Of a stretch of DNA of 54,419 bases, positions 1 through 54,419 are shown one piece after another. Position 1 is the stretch's first letter, and the number at the start of each line of letters is the position of its first letter. The notes beneath the pieces are model-generated. The model was not told the origin of the DNA. It worked only from the letters and a program-made list of their open reading frames with translations, and did no database searches. This DNA is from Candidatus Gemmiger faecavium (lineage in GTDB: Bacteria; Bacillota; Clostridia; Oscillospirales; Ruminococcaceae): assembly GCA_019114415.1 (NCBI GenBank), contig DXFO01000010.1:1-54419 (forward strand). The letters are read 5' to 3'. Position numbers and translations under genes: made by a program.

Positions 1-291
1 ATTGCAGCCAGAGCCAAGAAACAGGCTATTGAGGCAGAAAAGCTGACCGGCGATAATATCTACAAGGTTCTAATCTACTTCGATCAACTCTATGGAAAGA
101 TGAACGACAGAGAGAAACGGCAGCTGATTGAAGAACTGATCTCTGAAATTCAGATTTACCCGGAGCGTCAGCCCAATGGCCAGTGGCTGAAATCCATCAA
201 GTTCCGGCTGCCTATCATCGAGGAAGATATGAATATCAGTTTGGACAATGAACAGCAAGTTGAGACGGTTGTCCGGCTTTCCAAGGTATAA
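1..291 (+). CDS. Large serine recombinase, C-terminal tail only (partial)
   Basis: The frame is open from base 1 to the TAA at 289-291, so only the last 96 residues are present. The visible part is a charged helical stretch (ARAKKQAIEAEKLTGDN), a second helix (MNDREKRQLIEELISEI) and a tail ending VETVVRLSKV. Tails of this kind are known from the end of large serine recombinases of Clostridial transposons and conjugative elements, where they follow the catalytic and DNA-binding domains. The catalytic serine would lie left of the window, so the call rests on the tail alone. Such a gene usually sits at one end of its element, so the element probably ends within the next few hundred bases, before the host-like DUF2812 gene. 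Confidence 0.6.
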   Translation: MAARAKKQAIEAEKLTGDNIYKVLIYFDQLYGKMNDREKRQLIEELISEIQIYPERQPNGQWLKSIKFRLPIIEEDMNISLDNEQQVETVVRLSKV

Positions 292-311
292 CTTTCAAAT
301 TGTAATATAGC

Positions 312-354
312 AAAAGCCAAGGTGTCCTGCTTGGGGACACCTCGGCTTTTTTCT
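312..354. terminator. Bidirectional intrinsic terminator
   Basis: A 15-base arm (AAAGCCAAGGTGTCC) pairs, with one bulge, to GGGACACCTCGGCTTT, followed by a T-run on the plus strand and by TTTTGC on the minus strand. It separates the recombinase tail from the convergent DUF2812 gene and can serve both. Confidence 0.8.
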
Positions 355-376
355 TTTGTCAATATGGTGCTTTATC

Positions 377-1630
377 TCAATTTACAGCTTCGGATAATTC
401 CTGCAAATGGTCCGACAGTTGTTCCCTGCCCGCATAGCGGAATACCGCCACGCGGTTTTCTTTTCCGATGGCAAGCATCTGCCAGATTCCATCCGTTTCC
501 GTAGCGTAGATTGCAAAATCCAGCCCGGTATCGGAAAGTTCCGTATAACTCCAATTCAAATTGACCAGGCGATAAGCATCCATCTGCGCTTTTGCAACCG
601 GGCGTGCCAGTGCCGGCAGCAGCAGTTCAAAATACGTGGCATCCAAATCAGGGGCATAGCGCTCCGCTCCTTTTTCGGGTTTGGGAGAAAAATAGTTTGG
701 CTGTGAACCGCTTTGCGTGCTGTAAGCCTCCTGCACCACACGATACCAGGTCGGCGCCAAAAGAGAAAATTTTTGCTCCGCATAATTTTCCGGTTTGCTA
801 TCAACGGGCTCCTCTTCAAACAGTTCTTCCCACGGCAGTACCGGTTCCTGTTCGATCGTCTGAATCGCGACATACGGTTTGGCGAAACGGTCTAACGAGA
901 TATTCTCCCATGGGTTCAGTATATCGAAACGGCTTATCACGACCGAAACCATCAACATCAAAGTCAGCGCGATCAAAATGATCTGATCCCATACCATCGC
1001 TTTGCTGGGACCTTTCGAGACTGGCGGCGGCAGGCCTTGTGACAAATCTTTGTACATGCGCTGGAGCAAACGCCAATCCCGGGAGTTGAGCCGCCAGATC
1101 CAGATTACACAAGCAAGAAACAGCAGAGGACCGGGCTGAAACAAATTCAGGAGGACCAGTACGAGCCGGGCAAAATGATCCGGCTGTATATCATATGGAC
1201 TCTCAAAGAAAAATACCGCCCATATCACCACTGCAGCCAGAGCAGCGAAAAGAATCCATCTTCTCCGCCGGTAAGAAATGATCCGTTTTTTCAAAGGTTC
1301 CAAAGAGAAGCCGCGGCTCTCCCGGTCAGAATAAACTTCCTCGGCCTCCAGGTCGGTGGTGTAAAAGAGGTCATAGATCCGGGAAACAGAACACACATAG
1401 TGCCAGCCGGATTCCCGGAAGAGTTCCAACTGCTCAAGGGTTATCGGGCCGCCTTTCCCGGCTTTTACCACAAGCCGAAACCGTGTTCCGGGAACCCCAT
1501 TGCGTGTAAATGTTGTCCAGGAATTCAGAGACACAGGAAACAGTCCCGCATCGGCCTGTTTTTCCAACCAGCTTTCAATGCCGGAAACATCATATATGGA
1601 CAGCGGCAGAATTTTGCGGACGACTTTCAT
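377..1630 (-). CDS. DUF2812 domain membrane protein
   Basis: A 417-residue protein. The N-terminal ~120 residues (KILPLSIYDVSGIESWLEKQADAG) have the look of DUF2812, a domain found in Firmicutes next to PadR repressors. Three or four hydrophobic segments follow: about residues 125-142, 150-175 and 210-232. The last ~170 residues form a soluble region, predicted extracytoplasmic. The start ATG overlaps the padR stop by 4 bases, so the two genes are translationally coupled. The biochemical role of DUF2812 proteins is not established. By context it is the target gene that PadR controls, perhaps a membrane sensor or an envelope-stress protein; that role is an inference. Confidence 0.75.
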   Translation of the reverse strand: MKVVRKILPLSIYDVSGIESWLEKQADAGLFPVSLNSWTTFTRNGVPGTRFRLVVKAGKGGPITLEQLELFRESGWHYVCSVSRIYDLFYTTDLEAEEVYSDRESRGFSLEPLKKRIISYRRRRWILFAALAAVVIWAVFFFESPYDIQPDHFARLVLVLLNLFQPGPLLFLACVIWIWRLNSRDWRLLQRMYKDLSQGLPPPVSKGPSKAMVWDQIILIALTLMLMVSVVISRFDILNPWENISLDRFAKPYVAIQTIEQEPVLPWEELFEEEPVDSKPENYAEQKFSLLAPTWYRVVQEAYSTQSGSQPNYFSPKPEKGAERYAPDLDATYFELLLPALARPVAKAQMDAYRLVNLNWSYTELSDTGLDFAIYATETDGIWQMLAIGKENRVAVFRYAGREQLSDHLQELSEAVN

Positions 1631-1938
1631 AGAAGTGCCTCCTCTCCGTCACGGACGCAGGTCCTCAGCCGTTCCAGCTCCGCCAGATAGACCTCACGCC
1701 CTTTTTCGGTAAGCCGATAGGTACGTTTGCGTCCTTCTACTTGCGTTTCCTCGATGAGATGCTCCTCCTGGAATTTTCCAAGCAATGTATACAGGGTCCC
1801 GGGGCCAAGAACCACTCTTCCCCCGGTCTTTTGAGACACAAATTCCGTGATTTCGATACCGCACATCTCCTGCTGCAAAAAGGACATGAGGACATAGAAC
1901 ATCGGCTCAGTCAGCGGTCCCCTCTCTTTTGTTCCCAT
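1627..1938 (-). CDS. PadR family transcriptional regulator
   Basis: A 103-residue winged-helix repressor of the short PadR class. It begins MGTKERGPLTEPMFYVLMSF, followed by the recognition part (ISQKTGGRVVLGPGTLYTLLGKF-like) and the wing region RKRTYRLTEKGREVYL, which are typical family features. Members are usually dimers that repress their own operon and respond to phenolics, drugs or other small ligands. Here the gene precedes a DUF2812 gene with a 4-base overlap, a common arrangement. The ribosome site GAGGAGGA lies just upstream. Its promoter holds two copies of one inverted repeat (1954-2006), which strongly suggests autorepression. The ligand cannot be read from the sequence. Confidence 0.9.
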   Translation of the reverse strand: MGTKERGPLTEPMFYVLMSFLQQEMCGIEITEFVSQKTGGRVVLGPGTLYTLLGKFQEEHLIEETQVEGRKRTYRLTEKGREVYLAELERLRTCVRDGEEALL

Positions 1939-1953
1939 GCCATTGTCCTCCTC

Positions 1954-2011
1954 AATATCGTTACGCGATATTCTCTGTCGATATTATAACATCGCGTTGC
2001 GATATTGTCAA
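1954..2011 (-). promoter_or_regulatory. padR promoter with two PadR operators
   Basis: Read on the minus strand, TTGACA (2011-2006) and TATAAT (1988-1983) are both exact consensus boxes with a 17-base spacer. Two 19-base inverted repeats share 16 positions. Site 1 (1954-1972) lies just downstream of the -10 box. Site 2 (1988-2006) fills the spacer exactly. Both have arms of the type AATATCG/CGATATT. A repressor bound at site 2 would block the polymerase directly. Assignment to PadR is by position. Confidence 0.8.
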
Positions 2012-2119
2012 TCTAAGGTGCTTTTTTATGCAACAGGCCCTTAATATCGGGATTTATCTAGTCTAAACCCGTACAAAATTCTGGCACCACCTTTGGCGGC
2101 ATCTGATACTTCCGTACGC

Positions 2120-2167
2120 AAAAAGCAGGACCGACCGGATGGCTCCGTGTCTGGTCCTGCTTTTTAA
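2120..2167 (-). terminator. Intrinsic terminator after yaaA
   Basis: AAAAGCAGGACC and GGTCCTGCTTTT form a perfect 12-base stem with a ~20-base loop. A-run and T-run flanks let it act on both strands. It ends the bcp-yaaA transcript. Confidence 0.8.
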
Positions 2168-2187
2168 GGCACATCAATTTTCCCTTA

Positions 2188-2964
2188 TTATCGGGTCCGC
2201 CTGCTCCCCTGCTTTGGAAACGCTTTGCGTATGAACACATAGGTAGAATCGTCGGAATACTTCTCTGCAAAGGCAAACTGCATCCGGTCAAAGGCACGCA
2301 GTTCTTCCAGACGAGAAACCGAGTTTTCTGCCATATAACGTACCATTTCGCCGCGCGCCATTTTGCAGATGGTCCCCTTTTCCACCACCTTGCCCTGGTT
2401 TTCTTCGCCAAAAATACAGGTGATGAAACGCACAGCGGGCGTCAGATACTTGGACACGCAGACGCTGTATTCCTTGGATGCAAGATTGATCACACAGTCG
2501 GTTTCGGAAAACAGCTGCTCCGCCAGTGTAGCACCCCAAAAGGCATACAGATCCTTATTGCCGTCCACCGAAAGCCGGGCCTGCATTTCCAAACGGTACG
2601 GCGTGATACCGTCAAAAGGACGCAGAATACCATAAAATCCGGACAGGATGCGCAGATGCTCCTGGATATACTCGAACTCCTGCGAAGTGAAAACATTCGG
2701 TGCCATGCTGCGGTACTGGATGCCTTCATAGCTCAGGATCGCCGGTGTCAGGCTGCGGTGCAGATCCATCTTGCGCAGCCGGTCGATGTTCAAAGCGGCA
2801 ATGCTGTCGTTGCACTTCCACAGGCGTTTCAGCTCCGCTTCCGACATGCTGCGGAGCGCGGAACAAAGCCGTTCACTTCTATCCAGAAAGCACGGCAGGT
2901 CCTTCCACGGGAGGCTGTCGGTATCCACATTCATCTTTTTGGCCGGTGATATGATGATTCTCAT
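2188..2964 (-). CDS. yaaA: YaaA family peroxide-stress protein
   Basis: A 258-residue protein that starts MRIIISPAKKMN, the signature opening of the YaaA (DUF328/UPF0246) family, and is of normal family length. Other family-typical blocks are the GFYGILRPFDGITPYRLEM region in the middle and INLASKEYS. In Escherichia coli YaaA lowers damage from hydrogen peroxide by limiting free iron and binds DNA; a helix-hairpin-helix-like DNA-binding fold has been described. It lies 52 bases downstream of the peroxiredoxin gene bcp on the same strand with no terminator between, so both are probably made from the promoter near 3600. The ribosome site AGGGGGAGG precedes the ATG. Confidence 0.92.
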   Translation of the reverse strand: MRIIISPAKKMNVDTDSLPWKDLPCFLDRSERLCSALRSMSEAELKRLWKCNDSIAALNIDRLRKMDLHRSLTPAILSYEGIQYRSMAPNVFTSQEFEYIQEHLRILSGFYGILRPFDGITPYRLEMQARLSVDGNKDLYAFWGATLAEQLFSETDCVINLASKEYSVCVSKYLTPAVRFITCIFGEENQGKVVEKGTICKMARGEMVRYMAENSVSRLEELRAFDRMQFAFAEKYSDDSTYVFIRKAFPKQGSRRTR

Positions 2965-3016
2965 ATTTGAACCTCCCCCTTTCTGCCCGCAGACAGAGAG
3001 CGTTTTCCTTACTTGC

Positions 3017-3472
3017 TCAGCTCAGACGATCGAGGATCTCCTGGGCGTTGGTATCCGGTTTGACCTTGGGCATCACAGCTTCGATCATGCCATCGGCACC
3101 AATGATATACGTGGTGCGCACGACACCCATGCTGACTTTCCCGTACAGCTTCTTTTCTTTCCAGACATCGTAAGCCTGGATAGCCTGCAGCTCAGGATCG
3201 GCCAGCAGCACAAAGGGCAGATCATATTTTTGCGCAAATTTGAGGTGGGAAGCGACCGAGTCCTTGCTGACGCCGATCACCTGGATATCCCGCTTTTGGA
3301 ACTCCGCATACGTTCCGGCGAAGGCACAGGCCTGCCGTGTACAGCCGGGGGTGTTGTCCTTGGGGTAAAAGTACAGTACAACGCGCTTGCCTGCAAAATC
3401 GGACAGGCTGACCATATTGCCGTTCTGATCCGGCAGAGTAAAATCCGGGGCTTTGGTTCCAACTTCCAACAT
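3017..3472 (-). CDS. bcp: Thiol peroxidase, Bcp/PrxQ type
   Basis: A 151-residue peroxiredoxin that reduces hydrogen peroxide and organic hydroperoxides with thioredoxin as electron donor. Residues 8-27 (APDFTLPDQNGNMVSLSDF) open the thioredoxin fold. The peroxidatic cysteine is Cys44 and the likely resolving cysteine Cys49, in PGCTRQACAF, the Cys-x4-Cys spacing of atypical PrxQ enzymes. The frame is open further upstream, but ATG 3472 gives the family-typical MLEVGTKAPDF start and has AAAGGA upstream. It is the first gene of a pair with yaaA. The enzyme is cytoplasmic. Confidence 0.93.
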   Translation of the reverse strand: MLEVGTKAPDFTLPDQNGNMVSLSDFAGKRVVLYFYPKDNTPGCTRQACAFAGTYAEFQKRDIQVIGVSKDSVASHLKFAQKYDLPFVLLADPELQAIQAYDVWKEKKLYGKVSMGVVRTTYIIGADGMIEAVMPKVKPDTNAQEILDRLS

Positions 3473-3592
3473 ACCAGAATCATTTCCTTTCTTTTGTGAT
3501 CTGCAATGGCAGGCGCGATGGCGGCTCAAAACAAGTTGCAATGCCCGTCGGGCGTCTTGCCGCTGCAGCTTAGGTTATTTCAATCTGCTGTA

Positions 3593-3622
3593 AGTATAAG
3601 AGTTTACCGTATTGCCCGTCAA
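3593..3622 (-). promoter_or_regulatory. Promoter of bcp-yaaA
   Basis: On the minus strand TTGACG (3622-3617) and TATACT (3598-3593) are separated by 18 bases. The expected start is near 3586, giving a leader of about 115 bases with no clear terminator in it. Confidence 0.65.
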
Positions 3623-3692
3623 GTCCCGGTGTTTGCCCGTATGTACTCGCAATTTTCTTTTGTGGCGCATCCGTTTTTACTGGCCTTCCACT

Positions 3693-3713
3693 GTTCATTT
3701 TGCAAAAATGAAC
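3693..3713. repeat. Perfect 9-base inverted repeat between divergent promoters
   Basis: GTTCATTTT and AAAATGAAC are exact reverse complements around a 3-base centre. The repeat lies between the bcp promoter (leftward) and the antiterminator-gene promoter (rightward). It could be a repressor operator; there is no U-run, so a terminator is unlikely. The rest of 3473-3766 shows nothing else I can name. Confidence 0.5.
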
Positions 3714-3766
3714 TCTGCTGCGTTTGAGCAGCTTGACGAAAATAAACTTTCTCCGCGCAAAACCGA

Positions 3767-3795
3767 TTGACTTCCACATATGTGCGTGCTATGAT
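3767..3795 (+). promoter_or_regulatory. Promoter of the antiterminator-ptsG unit
   Basis: TTGACT (3767-3772) and TATGAT (3790-3795) have a 17-base spacer, with a start expected near 3802. The RAT switch begins about 14 bases after this start. I see no second promoter between the antiterminator gene and ptsG, so this one probably serves both. Confidence 0.75.
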
Positions 3796-3814
3796 TGCAT
3801 CAGTGAAATTCAGT

Positions 3815-3903
3815 TGGATTGTTACCGGTTATGCGGGCTAGACCAACTCCGTCGGGACCTTCTTGATACAGGAATGGTATTTGATGGGGCTGGCTATTTT
3901 TTT
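3815..3903 (+). promoter_or_regulatory. RAT antiterminator and terminator before the BglG-type gene
   Basis: Bases 3816-3844 match the ribonucleic antiterminator (RAT) form: GGATTGTTACCG, a short loop, then CGGGCTAGACC. The 3' RAT arm shares TAGACC with the 5' arm of a terminator: TAGACCAACTCC (3839-3850) pairs with GGGGCTGGCTA (3886-3896), with one bulge and one mismatch, followed by seven T. A small inner hairpin lies in its loop. The two folds exclude each other, as in sac/bgl/ptsG systems, so the protein should control its own gene. Confidence 0.75.
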
Positions 3904-3930
3904 GCCGCTGTACGTGAGGAGGCTTTCAGG

Positions 3931-4797
3931 ATGCGGATCAAAAAGGTCATCAATAACAACATCCTGTGCGTCGTTGATGACAAAGGGTCCGAACTCATCG
4001 TAACCGGCCGAGGGCTCGGGTTCGGGCGCAAGGTCGGGCAGCGGGTGGACCCCTCCAGCGTCGAAAAAGTTTACCGTATGGAGGACAAAGCCGAGCAGCG
4101 CCGTCTGCGCGAACTGGTTGAACAGATCCCGCTGGAGCACCTGGATCTGACCGAGGCAATGATCGCCGAAATCAAGTCCGTCATTCACCAGCCCCTGAAC
4201 GAATCCCTGCTGATCACTCTGGCAGATCATATCAGTTTTGCCATCCAGCGAAAATCCCAGGGTGTCGAGTTCAAGAATCCTTTAAGCGGCAGCATCCTCT
4301 GCTACTACCCCACCGAATATCAGCTGGGACAGCGCTGTCTGGCCCTTGTCCGGGAGCGCTGCGGCGTAGAGCTCAATCCCGATGAAGCCGCGTTTATCGC
4401 ACTGCACATCGTCAACGCCGAGCTCAACACCAGCATGAGCGAGATGTACGACATCACCCGCCTGATCGAGGGCGTGATCGAAGTGGTGGAGTACTTCTAC
4501 CGGGATCTCGGCAGCTTTGACCGTGAGTCCCTGGCCTTCAACCGCTTTGTTGTTCATCTGCGGTACTTTGCCCAGCGTCTGTTCCAGGACAAGCTGATGA
4601 CCGACAGCCCGGACGAAAGCGAAGCCGCTTTCCGTGCCCTGATTGCACGCAACTGCAAGCAGCATTACAAATGCGCGCAGTGCGTTGCCGAATATATCAA
4701 AAACACCTGGCACCGTACTCTCTCCCAGGAAGAGCTGATTTACCTCACCATTCATCTCAAGCGGGTCAGCGGCGATTTGAGAGAAGTCCCCACCTGA
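3931..4797 (+). CDS. BglG/LicT/GlcT family transcription antiterminator
   Basis: A 288-residue RNA-binding antiterminator. Residues 1-~55 (MRIKKVINNNILCVVDDKG, then TGRGLGFGRKVGQ) are the CAT RNA-binding domain. Two PTS regulation domains follow, at about 65-170 and 175-285, with family histidines in LADHISFA, ALHIVNAE, VVHLRYFAQR and YLTIHLKRV. The protein binds RAT hairpins and prevents termination when the sugar is present; PTS phosphorylation of the PRD histidines sets its state. ATG 3931 was chosen although the frame opens earlier, because it gives the family start and has GAGGAGG upstream. RATs precede both this gene and ptsG, so a GlcT-like role is likely. Confidence 0.9.
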   Translation: MRIKKVINNNILCVVDDKGSELIVTGRGLGFGRKVGQRVDPSSVEKVYRMEDKAEQRRLRELVEQIPLEHLDLTEAMIAEIKSVIHQPLNESLLITLADHISFAIQRKSQGVEFKNPLSGSILCYYPTEYQLGQRCLALVRERCGVELNPDEAAFIALHIVNAELNTSMSEMYDITRLIEGVIEVVEYFYRDLGSFDRESLAFNRFVVHLRYFAQRLFQDKLMTDSPDESEAAFRALIARNCKQHYKCAQCVAEYIKNTWHRTLSQEELIYLTIHLKRVSGDLREVPT

Positions 4798-4822
4798 TGC
4801 TTTTCTGAAAACCGAATAGTTC

Positions 4823-7106
<2,284 letters not shown>

Positions 7107-7160
7107 CTCCCCGTTTTTCAAGCTTTTACAGCATTTCTTTTTCTGTCTTTTATCGCAAGT

Positions 7161-7207
7161 ACAGCCCCCGGACCAATGCTTCTGCACGGTCCGGGGGCTG
7201 TGCTTTG
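7161..7207 (+). terminator. Intrinsic terminator after ptsG
   Basis: CAGCCCCCGGACC and GGTCCGGGGGCTG form a perfect 13-base stem with a 13-base loop, followed by TGCTTTG. The U-tract is weak, but the stem is very stable. Confidence 0.75.
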
Positions 7208-7223
7208 TCTGCGGCAGGCAGTA

Positions 7224-7253
7224 TTGACAAGGCGTGCGGGTTTCTGCTATACA
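7224..7253 (+). promoter_or_regulatory. Promoter of vanR-vanS
   Basis: TTGACA (7224-7229) and TATACA (7248-7253) have an 18-base spacer, with TGC directly before the -10 box (extended -10). The start is expected near 7260, giving a leader of about 64 bases. I did not find a clear VanR-type repeat. Confidence 0.7.
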
Positions 7254-7323
7254 TGGATAAAGCCGCATCTCCTTTCCCCTGCTCCAAATCTGTGCGGCCA
7301 AACCAAGAAAGGGATCTGCAAAG

Positions 7324-8013
7324 ATGAGTGATATTCTGATCGTTGACGACGAGACCGCCATAGCGGACCTGGTGGAAGTCTGCCTGAAAAACGAAGGTTA
7401 CACGGTCCATAAATTTTACAATGCCACCGACGCACTCAACTGTCTGAACCATTGTGAGCCGGATCTGGCGATCCTGGATGTTATGCTGCCTGACATGGAC
7501 GGATTTGCCCTGTGCCAGAAGATCCGGGAACGGCATCTCTTCCCCATCATCATGCTTACCGCCCGTGTCGAGGACATGGACAAGATCATGGGGTTGACCC
7601 TGGGTGCGGACGATTACATCACCAAGCCCTTTAACCCCTTAGAATTGATCGCTCGGGTCAAGACGCAGCTCCGCCGCTATACCCGTTACAATCAGGCCGA
7701 GCCCGTCCGGGAGACGGAGGAATACGATTTCCGCGGCCTGCAGATCTGCAAAAGCAACCACAAATGCTTTTTGTTCGGCAAAGAGCTTTCCCTGACACCG
7801 TTGGAGTTCTCCATCCTGTGGTATCTGTGCGAGCACCGGGGCAGTGTGGTCTCCAGCGAGGAACTGTTTGAGGCCGTCTGGGGCGAAAAATATATGGACA
7901 GCAACAACACGGTCATGTCTCACATCGCACGGCTGCGGGAAAAGATGAACGAGCCCAGCCGCAAGCCCAAATTCATCAAGACGGTCTGGGGGGTGGGTTA
8001 CACCATTGAATAA
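7324..8013 (+). CDS. vanR: VanR-type response regulator (OmpR family)
   Basis: A 229-residue two-component regulator. The receiver domain spans 1-~120, with the acidic pair Asp8/Asp9, phospho-acceptor Asp52 in LAILDVMLPDMDG and Lys in YITKPF. A winged-helix output domain follows (about 130-229), with LTPLEFSILWYLCEHRG and GVGYTIE. In van clusters, the phosphorylated protein turns on the resistance genes when glycopeptides act on the cell wall. It overlaps vanS by 8 bases. The ribosome site AAAGGGATC precedes the ATG. The name vanR comes from the context of the ligase, vanXY and vanT downstream; taken alone it is an ordinary OmpR-type regulator. Confidence 0.88.
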   Translation: MSDILIVDDETAIADLVEVCLKNEGYTVHKFYNATDALNCLNHCEPDLAILDVMLPDMDGFALCQKIRERHLFPIIMLTARVEDMDKIMGLTLGADDYITKPFNPLELIARVKTQLRRYTRYNQAEPVRETEEYDFRGLQICKSNHKCFLFGKELSLTPLEFSILWYLCEHRGSVVSSEELFEAVWGEKYMDSNNTVMSHIARLREKMNEPSRKPKFIKTVWGVGYTIE

Positions 8014-9202
8014 GAAAAAGAAGCGTTCCAAGCCCCGGTGGACGCAGTACGGACGCAGCGCGTTTTCCATGGTATGGCTGTATCTGCTCTCGCTCATCGC
8101 CGTAGTTGCAGCTGTTTTTCTGATCTTTATTCTGGGGCTCAATATCTATCACGCATTGGTGGACATCTTCTATTCCTCCACCAATTATTTTCTCGTTATG
8201 CTCACCAGCCCCCTTTACTCCATCATGAGCATCGTCCGTGACCTGGCTCTACTGGTGGTCATTCTGCTGTGTGCATTCGGCTGGTTCCTTGTGACTTACT
8301 GGTTCTTCCGGTATCCCCAAAAGCAGTTGAGCTCGGTGGTCAATGCAGCCACGCATTTACTGGATGACGACATTTCCCAGCTGGAGCTTTCCCCCGAATT
8401 GAGTGCTGCCGAAGCCCAGCTGCGATTGGCCCGCCAGCAGGCACAGCGGAATGCACAGATTGCCAAGGAAGCCGAACAGCGTAAAAACGACCTGATCGTC
8501 TATCTTGCCCACGATCTGAAAACCCCGCTGACCAGCGTGATCGGTTACCTGACCCTGCTGCGGGATGAACCGCAGATCTCCCCGGAACTTCGGGCACGCT
8601 ACACCGGCATCGCGCTGGACAAAGCGGAACGGCTGGAGGACCTCATCAATGAGTTTTTCGACATCACCCGTTTCAACCTGTCCCACATCGAACTGGAACC
8701 CCGCGCGACCGACCTGACCCGCATGCTGGAACAGGTCGTCAGCGAGTTCGGCCCCATGCTTGCCGAGAAAGACCTTACCTGCCGCACCGATTTGCCAGCC
8801 CGCATGGAATACCCCTGCGACCCTGACAAGATGGCCAGAGTGTTTGACAATCTTTTGCGCAACGCCTGCCATTACAGTTATCCCGGCACCCAGGTCACCA
8901 TCCGCGCCGAGCAAAGCCCGGACGAACTGCTGCTGACCTTTGAGAATCATGGCCGTACCATCCCGCCGGAAAAACTGGAGCGGCTGTTTGAGCAGTTCTA
9001 CCGTCTTGACGAATCCCGCGCCACCCGTACCGGCGGCGCCGGGCTGGGTCTGGCCATCGCCAAGGAAATCGTGGAACTGCACGGAGGAAGCATCAACGCG
9101 GAAAGTGCCGACGAGGAGATCCGTTTTCTTGTCCATCTTCCCCTTTCTGCTCCAACGCCGCCACGCACCCCCGCCAAAAAGGCCATCGCAAGAAAATCGT
9201 AA
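8006..9202 (+). CDS. vanS: VanS-type sensor histidine kinase
   Basis: A 398-residue membrane kinase. Two transmembrane helices (about 20-44 and 78-100) enclose a short external loop of ~35 residues. A HAMP-like linker, the HisKA domain with His169 in YLAHDLKTPLTSVIGYL, and a HATPase domain follow, with the N box FDNLLRNACHYS, FENHGRTIP in place of the usual Asp-x-Gly box, and GGAGLGLAIAKEIV. The YLAHDLKTPLTSVIG block and the asparagine-type G1 box are typical of VanS proteins of D-Ala-D-Ser and related clusters. Translation starts at TTG 8006, which overlaps the vanR stop by 8 bases, with GGGGGGTGG upstream. The short sensor loop suggests that binding happens in or near the membrane. Confidence 0.88.
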   Translation: MNKKKKRSKPRWTQYGRSAFSMVWLYLLSLIAVVAAVFLIFILGLNIYHALVDIFYSSTNYFLVMLTSPLYSIMSIVRDLALLVVILLCAFGWFLVTYWFFRYPQKQLSSVVNAATHLLDDDISQLELSPELSAAEAQLRLARQQAQRNAQIAKEAEQRKNDLIVYLAHDLKTPLTSVIGYLTLLRDEPQISPELRARYTGIALDKAERLEDLINEFFDITRFNLSHIELEPRATDLTRMLEQVVSEFGPMLAEKDLTCRTDLPARMEYPCDPDKMARVFDNLLRNACHYSYPGTQVTIRAEQSPDELLLTFENHGRTIPPEKLERLFEQFYRLDESRATRTGGAGLGLAIAKEIVELHGGSINAESADEEIRFLVHLPLSAPTPPRTPAKKAIARKS

Positions 9203-9253
9203 GATTTTCAAAGGAAAAACGCAAACTCTTTATGAAAAAGTCTTGAAATTCCC

Positions 9254-9300
9254 AAGGCTCCGCTCTGCTACCATATAGGCAGCAGGACGGAGCCTTTTGT
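9254..9300 (+). terminator. Hairpin between vanS and the ligase gene
   Basis: AAGGCTCCG (9254-9262) pairs perfectly with CGGAGCCTT (9288-9296), with an inner CTGCT/AGCAG helix and a trailing TTTTG. It may end the vanRS transcript or act as an attenuator before the resistance genes. A weak TTGCAG/ATTTAT pair lies just after it, at 9302-9330; I do not consider it a secure promoter. Confidence 0.6.
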
Positions 9301-9391
9301 ATTGCAGCGAATCCTCCTGCGGAAATTTATGTGACCGGCACAAAGTGCTTTTCTATCCGCACTGCCTGCCGTTTTACAGGAGGGTATTGCA

Positions 9392-10441
9392 ATGGTTCGG
9401 AAACAGATCCTTGTTTTGTTCGGTGGATGTTCCAGTGAGCACGAGGTCTCGCTGGTTTCGGCAGCGGCGGTCCTCGCCCATCTGGACCCGACCCGGTATG
9501 AGGCCCTGCCCGTGGGCATCACGGCAGATGGCCGGTGGCTGCGATACCGCGGTCCCATTGAGGCCATCCTCACCCGTGAATGGGAGAAAAACGATGCCTG
9601 GTGTACTCCCTGCGCCGTAATTCCCGACCGCGGCGCCAAGCTTTTGCTTTTGCGGAGCGAGCCCGCCACCGTCGAAGCCTACGATGCCGTTTTTCCGGTC
9701 CTTCACGGCAAAAACGGCGAGGACGGCACCATGCAGGGACTGTTTGAACTTGCCGGGGTCCCTATGATCGGCTGCGGCACGCTGGCCAGCGCTTTGTGCA
9801 TGGACAAAGACCGGGCTCACAAGCTGGCCACTTTGGCCGGGGTTGATGTTCCCAAAAGTGCCGTTTTCATGCAGGGTACGCCCTATTCCGAAATCTTGCA
9901 GCAGGCTGAAAGCCTGGGCTGGCCGCTTTTCGTCAAGCCGGTGCGGGCGGGGTCTTCTTTCGGCATCAGCCGGGTGAGCAGACCTCAGGCATTGGAAGCC
10001 GCCGTTCAGGAGGCGTTTTTGCATGACAGCGAAATCCTGCTGGAGGAAGCCATCCCCGGTTTTGAAGTCGGCTGCGCCGTACTGGGCAACGACTCCCTGA
10101 TAACAGGTGCCGTGGACGAGATCGAACTGGCCCGGGGCTTCTTTGATTATACCGAAAAATACACCCTCAAAACCTCTGCCATCCATTGCCCTGCCCGCAT
10201 TCCGGTGGAAACCGCCGGGCGTATCCGCGACGCCGCGTGCAAAATCTACCGTGCCCTGGGCTGTCGGGATTTTGCCCGTGTCGATCTGTTCCTGACCCCT
10301 GAGGGGCGCATTGTCTTTAATGAGGTCAACACCATCCCCGGCTTTACCGCCCACAGCCGCTATCCCAGCATGATGAAGGCCGTGGGGATCGAATTTACCG
10401 ACCTTCTCACCCGCATGATCGAATTGGAGGTCCCGCAATGA
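9392..10441 (+). CDS. vanG: D-alanine--D-serine ligase, VanG type
   Basis: A 349-residue ATP-grasp ligase. It opens KQILVLFGGCSSEHEVSL (ligase N-lobe) and has VFPVLHGKNGEDGTMQGL, SALCMDKDRAHKLATLAG, FVKPVRAGSSFGI and NEVNTIPGFTAHSRYP for ATP and metal binding. The omega-loop region reads FDYTEKYTLKTSAIHCPARI. The EKY form and the close match to what I recall of Enterococcus VanG point to D-Ala-D-Ser rather than D-Ala-D-Ala synthesis. The product ends cell-wall precursors in D-Ser, which lowers vancomycin binding. It is followed by vanXY (4-base ATGA overlap) and vanT, which supply the other two steps. AGGAGGG precedes the ATG. Exact substrate choice would need an assay. Confidence 0.88.
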   Translation: MVRKQILVLFGGCSSEHEVSLVSAAAVLAHLDPTRYEALPVGITADGRWLRYRGPIEAILTREWEKNDAWCTPCAVIPDRGAKLLLLRSEPATVEAYDAVFPVLHGKNGEDGTMQGLFELAGVPMIGCGTLASALCMDKDRAHKLATLAGVDVPKSAVFMQGTPYSEILQQAESLGWPLFVKPVRAGSSFGISRVSRPQALEAAVQEAFLHDSEILLEEAIPGFEVGCAVLGNDSLITGAVDEIELARGFFDYTEKYTLKTSAIHCPARIPVETAGRIRDAACKIYRALGCRDFARVDLFLTPEGRIVFNEVNTIPGFTAHSRYPSMMKAVGIEFTDLLTRMIELEVPQ

Positions 10442-11175
10442 AATCGCAGACTCTGCCTCAGGTCAGACTGCATACCAGCTATCAGATACTTGTGAATCAA
10501 AGCCATCCCCTGCCGCCCCTGGCAGTCCCTGATCTGGCCGCCCCTGACCCGGCCTGTCCCGACGTTCTGATGGAACGCCATGCGGCGGCCCTGCTTTCTG
10601 CCTGCATCCGGGCAGTAAATGGCGCCGGTAAAATCATTCCGGTTTCCGGCTGGCGCAGCCATGAAGAACAGCAGCAGATCTGGGACGATACCCTTACAAA
10701 GGAAGGTCCTGTTTTCACCCGGAATTATGTGGCGTTTCCCGGCTGCAGCGAACACGAGTCCGGCCTGGCCATCGATCTGGCACTGGCCGCTCCCGAAATC
10801 GACTTTATCCGCCCGGAGTTTCCTTATACCGGCGTGTGCGGTGAGTTCCGCCGTCTTGCTCCGCGGTACGGTTTCGTGGAGAGGTATCGGGCGGAAAAGC
10901 AAAGCATCACCGGCATTGCCGCGGAACCCTGGCATTTCCGGTATGTCGGTGTTCCCCATGCCCAGCTGATGGAGGAACTTGGTCTGTGTCTGGAAGAATA
11001 TCTTGAACTTCTTCGCCACCGTTCCTTGCAATTCCGGTCGGAAAACGGCCGCCGGGCAAAAGTGCAGTATCTCCCCAATCTGTCCGCACTGCCCGACAAC
11101 GCATCGGGCTACCGGCAGCTTTCCCTCGACAATGCAGGCGGCATCATTCTGACACAGTGGGAGGGCTTTGTATGA
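10438..11175 (+). CDS. vanXY: D,D-peptidase/carboxypeptidase VanXY
   Basis: A 245-residue zinc peptidase of the VanX/VanY (M15) family that removes normal D-Ala-ended precursors, so that D-Ser-ended ones prevail. Zinc ligands are His106 and Asp113 in SEHESGLAIDLA and His166 in AEPWHFRYVG, with catalytic Glu163. The spacing fits the family SxHxxGxAxD...ExxH pattern. VSGWRSHEEQQQIWDDT is the substrate-side block. There is no signal peptide, as expected for cytoplasmic VanXY. It overlaps the ligase stop and the vanT start by 4 bases each, so the three are coupled. The ~50 residues after LEEYLELL are less typical. Confidence 0.88.
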   Translation: MKSQTLPQVRLHTSYQILVNQSHPLPPLAVPDLAAPDPACPDVLMERHAAALLSACIRAVNGAGKIIPVSGWRSHEEQQQIWDDTLTKEGPVFTRNYVAFPGCSEHESGLAIDLALAAPEIDFIRPEFPYTGVCGEFRRLAPRYGFVERYRAEKQSITGIAAEPWHFRYVGVPHAQLMEELGLCLEEYLELLRHRSLQFRSENGRRAKVQYLPNLSALPDNASGYRQLSLDNAGGIILTQWEGFV

Positions 11176-13286
11176 CCCGCTCCCGCCTGCCCGCGCTGGA
11201 TCTGTTCCGCCTGGGAGCCGCTGTTCTGGTGGTTGCCATACACACATCCCCTTTGGAAAGTTTTTCCCCCGATTTGGATTTCTGGCTGACCCGCGTAGCG
11301 GCAAGAGTGGCTGTTCCTTTCTTTCTGATGGTCAGCGGATTTTTCCTTGCGAAGAAAGACCAGGAAGGCATTGGGCGCTTTTTGAAAAAGACGCTGCTGA
11401 TCTATCTTGCCGCTGTCATATTCTATCTGCCCATGAATCTGTACGCAGGCGGGTTCTCTCCGACCGACTGGCTTCGCGGAATCCTGTGGGAAGGAACGCT
11501 GTACCACCTGTGGTATTTTCCTGCGCTGATCTGGGGCGTGCTTTTCACCCGCCTGCTCCTGCATTTGGGACGGCGCCGTGCACTGCCGATTGCCGCCATC
11601 TTATATCTGATCGGGCTGGGCGGTGACAGTTACTATGGCATCGTATCCGCTTTCCCGGTGATACGGCAGTTCTATGATCTGATTTTCTCCGTGACCGAAT
11701 ACACCCGTAACGGAATATTTCTGGCCCCGTTGTTTTTGCTTTTGAGTGCAGCCAATATCCGCCTGCAGCCGCCACTTGCAGCAGCCGGTTTCTGTCTGAC
11801 ACTGTCCGCTATGAGTGCGGAGGCCTTTTGGCTGCACGGTGCGGGAGTCCAGCGCCACGACAGCATGTATCTGTTGCTGCCGCTGTGCATGGTCTGTTTG
11901 TTTTCTCTACTGGTCGGCTGCAACAGCGGCCGGTGCCGCACTGCCCGGGATATTTCTCTGCTGGTCTATCTTCTGCATCCCGGATGTATCGTTGCTGTCC
12001 GAGGAATTGCCCGCCTGACCGGTACCTGGCCGATTTTGGTGGAGAACAGCCTGGGGCATTTTACCGCCGTACTTACGTTGAGTGCCGGAATCTCCGGCCT
12101 GCTTTATCTCTTCCGTCCTCTGCCCGCCGATCCAAAAAGCCGGTCCTGGCGGGAGATTGACCCGGAGGCTCTGCGTTACAACGCCCGTGTTCTGCGTCAG
12201 GCTGCCGGCCCTGACTGTGAGCTGATGGCCGTTGTCAAAGCCGACGCCTACGGACATGGGGCAAAAACCGTTGCCTCCCTTTTGCAAAAAGACGGCGTCC
12301 ACTCCTTTGCCGTAGCGTGCCTGGAGGAAGGCATCGCCCTTCGCCGGGCCGGCATCCGGGGTTGTATTCTGGTCTTAGGCTGGACCGACCCGAGACAGGC
12401 AGCCCGCCTGGCACGCTGGCGGCTGACCCAAACCGTGGCAGATGCCGCGCACGGGCACGCTCTTTCCAAAACCGGATACAATGTCCGTGTTCATCTGGCC
12501 GTGGATACCGGTATGCACCGGCTGGGGCTCCCGGCAGACGATTTAGCCGCCATTTTGGAAATGTACCGCCTGCCCGGTATCCGGATCGAGGGGATTTTTT
12601 CCCATCTGTGCGTCTCCGACAGTCTGGTTGCGGATGATATTGATTACACCAAGCGTCAGGCAGAATCCTTTCGGGAGCTGATCAAGAAACTCAAAGACAG
12701 GGGCATCTCCCCCGGCAAGACACACCTGATGGCAAGCTACGGCCTGCTGAACTGTGACGAACCGTCTTTCGACCTTGCCCGCGCAGGAATCGCCCTTTAC
12801 GGTGTTTACAGTGACGATGCGCCGGTATACCATCGCCTGGAGCTTCACCCCGTACTGTCGCTGTACGCCCGCGTTGCCTCGGTGCGCGTGTTGTCTCCCG
12901 GGGAAAGCGCCGGATACGGCAGAGCATTCATCGCCGAGCGTCCCACCCGAATTGCCGTGGCTGCAATCGGATACGCCGACGGACTGCCCCGTTGCCTGGG
13001 CGTACGAAACGGCCGTGTGCTGGTGCACGGCGTTGCCTGCCCTATCGTGGGGCGTATCTGCATGGATCAGCTTTTGATCGACGTCACTGATGTGGAAGGG
13101 GTTCTTCCCGGAGATACCGTCACCCTGATTGGACGGGACGGCTCTGAAGTGATCCGTGCCGAAACAGTGGCCGAGCAGTGCGGCACCATTACAAACGAAC
13201 TTTTGTCCCGCCTTGGAGTGCGGCTGCCTGTTGTGGTCCGTTCCTCATCTTCTTCTGCCGCTTTCCTGAAGTCACTTTTTTCTTAA
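11172..13286 (+). CDS. vanT: Membrane-bound serine/alanine racemase VanT
   Basis: A 704-residue two-part protein that makes D-serine. Residues 1-~320 form a polytopic membrane domain of the acyltransferase-3 type (LPALDLFRLGAAVLVVAIHTS at the start, about ten helices) that is thought to bring in L-serine. Residues ~323-704 are a PLP fold III alanine-racemase domain with PLP-lysine Lys356 in VVKADAYGHG and catalytic Tyr582 in GESAGYGRAF; their 226-residue distance equals that in alanine racemases. ATG 11172 overlaps the vanXY stop (ATGA), so the earlier in-frame start was not used. This fusion occurs only in D-Ala-D-Ser van clusters, which strengthens the cluster call. Confidence 0.92.
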   Translation: MTRSRLPALDLFRLGAAVLVVAIHTSPLESFSPDLDFWLTRVAARVAVPFFLMVSGFFLAKKDQEGIGRFLKKTLLIYLAAVIFYLPMNLYAGGFSPTDWLRGILWEGTLYHLWYFPALIWGVLFTRLLLHLGRRRALPIAAILYLIGLGGDSYYGIVSAFPVIRQFYDLIFSVTEYTRNGIFLAPLFLLLSAANIRLQPPLAAAGFCLTLSAMSAEAFWLHGAGVQRHDSMYLLLPLCMVCLFSLLVGCNSGRCRTARDISLLVYLLHPGCIVAVRGIARLTGTWPILVENSLGHFTAVLTLSAGISGLLYLFRPLPADPKSRSWREIDPEALRYNARVLRQAAGPDCELMAVVKADAYGHGAKTVASLLQKDGVHSFAVACLEEGIALRRAGIRGCILVLGWTDPRQAARLARWRLTQTVADAAHGHALSKTGYNVRVHLAVDTGMHRLGLPADDLAAILEMYRLPGIRIEGIFSHLCVSDSLVADDIDYTKRQAESFRELIKKLKDRGISPGKTHLMASYGLLNCDEPSFDLARAGIALYGVYSDDAPVYHRLELHPVLSLYARVASVRVLSPGESAGYGRAFIAERPTRIAVAAIGYADGLPRCLGVRNGRVLVHGVACPIVGRICMDQLLIDVTDVEGVLPGDTVTLIGRDGSEVIRAETVAEQCGTITNELLSRLGVRLPVVVRSSSSSAAFLKSLFS

Positions 13287-13343
13287 AAAACAGCGTACCC
13301 GCGCTCCTCCAAATGGAGGCCTTGGGTACGCTGTTTCTTTTTT
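13285..13343. terminator. Bidirectional terminator, vanT / cbiO
   Basis: AAACAGCGTACCC and GGGTACGCTGTTT form a 13-base stem around a loop with its own CTCC/GGAG helix. A-run and T-run flanks serve both convergent operons. Confidence 0.85.
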
Positions 13344-14157
13344 AGATCTGCTTTGTTCCGGTCAACTGCCGAAGTTGTTCTATCGTGCGGGGTGGGGCGA
13401 TGCCCAGCAGCTCCCCGACCTGATACAGAACCGGCTTTTCCAATGCGCAGCGCTCCAAAAGAGGCTGATCGGAAAAAATCTCTTCCGGGGTGCCGTCCGC
13501 TGCAAGCGTTCCTGCTTCAAACACAAGAATACGCTCTGCCCAGCGCCAGGCAAAATCCAAATCATGCGTTGCCACCAGCAAGGCCATGCCTGAGCGATGC
13601 AGGTTTTCCAGATGCTCCTCCAGGTTACGGCGTCCGGCGGGGTCAAGACTGGACGCCGGTTCATCCAGAAGCATCACAGCCGGATCGATCGCCAGTACAT
13701 CAGCAATAGTTACACGCTTTTTCTCCCCACCCGAAAGGTATTGCGGAGCGCGGCGGCGGTACTCTTCCAGATGTAAGGCGGCGATGGCCTTGTCCACCGC
13801 CCTGCCGATCTCATCCCGCGCCAACCCCAGATTGGCCGGTCCAAACGCCACTTCCTCCTCCACGTTCCCGGCAAGGATCTGGACGTCCGGATCCTGAAAT
13901 ACCAACCCGGTCCCTCTGCGCAAAATGGAAAGGTCTGCATCTTTGCGGATCTCCTTTCCGCCGAACTGGATCCAGCCATGCTCGGGGCGTATGACACCAT
14001 TGAGCAGCAGGAAAAAGGTGGACTTTCCCGCTCCGTTCCGCCCCAGGACCGCGATTTTCTCTCCGCGGTGGATGGAGAGTGAACAATCCCGAAGCGCCGG
14101 GGTGTTTTCTCCGGGATAGCGGCAAGTCACATGCTCCAGACGCAGAATTGGCTGCAT
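13342..14157 (-). CDS. cbiO: Cobalt ECF transporter ATPase CbiO
   Basis: A 271-residue ABC ATPase that powers cobalt uptake. It has Walker A GRNGAGKST (39-47), Q-loop FQDPDVQIL, signature LSGGEKKR (141-148), Walker B VMLLDEP (161-167) and H-loop ATHDLDFAW. The start at ATG 14157 (MQPILRLEHVTCRYPG) was chosen over a much longer open frame, since the family begins here; it lies 13 bases after the cbiQ stop. It is the last gene of cbiMNQO, so its expression depends on the riboswitch upstream of cbiM. Confidence 0.92.
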   Translation of the reverse strand: MQPILRLEHVTCRYPGENTPALRDCSLSIHRGEKIAVLGRNGAGKSTFFLLLNGVIRPEHGWIQFGGKEIRKDADLSILRRGTGLVFQDPDVQILAGNVEEEVAFGPANLGLARDEIGRAVDKAIAALHLEEYRRRAPQYLSGGEKKRVTIADVLAIDPAVMLLDEPASSLDPAGRRNLEEHLENLHRSGMALLVATHDLDFAWRWAERILVFEAGTLAADGTPEEIFSDQPLLERCALEKPVLYQVGELLGIAPPRTIEQLRQLTGTKQI

Positions 14158-14170
14158 CACTTTTCCCCCT

Positions 14171-15079
14171 TCATCCCATGAATACCATGGCAGTAAATAC
14201 CGCCGCAATACCGACCAGAATCCCTCTCTGTACCGCCGAACCTGCCGGGCGCTCCACTGCCCAGAAGCGAAGTTCCGTCCCGGTGCAGCGGCTTTCCATG
14301 GCCTGAAACTGTATCCGGGCCTTGCAAAAGCTTTTGCCCAGCAGCGTTCCGTACACCGCGCCTGTGGTTCTGATGCTGCGCAGCACACCGGAATAGCCCA
14401 TCCGGCTGGTCGCCGAGCATTGCATATTCCGCACCGTCTGCACAAGGACAAATACAAACCGATAAGTCAGAAACGCCAGATCGGTCACCGGGGCAGGCAG
14501 ATGCCATCGCCTTAAGGTCGTGAGAATCTCAGTCAGCGGCGTGGACAGGCTCAAAAAGTACAGGCAGCTTACCGCCCCAAGCGCCCTTGCCGTGACATGG
14601 TACGCCAGCTGCTGTGAAGCCTGCGTCACCGCAAGGTATCCGCCCGGCCACGGAAGCGCCAGAATCGTGTCCTGGGCGGAGGTCGTAAACCGCCACAACA
14701 GGGTTGCCGCCGAGAGCAGCAGAAATCCCAGCGGTATCCGGAACAGGTTCAGATACTGCCGCAGTCCGATCCCCCGTCCGCCCCAGACTGTCAGAACCAG
14801 CAAAGTTCCTGCCAGAGCAAGGGGCTGCCATATTTTTACGGAGTACAGGCATCCCGCAAGCAAAACCGCACAGACCGCCATCTTTTCCCCCGCTGCTGTA
14901 CAGGCGAAAGCGGAACGCCCGGCATAACGATCGATGGAAAGGACGTCTCCATGGTCATGGCCGGAGAGAGCCAGGCATACCACAGCAGCGGCAACAGACA
15001 CCAGTATAGCCAAATGATGGGCCAATCTTCCTGCTAGCATAGAATACACAACGATCCCGGAAAGGACCGCCGTAATCAT
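14171..15079 (-). CDS. cbiQ: Cobalt ECF transporter membrane protein CbiQ
   Basis: A 302-residue membrane protein, the T component that joins the ATPase CbiO to the cobalt-binding CbiM/CbiN. It has six or so hydrophobic helices. SIDRYAGRSAF, ALGAVSCLYFLSLSTPLTEIL and LTYRFVFVLVQTVRNMQ are blocks of the CbiQ/EcfT family, the latter parts being the coupling helices with the small-x-Arg pattern. ATG 15079 overlaps the cbiN stop by 4 bases. The frame opens earlier, but that part reads as cbiN shadow. Confidence 0.9.
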   Translation of the reverse strand: MITAVLSGIVVYSMLAGRLAHHLAILVSVAAAVVCLALSGHDHGDVLSIDRYAGRSAFACTAAGEKMAVCAVLLAGCLYSVKIWQPLALAGTLLVLTVWGGRGIGLRQYLNLFRIPLGFLLLSAATLLWRFTTSAQDTILALPWPGGYLAVTQASQQLAYHVTARALGAVSCLYFLSLSTPLTEILTTLRRWHLPAPVTDLAFLTYRFVFVLVQTVRNMQCSATSRMGYSGVLRSIRTTGAVYGTLLGKSFCKARIQFQAMESRCTGTELRFWAVERPAGSAVQRGILVGIAAVFTAMVFMG

Positions 15080-15456
15080 GGCTTTGCCTCTTTCGCGGCA
15101 ACTTGCTCCGCGGACGGCACAGGCGCCGCGCCGGGCTGCCCCTTCCCGGCAGCGAGCGCATATTTTTTGCGCGCTGCCAGATAGCCAAAGCCGTAGGCGA
15201 TCACGCCCACACCGATGCCGGTCTGAACACAAAAAAGCAGGCTTTCCACCTCTCCGGGCAGTTCGCCGCCCAGAAACTGTTCCAGCACAGGCACGGCCCA
15301 TGGTTCGTAGGCTTCCCCCGTGATTTCTTCCACCATTTCACTGCCGGCATCATCACTGCCGCCAAAGTCAGCGTCGCGCAGCACAACAAGAGGCGTGAAA
15401 ACGATCAGCAGCACTGCCGCCAGCATAACGATCATCCACTTGGCTGTTTTGCTCAT
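15076..15456 (-). CDS. cbiN: Cobalt ECF transporter subunit CbiN
   Basis: A 126-residue protein with an N-terminal helix (about 7-26) and a second helix (about 75-95) around an acidic external loop (DADFGGSDDAGSEMVEEI, then ITGEAYEPW), the standard CbiN plan. It assists CbiM in cobalt entry. A Lys/Ala/Pro-rich tail of ~25 residues after the second helix is somewhat longer than usual. It overlaps cbiM and cbiQ by 4 bases each, so all are co-translated. Confidence 0.9.
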   Translation of the reverse strand: MSKTAKWMIVMLAAVLLIVFTPLVVLRDADFGGSDDAGSEMVEEITGEAYEPWAVPVLEQFLGGELPGEVESLLFCVQTGIGVGVIAYGFGYLAARKKYALAAGKGQPGAAPVPSAEQVAAKEAKP

Positions 15457-16220
15457 CGGTCAGACCTCCCTCTCTCCAGAAATCCGATTTCCTGCAGTTC
15501 CAGCTGTGCATAGCTTTCCAGTCCCGAAAGGATCATCACCGTGAGGATGCCCTCCAACACAGCCAGGGGCAGCTGGGTCGGTGCAAACACGCCCAGGAAA
15601 GCCACCGCACTGGCGCCGATGCCGCCCTCCTGGGCAGGATATGCCACCGCCAATTGCAGACTGGTGACACAGTAGGTAAACAAATCACCCAGCGCCGCCG
15701 CCAAAAAGACGGCGACCTTTCTGCTGACATGAAACCGCTTGGCCAGGGCATACACCGACCAGCTTACGAGCGGCCCGGCAATGGCCATGCTGAATGTGTT
15801 TGCCCCCAACGTGGTCAGCCCGCCATGAGCCAGAAGCAAGGCCTGGAAAACCAGAACAATGATGCCCAGGATCGACGCCACCGGAACGCCGAACAAAATC
15901 GCGGCCAGGCCTGTACCGGTCATATGGGAGCAGCTTCCGCTGACCGACGGAATTTTAAGAGAAGAGATGACAAAGACGAACGCCCCTGCCATGGCAAGCA
16001 AAATCAATAATTTCCGATTTTGCGTCAGTCGCCCCAGGCGCACCACGCCCACCGCCAAAAACGGAAGGCAGAGCACACTCCAGGCGACACAGAACGACGG
16101 CGGCAGATAGCCCTCCATGATATGCATGGCAGACGCGGCCTGGGGTACACAGAGCGCGGCGCCAAGCATGATCCAGAGGCTGACCAGCCGTTTTTCCTTT
16201 TGAGAGAACGGTTGTTTCAT
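15453..16220 (-). CDS. cbiM: Cobalt ECF transporter substrate-binding subunit CbiM
   Basis: A 255-residue membrane S component that binds cobalt. Residues 1-31 form a cleavable-type signal region, after which Met32-His33 (AMHIMEGYLP) would become the new N-terminus; in CbiM/NikM, this Met-His end ligates the metal. About seven helices follow, with SGSCSHMTGTGLAAILFG holding further metal-side residues. AGGAGGAA precedes the ATG. It leads the cbiMNQO operon behind a cobalamin riboswitch, which favours cobalt over nickel as substrate. Confidence 0.93.
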   Translation of the reverse strand: MKQPFSQKEKRLVSLWIMLGAALCVPQAASAMHIMEGYLPPSFCVAWSVLCLPFLAVGVVRLGRLTQNRKLLILLAMAGAFVFVISSLKIPSVSGSCSHMTGTGLAAILFGVPVASILGIIVLVFQALLLAHGGLTTLGANTFSMAIAGPLVSWSVYALAKRFHVSRKVAVFLAAALGDLFTYCVTSLQLAVAYPAQEGGIGASAVAFLGVFAPTQLPLAVLEGILTVMILSGLESYAQLELQEIGFLERGRSDR

Positions 16221-16256
16221 TTTCCAGATTCCTCCTGACTAATTTTGTCGTGCCGC

Positions 16257-16295
16257 AAAAAAAATACGCCCTTCCCGAATATCGGGAAAGGCGTA
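16257..16295 (-). terminator. Terminator, expression platform of the cobalamin riboswitch
   Basis: On the minus strand TACGCCTTTCCCGA pairs with TCGGGAAGGGCGTA around a 3-base loop, followed by eight T. It stands 37 bases before the cbiM ATG and about 250 bases after the aptamer. With cobalamin bound, transcription should stop here. Confidence 0.85.
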
Positions 16296-16544
16296 CAACT
16301 GCAAAGCCAGTCTGCCCGCGGCGCAAAACAGCAGGACTGTTTTCGTGGTCCCTGAAACGTAAGGCGGCAAAATTCCGATGGCTCGGATATTACCGGTATT
16401 GCTTTTGGGGTACACGTGTTTTCTCCCGGGCGTTTCCGCTCGGGAACTGCTGTTGTGCACCGCAGGGTTGCGGCACATTCGCTGCACATCGTGCCGGCGT
16501 TTGGTCCGTCCGCCGCACGGTGTCTGCCTTTCCGGCAGTATACG
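16296..16544 (-). other. Long structured linker between B12 aptamer and terminator
   Basis: About 250 bases with no convincing reading frame. On the minus strand they hold a run of local hairpins: TGTGCCGCA/TGCGGTGCACA near 16450-16480, TCCCGAGCG/CGCCCGGGA closed by a GAAA loop near 16420-16440, and GGAC/GTCC near 16340. Most cobalamin switches place the platform much closer. See the separate finding. Confidence 0.55.
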
Positions 16545-16738
16545 CTGTAAGGCAGGTCTTCCGGCTTGGGCAGGTTTTGCTTCCCCGGCTTGTCACCTTC
16601 CCGTGTGTACCCACAGTGGCGGCGGCCTGCACGGCCGCCTGTAAGCCGGGGCCTGCCGTCACGGCGGCGGTCCCGCACAGGTCTTTCACCTGTTTCCCTA
16701 TTCTTCCGGCCGGCCTTGCGGCCCCGGACACCTTACAG
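16545..16738 (-). promoter_or_regulatory. Cobalamin (adenosylcobalamin) riboswitch aptamer
   Basis: On the minus strand P1 is exact: CTGTAAGG (16738-16731) with CCTTACAG (16552-16545). Core blocks follow the known consensus: AATAGGGAAACAGGTG, then GCGGGACCGCCG, GCCACTGTGG, GGGAAGGTG and the B12 box AGCCGGAAGACCTGCC. The peripheral stem between the second and third blocks is extended and GC-rich. Position before cbiMNQO fits feedback control of cobalt uptake by cobalamin. Confidence 0.95.
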
Positions 16739-16754
16739 TTGCTTTGTGATTATC

Positions 16755-16783
16755 AGAATATCACAAATATCTTTATCATGCAA
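16755..16783 (-). promoter_or_regulatory. Promoter of the riboswitch-cbiMNQO transcript
   Basis: On the minus strand TTGCAT (16783-16778) and TATTCT (16760-16755) have a 17-base spacer. The expected start near 16748 lies 10 bases before the aptamer. Confidence 0.75.
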
Positions 16784-16823
16784 ACAAAAATGCCGCGAAA
16801 CAATCTATCTTTCGCGGCATTTC
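16784..16823 (-). terminator. Intrinsic terminator after the DUF2344 gene
   Basis: AAATGCCGCGAAA pairs with TTTCGCGGCATTT around a 10-base loop, followed on the minus strand by TTTTTGTTTG. It ends the radical SAM/DUF2344 transcript and insulates the cbi promoter. Confidence 0.85.
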
Positions 16824-16835
16824 TTATGTTTGGTT

Positions 16836-17480
16836 TCAGCGGAATTCGATCCCATCCTCCACATAGATGCGGGTACGCAGGATATGGCACTGCCATGCGG
16901 GCAGACCATACTGCGCCTGGAGATGTCCCACCAGAAGCGCGGGGTTCAGATTGAGCCCGTCACCGGCAGGCAAACGGACGGTAAAGCTGGCCTGATCCTC
17001 CGAGACAGTGTAAGTCACCGCGGGGATGTACTGTTTCAGGTCCAGCTCCTTTTTGCCGCTCTTGGTCTTTTTCTCAACGATGACACTGTCCTGCGCATTG
17101 TAGGCATCCAGTGCCTGCGCGGCGTTGGCGGGCAAAGTGATCTTATAATCCGCGGCCTGAATGCGTCCCATCTTCATGACGGCAGGGCCGATGCTCACCA
17201 AACGCAGGCCCTCCGGCAAGGCGGGGCGCAGTGCCTCGGCCCAGGCGGCGTAATCGGGAGTTTCTTCCTCCGTTTTGACCTCGCAGCTTTCACACAGACT
17301 CTCCTGTCCCAAAGCCAGCGGGCAGGAAAAGGCCAGGTAAATGTGCGGGTTGAAGCCCTTGGTGTACCACACCGGAAGTCCGCTGCGCTTGAGGGCGCGA
17401 TGCATGACGCGCTGCAGATCAAGCAGAGAAATGTAGGCGGCCTCGCCGCGTTTTTCAAACCAGATCCTTACTGTATTCAA
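16836..17480 (-). CDS. Radical SAM-associated protein, DUF2344 (TIGR03936)
   Basis: A 214-residue protein of the DUF2344 family, which almost always sits next to, or is fused with, a TIGR03960 radical SAM protein, as here. Family blocks are VRIWFEKRGEAAYISLLDLQ and RALKRSGLPVWYTKGFNPHI. I chose the TTG start at 17480: it has GGGAGGA 8 bases upstream and gives the family start; an in-frame ATG at 17606 would overlap the upstream gene by 150 bases. It overlaps the radical SAM gene by 26 bases. The substrate of the pair is unknown to me; a role in RNA or cofactor modification has been suggested for the family. Confidence 0.85.
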   Translation of the reverse strand: MNTVRIWFEKRGEAAYISLLDLQRVMHRALKRSGLPVWYTKGFNPHIYLAFSCPLALGQESLCESCEVKTEEETPDYAAWAEALRPALPEGLRLVSIGPAVMKMGRIQAADYKITLPANAAQALDAYNAQDSVIVEKKTKSGKKELDLKQYIPAVTYTVSEDQASFTVRLPAGDGLNLNPALLVGHLQAQYGLPAWQCHILRTRIYVEDGIEFR

Positions 17481-19359
17481 AGCAGGGTCCTCCCAACAGT
17501 TTGTTGGCGCCGCATCCGCTGCACTGGCGGTTGCACGGCTGGGTGGTCTCGGCGCGCAGGGCTTTCTGATACTCCCGCGCCAGGAACGACTGGCTAACGC
17601 CCACATCCAGATGCGCCCAGGGCGTCACCTCGTCCAGAGCGATCTCCCGGTAGTTATAGAAGTCCGGATCGACGCCGCAGGCTTCAAAGGCTGCCAGCCA
17701 ACGGTCATAGTCGAAGTATTCCTCCCAGGTATCGAAGAAGGCACCGTTCTCAAAGGCGTTCTCAATGACGCGGCCCAGGCGGCGGTCACCCTTGGCAAAA
17801 ACACCTTCCAGCACGCTGGTGGCACTGTCGTGATAGTTGACCTTGATTTTCCGGGAACGGACACAGCTGAGAAGATACTTCTGCTTTTCCCGCAGCTGTT
17901 CCCGGCGGTCCTGGGCACAGAACTGGAAAGGCGTGTCCGGTTTGGGGACAAAACATGCCACGCTGATGGTGACTTGCACGCCCTTGCCCTTGGCATGGTC
18001 CAGGCTGTAATACAGGTCCACAACTTTCTGGGCGGTGTCGGCAATGCCCTTGATGTCCTCCAGCGTTTCGGTGGGCAGGCCCATCATGAAGTAGAGCTTG
18101 ACCGAGGTATAGCCCTCTTTGAAAGCAATGGTGCAGGTCCGTTCGATCTGCTCCCAGGTAACGTTTTTGTTGATGACGTCCCGCAGGCGCTGGGTGCCTG
18201 CTTCCGCCGCAAAGGTCAGACCGCTCTTGCGGACCTTGGTGGTTTTTTCCACCAAACTCTGGGAGAAGTTGTCCACACGCAGGGAAGGCAGCGACAGACT
18301 GACGTGATCCGCTTCCGCCCATGCGTTGAGGCGGTCCAGGACCTCTTCCAGCTGGGAATGGTCGGAAGTGGAAAGGCTGGTCAGGCTGAGTTCATCATAC
18401 CCGGTATTGCGGCAGAGTGCCCGGGCCGAATCGCTGATAAGTTTGGGAGAACGCTCCCGGAAAGGACGGTAGATCTGCCCGGCCTGGCAGAAACGGCAGC
18501 CGCGGACGCAGCCGCGCAGCACTTCCACACAGGCGCGATCCTGCACCGCACCGATCATGGGAACGATGAAGTTTTCCGGAGGAACAAAAGTGTCCAGGTC
18601 CTTGACGATGGCCTTGGTGACCTTTTCCGGCGCATGGGGATTGTTGGGGCGCACCGACTCAATGCGGCCATCCGGCAGGTAGGTCACGTCATAGAAAGAC
18701 GGAACGTAGACGCCGGGAATCCCGGCCAGTTTTTCCAGCAGTTGCTGTTTGGTCAGGCCCTGCTTTTTACCCTCTTCCACTGCGGCACAGATATCCTGAA
18801 GCATCTGCTCGCCTTCGCCCAGCTGCATGACGTCAAAGAAATCCGCCATGGGCTCGGCGTTGCAGACACAGGGACCGCCCGCAATGATAAGCGGCCAGCT
18901 TTCGTCCCGGTCCTCTGCCCGCAGAGGGATACCGGACAGACGCAGCATCGCCAGAATATTGGTATAGCACAGCTCATATTCCAGCGTAAAGCCCACGATG
19001 TCAAATTGAGACAGGGGCGTTTTGCTTTCCAGGGAGTAAAGCGGGATGTTATGGGCTTCCATCTGGGCCTTCATGTCGGTCCAGGGCATGAACGCCCGCT
19101 CACACCACCAGTTTTCATGGCGGTTCAAAAGCTCATACAGGATCTTTTCGCCCAGGAAGGACATGCCGATCTCGTAGGTGTCCGGGAAGCAGAACGCAAA
19201 CCGGACATCCATTTTTTCGGCATCCTTAATGGCCGAATTGTACTCGCCGCCCGTGTAGCGGGCAGGTTTCTGGACTTCCATCAGGACCTGCTTGAGCGCC
19301 TGCTGGACCTCGGCGGCGGGCATGGTGCGAAAGTCGATTGCCTCGCGGTTGGTGGGCAT
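17455..19359 (-). CDS. B12-binding-domain radical SAM protein (TIGR03960)
   Basis: A 634-residue iron-sulfur enzyme. The first ~200 residues form a B12-binding-like domain (RFAFCFPDTYEIGMSFLG, FTLEYELCYTNIL, AGGPCVCNAEP). The radical SAM centre is Cys284-x3-Cys288-x2-Cys291 in RGCVRGCRFCQAG. GYDELSLTSLSTSDHSQL, FAAEAGTQRLRDVINKN and VKLYFMMGLPTET complete the barrel. A C-terminal cluster CNRQCSGCGANKLLGGPC suggests a second metal site. CAGGAGG precedes the ATG. It is followed by its usual partner DUF2344. The reaction is not established for this family; the centre is intact, so the protein should be active. Confidence 0.88.
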   Translation of the reverse strand: MPTNREAIDFRTMPAAEVQQALKQVLMEVQKPARYTGGEYNSAIKDAEKMDVRFAFCFPDTYEIGMSFLGEKILYELLNRHENWWCERAFMPWTDMKAQMEAHNIPLYSLESKTPLSQFDIVGFTLEYELCYTNILAMLRLSGIPLRAEDRDESWPLIIAGGPCVCNAEPMADFFDVMQLGEGEQMLQDICAAVEEGKKQGLTKQQLLEKLAGIPGVYVPSFYDVTYLPDGRIESVRPNNPHAPEKVTKAIVKDLDTFVPPENFIVPMIGAVQDRACVEVLRGCVRGCRFCQAGQIYRPFRERSPKLISDSARALCRNTGYDELSLTSLSTSDHSQLEEVLDRLNAWAEADHVSLSLPSLRVDNFSQSLVEKTTKVRKSGLTFAAEAGTQRLRDVINKNVTWEQIERTCTIAFKEGYTSVKLYFMMGLPTETLEDIKGIADTAQKVVDLYYSLDHAKGKGVQVTISVACFVPKPDTPFQFCAQDRREQLREKQKYLLSCVRSRKIKVNYHDSATSVLEGVFAKGDRRLGRVIENAFENGAFFDTWEEYFDYDRWLAAFEACGVDPDFYNYREIALDEVTPWAHLDVGVSQSFLAREYQKALRAETTQPCNRQCSGCGANKLLGGPCFEYSKDLV

Positions 19360-19389
19360 GGGTATCCTCCTGTCTTGCTGTAATGGCCC

Positions 19390-21507
19390 TCAGGGCACAA
19401 AGGTAAAGTCGATACGGCCAAGCTGCACATTGGCGCCCGCCGCGCGGACCTGCATGGGGTCGCCCAGCATCCAGTGGCGGCCGGTCAGCGGATCGTAGAT
19501 GCGGACGCCCTCGGTGACAACGGGTTCCCCTTTGCAGAGTTCCGCCGCAGGAACAAAGCCTTCCACGCTGTTGTCCAGCGCCACAAAGACACCGCGGGGC
19601 GTGATGCCGGAAACAGTGCCGGTGTAGGTCTCGCCCAGATGTGCGGACATATACTCGGCCTTGTAGCAGTCCTCCACGTCACGCTCGATCCGCTGGGCAT
19701 CCACTTCCTGACGGCTGGACTGCTCGCAGGCGCGGGTGGCAAAGTCCTGATATTCCGTGGTCAGTTCCTGCGAACTCTTGCCCAGCAGCATATCGCTGAG
19801 GATGCGATGGATAGCCAGGTCGGGATAGCGGCGGATGGGGCTGGTGAAGTGGGCGTAGTCGGCCAGCACCAGACCAAAGTGTCCCTTGGGTTCGGGGGAA
19901 TATTTTGCCTTCTGCATGCTGCGCAGGATGCCGGTATGCACCGGGATCTGGATGGGCTCGCCGCGGGTCTTGTCCAGCAGCGCAGCCAGTTCCAGCTGGG
20001 TGGGAGTCTCGCCTTTGAAACGGACGTCCAGCGCGCAGGCTTTGAGCATAGTCATGAGCTTTTCCAGGCGCTCGGCGTCGGGAGCCTCATGGATACGGTA
20101 AAGGAACGGCACCTTGTGCACACGGCCCGCGTTGGCCGCGCACTGGTTAGCAAGGAGCATGAACTCCTCGATCATGCACTCGGACACGCCGCGGTCACGC
20201 TTGACCACGTCGACACAGCGTCCCTTTTCGTCCAGAACCAGCTTGGCTTCGCTGGATTCGATGTCCATGCCGCCGCGTGCCTTGCGCAGAGCCAGGCGCT
20301 TTTCGTACAGTTCCTGCATGACGGGAAGCTGTGCGGCGACTGCGGCGTATTTTTCCTGCAGTGCCGCATCCTCAGAGCCTTCCAGCAGGGCGTTGATCTC
20401 CTTGTAAACGCCCTTGACCCGGCTGCGGATGACCGTTTTGACAAAACGGTACTGGCGGATGTTGCCGGCCTCGTCCAGCTGCATCAGGCAGGAGAAGGCC
20501 AGGCGGGTCTCGTCCTCGTTCAGGCTGCAGATGCCGTTGGAAAGCTGTTTGGGCAGCATGGGAATGACCTTGTCGGCGTAGTAAATGCTGGTGGCACGCT
20601 CAAAGGCTTCCTTGTCCAGGGCGGTATCCGGTTTGACATAGTGGCTGACGTCCGCGATATGGACGCCCAGCTCATAGCCGCCGTCGTTGAGCTTCATCAG
20701 GCTGATGGCGTCGTCAATGTCCTTGGTCTCCGCCGAGTCGATGGTGAAGATGGGAATGCCGCGCAGGTCCATACGGTGCTGGATCTCCGCCTGGGTGACA
20801 CGGGCGCGGCCAATGACTTTGGCTTCCTCCAGAACTTCCTCCGGGAATTCCTGGCGGACCTCACGGCCGTAGAGAATGGCCTTGGCGCACTCCCCCGCCA
20901 CCTCGGACGAACCGAAGCGCTGCAGGATGGTGACCCGGTGGTCGGCATGACGCTCACCGCGCGAGGAAAGCAGCGCACCCGCTTTATCACCGGGACGCAC
21001 GCCGCGGTCCTCTCCCTTGCGGATGATGAGGTTGACGCCGTTGCAGCCGTCCGGTTCCAGGGCCAGGCGGCCGTCCTCGGTACGGACCACGGTGCCGGCA
21101 ATGGTGTTGTGGGGCTCGGTCACCTCGACCACTTCACCCTCGGAGCTGCCCTCCACACGGGGATGATCGAACAGGCGGACCTTGATCTTGTCCTTGGGCA
21201 TGGCACCGTGCAGAGCGCGGCCGGGAATGAAGATATCGCCCTCGCCGTCATCGCGGGAGGCAAAGCCGAACCGGGCCGCCAGCTTGACCAGCGTGCAGGG
21301 AATGGCTGCGGGAAGATTTTCATTTTCCACGGTGGCAAGACCGGGGGCATACTGGCCGTTTTTCATGGTCAGTTCGCCCGATGCCACCATGGCGGAAACG
21401 GTATAACGCAAACGGTTGCCGTCCACTTTGAGTTCGGACTGCAGCTCCCGCAGATAGCGGGGTTTGCGTCTGACTGCGTTCAGGATATTCTGCTTCAAGG
21501 TCATCAT
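19390..21507 (-). CDS. rnr: Ribonuclease R
   Basis: A 705-residue 3'-5' exoribonuclease that degrades structured RNA. The order is an N-terminal winged-helix part (about 1-60), two cold-shock domains (about 65-220), the RNB catalytic domain (from ~240) with metal-binding DSAETKDIDD (257-266) and HIADVSHYVKPDTALDKEA, and a C-terminal S1 domain (GETYTGTVSGITPRGVFVALDNSVEGF). CSLNEDETRLAFSCLMQLD is the RNB signature region. It lacks the long lysine-rich tail of the Escherichia coli enzyme, as usual in Firmicutes. secG stands upstream on the same strand, the common secG-rnr order; smpB, which often follows, is replaced here by the radical SAM pair. Confidence 0.95.
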   Translation of the reverse strand: MMTLKQNILNAVRRKPRYLRELQSELKVDGNRLRYTVSAMVASGELTMKNGQYAPGLATVENENLPAAIPCTLVKLAARFGFASRDDGEGDIFIPGRALHGAMPKDKIKVRLFDHPRVEGSSEGEVVEVTEPHNTIAGTVVRTEDGRLALEPDGCNGVNLIIRKGEDRGVRPGDKAGALLSSRGERHADHRVTILQRFGSSEVAGECAKAILYGREVRQEFPEEVLEEAKVIGRARVTQAEIQHRMDLRGIPIFTIDSAETKDIDDAISLMKLNDGGYELGVHIADVSHYVKPDTALDKEAFERATSIYYADKVIPMLPKQLSNGICSLNEDETRLAFSCLMQLDEAGNIRQYRFVKTVIRSRVKGVYKEINALLEGSEDAALQEKYAAVAAQLPVMQELYEKRLALRKARGGMDIESSEAKLVLDEKGRCVDVVKRDRGVSECMIEEFMLLANQCAANAGRVHKVPFLYRIHEAPDAERLEKLMTMLKACALDVRFKGETPTQLELAALLDKTRGEPIQIPVHTGILRSMQKAKYSPEPKGHFGLVLADYAHFTSPIRRYPDLAIHRILSDMLLGKSSQELTTEYQDFATRACEQSSRQEVDAQRIERDVEDCYKAEYMSAHLGETYTGTVSGITPRGVFVALDNSVEGFVPAAELCKGEPVVTEGVRIYDPLTGRHWMLGDPMQVRAAGANVQLGRIDFTFVP

Positions 21508-21635
21508 AAAATTTTACTCCTCCATGACGTCGCCCTGCCGTCCGACAGGACCCTTCCGGCGGGGATGTACGGCTTTTCTGCCGGGCAGTGCCATATCCCC
21601 TGTATTCAGCTTTCCCACGAAAAAACTTGCGTACA

Positions 21636-21669
21636 CACAGAAACGGCCCGCTGCATCAGCGGACCGTCC
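21636..21669 (-). terminator. Intrinsic terminator after secG
   Basis: On the minus strand ACGGTCCGCT and AGCGGGCCGT form a near-perfect stem with a 4-base loop, followed by TTTCTGTGTG. The U-tract is short, so partial readthrough into rnr is likely. Confidence 0.6.
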
Positions 21670-21688
21670 CATAACGAATCAACCCGGC

Positions 21689-21937
21689 TCAGCCAAGGCG
21701 CGCGCTGAGCACGCAGACAACGAGCGTCGCGACAAAGAAAATCGCGCCGCAGACCTTGGTGGCCTTTGCCAGCTTGGCGTCGATGCCGCGCTCACGGCCC
21801 GCAGCCATAAAGCTGTTATCGCCCATGATGGCGGCAGACAGGCCCTGGCCCTTGCTTTCCTGAGCAAGAGTGAAAACAATGATAAAAAGCGAAACGGCAA
21901 CCAGAATAACGCCGAAAACGATCTCGTAAACGCTCAT
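21689..21937 (-). CDS. secG: Preprotein translocase subunit SecG
   Basis: An 82-residue membrane protein that joins SecY and SecE in the export channel. Two helices (about 3-24 and 55-77) flank a conserved stretch with QESKGQGLSAAIMG, the SecG hallmark. ATG 21937 was preferred to the one 18 bases upstream, because AAGGAG lies 8 bases before it and it gives the family start MSVYEIVFG. It has its own promoter at 21973-22001. Confidence 0.93.
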   Translation of the reverse strand: MSVYEIVFGVILVAVSLFIIVFTLAQESKGQGLSAAIMGDNSFMAAGRERGIDAKLAKATKVCGAIFFVATLVVCVLSARLG

Positions 21938-21972
21938 TGAAAAGTTCTCCTTCACATTCTAATGCGAATAAT

Positions 21973-22001
21973 AGTGTAGCATACAATCCAGAGGATTGCA
22001 A
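21973..22001 (-). promoter_or_regulatory. Promoter of secG
   Basis: On the minus strand TTGCAA (22001-21996) and TACACT (21978-21973) have a 17-base spacer with TGC before the -10 box. The start is near 21966. Confidence 0.7.
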
Positions 22002-22060
22002 GCCGCAAGTGCCGTCCGATGCAGTTTTTTTGCCGTTTTTCCCTATAAAGCACAAAAACT

Positions 22061-24304
22061 TTACAGCGTCAGCTGCTCGGAAGTATCCTCCTGCCGCAGC
22101 AGAGCACCTGCCGCAGGCAGGCTGCGGACGCGGAAACGGTGGGGATTGGCAAGTTCCAGACCATCGGCAACCTGCACCTTGGAAATGCGCTGATTCTTTT
22201 TGAGATTGACCACATTGACACCGGCGGTATCCCGGGTAGTCTTGGCCGGGATCAGGGCGCTGCCTGCCAGCAGCAGGCGGTTGCCAGTGGTATAGATGGC
22301 AAGCTCCGCTTCCTCGGTCATCTGCATCATGCAGGCCAGTTCCGCCTTATCACTGTATGCCTTGAGCAGCTTTTTGCGGTTCTGCTTGGTCTCGTAGCTG
22401 GCCAGGGGAACCTTGGCGCACTTGCCGTTCTGGAAGAAGAACAGCATGTGCCCCGCATAATCTTTGGTGACTGCCATATAGATAGGCACTTCCCCGTCTT
22501 CCATGCCCAGACGGGACGCCACGTAGTCGCCCAGAACGCTGGCCTTGCCGTCGGCAAAGTCCGCTGCCCGGGATTTGTACACCTGGTGGTGGTTGGTGAA
22601 GAACAACAGTTCTACCGCATTGGTGGCTTCCATCGTCGCAACGATCTCGTCGCCATCCTTGAGTTTCTGCTCACCGGACATGCGCAGGCTCTGGGGCGTG
22701 ATCTTCTTGAAATAGCCGTCACGGGTATAGAACAGCGTGACCGGATAGTCGGGGATCTCCTCCCCTTCATCCTCGTCGTCCGCGTCCGGGATCTCGTACA
22801 AGATCTCGCACTTGCGGGGCTTGCCGTACTTTTTGGCGACCTCTGCCAGCTCGTTCATGATGATCTTGTTGATACGAGCCGGACGTTTGAGAATGTCCTC
22901 CAGGTCGGCAATGGCGTCCTCCAATTCCGAGATTTCCTCGGTGCGCTTGAGGATATATTCCCGGTTGAGATGGCGCAGCTTGATCTCCGCCACGTACTCC
23001 GCCTGGACCTCGTCGATGCCGAACCCGATCATCAGGTTGGGAACGACCTCCGACTCTTCCGCCGTCTCACGCACAATGCGGATGGCTTTGTCGATGTCCA
23101 ACAGGATGGCCGCCAGACCTTTGAGCAGATGCAGGCGCTTCTGCTTGCCCTGCAGGTCGTGGTAAGTGCGGCGGCGGACACACTCGGCACGGAAGGCGAT
23201 CCACTCCTGCAGAATGCCACGCACGCCCAGCACCCGGGGCTGGCCGCCGATCAGCAGGTTGAAGTTGCAGGCAAAGCTGTCCTCCAAAGGAGTTGCCTTG
23301 AACAGCCGCGCCATGAGCTTGTCCGGGTCCTGTCCGCGCTTGAGGTCGATGGTCAGTTTAAGACCGTTGAGGTCGGTCTCGTCGCGCATGTCGCTGATTT
23401 CTTTGATGCGGCCCGCCTTGACCAGCTCGGTGATCTTGTCCATGATGGCCTCGACGGTAGTCGTGGGCGGGATCTGGGTAACGTCGATGCAGTTGTTTTC
23501 CTTGTCGTAGCTCCACTTGGCGCGGACACGGATGCTGCCCCGGCCGTTCTCATAGACGTTCTGCATCTCGGCAGCGTTGTACAGGATGGAGCCGCCGCCC
23601 ACAAAGTCCGGGGCGGGCAGCAGCGTGGACAGGTCGGCCTGCTCGTCCTTCATGAGGGCGATGGTGGCGTTGCACAGCTCGGTCAGGTTGAAGGAGCAGA
23701 TGTTGCTGGCCATACCGACGGCAATGCCCAGGGTATTGTTGGCCAGAATGGTCGGGAACGTCACCGGCAGCAGCGTGGGCTCAGTGGTGGAGCCGTCATA
23801 GTTGGGAACAAAGTCCACGGTCTCCTTGTCAATGTCCCGGAACAGTTCCTCACAGACGGGGTCCAGCTTGGCCTCGGTGTAACGGGAGGCCGCATAAGCC
23901 ATGTCCCGGCTGTACGCCTTACCAAAGTTTCCCTTGGAATCAACGAAGGGCACCAGCAGGCTTTCGTTGCCGCGGCCCATACGGACCATAGTGTCGTAGA
24001 TGGCCTGATCGCCGTGGGGGTTCAGGTGCATGGTGCTGCCCACGATGTTGGCGGACTTGGTGCGGGCGCCCTTCAGAAGGCCCATGGTATACATGGTATA
24101 CAGCAGTTTGCGGTGGGCGGGCTTGAAGCCGTCGATCTCCGGCAGAGCGCGGGAGACGATGACGCTCATCGCGTAAGGCATATAGTTGGTTTCCAGGGTA
24201 TCGGTGATGGCGCTTTCCAGCACGGTACCGGCGGAGAGAATCTCCACGTTATCGCCCAGCTGCGGCCGTGCGGGAACGATTTTCTTTTCTTTCTTTTTTG
24301 CCAT
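22061..24304 (-). CDS. parC: DNA topoisomerase IV subunit A
   Basis: A 747-residue type IIA topoisomerase A subunit that cuts and rejoins DNA to unlink daughter chromosomes. MPYAMSVIVSRALPEIDGFKPAHRKLLYTM opens the winged-helix domain, and the catalytic tyrosine is Tyr142 in AASRYTEAKL. The quinolone-site stretch reads NPHGDQAIYD: Gln100 stands where gyrase and many ParC proteins have serine, while Asp104 keeps the acidic residue. The C-terminal ~230 residues form the beta-pinwheel part without the gyrase GyrA box, which supports topoisomerase IV. An acidic insert (DADDEDEGEE) lies near residue 515. parE is 14 bases upstream. Confidence 0.9.
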   Translation of the reverse strand: MAKKKEKKIVPARPQLGDNVEILSAGTVLESAITDTLETNYMPYAMSVIVSRALPEIDGFKPAHRKLLYTMYTMGLLKGARTKSANIVGSTMHLNPHGDQAIYDTMVRMGRGNESLLVPFVDSKGNFGKAYSRDMAYAASRYTEAKLDPVCEELFRDIDKETVDFVPNYDGSTTEPTLLPVTFPTILANNTLGIAVGMASNICSFNLTELCNATIALMKDEQADLSTLLPAPDFVGGGSILYNAAEMQNVYENGRGSIRVRAKWSYDKENNCIDVTQIPPTTTVEAIMDKITELVKAGRIKEISDMRDETDLNGLKLTIDLKRGQDPDKLMARLFKATPLEDSFACNFNLLIGGQPRVLGVRGILQEWIAFRAECVRRRTYHDLQGKQKRLHLLKGLAAILLDIDKAIRIVRETAEESEVVPNLMIGFGIDEVQAEYVAEIKLRHLNREYILKRTEEISELEDAIADLEDILKRPARINKIIMNELAEVAKKYGKPRKCEILYEIPDADDEDEGEEIPDYPVTLFYTRDGYFKKITPQSLRMSGEQKLKDGDEIVATMEATNAVELLFFTNHHQVYKSRAADFADGKASVLGDYVASRLGMEDGEVPIYMAVTKDYAGHMLFFFQNGKCAKVPLASYETKQNRKKLLKAYSDKAELACMMQMTEEAELAIYTTGNRLLLAGSALIPAKTTRDTAGVNVVNLKKNQRISKVQVADGLELANPHRFRVRSLPAAGALLRQEDTSEQLTL

Positions 24305-24318
24305 ATTCCCGCCTCCTT

Positions 24319-26295
24319 TCAGCTCAGATCCAAATCGTCGAGATACTCGGCGCCGTGTTCTGCAATATGATCTTTACGGCCCTGCAGGTTGTCACCCAGC
24401 AGCAGGTCGAACACCTGGGCCGTTTTCTCGGCGTCGGTGGGCATGACCTTGATGAGACGGCGGCTTTCCGGGTTCATGGTGGTCAGCCACATCATCTCAG
24501 GATCGTTCTCACCCAGACCTTTGGAGCGCTGGATGGTATACTTTGCGTCGCCGATGCGTTTGAGGATATTTGCCTTTTCCGGTTCGGTGTACGCAAAGTA
24601 GGTCTTTGTCTTGGTGTTGATCTCGTACAGCGGGCTCTCCGCAATATAGACGTAGCCCTCATTGATGAGAGTGGGAGTCAAACGGTAGAGCATGGTCAGG
24701 ATCAGCGTGCGGATCTGGTAACCGTCCACGTCGGCGTCGGTACAGATAACGATCTTGTTAAAGCGCAGATTCTCCAGCCGGAAGGCCGCCAGATCCTTGT
24801 TGTGGGAGCCGCCCAGCTCAACGCCGCAGCCCATGACACGGATCAGATCGGTGATGATCTCCGACTTGAAGATGCGGCTGTAATCCGCTTTCAGGCAGTT
24901 GAGGATCTTACCGCGGACCGGCATGATGGCCTGGAACTCCGAATCGCGGCTGGTCTTGACAGCGCCCATAGCGGAGTCGCCCTCCACGATATACAGCTCG
25001 CGTCGGGTAACGTCCTTGGTGCGGCAGTCCACGAATTTCTGCACGCGGTTGGCCAGGTCCATCTGAGCCGTGATATTCTTTTTGATGCTGATACGCGCTT
25101 TTTCGGCGTGCTCGCGGCTCTGCTTATTGATAAGGACCTGCTTGCAGGCTTTCTCCGCCTCGTCGGGATTCTCAATGAAATAGACTTCCAGCTGATGTTT
25201 GAGGAATTCGGTCATGGCCTGGGCCACAAACTTATTGGTGATGGCCTTTTTGGTCTGGTTCTCGTAGCTGGTCCGGGTGGAGAAGCTGGAAGAAACCAGA
25301 ACCAGGCAGTCCTGCACATCGGCAAAGGTGATGGAACTTTCGTTCTTCTTATACAGGCCCTTGTTTTTCAGCCAGGCGTTGATCTGGTTGACAAAAGCCA
25401 GGCGTACGGCCCGGTCAGGGCTGCCGCCATGTTCCAGCCAGCTGGAGTTGTGGTAGTATTCCAGCGTCTGCACCTGGTTGGAGAAGCAGAACGCCACGTT
25501 CATCTGGACCTCATACTCAGGCTGATCGGCACGGTCGCGGCCGGTGGCAGACCCCTGGCAGAAATGCACCGGCGTCAGGGACTTTTCCCCTACCAGCTCG
25601 TTAGTATAGTCCACGATGCCATTTTCGTAGTAGTATTCGCTTTTTTCGCTCTTGCCCTGGGAGCGGTCGTCAAAAACAAGGGTGATGCCCGCATTGACCA
25701 CAGCCTGACGTTTGAGCATATCCCGGAAGGTTTCCGGTGCCACGGCGATGTCCGTAAAAACCTGGGTATCCGGTTTCCAGCGAATGACCGACCCGGTACG
25801 GCGGCCGGAGTAAGGTTCCTTTTTGAGGCCCCCCACGTTCTCGCCCTGTTTGAAGTCGAGATGATAATGGCAGCCATCGCGGTAGATATCCGCCGTCATC
25901 CATTCACTGGCATACTGGGTAGCGCAAAGGCCCAGACCGTTCAGGCCCAGGCTGAAGTCATAAGTGCCGCTGCCCTCGCCATACTTGCCGCCGGCGTACA
26001 GTTCGCAGAAAACCAGATCCCAGTTCCAGCGCTGTTCCGCCTTGTTGTAGTCCACCGGGATACCGCGGCCGAAGTCCTCGACTTCCACCGAGTGGTCTTC
26101 AAACAGCGTAACGTTGATCTTATTGCCGTATCCGTCTCTCGCCTCGTCGATCGAGTTGGAGACGATCTCAAAAATCGAGTGTGCGCATCCTTCCACACCG
26201 TCGGAGCCGAAAATAACGGCCGGGCGCTTTCGTACCCGGTCCGCGCCTTTCAGGCTCTTGATGCTTTCGTTGCCATACTCCTGCTTTTTTGCCAT
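24319..26295 (-). CDS. parE: DNA topoisomerase IV subunit B
   Basis: A 658-residue ATPase subunit. The GHKL ATP site has EIVSNSIDEARDGYG, VEDFGRGIPVDYN and GGLNGLG-like SLGLNGLGLCATQYAS. The transducer domain follows, then Toprim with Glu438 in VEGDSAMGAV and metal motif DADVDG (520-525). These residues are all intact. Together with parC (14-base gap) it forms the A2B2 enzyme. The pair differs from gyrase in the missing GyrA box and is the usual second type IIA enzyme in Clostridia; no gyrase genes lie in this window. Confidence 0.9.
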   Translation of the reverse strand: MAKKQEYGNESIKSLKGADRVRKRPAVIFGSDGVEGCAHSIFEIVSNSIDEARDGYGNKINVTLFEDHSVEVEDFGRGIPVDYNKAEQRWNWDLVFCELYAGGKYGEGSGTYDFSLGLNGLGLCATQYASEWMTADIYRDGCHYHLDFKQGENVGGLKKEPYSGRRTGSVIRWKPDTQVFTDIAVAPETFRDMLKRQAVVNAGITLVFDDRSQGKSEKSEYYYENGIVDYTNELVGEKSLTPVHFCQGSATGRDRADQPEYEVQMNVAFCFSNQVQTLEYYHNSSWLEHGGSPDRAVRLAFVNQINAWLKNKGLYKKNESSITFADVQDCLVLVSSSFSTRTSYENQTKKAITNKFVAQAMTEFLKHQLEVYFIENPDEAEKACKQVLINKQSREHAEKARISIKKNITAQMDLANRVQKFVDCRTKDVTRRELYIVEGDSAMGAVKTSRDSEFQAIMPVRGKILNCLKADYSRIFKSEIITDLIRVMGCGVELGGSHNKDLAAFRLENLRFNKIVICTDADVDGYQIRTLILTMLYRLTPTLINEGYVYIAESPLYEINTKTKTYFAYTEPEKANILKRIGDAKYTIQRSKGLGENDPEMMWLTTMNPESRRLIKVMPTDAEKTAQVFDLLLGDNLQGRKDHIAEHGAEYLDDLDLS

Positions 26296-26340
26296 GAAAA
26301 GGTTACCCCTCCATCCAACAACTCATCCACATCTATATCT

Positions 26341-26418
26341 CTTTACACGCAGATTTTTCTGCGTAAAGCAGCGTACTCTGTCCGTGCTAAAATTGCACAT
26401 ACATATGCACATACATAT
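26341..26418 (-). repeat. parE leader: tandem repeat and hairpin
   Basis: Two exact copies of a 12-base unit (ATATGTATGTGC on the minus strand, 26395-26406 and 26407-26418) lie at the expected transcription start. A hairpin follows: CTTTACGCAGA with TCTGCGTGTAAAG (26341-26368). There is no U-run. The role is unknown; the repeat count might vary among strains. Confidence 0.5.
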
Positions 26419-26420
26419 TT

Positions 26421-26449
26421 ATTAAAACAAAATTTCCCGGGATTGTCAA
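26421..26449 (-). promoter_or_regulatory. Promoter of parE-parC
   Basis: On the minus strand TTGACA (26449-26444) and TTTAAT (26426-26421) have a 17-base spacer. The expected start is near 26414, giving a leader of about 120 bases. Confidence 0.75.
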
Positions 26450-26487
26450 TTTCAGTATATCCGAAAAAGATGTTGCTACGCCACAGG

Positions 26488-26537
26488 CAGAACAAAGCCC
26501 GCGCCGCCGGATCGTTCCGGTTGTGCGGGCTTTGCTT
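26488..26537 (-). terminator. Intrinsic terminator after the acidic membrane protein gene
   Basis: CAAAGCCCGC and GCGGGCTTTG form the outer stem, and CCGG/CCGG an inner one. On the minus strand TTCTG follows, so the U-tract is poor; on the plus strand CTTGTTTGTTTG follows. Confidence 0.7.
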
Positions 26538-26549
26538 GTTTGTTTGTGA

Positions 26550-27521
26550 TTATTCCTCCGGCTGGGAATCGGAGCTGTCGCTGCTGTCAGTCTCGCCGTC
26601 CGTCTCCTCTGAAGAGGTATCGGAACTTTCTTGCGAGGAGTCATCCCCGGAGGTATCCCCTTCCGGTTCGGTGTCTACCGATTCATCCGTGGAATCCGAT
26701 GCCGGTTCCGAATCGCTGGAAGCCTCCGAACTGGTGACGGAGGAGGCAAGGTTGCTCTCCACCAATGCCTGCGGGTCGCTGGTGACGGCCTGGCTCTCGC
26801 TGGTGACGGAGCTGGAGGAAGCCACGACCTGTTTGTCACTTTCCTGCAGGGCAGACAGGTACCACTGGCGGTTTTCGCCGCGGCTAAAGACGTAGTCCAT
26901 ATATTTGGTGGGCTCCGTCGGCGTAGTCAGGGTCAGGCTGGTGGTGCTGGCAAGAGTGGGAATATAGCCCACGGTCACATACATCTTGCCGCCCGACGTG
27001 GAGATGCTCTCTACTTCCGGCGTGTACAGGCCGACCGAACCGGTGACCGGCACCAGGTAGCCCTGCTTTTCCTCGCTGTAAACGTAGTTCATCTCCGAGG
27101 TCTGGAAAGAGCCTTCCTGGATCTGATAATCCGGGCCGAGGAGGTTGGTGAGATATGCATCCACTTCCAGCTGCGGAAGGATCATGCAGCCGGTTTCCTC
27201 GTCACGCTCATACTGATCCAGGCTACCACCGTCCTTCTGGACCTGGTAGACGCAGCCCCAGATCGCCGCCTGTTTGAAGATGGACTGGTCCACAGTGTTC
27301 ACATCGTCAAAAGGCACGGTGTCAAACATGACCAGACCATACAGAAGATCGGCATAGCTTTCCCGGCGGTCGGAGTCGTCCAAAGCCGCCGTAATGGCGC
27401 GGACCGCCCAGCCAACCACGGTAAACAGACCGATCACGATCAGCAAAATCGCCACAAGCCCCAGTCCCTGCCGGGCCAGGCGGCGGTTATTGCGCAGCTG
27501 TTCTTCTCTTGAAATTGCCAT
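26550..27521 (-). CDS. Hypothetical membrane protein with acidic serine-rich tail
   Basis: A 323-residue protein that I do not recognise. One transmembrane helix (about 20-42, LGLVAILLIVIGLFTVVGW) follows a short basic N-terminus, so the rest should lie outside the cell. Residues ~50-220 look like a folded domain (DLLYGLVMFDTVPFDDVN, then YITVGY-like beta strands). The last ~100 residues are almost only Ser, Glu, Asp, Thr and Pro, a low-complexity stalk or wall-spanning tail. It has its own strong promoter and terminator, so it is a single-gene unit between the rml genes and parE. Some resemblance to single-pass conjugation-type or wall-associated proteins is possible, but not secure. Confidence 0.75.
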   Translation of the reverse strand: MAISREEQLRNNRRLARQGLGLVAILLIVIGLFTVVGWAVRAITAALDDSDRRESYADLLYGLVMFDTVPFDDVNTVDQSIFKQAAIWGCVYQVQKDGGSLDQYERDEETGCMILPQLEVDAYLTNLLGPDYQIQEGSFQTSEMNYVYSEEKQGYLVPVTGSVGLYTPEVESISTSGGKMYVTVGYIPTLASTTSLTLTTPTEPTKYMDYVFSRGENRQWYLSALQESDKQVVASSSSVTSESQAVTSDPQALVESNLASSVTSSEASSDSEPASDSTDESVDTEPEGDTSGDDSSQESSDTSSEETDGETDSSDSSDSQPEE

Positions 27522-27607
27522 TCTTTACTCCTTGGGTCGGGGAAATCTCCTCCTGACAGCGGGGCTCACAGACGAGTCCGGCGCTGCCGGGGCTGCAATG
27601 TTTTTCT

Positions 27608-27636
27608 AGTATAGCACAGCGGCCCGGACATTGCAA
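27608..27636 (-). promoter_or_regulatory. Promoter of the acidic membrane protein gene
   Basis: On the minus strand TTGCAA (27636-27631) and TATACT (27613-27608) have a 17-base spacer, with TGC before the -10 box. AAGGAGT precedes the gene start. Confidence 0.75.
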
Positions 27637-27661
27637 AGGGACACCCCATTTGGGCACAATA

Positions 27662-27690
27662 TGCCCGCACCCGATGTCCGGGTACGGGCG
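27662..27690 (-). terminator. Hairpin after rmlB, probable terminator
   Basis: GCCCGTACCCG pairs with CGGGTGCGGGC (one mismatch) around a 5-base loop. Only ATATTGTG follows on the minus strand, so it is a weak intrinsic terminator at best. Confidence 0.45.
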
Positions 27691-27703
27691 AAGCGCCGAT
27701 TAC

Positions 27704-28771
27704 TCAGCGGTTTTTGTACATCTGCTCGTAGTATTTCTGGTAATCGCCACTGGTGACATGTGCCATCCAGTCCGGGTTTGCCAGGTACCAGTCAATGGTC
27801 AGAACGATGCCCTTCTCAAACGGAGTCTCGGGATACCAGCCCAGATCATTCTTGATCTTAGTGGGGTCGATACCGTAGCGGCGGTCATGGCCCAGACGGT
27901 CGGCAACATGGGTGATGAGTTCTTCGCTGATGGCTTCATCCCCCAGACGCTCACGCAGCTGGGCGATGACGGTCTTGACGATAAAGATGTTGGGACGCTC
28001 GTTGTGGCCGCCGACATTATAGACTTCACCGTCCTTGCCGTCCGATGCCACCATATCAATGGCCTTGCAGTGATCCATGACGTACAGCCAGTCACGCACC
28101 TGCATGCCGTCGCCGTAGACCGGCAGGTTCTTGTGCTGCTTGGCGTTGTTGATGAGCAGCGGGATCAGCTTTTCCGGGAACTGATAGGGGCCGTAATTAT
28201 TGGAGCAGCGGGTAATATTGACCGGCATGCCGTAGGTGTCATGGAACGCCATGACGAACAGGTCGGCGCTGGCCTTGGAGCTGGAATAGGGGCTGTGGGG
28301 AGAAAGCGGAGTGGTCTCGGTAAAGTAGCCCTCAGCGCCCAGCGCACCGTACACCTCGTCAGTGGAAACCTGCAGGTACTTCTTGCCGGGCTTCCAGGTC
28401 TTGTTTTCGGCGTCATACCAGGCGTCCTTGCAGCACTGCAGCAGATTGACGGTGCCCAGAACGTTGCTTTCCACAAAGATCTCGGGGTTCTTGATGCTGC
28501 GGTCCACATGGCTCTCTGCCGCGAAGTTGATTAGATAATCGGGGTCGTACTTGGCGATCAGGTCAGACACCAGAGCCTTGTCGCAGATGTCGCCCTGGAC
28601 AAAGATGTGACGGGGATCGTTCTCCACGTCCTTGAGGTTTTCCAGGTTGCCCGCATAGGTCAGCTTATCCAGGTTGACCAGGCGGATGTCCTCATGCTTT
28701 TCCAGCATGTAATGGACGAAATTGGAGCCGATAAATCCGGCGCAGCCGGTGACAAGATACGTTTTCATCAT
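27704..28771 (-). CDS. rmlB: dTDP-glucose 4,6-dehydratase
   Basis: A 355-residue NAD-dependent enzyme, the second step to dTDP-rhamnose: it turns dTDP-glucose into dTDP-4-keto-6-deoxyglucose. The Rossmann motif is VTGCAGFIGSN near the start. Catalytic residues are in QVSTDEVYGALG (Thr-Asp-Glu) and SPYSSSKASADLF (Tyr-x3-Lys). Substrate blocks such as RCSNNYGPYQFPEKLIPL and GDGMQVRDWLYVMDHCKA are typical of RmlB. It starts 1 base after the rmlD stop region (two ATG codons in tandem at 28771 and 28768). It is the third gene of rmlA-rmlD-rmlB. Confidence 0.95.
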   Translation of the reverse strand: MMKTYLVTGCAGFIGSNFVHYMLEKHEDIRLVNLDKLTYAGNLENLKDVENDPRHIFVQGDICDKALVSDLIAKYDPDYLINFAAESHVDRSIKNPEIFVESNVLGTVNLLQCCKDAWYDAENKTWKPGKKYLQVSTDEVYGALGAEGYFTETTPLSPHSPYSSSKASADLFVMAFHDTYGMPVNITRCSNNYGPYQFPEKLIPLLINNAKQHKNLPVYGDGMQVRDWLYVMDHCKAIDMVASDGKDGEVYNVGGHNERPNIFIVKTVIAQLRERLGDEAISEELITHVADRLGHDRRYGIDPTKIKNDLGWYPETPFEKGIVLTIDWYLANPDWMAHVTSGDYQKYYEQMYKNR

Positions 28772-29674
28772 TCAGTTACCATCCCAACTTGCAAAAAAAT
28801 CTTGAATCGCGATCTTCCAGTCGCGCATCGAATCGCCTACGGTGCAGCGCAGCATCCGGTTATCCAGTGCGCTCCATGCAGGGCGGTTGGCCGATTCCGG
28901 GTGCTGAGCGGCATACTCAACGCTGGAAATCGGTTTTACTTTACAGTTCTCACCCGACAGGCGGATGATCTCGGAGGCGAAATCATACCAGCTGCAAACG
29001 CCGTTGCAGGTGCAATGGTAGATGCCGTAGTCGTGGCTGACCGCCAGCTTGAGCAGATGATACGCCAGATCCACTGCGTTGGTGGGATTGCCCAGCTGGT
29101 CATCCACCACCGTGATCTCGTCATGGGTCTTGGCCAGGTTGACCATCGTCTTGACAAAGTTCTTGCCGGCAGTGCCGTACAGCCACGCGGTGCGCACAAT
29201 GAAATGGCGGCGGCAGAACTTCTGGACGTACTGCTCACCCAGCAGCTTGGTCTGACCATAGGCCGAAACCGGCGCAGGCAGCATGCACTCATCAAGGGGA
29301 ACTCCGCCGTTGGGCGCGCCGCTGAACACATAGTCGGTGGAAATGTGGATCAGGCGGGCTCCCACCTTGTCGCAGGCCATGGCCAGATTGCGGGGTCCCA
29401 GCGCATTGACGCGGAACGCCGCATCACGGTTGGTCTCGCAGCCGTTGACATTGGTGAACGCCGCACAGTTGATGACCGTGTCCGGCTGGTGCCTGCGGAT
29501 ATAGGCGGTTGTCGCCTCCCGGTCGGTGATGTCGAGGTCCTCCAGGTCCACCGCAACGGCTGGAGCATTTTTCAGCCGCTCGGGCAGCGGGCCCAGAACG
29601 CAGCCGCCCTCACGCAGCTGCTTCTGGAGTTCGGTTCCCAGCTGCCCGCGGCAGCCGGTAATCAGGATTTTCAT
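28772..29674 (-). CDS. rmlD: dTDP-4-dehydrorhamnose reductase
   Basis: A 300-residue short-chain dehydrogenase that makes dTDP-L-rhamnose in the last step with NADPH. It has ITGCRGQLGTEL (nucleotide motif), NCAAFTNVNGCETN, HISTDYVFSGAPNGG and YGQTKLLGEQYV (catalytic Tyr-x3-Lys). FIVRTAWLYG and GIYHCTCNGVCSWYDFA are family blocks. The length is normal. It lies between rmlA and rmlB. Since it acts on the RmlC product, an epimerase gene must exist elsewhere if rhamnose is made. Confidence 0.94.
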   Translation of the reverse strand: MKILITGCRGQLGTELQKQLREGGCVLGPLPERLKNAPAVAVDLEDLDITDREATTAYIRRHQPDTVINCAAFTNVNGCETNRDAAFRVNALGPRNLAMACDKVGARLIHISTDYVFSGAPNGGVPLDECMLPAPVSAYGQTKLLGEQYVQKFCRRHFIVRTAWLYGTAGKNFVKTMVNLAKTHDEITVVDDQLGNPTNAVDLAYHLLKLAVSHDYGIYHCTCNGVCSWYDFASEIIRLSGENCKVKPISSVEYAAQHPESANRPAWSALDNRMLRCTVGDSMRDWKIAIQDFFASWDGN

Positions 29675-29735
29675 AGATCAGCCTCCGCAACAATCGGGCC
29701 GGCACGGCACCTGTGCACCGTGCGGCCCTGTGGTT

Positions 29736-30620
29736 TCAGTACATAAGTTTGTTGTCCGCGACATTGCGCAGATGCGCGCCATACGGGGACTTGCCGTAAC
29801 GCTCGGCACTTTCGATCAGCTTATCCCGGGTGATCCAACCATATTTATAGGCAATTTCCTCCGGAGCGGAGATCTTGATGCCCTGGCGCTGCTCGATCAT
29901 GCGGACAAAGTCGGCGGCTTCCACCAGGCTGTCCATGGTACCGGTATCCAGCCAGGCATAACCGCGGCCCAGAAGCTGCACATCCAGCAACCCCTGCTCC
30001 AGATACATCTCGTTCAGCGTGGTGATCTCCAGCTCGCCGCGGGCGCTGGGCTTGACCTGCTTGGCCATGCGCACAACGTCACGGTTATAGAAATACAGAC
30101 CCGTCACTGCATAATTGCTCTTGGGCTGGGCAGGCTTTTCTTCAATGGAGGTTGCATGGCCGTTCTCATCAAAAGCCACAACACCGAAACGCTCGGGGTC
30201 ATTGACAAAATAGCCGAAAACCGTCGCGCGGCCGTTTTCCGCATTGGCAGCAGCCGCCTTGAGCAGCTTGCTGAAACCCGCACCATAGAAGATATTGTCG
30301 CCCAGAACCATGGCGCAGCAGTCGTCGCCGATGAATTCTTCGCCCAGCAGGAAAGCCTGCGCAAGACCGTCGGGAGAAGGCTGGACCTTATACTGCAGCC
30401 GCACACCGTACTGGCTGCCGTCCCCCAGAAGGGCCTCAAAACGCGGGGTATCCGTGGGCGTGGAGATGATGAGAATATCCTGAATGCCCGCCAGCATCAG
30501 CGTGGACAGCGGATAATAGATCATAGGTTTGTCGTAAACCGGCAGAAGCTGTTTGGAAGTGACCATTGTCAGCGGATACAGCCGGGTCCCGGCGCCGCCT
30601 GCGAGAATGATACCTTTCAT
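29736..30620 (-). CDS. rmlA: Glucose-1-phosphate thymidylyltransferase
   Basis: A 294-residue nucleotidyltransferase for the first step, glucose-1-phosphate plus dTTP to dTDP-glucose. Signature blocks are [16 protein letters not shown] and [17 protein letters not shown] at the N-terminus, [46 protein letters not shown] and [15 protein letters not shown]. It is the first gene of the rml unit, with its own promoter at 30687-30715 and a 61-base gap to rmlD. Feedback inhibition by dTDP-rhamnose is known for the family. Confidence 0.95.
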
Positions 30621-30686
30621 GCTGTTACTCCTTCACTGCGGTCAGCAGTCAGACAAAAAGACCGCCCGCCAGCGTTTATTTAATTT

Positions 30687-30715
30687 ATTATACTGCCTGC
30701 GCGGATTTTGTACAA
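30687..30715 (-). promoter_or_regulatory. Promoter of rmlA-rmlD-rmlB
   Basis: On the minus strand TTGTAC (30715-30710) and TATAAT (30692-30687) have a 17-base spacer. The start is near 30680, giving a 60-base leader. Confidence 0.75.
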
Positions 30716-30825
30716 GCCCTGTTCCATGTCAAATTTGTGACTGCGCTATGGTCGGAGGGCTTTTTCCCTTTGTATTTCCCGCAATCCGGCTTCCTGTAAA
30801 ACTCGCTGCCGTTTTGGATGTCATC

Positions 30826-30854
30826 TTGACGCAGAGGGTTCCCCGTGATAATAT
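30826..30854 (+). promoter_or_regulatory. Promoter of the lipoprotein-sortase unit
   Basis: TTGACG (30826-30831) and TAATAT (30849-30854) have a 17-base spacer, with a start near 30861. The ~145-base leader contains a small CGCCGG/TTCGGCG hairpin and a GGCC/GGCC one, without a U-run. No other feature was seen in 30716-31005. Confidence 0.65.
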
Positions 30855-31005
30855 ATAAAATAAGTTAGTGTACGATAGATAAATTGTCTCCGCCGGTTTC
30901 GGCGTTTGTGTCTATTATAGATTGATTCGCGCTGTCGTGCGGCCTTGCCCGGGCCGTACCCTTTTGTGGTGCGCTGTTTGTGTATATAAAAGGAGGCACC
31001 TTCCC

Positions 31006-31365
31006 TTGAAACGTACTGTCGGTATTCTGCTTACCGTTGTTTTTCTTGCTTTGCTCGCAGCTTGCGGCATTCCTTCTTCCACCAACTCCCCCGTCGCAAC
31101 GCCTACCCCTTCACCGACGGTAGCGACTACATCCCGCGACGTTCACAATGAACCGGTCAAGGTGGATGAAACTTATGCGGTCGCGGATGTCGTATCCCCT
31201 ACCGCCACACCGGCGGCAACGGATGCTCCCGAGGAGACCGCTTCCCCGGCAGTTACTTCCTCCCCCACTCCCTCCACCGGCGACGCACCCGTTGTTTATA
31301 TGGCAGGCGCGATCGGCTTGATTCTGTTCTGCTCCGCAGGACTTTTGATGCTCAAGCGTATCTGA
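31006..31365 (+). CDS. Small lipoprotein with a sortase-type C-terminal signal
   Basis: A 119-residue surface protein that I do not recognise as a named family. It starts at TTG 31006 with AGGAGG 9 bases upstream; an earlier in-frame ATG lacks a ribosome site and would break the signal. Residues 1-20 (MKRTVGILLTVVFLALLAAC) are a lipoprotein signal with lipobox Leu-Ala-Ala-Cys20. The middle is rich in Thr, Pro, Ser and Ala. The end has TPSTG (88-92), a hydrophobic helix (96-116) and Lys-Arg, the plan of a sortase sorting signal. The next gene is a class B sortase, so it is the likely substrate. It might be both lipid- and wall-anchored. Confidence 0.8.
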   Translation: MKRTVGILLTVVFLALLAACGIPSSTNSPVATPTPSPTVATTSRDVHNEPVKVDETYAVADVVSPTATPAATDAPEETASPAVTSSPTPSTGDAPVVYMAGAIGLILFCSAGLLMLKRI

Positions 31366-31374
31366 TGTAGATCG

Positions 31375-31416
31375 AACAGTCTCTTCCGTTATCGGCAGGA
31401 GGCTGTTTTCTTTCTT
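31375..31416 (+). terminator. Terminator between substrate and sortase genes
   Basis: AACAGTCTC and GAGGCTGTT form a 9-base stem with one G-U pair, followed by TTTCTTTCTT. It lies within the presumed unit, so it should let only part of the transcripts reach the sortase gene. Confidence 0.7.
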
Positions 31417-31447
31417 ATATTCTGTTTTCCCGTGAAAGGTTTTCTCT

Positions 31448-32347
31448 ATGCCCAAAAAAGGCCGTTATGCTCATCTGAAAGGCAGTTCCGCCTATTATCC
31501 TTTCGGCGCGCGCACTTCGCTGCGAAAAAAGCAGCGCATGCGCGTTGTTTTGCTGCGTCTTTTGGGGCTGGCGCTGATCGTTCCGGTCGCCCTTTTTCTG
31601 GTCCGGCAGATTTTCTTTAACGGAGGACAGCCCAAACCACCCATAGGAGTAACCGCAACTCCGGAGACCGCCTCCTCCGGCCCGGTGTCCGTAACGGTAC
31701 AGCCCGCTACCGTGAATGCCCCCCAGAATGTCCAGACGCCGGAAAGCACCGCGGAAACGGAGAACGCCATCCTGCCCAAGTATCAGGACTTGTATGCTCA
31801 GAACAGCGACCTGGTGGGTTGGCTCACCATCGATGCCATCGGTGTGGATTATCCTGTCATGCAGACCCCCGGCGACAACGAGTATTACCTCCGCCGCGGG
31901 TTTGACAAGCTCTATTCTCTGGCGGGCAGCCTGTTTCTGGACGAGAATTGCCGTATCACGTCCCCTTCCACCGCAAACTGGCTGATCTACGGCCACAATA
32001 TGTCCGACGGCAGCATGTTCGGCCAGCTGGACAAATACGCCGAGGAAAGTTTCTACAGGGAACATCCGACCTTTGAGTTTGATACACTGTATGAGGAGAT
32101 GCAATGGCAGATCGTTGCCGTTATCCGTACCCAAGTCGGAGCGGATGATCTGCCCTACTACACCTTCTTTGATGCCTCCAGCGAGCGCGACTGGCAGGCA
32201 AAGTATCAGGCTGTCATGGACCTTGCTTTGTATGACACCGGCGTAACCGCGCAGTACGGCGACCAGCTTCTGACGCTGTCCACCTGCGGTACGACCAGTT
32301 CCACCACCGACAAGCGTCTTGCCGTGGTTGCAAAGCGAATTGACTGA
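31448..32347 (+). CDS. Class B sortase
   Basis: A 299-residue membrane-anchored transpeptidase that joins surface proteins to the cell wall. A basic N-terminus is followed by one transmembrane helix (about 33-56) and a Thr/Pro/Ser-rich stalk (about 60-105). The sortase fold follows: YAQNSDLVGWLTIDAIGVDY is the class B opening, with catalytic His183 in LIYGHNMSDG, Cys280 in LTLSTC and Arg290 in DKRLAVVAKR. All three catalytic residues are present. AAAGG precedes the ATG. The neighbour upstream carries a TPSTG sorting signal, of the (S/P)PxTG type known from Clostridial class B enzymes. Confidence 0.92.
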   Translation: MPKKGRYAHLKGSSAYYPFGARTSLRKKQRMRVVLLRLLGLALIVPVALFLVRQIFFNGGQPKPPIGVTATPETASSGPVSVTVQPATVNAPQNVQTPESTAETENAILPKYQDLYAQNSDLVGWLTIDAIGVDYPVMQTPGDNEYYLRRGFDKLYSLAGSLFLDENCRITSPSTANWLIYGHNMSDGSMFGQLDKYAEESFYREHPTFEFDTLYEEMQWQIVAVIRTQVGADDLPYYTFFDASSERDWQAKYQAVMDLALYDTGVTAQYGDQLLTLSTCGTTSSTTDKRLAVVAKRID

Positions 32348-32380
32348 CCGGCCGTTTTTGACAATGGAGATGTCCTTGAA

Positions 32381-33292
32381 ATGGTTTCTATGATCACCTC
32401 ATATCTCATCGGGATCTTTTGCGTTCTGGCATGGGGCTGGTGGCTTTGCCGCCGGATGCATTTATCGGACGGTTTCGCCCCCGCCCTTGGGCTTGGCAGT
32501 GCCATTGCCGTTCTGGCTGCCGCCGGATGCTGCGGGCTTTTGAGTCTGGGCGCACAGGCATTCATTCTGGGAGCGGTCCTCGTCACGGTACGGCCGAAGC
32601 GCGGCCTGACTAGGAGATTTCTTCTCTCCCCCGGTGTCTGTGCATTTATTACCGGCTGTGCCGTGCTGGCACTGTTGACGCTATTCACTGCGGCGGCAGG
32701 CGCCGCTTCCGGCAACATCCGCATGGAGGGCTATTTTCTTTTCTCCGGTGACAGCCTGTCCGCGCTGGATTTTCTCTTTGCTATCTGGACGCCCGGCGAA
32801 AACAGCCGCAGCATCCTGTTCACGACTGCTTTGCCGCCGCTGGCTGCCCTCTCTGCCGTGATCGCCCGCTTTTCCTTTACCAAAGCGAGCCGGACGGTCC
32901 GCCTGCTCCTTGCCGGTTTCTGCGGCGCCGGACTTGCCGCCTTTATGTTCTTTGCCGTGACCGGCAAAGCGGTATCTCTCCCGGTGGCCGCAGTCTGTAT
33001 CGGATTGAGTTGTCTGCTCTTCATTTTGAATCCGGCGTCCGCCGACGATCCTCTTCCCGCCCTGCATCGCGCCCATGGCGTGGGGATTCTCTGCAGCGGT
33101 CTGGTCGTGCTGGGATACGCCGGTCGGGGTGCTGCCATTCTGATGTTGTTTCTCTGGCTGGTGCGCAGCATTTCTTCCGGCCTTCGGGGCAAGGAGCTGA
33201 TTCGGGCCTTTGCGGCAGCGCTGCTCCCCCCGGTGTTTTTGACCCTGTGGTGTCTCTGGCTTCCCATGATCGTATTGGCACTGGGCATATAA
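32381..33292 (+). CDS. Hypothetical polytopic membrane protein
   Basis: A 303-residue protein with about eight to nine hydrophobic helices spread along its length, short loops and basic cytoplasmic turns (VRPKRGLTRR, SSGLRGKELIR). No catalytic motif or known family was recognised. It starts 33 bases after the sortase stop, with GGAG upstream of the ATG, so it is probably in the same transcript. It might help the sortase system or be unrelated. A strong terminator follows at 33311. Confidence 0.75.
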   Translation: MVSMITSYLIGIFCVLAWGWWLCRRMHLSDGFAPALGLGSAIAVLAAAGCCGLLSLGAQAFILGAVLVTVRPKRGLTRRFLLSPGVCAFITGCAVLALLTLFTAAAGAASGNIRMEGYFLFSGDSLSALDFLFAIWTPGENSRSILFTTALPPLAALSAVIARFSFTKASRTVRLLLAGFCGAGLAAFMFFAVTGKAVSLPVAAVCIGLSCLLFILNPASADDPLPALHRAHGVGILCSGLVVLGYAGRGAAILMLFLWLVRSISSGLRGKELIRAFAAALLPPVFLTLWCLWLPMIVLALGI

Positions 33293-33310
33293 CATTTTAC
33301 GCACGACGTA

Positions 33311-33349
33311 AAAAAGAGACGGACCGAATGGTCCGTCTCTTTTTATTTA
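33311..33349. terminator. Bidirectional terminator between convergent genes
   Basis: AAAAAGAGACGGACC and GGTCCGTCTCTTTTT form a perfect stem with a 4-base GAAT loop. A-run and T-run flanks serve both the sortase unit and pnp. Confidence 0.92.
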
Positions 33350-33360
33350 AGGATCAAAAA

Positions 33361-35502
33361 TCACTTGCCCTGGGCGGCGCGCTTTTTGGCAATGGCAGCC
33401 AGAGCGTCCTTGCGGGACAGGTTGATGCGGCCCTGCTGGTCAATGTCGGTGACCATAACAAAGACGGGGTCGCCCACAGCGACAACGTCCTCCACGCGCT
33501 CAACGCGGTGGTCATCCAGTTTGGAAATGTGGACCAGGCCCTCCTTGCCGGGAGCAATCTCGACAAAGGCGCCGAAGTTCATCAGGCGGGTCACGCGGCC
33601 CTTGTAGATAGCACCGATCTCGGGGTCCTCCACAATGGTCTTGATGGTGGAGATGGCGCGCTTGGCGTCATCCGCATCGATGGCGGAGATGAAGACATGG
33701 CCGTCTTCCTCCACGTCGATCTTGCAGTTGCAGGTAGCGCACAGATCCTGAATGACCTTGCCGCCCTTGCCGATGACGTCCTTGATCTTGTCAACGGGGA
33801 TCTGCATGCTGAACATCTTGGGAGCATACTTGGAAAGTTCGGCGCGAGGCTCGGCAATGCAGGGCTTGATGATCTCGTCCAGGATGAACAGACGGCCCTT
33901 GCGGCACTTCTCCAGAGCTTCTTCAACGATCTCGTAGGTCAGACCGTCGATCTTGATGTCCATCTGGATGGCGGTGATGCCGCGGCGGGTACCGCCGACC
34001 TTGAAGTCCATGTCGCCGTGGAAGTCCTCGACGCCCTGGATGTCCAGCATGGTCATCCAGCGGTCACCCTCGGTGATCAGGCCGCAGGAGATACCGGCAA
34101 CGGGAGCCTTGATGGGAACGCCTGCGTCCATCAGAGCCAGCGTGGAGCCGCAGATGGAAGCCTGAGAGGTAGAGCCGTTGGAGGACAGGACCTCGGAGAC
34201 GCAGCGGATGGTGTACGGGAAATCCGCCATGGAGGGCAGCACGGGGATCAGAGCGCGCTCTGCCAGTGCGCCGTGGCCGATCTCGCGGCGGCCGGGGCTG
34301 CGGGGTGCGCGGGCCTCACCGGTGGAGTACGGCGGCATATTGTAGTGATGGATATAGCGCTTAAGCGGGGTGTCAGACAGGTCATCCATGATCTGGGCGT
34401 CCTTGGTGGAGCCCAGGGTGCAGATGGTCAGGACCTGGGTCTGGCCGCGGGTGAACATGCCGGAACCATGCACGCGGGGCAGGATGCCGACCTCGGCAGC
34501 CAGCGGGCGGATCTCATTGATGCCGCGTCCGTCAACACGCTTGCCTTCATCCAGCAGCCAGCGGCGGACGACCTGCTTCTGCATCTTGTAGCTGACATAA
34601 TCCAGGGTGGCAGCATCCAGCTCGGGATGCTCCTCGGCGATCTGGTCCATGATGGGCAGCAGAGCCGCGTCACGGACGTTCTTGTCGTCGGTATCCATGG
34701 CAGCCTTGAACTGATCCAGGTGGCGGGCCTTGACGTCAGCCAGCAGGTCATGGTCCAGATCCATGGACGGGAAGTCGGCCTTGGGCTTGCCGATCTCGGC
34801 AACGATGGAGTTGATGAAGGCCAGCATCTTCTTGATCTCGGCATGGCCAGCCTTGATGGCTGCCATCATGGTGTCTTCGTCCACCTCATTGGCGCCGGCT
34901 TCGATCATGACGATCTTTTCCTCGGAAGCGGCCAGGGTCAGGGCCAGATCGCTCTTCTCACGCTGCTCGGCAGTGGGGTTGAGGACGATCTCGCCGTCCA
35001 CCAGGCCGACCTGGATGCCGCCGATGGGGCCGCGCCAGGGAATGTCGGACATAGCGATGGCCAGAGACGCACCGTTCATGCCGGCGATCTCGGGAGAGTT
35101 GTCGGGGTCCATGCTCATGACGGTCATGGTGACGCAGACGTCATTGCGCATATCCTTAGGGAACAGCGGGCGGATGGGACGGTCGACCACGCGGGAGTTC
35201 AGGATCGCATGCTCACCGGGGCGGCCCTCACGGCGCATGAAGCTGCCGGGGATGCGGCCTGCGGCGTAGAGCTTTTCCTCAAACTCAACGCTGAGCGGGA
35301 AAAAGTCAATGCCGTCACGGGGCTTTTCGCTCATGGTGACGTTGCACAGCACGCAGGTCTCGCCGTAGCGGATCATCGCACTGCCGTTGGACAGTCCGCA
35401 CATTTTGCCGGTCTCGACAATGAACGGACGGCCCGCAAACGTGGTTTCATACTTGCGGTAGTTGGGGAATGTTTCCTTGCGGGATGCAAATTCCAGTGCC
35501 AT
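33361..35502 (-). CDS. pnp: Polyribonucleotide nucleotidyltransferase (PNPase)
   Basis: A 713-residue phosphate-dependent 3'-5' exoribonuclease. Two RNase PH-like cores (about 1-230 and 315-550) are joined by a helical domain. The catalytic second core shows GSGMFTRGQTQVLTICTLG and ALAERALIPVLPS, with DFHGDMDFKVGGT for metal and phosphate. KH (IPVDKIKDVIGKGGKVIQDL) and S1 (YKGRVTRLMNFGAFVEIAPG) domains bind RNA at the end. ATG 35502 has AAGGAGG upstream; the longer open frame does not fit the family. rpsO lies upstream, a common order, with a terminator between. A possible own promoter (TTGTGC, 17 bases, TACAGT) lies near 35600. Confidence 0.95.
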   Translation of the reverse strand: MALEFASRKETFPNYRKYETTFAGRPFIVETGKMCGLSNGSAMIRYGETCVLCNVTMSEKPRDGIDFFPLSVEFEEKLYAAGRIPGSFMRREGRPGEHAILNSRVVDRPIRPLFPKDMRNDVCVTMTVMSMDPDNSPEIAGMNGASLAIAMSDIPWRGPIGGIQVGLVDGEIVLNPTAEQREKSDLALTLAASEEKIVMIEAGANEVDEDTMMAAIKAGHAEIKKMLAFINSIVAEIGKPKADFPSMDLDHDLLADVKARHLDQFKAAMDTDDKNVRDAALLPIMDQIAEEHPELDAATLDYVSYKMQKQVVRRWLLDEGKRVDGRGINEIRPLAAEVGILPRVHGSGMFTRGQTQVLTICTLGSTKDAQIMDDLSDTPLKRYIHHYNMPPYSTGEARAPRSPGRREIGHGALAERALIPVLPSMADFPYTIRCVSEVLSSNGSTSQASICGSTLALMDAGVPIKAPVAGISCGLITEGDRWMTMLDIQGVEDFHGDMDFKVGGTRRGITAIQMDIKIDGLTYEIVEEALEKCRKGRLFILDEIIKPCIAEPRAELSKYAPKMFSMQIPVDKIKDVIGKGGKVIQDLCATCNCKIDVEEDGHVFISAIDADDAKRAISTIKTIVEDPEIGAIYKGRVTRLMNFGAFVEIAPGKEGLVHISKLDDHRVERVEDVVAVGDPVFVMVTDIDQQGRINLSRKDALAAIAKKRAAQGK

Positions 35503-35676
35503 TCGTATTTCCTCCTTGGCTTTTGGGGTTTGGTGCGGTACGGCGGCTCCGTCCGCGGGGCTATAACAAGGGCACATCCCGGTTTTGAGCAATAAATCCA
35601 GCGTCCGTCTGTCACTGTACGGGCGTTCGATTTACTGCACAAAACCACGTTGGATGGGCCCGGGTTCCTTGAAGAA

Positions 35677-35718
35677 AATATAAAAAGAGGGCAGGGCGCA
35701 ACCTTGTGCGTCCTGCCC
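35677..35718 (-). terminator. Terminator between rpsO and pnp
   Basis: On the minus strand GGGCAGGACGCA pairs with TGCGCCCTGCCC around a 6-base loop, followed by TCTTTTTATATTTTC. This is a strong site, so pnp may depend on readthrough or its own promoter. Confidence 0.9.
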
Positions 35719-35732
35719 ACCGTTTTGCAAGA

Positions 35733-35990
35733 TTACTTGCGCAGACCCAGCTCAGCGATCAGGGCGCGGTAACGATTGATGTCCTTCTTCTGCAGATAGG
35801 CCAGCAGGTTACGGCGGCGGCCGACCATCTTGAACAGTCCGCGACGGCTGTGGTTATCGTTCTTGTTGGTCTTGAGATGCTCGGTCAGATGGTTGATGCG
35901 AGCAGTCAGCAGTGCGACCTGAACCTCGGGAGAACCGGTGTCGCCCTCGTGGATCGCAGCCTTTTCGATAATCGTCTTCTTGTCTTGCAT
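35733..35990 (-). CDS. rpsO: 30S ribosomal protein S15
   Basis: An 85-residue ribosomal protein that binds 16S rRNA. It begins [20 protein letters not shown] and has [20 protein letters not shown] with the universally conserved His-Ser-Arg-Arg region, and [17 protein letters not shown]. The length is normal, and the ATG at 35990 is preceded by AGAGAGGG. The leader of about 115 bases is GC-rich with several short stems; S15 represses its own message in several bacteria, but no known S15 site could be read here. Confidence 0.96.
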
Positions 35991-36112
35991 GATGAAACCC
36001 TCTCTTTTTATAAGATTTGCCAACGGCGCAGCAACGGGCAGCAAGGTTCCCTTTCGCGGCGGAGGGACCGCCGCAGGGCATACACCCAAAGCCGGGCCGC
36101 GGTAACGCCTAG

Positions 36113-36141
36113 ATTATATCACATGGCGCTGCTTTTTACAA
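36113..36141 (-). promoter_or_regulatory. Promoter of rpsO
   Basis: On the minus strand TTGTAA (36141-36136) and TATAAT (36118-36113) have a 17-base spacer, with TGTGA before the -10 box. The start is near 36106. Confidence 0.85.
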
Positions 36142-36182
36142 GGAAAATTTACTTGATTTTTACGGCTTTGCCTTTCCCCGTT

Positions 36183-37808
36183 TTACACGGCTTCCGGCAT
36201 GGCATTCTGCGCTGCCGTCTCTTGACTGTTTTGCTTGCGGGGCAGGCCCTTTTTCCGGACAAATCCGCCGACCGCAGAAGCCAGCTGCGCCAGTCCGGCG
36301 GCAGCCACCGGGATCAAGCACAGGAAATACGGGAAGCAGTACCGGCTGTGGTTTTCCCACACGACCTGGAACAAGAAGCACCCCAAAAAGCAGACGCCCA
36401 TCCCCTGTTTCCAGATCTCTCCTTTCCCGCGTACAGCCAGAGTAAGGGTCCCGAAACCGGCCATGCCATAGATCAGCACCAGCACAGCCCGCAAGAAATC
36501 TTCCAGCGGTGCAAGCAGGCTGCCGCCGCAGAGCAGCGATGCAAACCTGCCAGGGGTATCCACCTCGGGATGATAAGATCCCGTCAGGGCGTCAAACCAG
36601 GGGTCCAGCCATTCCGTTTGGATCTTTTCATGCAGAAATCCGAAGTTTTCGTGCGGAGTATCCCGCCAGCTGGCCAGATACTCCCGCAGGTCCTGCATGG
36701 CTGCCGCACTGGTTGCTGCACTGTCTGCATTGTTCTCCCAAAACAGCAGTTTGGTATAGCTGTTGTAGCCGCCCGGCCCGGAGTTGGTGTTTTCTGCCGT
36801 AAGGCCCATCACCGCCCAGGCCGTTTTGGGGATTCCGTCACCCAGCTGGACACCCGTCCGCCAGGTAAAAATCGCCCCCGCCCAGGTCGAGGCATTCATG
36901 CAGATCACAAGGAGCAGCACTGCCGGCAGCAAGCGATGCAACAGTCCCTTTTTGCCGCCGCCCAACAGTCCGTCGGCCGCAAGCAGACAAAAGGCCGCAG
37001 CCGCAAACAGCAGCGAACCGTTATAGCAAACCACCGCAAGGGGGAGCATCAGCGTCAAAAGCCACCACCAAGCAGACCCGCCCCAGCAAAGACGGAGCAC
37101 GCCATACATAGCCCACAGCCCCATGGCCGAGGCCGCCAGCGTTCCGTACAAAAATCCCGACATAAGGGGCAACGGGACAAAGGCCAGGCAAAGCACCGCG
37201 CAGATCCCTGCTGCGCCTTTCTCCGGCCAGAGCAGCGCGCATACAGAACACAGTGCCCAGACGCAGGCCCCTGCACACAGTGCGTTGAAGATTCCGAATG
37301 CAGGATAGGGATCGGGCCCAAACAAACGCACGAGCGGCTCAAAGAACAGCGCCATACTGCTTTGATACGGGAACATGATGAGATAGTCAAAATCCATGCC
37401 GTCCGTCGTGCCATTTGCCAACGCCACGGCAATGTCCCAGACCTTTTTCTGGTCATCAACGGGATGGCCATGCACCGAAAGGCTCCATATGCAGCCCAAC
37501 AGCACCACACCTGCCGATGCAATCGCAATCAGCAGGGTCTGTCCCCGGTTTCCTTTTGTTGACAGCCAGCCGATCCCAATGGCAGCTGCCCCAAGCGCCA
37601 ACGCCGTCAGCAAAACCTGCACCGTATCCACCGGGACAACCGCCATCTGTTCCTGAAACTCTTCGTGATGAAAGGCAGCACTGTGCCGCAGCGCCATAAA
37701 GCACAGCAGCGCCAGCAATACGGCAGTGATACAGGCGATGCACCAGCCGACCGGCCGGTACAGTTTTCCCAAGCATCCCCCGCGATTTATTTGCTTGTCT
37801 GGCTGCAT
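36183..37808 (-). CDS. Predicted GT-C family membrane glycosyltransferase
   Basis: A 541-residue polytopic protein with about eleven to twelve hydrophobic helices. After the second or third helix comes LSVHGHPVDDQKKVWDIA; an acidic pair at this place, in the first outer loop, is typical of lipid-sugar-using GT-C (GT39/PMT-like) enzymes. A large outer domain (about 330-420, with FLHEKIQTEWLDPWFDAL) resembles the plan of such enzymes in Firmicutes. It would move a sugar from a polyprenyl carrier to a wall polymer or protein; the family link is tentative. It follows ribF by 81 bases on the same strand without a clear terminator, so it may be the last gene of the rimP operon. Confidence 0.6.
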   Translation of the reverse strand: MQPDKQINRGGCLGKLYRPVGWCIACITAVLLALLCFMALRHSAAFHHEEFQEQMAVVPVDTVQVLLTALALGAAAIGIGWLSTKGNRGQTLLIAIASAGVVLLGCIWSLSVHGHPVDDQKKVWDIAVALANGTTDGMDFDYLIMFPYQSSMALFFEPLVRLFGPDPYPAFGIFNALCAGACVWALCSVCALLWPEKGAAGICAVLCLAFVPLPLMSGFLYGTLAASAMGLWAMYGVLRLCWGGSAWWWLLTLMLPLAVVCYNGSLLFAAAAFCLLAADGLLGGGKKGLLHRLLPAVLLLVICMNASTWAGAIFTWRTGVQLGDGIPKTAWAVMGLTAENTNSGPGGYNSYTKLLFWENNADSAATSAAAMQDLREYLASWRDTPHENFGFLHEKIQTEWLDPWFDALTGSYHPEVDTPGRFASLLCGGSLLAPLEDFLRAVLVLIYGMAGFGTLTLAVRGKGEIWKQGMGVCFLGCFLFQVVWENHSRYCFPYFLCLIPVAAAGLAQLASAVGGFVRKKGLPRKQNSQETAAQNAMPEAV

Positions 37809-37889
37809 GGCAATTCTCCTTTTGGGCAGCTGTCCTGAAAACAGCTCAAACGGAAAGCCTCCTGGGCTTCAAGCAGTCCGGGACGTGCA

Positions 37890-38810
37890 TTACTTTTGCG
37901 AAAAATAGTCACAGCTCTTTTGCGCCGCATCGCAGATCAGGGCGCGCAGTTCCTCCAGAGAGTTGAACTTCCGCACCGGGCAGAGATACCGATGGAATTC
38001 CAGCCGGGGTCTCGTACCGTAAACGTCTCCGGAAAAGCCCGGGACATAAGTCTCGCAGGTGACCGGGGCATCCTCCTGGTCAACGGTGGGCCTGCGGCCA
38101 AGTCCTGTCGCCGCGGGATACCAGCAGCCATCGATCTGGATGCGGGTGATATACACGCCACAGCGGGGCTGCAATGCGCCCTGGGGATAGTTCTGGTTGA
38201 TGGTAGGGGTGCCCAACCGGGACGTGCCGACGCCTTTCCCGTGGGTGACGGGCCAGTCTACGGCATAAGGCTGACCCAACATGGCGTTGACTTCTTCCAT
38301 CTCCCCTGCTTCCAACGCGGCTCGAATGCGGGTGGAGGAAACATTTTCTCCTTTATACTGCTCCATCTCAACGACGCAGACCTGAATCTCCTGCGGTTCA
38401 CAGAGTTTACGGAGCATCTCCACATCCCCCGCCGCGCGGGCGCCAAAGGTAAAGTTATCACCGCAGAATACTGCCCGGGCCGAGAAGCATTCTACCAGGA
38501 CTTTGCGGACAAAGTCCTCCGGAGACAGAGCGCAGAAATCGGCAAAGGGGGCTTCCTGATACTGCTCTATGCCCAGTGCTGCAATGCGGCGGCGTTTTTC
38601 CTCCACGGAAAAAATACGTCCGCCTTTCAGGGCATTCCCCGGAGGCAGCAAAAAGGTGAACGCTGCCGGCGTCAGGCCGTGAGCGGCCGCATAGTCCACT
38701 GCCGACTGCAGAACGGTCCGGTGGCCAAGATGCACACCGTCAAAAAATCCCAGCGCCACAGCGCTCCCCTTCGGTGCATCCACCGGCGCAAGGGTCTCCA
38801 AAATGTGCAT
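37890..38810 (-). CDS. ribF: Bifunctional riboflavin kinase/FAD synthetase
   Basis: A 306-residue enzyme that makes FMN and FAD from riboflavin. The N-terminal adenylyltransferase has GFFDGVHLGHRTVL, FGARAAGDVEML and VSSTRIRAALEAGEME. The C-terminal kinase has HGKGVGTSRLGTPTIN (ATP/riboflavin loop) and CGVYITRI, and ends with EFHRYLCPVRKFNSLEEL. The length is normal. It lies 6 bases after the truB stop, the common truB-ribF order. No FMN riboswitch was seen. Confidence 0.94.
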   Translation of the reverse strand: MHILETLAPVDAPKGSAVALGFFDGVHLGHRTVLQSAVDYAAAHGLTPAAFTFLLPPGNALKGGRIFSVEEKRRRIAALGIEQYQEAPFADFCALSPEDFVRKVLVECFSARAVFCGDNFTFGARAAGDVEMLRKLCEPQEIQVCVVEMEQYKGENVSSTRIRAALEAGEMEEVNAMLGQPYAVDWPVTHGKGVGTSRLGTPTINQNYPQGALQPRCGVYITRIQIDGCWYPAATGLGRRPTVDQEDAPVTCETYVPGFSGDVYGTRPRLEFHRYLCPVRKFNSLEELRALICDAAQKSCDYFSQK

Positions 38811-38816
38811 TTCGAC

Positions 38817-39704
38817 TCACTCTCTTTCACAAAACAGTTTTTCTACCGTCAGCACGCCGCCGGTGATCTGGGCCAGGCCCAGGAAACCGCCATTCTCGCT
38901 GTAAACGCGGTAACGGCCATCCGCCGCCGGATACCGGCTGGTGGGGCAGCCATTGAACAGATGGACTCGCACCTTCTCCCCTACCTTCAAGGCGGGCAGC
39001 GGCGAAAATACGGTATCCACCCCCAGCAGCCAGCTTTCCGGCACGCTGCCCTCCTGAGCAGCCTGCAAAAGCTCCGGCATGGTATGGGCATCGGCGATCT
39101 CAAAGACACCCGCCGCAGTGCGGCGCAGCGCCGACAAAGTAGCCGGGACGCCCAGAGCCTTGCCCAGGTCCTCGGCCAGGGTGCGGATATAAGTTCCTTT
39201 GGAGCAGGCCACACGGATACGGTATTCCTGTTCTCCTGCCGTTCCCAGATAGTCGATGGAATAGACGGTGATGGACCGCGGGGTACGCTCCACTGTTTTC
39301 CCCGCCCGAGCCGCCTTGTACAGCGGCTGGCCGTTGATCTTGACGGCGGAATACATGGGCGGGAGCTGCTGCTGCTCTCCCACAAAACGGGGCAGCATGG
39401 CCACAAAATCCTGTTCGGTCACCGTGACCGGTGCGGTTTCCAGCACCGTGCCGGTGATGTCCCCCGTATCGGTGCGGACACCGAGGCGGATGGTCGCCTC
39501 ATAGGTTTTGTCATGGTTGAGCTGACGGTCCGCTGCAGCGGTAGCCCGCCCCACAAATACCGCCAGGACGCCGGTGGCCATGGGGTCCAGCGTTCCCGAA
39601 TGTCCCAGCTTTCGTGTTCCCAGAACGCCCCGCAGCTTTGCCAGCACATCAAAGCTTGTCCAGCCCGCCGGCTTGTCTACAAGCAGAATTCCGTTTTTCA
39701 TCAA
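38817..39704 (-). CDS. truB: tRNA pseudouridine(55) synthase
   Basis: A 295-residue enzyme that forms pseudouridine at position 55 in the T-loop of tRNAs. It opens NGILLVDKPAGWTSFDVL and has catalytic Asp40 in LGHSGTLDPMATGVL. KTYEATIRLGVRTDTGD and CSKGTYIRTLAEDLG are further signatures, and a small C-terminal PUA-like part (LPALKVGEKVRVHLFNG) ends the protein. Two ATG codons stand in tandem at the start (39704, 39701). It follows nrnA, with a terminator hairpin in the 99-base gap. Confidence 0.95.
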   Translation of the reverse strand: MMKNGILLVDKPAGWTSFDVLAKLRGVLGTRKLGHSGTLDPMATGVLAVFVGRATAAADRQLNHDKTYEATIRLGVRTDTGDITGTVLETAPVTVTEQDFVAMLPRFVGEQQQLPPMYSAVKINGQPLYKAARAGKTVERTPRSITVYSIDYLGTAGEQEYRIRVACSKGTYIRTLAEDLGKALGVPATLSALRRTAAGVFEIADAHTMPELLQAAQEGSVPESWLLGVDTVFSPLPALKVGEKVRVHLFNGCPTSRYPAADGRYRVYSENGGFLGLAQITGGVLTVEKLFCERE

Positions 39705-39718
39705 TGCCGTCCTTACAT

Positions 39719-39772
39719 AAAAAAGACCGAGCAGGCCGCCTTACAGCCATGCAGGCCGTCACCCGTTCGGTC
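39719..39772 (-). terminator. Terminator inside the nrnA-truB gap
   Basis: On the minus strand GACCGA and TCGGTC close a longer GGCC-rich stem, followed by TTTTTTATG. It lies within an otherwise compact operon and should lower truB-ribF expression relative to the upstream genes. Confidence 0.7.
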
Positions 39773-39803
39773 ATATGGATTTTCGGATAAGAAGCCTGGA
39801 GCC

Positions 39804-40793
39804 TTATTCTTCCCTGCGATTTTCGTCGCAGCGGGCAAGTTCCTTCTGTACTTCCTGAAGGATCGCGCGTTTGGCGTTGTCCAGGTTGCCCGAGATCTCG
39901 CAGCCGGCAGCGCGGTTATGGCCGCCGCCGCCCAGACGCCGTGCAATGGAGCAGGCATCCACATCCCGGGAGGTCCGCACGCTGATCTTGAAGCTGCCGT
40001 CCGGCTGCTGACGCAGGGTCAGGCCGACCTCCACGCCCTCAATGGAGCGCGGCAGGCTGGTCAGGTCCTCCAGCTCGGCATTGGCAACACCGGTCTGGAC
40101 GATCTGGTCCCGGGTCAGGCAGATCATGGCACAGCGGTCATCGAAGTAATATTCGAGACTCTCCAGCGCCTCGCGCTCCGCCTCAATACGGGAATGGGAG
40201 CGGCATTCAAACAGGATCTCGTTGAGACGCCCCGCATCGGCACCGGCTTCCATCAGGCGGGCAGCCGCAAGGTGGGTCTTGGACGTGGTGCTGGTAAAGC
40301 GGAAGCACCCGGTATCCGTTGCAACGCCGGTATACAGGCAGTTGGCAATTTCCGGGGTCAGCGGCACGCCCAGATTGTCCGGGATGAGATCGGTCAGGAT
40401 CTCACAGACAGCGGCAGCCTGCGGCTCCAGCAGCGTTGCATAGGCATAGCCGCTGTTGGAACCGTGATGATCGATGCAGAGATTTGCACGCTTGACATAT
40501 TCCTGGACATTGTTGTTCTCACCAAAGAGTTGGATGCTGGCAACATCCACCGCCACCACAAAGGAAGGCTCATAGCTGCCGTCATACCAGTTGATGTCCA
40601 GATATTCATACATCTTGGGAATCGGATCGCTGCAAAGCACCGCGGCATTCTTGCCCAGTGCACGCAGGGCAAGGCAAAGCCCCAGCGCGCTGCCGATCGT
40701 ATCCCCATCCGGATTTTTGTGGCTCAGGATCAGGATATCATCTGCGGCACGCAGCCTTGCGGCGGCGGTTTGACGATCCAGAGATTCGGTCAT
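39804..40793 (-). CDS. nrnA: DHH/DHHA1 phosphoesterase, NrnA type
   Basis: A 329-residue metal-dependent phosphoesterase that degrades short RNAs (nanoRNase) and can dephosphorylate pAp. The DHH domain has SHKNPDGDTIGSALGL and the name motif DHH at 108-110 (CIDHHGSNSGYA), and TGVATDTGCFRF. DHHA1 closes with RRLGGGGHNRAAGCEI. In Firmicutes the gene commonly lies between rbfA and truB, as here, so its role is tied to RNA turnover. It starts 88 bases after the rbfA stop. Confidence 0.92.
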   Translation of the reverse strand: MTESLDRQTAAARLRAADDILILSHKNPDGDTIGSALGLCLALRALGKNAAVLCSDPIPKMYEYLDINWYDGSYEPSFVVAVDVASIQLFGENNNVQEYVKRANLCIDHHGSNSGYAYATLLEPQAAAVCEILTDLIPDNLGVPLTPEIANCLYTGVATDTGCFRFTSTTSKTHLAAARLMEAGADAGRLNEILFECRSHSRIEAEREALESLEYYFDDRCAMICLTRDQIVQTGVANAELEDLTSLPRSIEGVEVGLTLRQQPDGSFKISVRTSRDVDACSIARRLGGGGHNRAAGCEISGNLDNAKRAILQEVQKELARCDENRREE

Positions 40794-40881
40794 AATGCTC
40801 CTCTTTTCTTATAGCTTGGCGTTCATCCGCAGGCCGGTGCAAAAAGCCCGGCTTTCCCCGCTGTCCGCGGACAATGCAGGA

Positions 40882-41274
40882 TTACTCTTCGGATGCTGCA
40901 TCCGTGCCCGAGGTCTCCTGAGCGGGATGCTTGTCGTCAAGCTGCTTCAGCAGTTGGTTGATATGGGCCGCGTACGCCGCACCGTCGTCTGCCACAAAGA
41001 CAAACTTCGGAGCCTTGCGGATATGCATCCGGCGGCTCACCTCGGTGCGGACATGGCCGGACGCCCGGTTGAGGGCCTTGAGGACCGGCTCTACGCCGCC
41101 CTCGCGTCCCATTACACTGATATGCACCTTGGCCACGTCCAAGTCGGGCGTGACATCCAGGCGGGTCACCGTAAGCAAACCGCCCGTGATGCGCGGGTCC
41201 TTCATCTGACCGATGATGTCGATCAGTTCGCGTTTCATATCCTGAGCCATACGGCCCTGATTTTTGGTGGGCAT
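40882..41274 (-). CDS. rbfA: Ribosome-binding factor A
   Basis: A 130-residue KH-fold protein that helps 30S maturation and 16S 5'-end processing. It begins MPTKNQGRMAQDMKRELIDI and has IGQMKDPRITGGLLTVTRLDV, then LDVAKVHISVMG and RRMHIRKAPKFVFVAD. ATG 41274 has AAGGAGG upstream, so the earlier in-frame start was not used. It follows infB by 113 bases in the standard order. Confidence 0.94.
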   Translation of the reverse strand: MPTKNQGRMAQDMKRELIDIIGQMKDPRITGGLLTVTRLDVTPDLDVAKVHISVMGREGGVEPVLKALNRASGHVRTEVSRRMHIRKAPKFVFVADDGAAYAAHINQLLKQLDDKHPAQETSGTDAASEE

Positions 41275-41387
41275 CCTTGTCGCCTCCTTACGCTCTGTGC
41301 TGCGGCCGGTCACTGCCCGCCGCCGTACAGAGATTCTTTGTTATTTTTCGGTCGTGGGAAATCCGGCAGGACGCCGTCTTTCCCGGA

Positions 41388-43869
<2,482 letters not shown>

Positions 43870-43880
<11 letters not shown>

Positions 43881-44202
43881 GGGCAGGTTCCTCCTTCTCT
43901 TGGGTCAGGTGTTTGGCGCACAGGCGGGCGAGGTTCTCGTCCGTTACCGCAAAGACAGCCGCCGGACGCGGGGTCAATGCACTGAGCTGTGCGATGGTCA
44001 GGGGCATGGCGCGGCAATCCACCAGGTCCGCGCAGACTTCGCGGATATGGGATGCCGTGCGGCTGCTGGCGTCCGAAGCCAGCAGGACCAGGCTTGCCTT
44101 GCCGCCATAGACCGCATCACAGACACGGTCATACCCATGCAGCAGGCTGCCTGCCTTACGGCACAAACCAAGCGCCCCCAGCAGCAATCCCGGTTCATTC
44201 AT
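43870..44202 (-). CDS. L7Ae/L30e family ribosomal-type protein YlxQ
   Basis: A 110-residue RNA-binding protein of the L7Ae/L30e/S12e/Gadd45 fold. It opens LLGALGLCRKAGSLLHGYD and has KASLVLLASDASSRTASHI and TIAQLSALTPRPAAVFAVTDENLA. YlxQ-type proteins bind kink-turn RNA and RNase P RNA or ribosomal RNA; the exact role is uncertain. It overlaps rnpM by 8 bases and infB by 11 bases, so translation is coupled. The position between ylxR and infB is standard for Firmicutes. Confidence 0.88.
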
Positions 44203-44521
44203 GGAGCGCCGCCTCCTTTGCCATCTGTTCCGCGCATTGGATCTCCTCCGTCAAGCGCGCGAACACATCATCCGGCACGCTGACGCCAAACGCATTTTCC
44301 AGACGCTTGGCCTTGCGTGCCTTTGCCAGGCAGGCAGCCGACGGACACAGGTAAGCGCCGCGGCCGGCTTTTTTGCCGGTCAGATCGACGCTGACGTTTC
44401 CGTCAGGGGCGCGCACGACGCGCACCAGCTCTTTTTTAGGCTTTTGGGCGTTGCAGCCCACACACCGGCGGACCGGGATCTTTTTTTGCTGCAAATAGCT
44501 GACCTCTTTTCCAACAAACAT
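44195..44521 (-). CDS. rnpM: RNase P modulator RnpM (YlxR, DUF448)
   Basis: A 108-residue protein with the YlxR core KKIPVRRCVGCNAQKPKKEL, a nucleic-acid-binding domain with Cys-x2-Cys, followed by LTGKKAGRGAYLCPSAACL. In Bacillus subtilis this protein binds RNase P RNA and modulates its activity. The start is uncertain: ATG 44521 has only a weak GGGC site, while TTG 44494 (MQQKKIPVRRC) has AGAGG 8 bases upstream and gives the more usual length of 99. It stands between nusA and ylxQ in the normal order. Confidence 0.9.
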   Translation of the reverse strand: MFVGKEVSYLQQKKIPVRRCVGCNAQKPKKELVRVVRAPDGNVSVDLTGKKAGRGAYLCPSAACLAKARKAKRLENAFGVSVPDDVFARLTEEIQCAEQMAKEAALHE

Positions 44522-44566
44522 TTGGCCGGGGCCCTGCCCCGATCCTTATTTTATCCGTGCCACGGC

Positions 44567-45637
44567 TTATTCCTCGCCATAGTAGCCGGACTCGGGCCGG
44601 ATATCAATATTGTAGCCGGTCAGACGAGCACACAGGCGGGCATTCTGACCTTTGTTGCCGATGGCCAGGCTGAGCTGGTGATCGGGCACGGTGACGCGGC
44701 AGCTCTTGGTCTCACCGGGCAGCAGCTCCACCTTGACGACCTTGGCCGGAGACAGAGCCGCGCTGATGAACTCGGAGACATCCTCGCTCCAGCGGATGAT
44801 GTCGATCTTTTCGCCGCCCAGTTCTTCCACGATCTTCTCCACGCGGGAACCGTGAGAGCCGATGCAGGCACCCACCGGGTCAACGTTGGGGTCGCGGCTG
44901 TACACAGCCATCTTGGTGCGGGCGCCGGCCTCGCGGGAGATGGCCTTGATCTCGACGGTACCGTCGTAGATCTCGGGAACTTCCAGCTCGAACATCCGCT
45001 TGACCAGGCCGGGATGGGTACGGCTGATGGTCACGCGGGGGCCGCGCTCGGTGGGAACGACGTCCACCACGTAAACCTGCAGGATGTCGCCCTCGGTGTA
45101 ATGCTCACCGGGGACCTGCTCGTTGCGGGGCAGGACAGCGCTGCCGCCCTTGCCCAGGTCCAGCGTCACATTGCCGCGCTCGGGGTCGATGGAAACGACC
45201 GTTGCCGAGATGATCTCGTGAGCGCGGGACTGCATCTCGCTGCACTGAGCGCTGCGTTCCGCCTCGCGGATGCCCTGACGGATCACGTGCTTGGCAGTCT
45301 GCGCGGCGATACGGCCGAACTCCTTGGTCTTGAGCTGGGTGATGAACTTCTGGCCGATCTGGTAGCTCTTGCGCACGCGCTGTGCGTCTTCCAGGGTGAC
45401 CTGGGTGTGGGGATTCTCCACTTCCTCAACGATCTCCCGCGCCAGGCTGGCACGGAATGCACCGATGGAGGGGTCAATATCGACGATGACGTTCTCGTCC
45501 TCGACCTCGTAATCCTTTTTGACCGCAATCACGATAGCCGCTTTGATCTTTTCGATCAGGTAATCGGCAGGCAGGCCGCGCTCTTTTTCCAGTGCGGCAA
45601 GTGCCTCAAAAAACTCGTTGTTGTTTGCAGTAGCCAT
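44567..45637 (-). CDS. nusA: Transcription termination/antitermination protein NusA
   Basis: A 356-residue RNA polymerase-binding factor that promotes pausing and intrinsic termination. The N-terminal domain spans 1-~125 (ERGLPADYLIEKIKAAIVIA), S1 about 130-200 (ISATVVSIDPERGNVTLDLG), and two KH domains follow, with GSHGSRVEKIVEELGGEKIDI and LAIGNKGQNARLCARLTGY. It lacks the C-terminal acidic repeats of Escherichia coli, as usual in Firmicutes. rimP is 96 bases upstream. The hairpin in the rimP leader may allow NusA to control its own operon. Confidence 0.96.
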   Translation of the reverse strand: MATANNNEFFEALAALEKERGLPADYLIEKIKAAIVIAVKKDYEVEDENVIVDIDPSIGAFRASLAREIVEEVENPHTQVTLEDAQRVRKSYQIGQKFITQLKTKEFGRIAAQTAKHVIRQGIREAERSAQCSEMQSRAHEIISATVVSIDPERGNVTLDLGKGGSAVLPRNEQVPGEHYTEGDILQVYVVDVVPTERGPRVTISRTHPGLVKRMFELEVPEIYDGTVEIKAISREAGARTKMAVYSRDPNVDPVGACIGSHGSRVEKIVEELGGEKIDIIRWSEDVSEFISAALSPAKVVKVELLPGETKSCRVTVPDHQLSLAIGNKGQNARLCARLTGYNIDIRPESGYYGEE

Positions 45638-45733
45638 TTTTTCGGTTTCCTCCCAAAATCATAATACAGCCGGTACTCGTTCAAAGGCATTGTATGCACA
45701 GACCATGCGGTATTTTTGCACGGCTGCGGAAAT

Positions 45734-46228
45734 TCAGAACAGATCTTCGTCGTCGCAGAGCTTGACGTAGCTTGCTGCGTCAAGGGCAAAGGTGACAGGG
45801 CCCTGCTCGGTGTTGAGCGTGACACTGCCGTCAGTCAGTCCCTCCAGGATACCGGAGATTTCCCGGCGGCCCTGGGCATCGGGGCGGATCAGGTGGGCAA
45901 GGCATTTCTGCCCCGCCAGCTGTTCAAAGTGCTCCGGACGGTTGAGACGGCGGCCAAGGCCGGGACTGCCCACTTCCAGATAATAGCTCTGGGAGATGGG
46001 ATCGGCCTCATCCAGAATGGGATCGATCGCCCGGGAGACTTCCTCGCAGGTATCGGTGTCCAGCGGCGTATCGCGGTCGATCAGGACGCGCAGGAACCAG
46101 TCCGGGCCTTCCTTTTCAAAGCGGACGTCCCAAAGGCGAAGTCCCATGCTCTCGATCGTCGGCCGGACCAGTTTTTCCACGGTCGCCGCCGCGCCTGCCG
46201 AGCCCTGTCCTTTTTTGGCTTTTTCCAT
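45734..46228 (-). CDS. rimP: Ribosome maturation factor RimP
   Basis: A 164-residue factor for 30S assembly. An alpha/beta N-terminal domain has MGLRLWDVRFEKEGPDWFLRVLID and CEEVSRAIDPILDEADPI, with YYLEVGSPGLGRRL, the most conserved block, in the middle; an SH3-like domain ends the protein. ATG 46228 was chosen as the family start; the longer frame runs through the promoter. The ribosome site is only GGGGG. It is the first gene of rimP-nusA-rnpM-ylxQ-infB-rbfA-nrnA-truB-ribF. Confidence 0.93.
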   Translation of the reverse strand: MEKAKKGQGSAGAAATVEKLVRPTIESMGLRLWDVRFEKEGPDWFLRVLIDRDTPLDTDTCEEVSRAIDPILDEADPISQSYYLEVGSPGLGRRLNRPEHFEQLAGQKCLAHLIRPDAQGRREISGILEGLTDGSVTLNTEQGPVTFALDAASYVKLCDDEDLF

Positions 46229-46244
46229 CAAACAGCCCCCATCA

Positions 46245-46277
46245 TAAAAAGAAAGCGGACCTGCACGGCCCACTTTC
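46245..46277 (-). terminator. Terminator hairpin in the rimP-nusA leader (attenuator)
   Basis: On the minus strand GAAAGTGGGCC pairs fully (two G-U pairs) with GGTCCGCTTTC around GTGCA, followed by five T. It lies about 15 bases after the expected start and 17 bases before the rimP ATG, with no gene before it, so it can only act on this operon. Confidence 0.8.
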
Positions 46278-46298
46278 AAGTAATCATCGAACAATAGG

Positions 46299-46327
46299 AA
46301 TATACCACACAGCCCCTGAAAATGCAA
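46299..46327 (-). promoter_or_regulatory. Promoter of the rimP-nusA-infB operon
   Basis: On the minus strand TTGCAT (46327-46322) and TATATT (46304-46299) have a 17-base spacer. The start is near 46292. Confidence 0.8.
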
Positions 46328-46648
46328 GTCTTTTTGCCATTTTTACGGCAAAAAGCAGGGTTCAGAGGGCCTTTTTGCCCGTTTTTTCCTTCTTGCAGCC
46401 CCACTCACCCTTCCTGTAACCATTTTTTGAGAAAAGAGGAAGGAAATTCCCGGTATCCTTTTGGACTGCTTTTCATCTGTCCGGCTACCCGTTCAATATC
46501 AGATATTTTTTGTCGAACCTGTAACAAAGCGGCAGCTATCGTCGTTTTAATAGATAGAAGGGCCTTCCACAGATGCCGCACAGCTGCGGAAGGCAAAGGC
46601 CGCGGAACTCTGCGGCAAGCCATCAAAGCCAATTCGGAGGGAACGACT
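46328..46648. other. Intergenic region between rimP promoter and a small gene
   Basis: About 320 bases without a convincing gene. It holds several T-runs and a hairpin at 46563-46597 (GCCTTCC with GGAAGGC, inner CCGCA/TGCGG) that would sit in the leader of the small gene at 46649. No clear promoter pair for that gene was found. Confidence 0.5.
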
Positions 46649-46828
46649 ATGAAACTGACAAGACGGCTCGCATTCATCCCCGTCCTGCTGGCCGGGACCC
46701 TTTTGCTGGCAGCTGCCATTCTGTTTGCAAGCATCGCGGCCGGATGCCGGGCGGCTTCCCACAATGCGGAGGTCTCGGCTTCCCGGCTGTCTGCCACTGT
46801 GATCAGCACCACCGGCACCGCGGATTGA
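46649..46828 (+). CDS. Putative small membrane protein
   Basis: A 59-residue open frame beginning MKLTRRLAFIPVLLAG, with a good ribosome site (GGAGGG, 8 bases upstream). A basic start is followed by one long hydrophobic helix (about 8-32), then a small polar tail rich in Ser, Ala and Thr. It could be a single-pass membrane peptide or a cleaved signal with a short mature peptide; no family was recognised. Its stop lies inside the -35 box of the next promoter. The reading frame is short, so chance cannot be excluded. Confidence 0.5.
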   Translation: MKLTRRLAFIPVLLAGTLLLAAAILFASIAAGCRAASHNAEVSASRLSATVISTTGTAD

Positions 46829-46853
46829 CATCCCAAAGGCAAGCGTGTATAAT
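46825..46853 (+). promoter_or_regulatory. Consensus promoter of the YhfC-type protease gene
   Basis: TTGACA (46825-46830) and TATAAT (46848-46853) are both exact consensus boxes with a 17-base spacer. The start is near 46860. The 45-base leader has a hairpin CAAAGATT/AATCTTTG (46858-46887) before the ribosome site GAGG. Confidence 0.9.
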
Positions 46854-46905
46854 GCTCAAAGATTTAGACAATCTTCTAATCTTTGTTGTAAAGTGAGGAA
46901 TCTTT

Positions 46906-47709
46906 ATGATGACTACGCTTGCCTTTCCCACCCTCAGCGTCGTTTTCACCGGCATTTCCGGGGTAATTGCCTTTGCACTGCCCATTGTGCTGGCAGTACT
47001 TTGCTGCCGCCGTTCCCGCAACGCCTTGTTTGCTGTGGCTGTCGGCGCGGTATGTTTTACTCTGGGAGCAATCGTGCTGGAATCTGCTTTCCATCAGCTG
47101 GTCCTTGCCTTCATTCCCGGACTGACGGAAAATGCACTTCTTTATATTGTATATGGCTGTCTGGCAGCCGGCCTGTTTGAGGAGACCGCCCGCCTGATCG
47201 GTCTGCGGTTCCTGTGCAAGCGGGACGCCTCCCCTGTCACCGGTTTTTCCTACGGTGTCGGCCATGGAGGCATCGAGGCGATTTTGCTGGTCGGCGTCAC
47301 TGTGCTCAACAACTTCATCATCATGCTCACGGTAAACGGCGGCAGCGTGGATTCGCTGCTGACGGGTGCCACCGAGGAACAGTCCAGCCTTGTCATAACA
47401 CAATTGGAACAGCTTGCCGCGCTTCCGTCCACGACTTTCCTGGCTGCCGGTGTGGAGCGCATCATCGCCATCAGCATGCACATTGCCCTGTCCGTGCTGA
47501 TCTGGATGGTCGTTACCAAGCGCCTGCCCATGTGGGGGTATCCCCTTTCCATTGCACTGCATGCGGTATCCAACGTACCCGCCGCAATGTACCAGACTGG
47601 TATGATCGGCCTGTGGACCTCGGAACTGCTGACGGCTGTGCTGGTCGTCTGCATCGTTTTTCTGGTACGTGGTTTCTACCGGGCCACCGATCCGGCCAAA
47701 ACCGTTTGA
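46906..47709 (+). CDS. YhfC family intramembrane metalloprotease
   Basis: A 267-residue membrane protein with about seven helices. Three motifs in helices match the YhfC (DUF2324) family, related to the CPBP/Abi glutamic-type intramembrane proteases: FEETARLIGLRFL, GHGGIEAILL and LHAVSNVPAAM. The Glu-Glu, His and His/Asn residues could form the active site. CAAX-like processing, immunity to bacteriocins or cleavage of a membrane regulator are possible roles; none is shown. It is a single-gene unit with a perfect consensus promoter and a strong terminator, so expression is probably high and constitutive. Two ATG codons stand in tandem at the start. Confidence 0.85.
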   Translation: MMTTLAFPTLSVVFTGISGVIAFALPIVLAVLCCRRSRNALFAVAVGAVCFTLGAIVLESAFHQLVLAFIPGLTENALLYIVYGCLAAGLFEETARLIGLRFLCKRDASPVTGFSYGVGHGGIEAILLVGVTVLNNFIIMLTVNGGSVDSLLTGATEEQSSLVITQLEQLAALPSTTFLAAGVERIIAISMHIALSVLIWMVVTKRLPMWGYPLSIALHAVSNVPAAMYQTGMIGLWTSELLTAVLVVCIVFLVRGFYRATDPAKTV

Positions 47710-47723
47710 TCGTTTTACTTTGC

Positions 47724-47779
47724 AAAAAGCCTCCGCGCACTGTTCGGGTCCTGCCCGATGATGCGCGGAGGCTTTTTAT
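47724..47779. terminator. Bidirectional terminator between convergent genes
   Basis: AAAAAGCCTCCGCGCA and TGCGCGGAGGCTTTTT form a perfect 16-base stem with a loop that holds a small CGGG/CCCG helix. It serves the YhfC gene and the dehydratase-activator genes. Confidence 0.92.
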
Positions 47780-47790
47780 TGTTTCATGAG

Positions 47791-49122
47791 TTACATGCCA
47801 GCCGGGACAGTGGTCTTGACAGACGGCGCACCGCCCGCAAGGTCCTCCGCCGTAACGGACGAAGTCTCGGCGGCACCGCTCTGCAGACGCTCTTTGGCAA
47901 CAGCCAGCATGAGCTTGATGCGGTTTTCCTGGTTGACACGGGTAGCGCTGGGGTCATAGTCCACGGGGGTGATGTTGGCCTCGGGATGCAAGGCGCGGAT
48001 CTTGTTGATCATGCCCTTGCCCACGATATGGTTGGGCAGGCATCCGAAGGGCTGAGCGCAGACGATGTTGGCATAGCCGCCCTCCACCAGCTCGATCATC
48101 TCGGCAGTGAGCAGCCAGCCCTCGCCCATTTTTGCGCCCAGAGAGACGATACCCTCGGGCTTTTCCATCAGTTCCCGGAAAGAGCCCGGCGCATAGAACC
48201 CGTACTTGCGCAAAGCGGCGTTCATGGCGTTGCCGATGGAATCCAGCCAGCTCAGCAGCGCATCCGCACCGCCTGCAACGATCACATTGCCGCCGTACAG
48301 TTTCTGGGTGATGGTGTAGTTGGCGATGCAGTACTCCACAAAGCCCATGAGACCGGGCAGGTTGACCTCGCAGTCCTGAGACTCGAGGAACTTTTCCAGA
48401 TCGTTATTGCCCAGAGGCGAATACTTGACGTAGATCTCGCCCACAACGCCGACCTTGACCTTGGGCACCCGGGTGATGGGAATAGTGGCATAATCGGCAA
48501 CGATGTCGGGGAATTTCGCCTTCATATCATGGGCGCTGTAATATTTATCCTCATGCATCCAGCCCTGGATGGTCTTGATCCACTTTTCGGTCATGGCTTC
48601 AGCGGCGCCGGGTTCATTCTGATAGGGATGGACCTGGTTGCGCAGGCTGGCCAGCAGGTCACCGTAGAAAATCGCTGCAATGACCTTGCGCAGCAGCTTG
48701 GCAGTCAGGGGGATGCCGCTGTCCTTTTCCAGGCCGGAGAAGTTGAGCGACGCCACCGGAATGTTGCCGTAGCCGGCCTTGACCAGTGCCTTGCGCAGAA
48801 GGCTGATGTAGTTGGAAGCACGGCAGCCGCCGCCCGTCTGGGTGATGAGCAGAGCCGTGTGGTCCAGATCGTATTTGCCGCTGTTGAGGGCGTCGATGAA
48901 CTGGCCAATGACCAGCAGTGCCGGGTAGCAGGTATCGTTGTGGACATATTTGAGGCCCAGCTGTGCGACCTCACTGCCGCAGTTGCCCAGGACCTCGACC
49001 TGATAACCCTCCTTTTCCAGGGCGGCCTCCATCAGGCGGAACTGAGTCACCGCCATGTTGGGGATCAGGATCTTGTGGGTATGGATCATGTCCTTGGTGA
49101 AATTGGGTGTGGTATATTCCAT
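47791..49122 (-). CDS. 2-hydroxyacyl-CoA dehydratase-related subunit (HgdB-like)
   Basis: A 443-residue protein with blocks from the C-terminal third of the large (~1400-residue) activase/dehydratase fusion found in many anaerobes: ILIPNMAVTQFRLMEAALEKEG, HNDTCYPALLVIGQFIDAL, LITQTGGGCRASNYISLLRKAL and VCAQPFGCLPNHIVGKG. Conserved cysteines in these blocks (DTCYP, GGGCR, FGCLP) are likely iron-sulfur ligands. The gene follows the 972-residue activase by 42 bases. The substrate is unknown; no CoA-ester pathway genes lie nearby, so a housekeeping redox role is as likely as amino-acid fermentation. The tail (VTAEDLAGGAPSVKTTVPAGM) is not conserved. Confidence 0.8.
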   Translation of the reverse strand: MEYTTPNFTKDMIHTHKILIPNMAVTQFRLMEAALEKEGYQVEVLGNCGSEVAQLGLKYVHNDTCYPALLVIGQFIDALNSGKYDLDHTALLITQTGGGCRASNYISLLRKALVKAGYGNIPVASLNFSGLEKDSGIPLTAKLLRKVIAAIFYGDLLASLRNQVHPYQNEPGAAEAMTEKWIKTIQGWMHEDKYYSAHDMKAKFPDIVADYATIPITRVPKVKVGVVGEIYVKYSPLGNNDLEKFLESQDCEVNLPGLMGFVEYCIANYTITQKLYGGNVIVAGGADALLSWLDSIGNAMNAALRKYGFYAPGSFRELMEKPEGIVSLGAKMGEGWLLTAEMIELVEGGYANIVCAQPFGCLPNHIVGKGMINKIRALHPEANITPVDYDPSATRVNQENRIKLMLAVAKERLQSGAAETSSVTAEDLAGGAPSVKTTVPAGM

Positions 49123-49164
49123 ACAGGTTCCCTCGCTATTGTGATAAATCCCGAAAAGCGTGCG

Positions 49165-52083
49165 TCAGACTTTGCCGGACTTTTCGTCCAGGGCCGCGAA
49201 CAGGCTGCGCAGACGAATGTTGACCGCGCCCAGGTTGGTAATCTCGTCGATCTTGAGCTGGGTGTACAGCTTGCCGCCTTCCTGCAGGATCTCGCGGGTC
49301 TCGTCGGTGGTGATGGCGTCAACGCCGCAGCCGAAGGAGACCAGCTGCACCAGATCCATATCGGGCTGAGTGGTGCAGTACCGTGCCGCAGCATACAGGC
49401 GGCTGTGATAGGTCCACTGGTTGAGGACCGAGGTCTTGAAGGGCTGAACACGGTCGGAAATCGAATCCTCCGTAACCACCGCGGCCCCCTGCTGCAGAAT
49501 CAGCTTGTCAATGCCGTGGTTGACCTCGGGGTCCACATGGTAGGGACGACCGGCCAGAACAATGATACGGCGGTGCTCGGCACGGGCCTTTTCAATGATC
49601 TGCTCGCCTTTCTGCCGAACCAGTGCCATGTGGCGGGTGTACTCGGCGTAAGCCGCGTCGACGGCCTTCTTGACCTCTCCGCGGGTCACATCCGGGAAGT
49701 ACTTGGCCAGCAGTTTGGGGATCTTTGCGGTAAAGTCCTTGCGGCGGGAAATATCGATGTACTCATAGAAGAACGGAATGTTCTCCAGTTCGGGGCAGTT
49801 GCCTGCCAGGACCTCGGGATAATAAGCAACGACCGGGCAGTTATAATGGTTCTGCCCCAGGCCCTCGTCGATATTATATGTCATGCAGGGGTAGAAGATG
49901 GCGTCCACGCCCATCTTGGCCAGTTCCGCAATATGGCCGTGGGCCAGTTTGGCCGGGAAGCAGGCGGTGTCGCTGGGGATGGTCGCCTGGCCCTCCTGGT
50001 AAAGAGCGCGGGAGGACACCGGGCTGGTGACGACCTCAAAGCCCAGGGTCGTGAAGAAGCTGTGCCAGAAAGGCAGCAGTTCATACATATTCAGGCAGAG
50101 CGGGATGCCGATCTTCTTATTGCGGCTGCCCTTGACCGGCTTGTAATCCAGCAGCAGAGCCAGTTTATAGGCGTACAGGTCCATGGATTCGTCGGACGCC
50201 TTGCCGGTGACCGGTTTTTCGCAGCGGTTGCCGGAAATAAAGCGCTTGCCGTCCGCAAAGATGTTGATGGTGAGCTGGCAATGGTTGCCGCAGCCCTTGC
50301 ACTGGACAGAGGTGACTTTCTGCTCAAAAGCGCGCAGCTGTTCCTGGGTCAGCACACTGCTGACATGGCCCTGGGCCACCTTGCTCTTGCCATGCAGCGC
50401 AGCGCCGTAAGCGCCCATCAGGCCTGCAATATCGGGGCGGATGACCTCGACGTTCATTTCCTTTTCAAAGGCACGCAGCACGGCTTCGTTGTAGAAAGTA
50501 CCGCCCTGCACAACGATGTTGCGGCCCAGTTCCTCGGGGCTGGAAGCGCGGATGACCTTGTACAGCGCATTCTTGACCACCGAGATGGAAAGACCCGCGC
50601 TGATGTTCTCGATGCTGGCACCGTCCTTCTGGGCCTGCTTGACCGAGGAGTTCATGAAAACGGTGCAGCGGCTGCCCAGGTCCACGGGCCGGTCGGCAAA
50701 CAGGCCCAGGGCAGCGAATTCTTTGACGTCGTAACCCAGAGCTTCCGCAAAGGTCTGCAGGAAGCTGCCGCAGCCGGAGGAGCACGCCTCGTTGAGGAAG
50801 ATATTGCTGATGGCGCCGTCCTCGATCTTGAAGCACTTCATATCCTGGCCGCCGATGTCGATGATGAAATCTACATTGGGCATAAAGTACTTGGCCGCCG
50901 TGAAGTGTGCCACCGTTTCCACCAGGCCGAAATCGGCATGGAAAGCATTCTGAATGAGGGCTTCCCCGTAGCCGGTGGTGGTCACGCTGGCGATATGCAG
51001 ATTGGGGTGATTCTCATACAGCTTGGTCAGCACATCCCGGACGATGGGCACCGGGTTGCCCAGGTTGGGCTGGTAGCTGGTGAACAGGATATTGCTGTTA
51101 TCGTCGATCACCACCAGCTTGATGGTCGTGGAACCCGAGTCGATGCCGATATGCACCGGGCCGCAGTCCACACCGAAGGGGACGCAAGGCACCGTCGCCC
51201 TCATGTGGCGGGCGTGGAATTCCTCGTACTCCTGCTTGTTAGCGAACAGGGGCGGCTGGCTGGCATAAGTGGCGGTGGCGCTGTACTCGTTCAGGCGCTC
51301 GGAGACCTCGCTGAAGTCAAAAGCCTGGTCGGCATAGTAGGCCGCGCCCAATGCCACGTAAAGCAGGCTGTTCTCGGGGCAGACACCCTTGACATGGAGC
51401 GTCTCATCAAAGCACTGACGCAGCACGCCCGAGAAAGTCAACGGGCCGCCCAGATACAGAACATTGCCTTTGATGGGGCGTCCCTGGGCCAGGCCTGCAA
51501 TGGTCTGGTTGACCACGGCCTGATAAATGGACCGGGCGATATCCCCTGCCAGTGCGCCTTGGTTGATCAGCGGCTGAATGTCGCTCTTGGCAAAGACGCC
51601 GCAGCGGGACGCAATGGTATAAGTACGGGTGGCATTCTGCGCGGCCTTGTCCATCTCATCCGCAGACATCTTGAGCAGCGTGGCCATCTGGTCGATGAAC
51701 GCACCGGTACCGCCGGCACAGCTGCCGTTCATACGAACTTCGGTGCCGTTGGTCAAAAACAGGATCTTGGCATCCTCACCGCCCAGCTCGATGATACAAT
51801 CGGTGCCGGGGGCAAGACGGTTTGCCGCCACGCGGGTGGCAAAGACTTCCTGCACAAAGGAAACCTTGCAGCTGTCGGCCAGGCCCATGCCCGCCGAACC
51901 GGAAATGGCAAGCAGCGCCTTTTCCCCATGCAGGTAGTCGGAATCAATACGGGAAAGGATCTCGCGGCCTTTCTCCAAAATATGGCTGTAATGCCGTTCA
52001 TAGGTGGAGTAAACCAATTCGTCCGCGTCGTTGAGGACAACGCATTTGATCGTGGTGGAACCAATATCCAGCCCGACTCTCAT
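49165..52083 (-). CDS. Acyl-CoA dehydratase activase, double BcrAD/BadFG domain with DUF2229
   Basis: A 972-residue protein. Two ASKHA ATPase domains stand in tandem, at 4-~260 (VGLDIGSTTIK) and 313-~570 (IGIDSGSTTIK). In the first, Cys122 (NGSCAGGTGAF) and Cys161 (ASRCGVFAKSD) match the HgdC cysteines that hold a 4Fe-4S cluster at the dimer face. The second has NEACSSGCGSFL and GSRCTVFMNSS. A DUF2229-type region follows (IGIPLCLNMYELLPFWHSFF, then GRPYHVDPEVNHGID). Such activators pass single high-energy electrons to a dehydratase using ATP. The HgdB-like part, often in the same chain, is a separate gene downstream. Oxygen-sensitive and cytoplasmic. Confidence 0.88.
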   Translation of the reverse strand: MRVGLDIGSTTIKCVVLNDADELVYSTYERHYSHILEKGREILSRIDSDYLHGEKALLAISGSAGMGLADSCKVSFVQEVFATRVAANRLAPGTDCIIELGGEDAKILFLTNGTEVRMNGSCAGGTGAFIDQMATLLKMSADEMDKAAQNATRTYTIASRCGVFAKSDIQPLINQGALAGDIARSIYQAVVNQTIAGLAQGRPIKGNVLYLGGPLTFSGVLRQCFDETLHVKGVCPENSLLYVALGAAYYADQAFDFSEVSERLNEYSATATYASQPPLFANKQEYEEFHARHMRATVPCVPFGVDCGPVHIGIDSGSTTIKLVVIDDNSNILFTSYQPNLGNPVPIVRDVLTKLYENHPNLHIASVTTTGYGEALIQNAFHADFGLVETVAHFTAAKYFMPNVDFIIDIGGQDMKCFKIEDGAISNIFLNEACSSGCGSFLQTFAEALGYDVKEFAALGLFADRPVDLGSRCTVFMNSSVKQAQKDGASIENISAGLSISVVKNALYKVIRASSPEELGRNIVVQGGTFYNEAVLRAFEKEMNVEVIRPDIAGLMGAYGAALHGKSKVAQGHVSSVLTQEQLRAFEQKVTSVQCKGCGNHCQLTINIFADGKRFISGNRCEKPVTGKASDESMDLYAYKLALLLDYKPVKGSRNKKIGIPLCLNMYELLPFWHSFFTTLGFEVVTSPVSSRALYQEGQATIPSDTACFPAKLAHGHIAELAKMGVDAIFYPCMTYNIDEGLGQNHYNCPVVAYYPEVLAGNCPELENIPFFYEYIDISRRKDFTAKIPKLLAKYFPDVTRGEVKKAVDAAYAEYTRHMALVRQKGEQIIEKARAEHRRIIVLAGRPYHVDPEVNHGIDKLILQQGAAVVTEDSISDRVQPFKTSVLNQWTYHSRLYAAARYCTTQPDMDLVQLVSFGCGVDAITTDETREILQEGGKLYTQLKIDEITNLGAVNIRLRSLFAALDEKSGKV

Positions 52084-52265
52084 TCTACAAAAACCTCCTC
52101 AAAAAGCCGTACCGTCCCAAGCCGGCCGGAGGAGTCTCCGGCTCACCGGGGAGGATTTCTGTTCTATCCCGCACAGGCATCTCGCCGAAGCGGATGCGGC
52201 GGCGTATCAGAATCACCGTCGGCCTCCGATTCTGCCGGATTTCGACGGCGGATTACAGAATAAAT
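52084..52265 (-). other. Structured leader of the activase gene
   Basis: About 180 bases between the expected start and the ATG. Two hairpins share bases and exclude each other: CCGTCG with CGACGG (52216-52248) and AGAATC with GATTCT (52209-52233). Further down, a CCGGAG/CTCCGG stem lies at 52121-52142. No U-run follows any of them. AGGAGG precedes the gene. Confidence 0.5.
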
Positions 52266-52271
52266 CACTAT

Positions 52272-52300
52272 ATTGTACCGCAATATGCGAAAATTAGCAA
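52272..52300 (-). promoter_or_regulatory. Promoter of the activase genes
   Basis: On the minus strand TTGCTA (52300-52295) and TACAAT (52277-52272) have a 17-base spacer. The start is near 52265. Confidence 0.75.
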
Positions 52301-52442
52301 GATATCCCGAACTCTTTACCAGTATAGTTTCCTTTTTTGAACCGTGTGTGAACAAAAAGCGTTTTTCGGTCAGATGATTTCCGCTTCCGAAAAAGTGCCG
52401 TTTTTCCCCGTTGTTTTTCTTGCATTAGGCCGGCACACACAA

Positions 52443-52482
52443 AGAAACAGCGCGCCGGTCCCTGTTCCGGCGCGCTGTTTCT
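52443..52482. repeat. Perfect 16-base hairpin in an intergenic region
   Basis: AGAAACAGCGCGCCGG and CCGGCGCGCTGTTTCT are exact complements with an 8-base loop. No U-run follows on either strand, and no gene ends nearby, so it is not an ordinary terminator. It lies between the activase promoter and a 40-codon open frame. The stretch 52301-52442 shows only T-rich sequence. Confidence 0.7.
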
Positions 52483-52513
52483 AACCAAAAAAGAAAGAGA
52501 AAGAGGAGTGGAG

Positions 52514-52636
52514 ATGAAAAAGATAGAAGCGTTCGTTCCCGTTTCCGGAAAGCCCTGTCTTTCCTGCCAGGCGTCCCTGTTCGCCTTACTTTTGGGAACA
52601 CGTTTAGAATACTGCCAATTTGTGACAAAAAGGTGA
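52514..52636 (+). CDS. Possible 40-residue peptide with a Cys-x2-Cys motif
   Basis: The open frame reads MKKIEAFVPVSGKPCLSCQA and continues for 20 more residues to a TGA at 52634-52636. GAGGAG stands 5 bases before the ATG, a strong though close ribosome site. PCLSC is a possible metal or redox pair, and a third cysteine lies near the end (EYCQF). No clear promoter was found upstream and no family was recognised. It may be a chance frame. Confidence 0.3.
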   Translation: MKKIEAFVPVSGKPCLSCQASLFALLLGTRLEYCQFVTKR

Positions 52637-52642
52637 CAGATA

Positions 52643-52671
52643 CTTCAAGAATTTACGAAAGAAGTTATAAT
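52643..52671 (+). promoter_or_regulatory. Promoter of queH
   Basis: CTTCAA (52643-52648) and TATAAT (52666-52671) have a 17-base spacer; the -35 box is weak. The start is near 52678. The ~200-base leader holds a long-loop stem, GGCAAGGC (52706-52713) with GCCTTGCC (52746-52753). I looked for a preQ1 aptamer in it and did not find one. Confidence 0.6.
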
Positions 52672-52874
52672 GAATTGTGAACGCAGAAAAATTCAATGCC
52701 TCAAAGGCAAGGCCCATCATCGAAAGAACCTGGCAGAACCGGCAAGCCTTGCCGTGCTGCGTGACATTAATATTGCGGTGATGCTTCTTGCAAAGTCCAG
52801 GACCGCCGCGCCTGCATATCGATGGCAGCCGGCGCTCTTTCTTACCACAAATATTTACACGGAGATTTCAAGCC

Positions 52875-53495
52875 ATGGCAAACCGTATCAATTATGACCG
52901 CGAGATGCAGACAGTGCTCGACCGCCTTGCTGCGGAAGACCAACGCCCCAGGCTGCTGCTGCACGCCTGCTGTGCTCCCTGTTCCAGCGCAACACTGGAA
53001 CGCCTTGCAGGACATTTTGAGCTTTCTATCCTGTATTACAACCCCAACATCTATCCCCCCGCCGAATACCACCGCCGGGAGGCCGAACTGGAGCGTTTTG
53101 TACACGATGCCGGTTACGAGGGTATCCCCGTAATTGAACTTCCCTATGAACCACAGGAATTTTATGATGCAATCCGTGGACTGGAGGAGGAACCGGAACG
53201 GGGCAGCCGGTGCACCGTGTGTTACCGTCTGCGGCTGGAGCGTGCCGCCCGGTACGCAGCGGAACATGATTTCCCGTGGTTTACCACCACTCTGTCCATC
53301 TCGCCGGTCAAAGACCCGGTACGGCTCAACACCATCGGGATGGAGCTGGCGGAGCAATACGGGCTGAATTATCTGCAAAGCGAGTTCCGCAAACGGGACG
53401 GCTACAAGCGGAGCCTTACCCTGAGCACCGAGTACGGACTGTACCGCCAGGACTACTGCGGCTGCGAATTCAGCAAAAAAGCACGCGGCGTCTGA
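52875..53495 (+). CDS. queH: Epoxyqueuosine reductase QueH
   Basis: A 206-residue iron-sulfur enzyme (DUF208) that carries out the last step of queuosine synthesis in tRNA and replaces the B12-dependent QueG. Cysteine motifs fit the family: LLLHACCAPCSS near residue 25, SRCTVCYRLRLE in the middle and DYCGCEFS near the end. YYNPNIYPPAEYHRR is a further signature. ATG 52875 gives MANRINYDREM with GGAG upstream; the earlier in-frame start lacks a ribosome site. It stands alone; no queA or tgt lies in the window. Confidence 0.92.
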   Translation: MANRINYDREMQTVLDRLAAEDQRPRLLLHACCAPCSSATLERLAGHFELSILYYNPNIYPPAEYHRREAELERFVHDAGYEGIPVIELPYEPQEFYDAIRGLEEEPERGSRCTVCYRLRLERAARYAAEHDFPWFTTTLSISPVKDPVRLNTIGMELAEQYGLNYLQSEFRKRDGYKRSLTLSTEYGLYRQDYCGCEFSKKARGV

Positions 53496-53522
53496 GAGAC
53501 GGCCCCGGCCAAGGCAAAATTC

Positions 53523-53562
53523 CGGCTGCGCAACCAATAGTTTACAGCCGGTTTCTTGTCTG
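53523..53562 (+). terminator. Probable terminator after queH
   Basis: CCGGCTG and CAGCCGG form a 7-base stem with a 16-base loop, followed by TTTCTTGTCT. It overlaps the -35 box of the next promoter. Confidence 0.5.
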
Positions 53563-53585
53563 TCCGGCAGGGCTCGGCTACACTG
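53557..53585 (+). promoter_or_regulatory. Promoter of the truncated XRE gene
   Basis: TTGTCT (53557-53562) and TACACT (53580-53585) have a 17-base spacer with GGC before the -10 box. The start is near 53592. Confidence 0.6.
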
Positions 53586-53638
53586 AATGCAGATACAGTG
53601 CCGGTTTGTCCCCGGCCCGGGAAAGGCGGAATACAAAC

Positions 53639-53824
53639 ATGAACGACCATGATACCAACTCCCAGACTGCTTATACCGGCCCGCTCCCGGAGCCCGAGCC
53701 CCTCGGTGCACGGATCCGCAGTTTCCGGACGCAGCAGGGTCTGTCCCAGGAAGCACTTGCCGAAAAGCTCGATGTATCCCGGCAGGCAGTGGCCAAATGG
53801 GAGCGGGGAGTTTCCCAAACTTAA
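53639..53824 (+). pseudogene. XRE-family repressor gene, truncated after the HTH
   Basis: The frame starts at ATG 53639 and codes for 61 residues. LGARIRSFRTQQGLSQEALA and KLDVSRQAVAKWERGVSQ form a complete five-helix-type XRE start, with the recognition helix intact. In full-length relatives the chain continues (typically Pro-Asp and a long sensor or membrane domain), but here it stops after Ser-Gln-Thr with TAA. From this point the base composition becomes AT-rich and the next gene is a mobile-element type. This suggests that an insertion cut the gene near 53815-53825. A short functional repressor is possible but less likely. Confidence 0.65.
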
Positions 53825-53888
53825 AGATACCACCACAAAACCCACGCTTACATTACTTCCAAACAAAACAATTTTGGAGGTAAACCCT

Positions 53889-54137
53889 ATGAAACGCCTT
53901 ATATCCTGCGAATATAACTTCGATAACTGCTGTGTTGAACTGAAATTTACAGATGGCAGCATGATTGCGATTGATACGATTGCCGTGGAGAATGAGGTTG
54001 CTGACAATATGTATCAAAGGTCGGAGCTTGATTATTTGATTTACAATGCACCGCTTGAATATGCCGATCTGATACTGAACGGTGATCCTGAAACCTATTT
54101 GAAAACCGTCACAGAGTATAAAACTTTAGATAACTGA
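53889..54137 (+). CDS. DUF6061 family protein of mobile elements
   Basis: An 82-residue protein, MKRLISCEYNFDNCCVELKF and onward, with an acidic second half (EYADLILNGDPETYLKTVTEY). I associate this sequence with DUF6061, a small family seen in conjugative elements of gut Clostridia; the function is unknown. GGAGG stands 8 bases before the ATG. Codon use is AT-richer than in the genes to the left. It is followed by a strong terminator, so it is probably a single-gene unit. It marks the left part of an element that continues past the window. Confidence 0.75.
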   Translation: MKRLISCEYNFDNCCVELKFTDGSMIAIDTIAVENEVADNMYQRSELDYLIYNAPLEYADLILNGDPETYLKTVTEYKTLDN

Positions 54138-54142
54138 TTGTT

Positions 54143-54180
54143 GTCCGTCCGTAAGAATCATCTTGCGGACGGATTTTTTT
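54143..54180 (+). terminator. Intrinsic terminator after the DUF6061 gene
   Basis: TCCGTCCGTAAGA and TCTTGCGGACGGA form a 13-base stem with one mismatch or wobble and an ATCA loop, followed by seven T. Confidence 0.92.
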
Positions 54181-54210
54181 GTGAACATTGTAAATTTTCT
54201 CTGAGATTTA

Positions 54211-54239
54211 TTGTAATTTCGACGATTTTGTGCTATAAT
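54211..54239 (+). promoter_or_regulatory. Strong promoter before the structured RNA
   Basis: TTGTAA (54211-54216) and TATAAT (54234-54239) have a 17-base spacer, with TGTGC before the -10 box (extended -10). The start is expected near 54246, exactly at the first base of the RNA's outer stem. Confidence 0.85.
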
Positions 54240-54245
54240 ATTTTA

Positions 54246-54419
54246 GCCAAACAAAGCTGAATAAGGAAAAGGACTACTTTTTACCAAGGGGATACTATAC
54301 CCTTTTTTGGTTATCATCTGATATGAGTTCGGTAAAAGCGCAACTCCACTCAGATGGTAACAAGGGTTTTCCTTTTCTGTTTGGGCTTTGTTTGGCGACA
54401 ATCGGAGGTTGCGTTTTTC
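54246..54419 (+). ncRNA. Highly structured RNA or long leader (runs to window end)
   Basis: The segment folds into nested helices. P1: GCCAAACAAAGC (54246-54257) with GCTTTGTTTGGC (54385-54396), 12 exact pairs. P2: AAGGAAAA (54263-54270) with TTTTCCTT (54367-54374). P3: ACCAAGGG with CCC and TTGGT (54283-54311). P4: GTTATCATCTGA (54310-54321) with TCAGATGGTAAC (54350-54361), one G-U pair, with an inner GAGTT/AACTC helix. After P1, GCGAC pairs with GTTGC, followed by TTTTT at the window end, a possible terminator. There is no open frame of note. It may be a stand-alone RNA or the attenuated leader of a gene to the right. Confidence 0.7.

Follow-up and report, generated by a model that had tools for sequence, protein, structure and literature searches.

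An apparently unnamed, widespread structured leader RNA of Clostridia that is most likely a transcription attenuator

Attenuators of the trp and his type are terminator/antiterminator switches in which four strands of a leader RNA compete with one another. The leader RNA family described here appears to follow the same alternating strand logic, with the pairings A:B, B:C, C:T2-5' and T2, but it differs from the trp and his attenuators in having no conserved leader peptide, in that its B:C pairing crosses the closing helix P1 as a pseudoknot, and in that one leader type precedes unrelated genes. PreQ1 and other pseudoknotted riboswitches that act on transcription likewise combine a pseudoknot, a terminator and a gene behind, whereas our family has no Rfam match above threshold and no common target pathway was seen. 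The 'mobile attenuators' of Naville and Gautheret (2010, PMC2965389), which that paper identifies as transposon terminators, resemble the family in that related attenuators stand before unrelated genes and spread by mobile elements, but the present family keeps promoter, switch strands and terminator together as one unit. The Rli51 leader of Listeria mpl, for which attenuation and also action in trans are reported (PMC11394854), is similarly a 5' leader with attenuation, although Rli51 serves one gene and the likeness is one of description. LoaP/dfn antitermination (PMC12691694) involves a leader RNA before an intrinsic terminator, but the RNA-bearing genomes of our order search contain no LoaP over the cut-off.

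The copy under study lies at the end of the window, by which we mean the whole 54,419-nucleotide stretch of DNA that was analysed. Together with its upstream neighbours it comprises the following features:

53639..53824, plus strand: XRE-type HTH gene cut by the element, with the junction at ~53808-53813 and the frame continuing to a stop in the element
53889..54137, plus strand: DUF6061 gene, the upstream neighbour (Pfam PF19537, E 1.2e-42)
~54143-54180: terminator-like hairpin behind the DUF6061 gene, recognised by eye
54211..54239, plus strand: sigma-A type promoter read from the sequence, with TTGTAA at 54211-54216, a 17-nt spacer and an extended -10 box TGcTATAAT ending at 54239
54246..54257, plus strand: 5' strand of P1, the 12-pair closing helix, at about +1 (MFE; family pairing 99.4%, with P1 included in the search model)
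54265..54273, plus strand: 5' strand of an inner helix, partner 54370-54378 (MFE)
54310..54321, plus strand: 5' strand of P3, 12 bp, partner 54350-54361 (MFE)
54325..54331, plus strand: strand A, the 5' side of a local hairpin pairing with B (MFE; per-copy A+B fold test)
54334..54347, plus strand: strand B, AAAAGCGCAACTCC, with A or C as potential partner (B:C covariation; per-copy fold tests)
54385..54396, plus strand: 3' strand of P1 (MFE; family covariation)
54403..54418, plus strand: strand C, CGGAGGTTGCGTTTTT, with B as potential partner (a pseudoknot across P1) and, in relatives, also the T2 5' arm

The last 180 bases of the window have an MFE of -68.3 kcal/mol (z -6.9), and none of 200 shuffles was equally stable, which bears out the view of the first-pass annotation that this RNA is too ordered for chance. 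The MFE fold contains the closing helix of 12 pairs that had been proposed, as well as inner helices and hairpins inside it, and the promoter, which had been called strong and placed directly upstream, ends 6 nt before P1. A small GCGAC/GTTGC hairpin that had been drawn at the window end proved to be a misreading: the MFE pairs other bases, the hairpin is 71.0% paired over 104 homologs with 259 of 500 shuffles as good, and the bases there belong to strand C, for which 54334-54347 inside P1 is a possible partner. The window ends inside strand C, before T2, and both T2 and the downstream gene of this copy lie beyond it. T2 is visible in relatives, for example L004, and a pattern search for T2 in the window's own genome found none.

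Neither the window nor 12 homologous loci gave a leader match to the whole Rfam 15 library at gathering score, and the 12 loci yielded only one tRNA; the first-pass annotation had likewise been unable to match the RNA to 6S, tmRNA, a known riboswitch or a group I/II intron. Rfam holds models for T-box, 6S, tmRNA and EAR, and none of these matched the window leader or the 12 homologous loci. When two leaders and four whole loci were scanned permissively, every match returned fell under the curated scores, and the best ones are either antisense to the leader or not tied to its direction. The speF leader (cut-off 37) was matched on the minus strand, with 19.1 bits (E 0.0045) in the window and 20.9 bits (E 0.049) in L132, and SorX (cut-off 46.6) was matched in L022 with 20.3 bits (E 0.013); we take the speF and SorX matches to be chance arising from the long hairpin. 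In the literature listings and main-text passages searched, no description of the family was recognised; an entry in a supplementary list, for example that of PMC8040213, may exist. Elsewhere in the window, at 16534-16750 on the minus strand, there is a cobalamin riboswitch (Rfam RF00174, 75.9 bits), the window's sole Rfam hit at gathering score, which is unrelated to the leader.

An exact 20-mer from the hairpin matches three metagenome-assembled genomes, and a model built from these three matches and the window (R1) matched 17 of 100 genomes, the window's own included. None of 34 other genomes of the same genus was matched by R1, which suggests that the window copy was acquired recently. A second model (R2) was made from 22 sequences and contained only the pairs of P1 and the terminator. 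With R2, the family was found in 102 of 295 genomes (35%) from 20 families in the order sample and in 97 of 391 genomes (25%) in the class sample; 94 of the latter lie outside the order, in 18 further families, which rules out an order-restricted family. A phylum-wide sample, scored under stricter filters with 6 candidates per genome, gave 1 of 398, namely the window's own genome. The order, class and phylum searches scored only 6-8 candidates per genome, and their copy numbers and presence counts are therefore lower bounds. The RNA belongs to a large family of Clostridia. Eight genomes picked as rich carry 10 (G307), 7 (G103), 8 (G303), 12 (G165), 9 (G204), 6 (G336), 10 (G241) and 15 (G196) copies. 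One close relative, L002, comes from a record of Oscillospiraceae, a family of the class Clostridia. Plasmids gave no match, and exact-pattern scans of viral contigs with three RNA patterns and one pattern for the DNA between DUF6061 and the leader gave 0 matches. Phage records yielded three partial DNA matches, two of them only 30 nt long and in Staphylococcus phages; the third, H1 from human faeces, turned out to match the family over its full length and is followed by a lipoprotein-like gene. Locus L005 (MT835845.1), deposited as 'Bacteriophage sp.' from human faeces, is a full-length family member followed by a lipoprotein-like gene and may be a bacterial fragment.

For comparative analysis, 106 distinct copies were read out of several hundred, comprising those with the best scores, those from rich genomes of the order, and named loci. 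The alignment (A5) holds 104 copies; L002 and L003, which are near-copies of the window, were omitted, repeat loci were entered once, and reverse-strand matches were kept out by the E-value limit. Over 104-106 copies the elements occur in one order: a promoter at fixed distance, P1, strand B inside P1, strand C behind P1, T2 and a gene start. Two subtypes can be distinguished: the end of C is reached after 159-191 nt in 42 long copies, the window's among them, and after 107-153 nt in 62 short ones.

The family is most likely a widespread structured leader RNA that acts as a transcription attenuator. The specific reading that we favour, with somewhat better than even confidence, is that of a cis-acting attenuator kept as a unit with its promoter and built from four competing strands. 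On this model RNA polymerase would start at P1, and strand B would first pair locally with A to form a hairpin. As C emerges, two outcomes would compete. In the ON state A:B would be retained, C would pair with the 5' arm and loop of T2 as an antiterminator, and the downstream gene would be transcribed. In the OFF state the B:C pseudoknot across P1 would serve as an anti-antiterminator, T2 would fold, and transcription would stop after ~145-230 nt. This ON/OFF direction follows from the strand logic. Some signal, whether a metabolite, a protein or polymerase speed, would bias A:B against B:C. Comparison among copies lends support to the predicted promoter geometry, P1, B:C, A:B, C:T2-5', T2 and gene position; we infer conditional read-through of T2, the choice between A:B and B:C as the decision, and a biasing factor. 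The suggestion of the first-pass annotation that the RNA attenuates the next gene fits the homologs, in which terminator and antiterminator compete and gene starts lie behind T2, with read-through being putatively conditional.

The distance from the end of the -10 box to P1 is 6 nt in 92 of 105 copies, in agreement with transcription beginning at about the first base of P1. Likewise, the promoter spacer is 17 nt, and TGn precedes the -10 box, in 91 of 105 copies each. A loose promoter score was passed by all 105 copies but also by 70% of shuffled upstream sequences; it is therefore the fixed positions, and not the score, that we count as promoter evidence. Over the 104 copies P1 reaches 99.4% pairing, each of its 10 pairs showing two-sided changes, and T2 is 96.5% paired with two-sided changes in 8 of 9 pairs, although both sets of figures lean on the search model, which contained P1 and T2. 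Compensatory changes in P1, another check proposed at the outset, are thus present. The B:C pairing was absent from the search model and is nevertheless 92.0% paired in A5, with two-sided changes in 9 of 15 pairs. Taken jointly, P1, B:C and T2 are 95.4% paired, compared with 83.5% in shuffles (0 of 500 as good), and sliding the partner columns by 1-3 lowers pairing to 39-58%. An AAT or ATA triplet follows P1 in 103 of 104 copies, a test too loose for a claim of a conserved motif. As for a conserved translated leader ORF, an SD-preceded ORF of at least 6 codons occurs in just 19 of 104 leaders, which rules out a leader-peptide attenuator; 11 of the 12 SD-preceded leader ORFs among those listed start with TTG or GTG.

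The competing pairings were also compared copy by copy. B pairs with its own C at -17.0 kcal/mol, compared with -12.2 for the C strands of other copies and -5.2 for shuffled C, and the own C beats the others in 101 of 103 copies (the row L092:1305-1448, which has no strand B, being left out). In 100 of 103 copies the native A+B fold is more stable than the average obtained with shuffled A. The A:B hairpin is strong in the short subtype (mean -13.2 kcal/mol) and weak in the long subtype (-6.3); in fixed columns its covariation is no greater than in shuffles, and its support is the per-copy fold test. C:T2-5' is 91.0% paired, compared with 87.1% in shuffles (0 of 500), and has 27 two-sided cells compared with 7.0 (0 of 500); just 4 of its 11 antiterminator pairs have two-sided changes, compared with 3.5 in shuffles (265 of 500 as good). 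The energy of C with the arm and loop of T2 is -11.4 kcal/mol for the own partner, -9.4 for others and -5.7 for shuffled C, with the own pairing beating other copies' arms in 74 of 99 copies and shuffled C in 98 of 99. Individual MFE folds show some of these pairings: L016 forms A:B and the antiterminator (C:T2-5'), L113 forms A:B and T2, and L004 forms a local hairpin and T2.

When the set was thinned below 70% identity, leaving 57 copies, B:C was better with the own strand in 56 of 57 and C:T2-5' in 46 of 57. For the short subtype the corresponding counts are 33 of 33 and 29 of 33. In the long subtype, which includes the window copy, B:C holds (21 of 24), but C:T2-5' shows no copy-specific matching (14 of 24, p 0.16). 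A mutually exclusive antiterminator is therefore found for the family and the short subtype, with the long-subtype match not being copy-specific, and in relatives an intrinsic terminator lies between promoter and gene.

T2 has a mean energy of -15.8 kcal/mol, compared with -11.7 for the antiterminator hairpin, and wins in 86 of 99 copies when the C+T2 region is folded alone; because of this, termination may be a nearly constant default. The same stability of T2, the promoter of their own at a fixed position, and tandem copies ~200-340 bp apart in three genomes (G196, G265 and G204) would suit trans-acting small RNAs, for which T2 is a plain terminator, the genes behind are reached by weak read-through, and B and C are seed strands. 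We consider this unlikely. Of 96 family terminator sites, 60 have an SD-preceded gene start no more than 60 nt behind them, compared with 8 of 158 other terminator-like sites at the same loci, and both this and the C:T2-5' alternative point to action in cis, although cis and trans roles can coexist.

A compact pseudoknotted RNA at the start of transcription, directly before a terminator, might also be expected of a processive antitermination RNA, whether of the put or EAR kind or one to which a NusG paralog binds, that would modify RNA polymerase so that it passes T2. Just 2 of the 295 order genomes (G337 and G123), however, encode a LoaP above the curated cut-off, and neither is among the 102 that bear the RNA, which excludes LoaP as the partner and a LoaP regulon; put, EAR and other NusG paralogs were judged by Rfam only. 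The C:T2-5' pairing offers a simpler route past T2, and we regard processive antitermination as improbable.

Under the favoured attenuator model, the genes behind T2 would be the targets. Of the 97 copies with 300 nt or more of downstream sequence, 88 have an SD-preceded ORF that begins within 250 nt. The SD rule selected 81 distinct genes whose starts lie within 120 nt; of these, 45 encode a signal-like N-terminus by a crude rule of our own, compared with 56 of 365 other ORFs, and 20 encode a lipobox, compared with 15 of 365. Pfam searches of 79 downstream proteins matched 51 families; of the 25 listed, LRR_5 occurs in 6 proteins and other LRR models in 1-5, and every other family (AMP-binding, Big_2, HTH_3, SLH, M23, collagen, LiaF, ABC and others) in 1-2. 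No shared function was seen by Pfam in these 79 proteins, nor was there a defence theme, with 36 PADLOC models matched and 1-2 proteins for each of the 25 listed. The downstream genes are mostly unrelated but enriched in signal-like N-termini. The L004 leader, which is 94.8% identical to that of the window over 174 nt and has dissimilar upstream DNA, is followed by genes for an M50 peptidase, two bPH_2 proteins, a LytTR regulator and a GHKL kinase. The proposal that a resistance or cargo gene follows the leader found no support: the window ends first, and the similar L004 leader precedes the M50 peptidase gene. Likewise, nothing supports a Tet-gene leader, the window's downstream gene lying outside and the homologs' genes being diverse.

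For 37 leader pairs that are at least 78% identical and have both genes known, only 3 have similar proteins and 2 have similar upstream DNA; the leaders of L017 and L053 are 93% identical, yet dissimilar proteins stand behind them. Near-identical leaders before dissimilar genes indicate that the module moves. The 3 of 37 figure would also suit a mobile terminator/promoter cassette without regulation, spread by recombination and giving constitutive low expression behind a leaky T2, and the 'mobile attenuators' paper describes attenuators of transposon origin (PMC2965389). Such a cassette would not explain why B:C shows two-sided changes, nor why C matches its partners copy by copy among copies less than 70% identical, and we give this explanation little credence. 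If the attenuator reading is true, the family would be a cis-regulatory RNA that is abundant in Clostridia, being present in 25% of genomes sampled from the class and 35% of those from the order. It would have a testable switch anatomy and target genes enriched for surface proteins, and would show a route by which a regulatory module can spread between genes. A more far-reaching proposal, which we find possible but doubtful, is that the RNA is a new class of global, signal-sensing switch that sets the surface and secreted repertoire of Clostridia; it would have a pseudoknotted, aptamer-like core and its own promoter, occur in up to 15 copies per genome and be moved on mobile elements, with unrelated genes joining the regulon by acquiring the leader.

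The DUF6061 gene and the leader are common to the window, L002 and L003. The junction with the XRE-type HTH gene falls in conserved codons (the KWERG region), the same codons in the window and L002. In L003 the DUF6061-leader unit directly follows a gene matching TRAM and tRNA_U5-meth_tr (rRNA-methyltransferase-like). From this arrangement we infer that in all three loci the leader rides near the end of a putative integrative element. The window copy is probably carried by a mobile element, with the gene under its control lying beyond the reach of the contig. An origin within a mobile element, as first suggested, is hence likely for the window copy by virtue of the XRE junction common to L002, but copies in the searched genomes are mostly spread over many contigs.

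The contig of the window stops inside strand C, that of L003 close by, and that of L002 at the T2 loop. In G204, six contig ends (C3, C8, C9, C16, C27 and C28; L144-L149) carry an identical 40-base foreign end sequence, which cuts four family leaders in or near the T2 loop; the other two sites are terminator-like by eye. This foreign sequence probably represents an insertion element with a preference for the loops of terminator hairpins. Insertion of that kind might account for contig ends like these, and for the window's end, in whose own genome no T2 was found by pattern, the explanation is conjectural. Leaders also occur in tandem, each ~145-170 nt long and ~200-340 bp apart, at G196:C48:10252-10815, G265:C7:140376-140860 and G204:C8:28837-29323. 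In G196 three leaders stand in a row before one gene, and in G265 there are two, each followed by a small frame that appears similar by eye.
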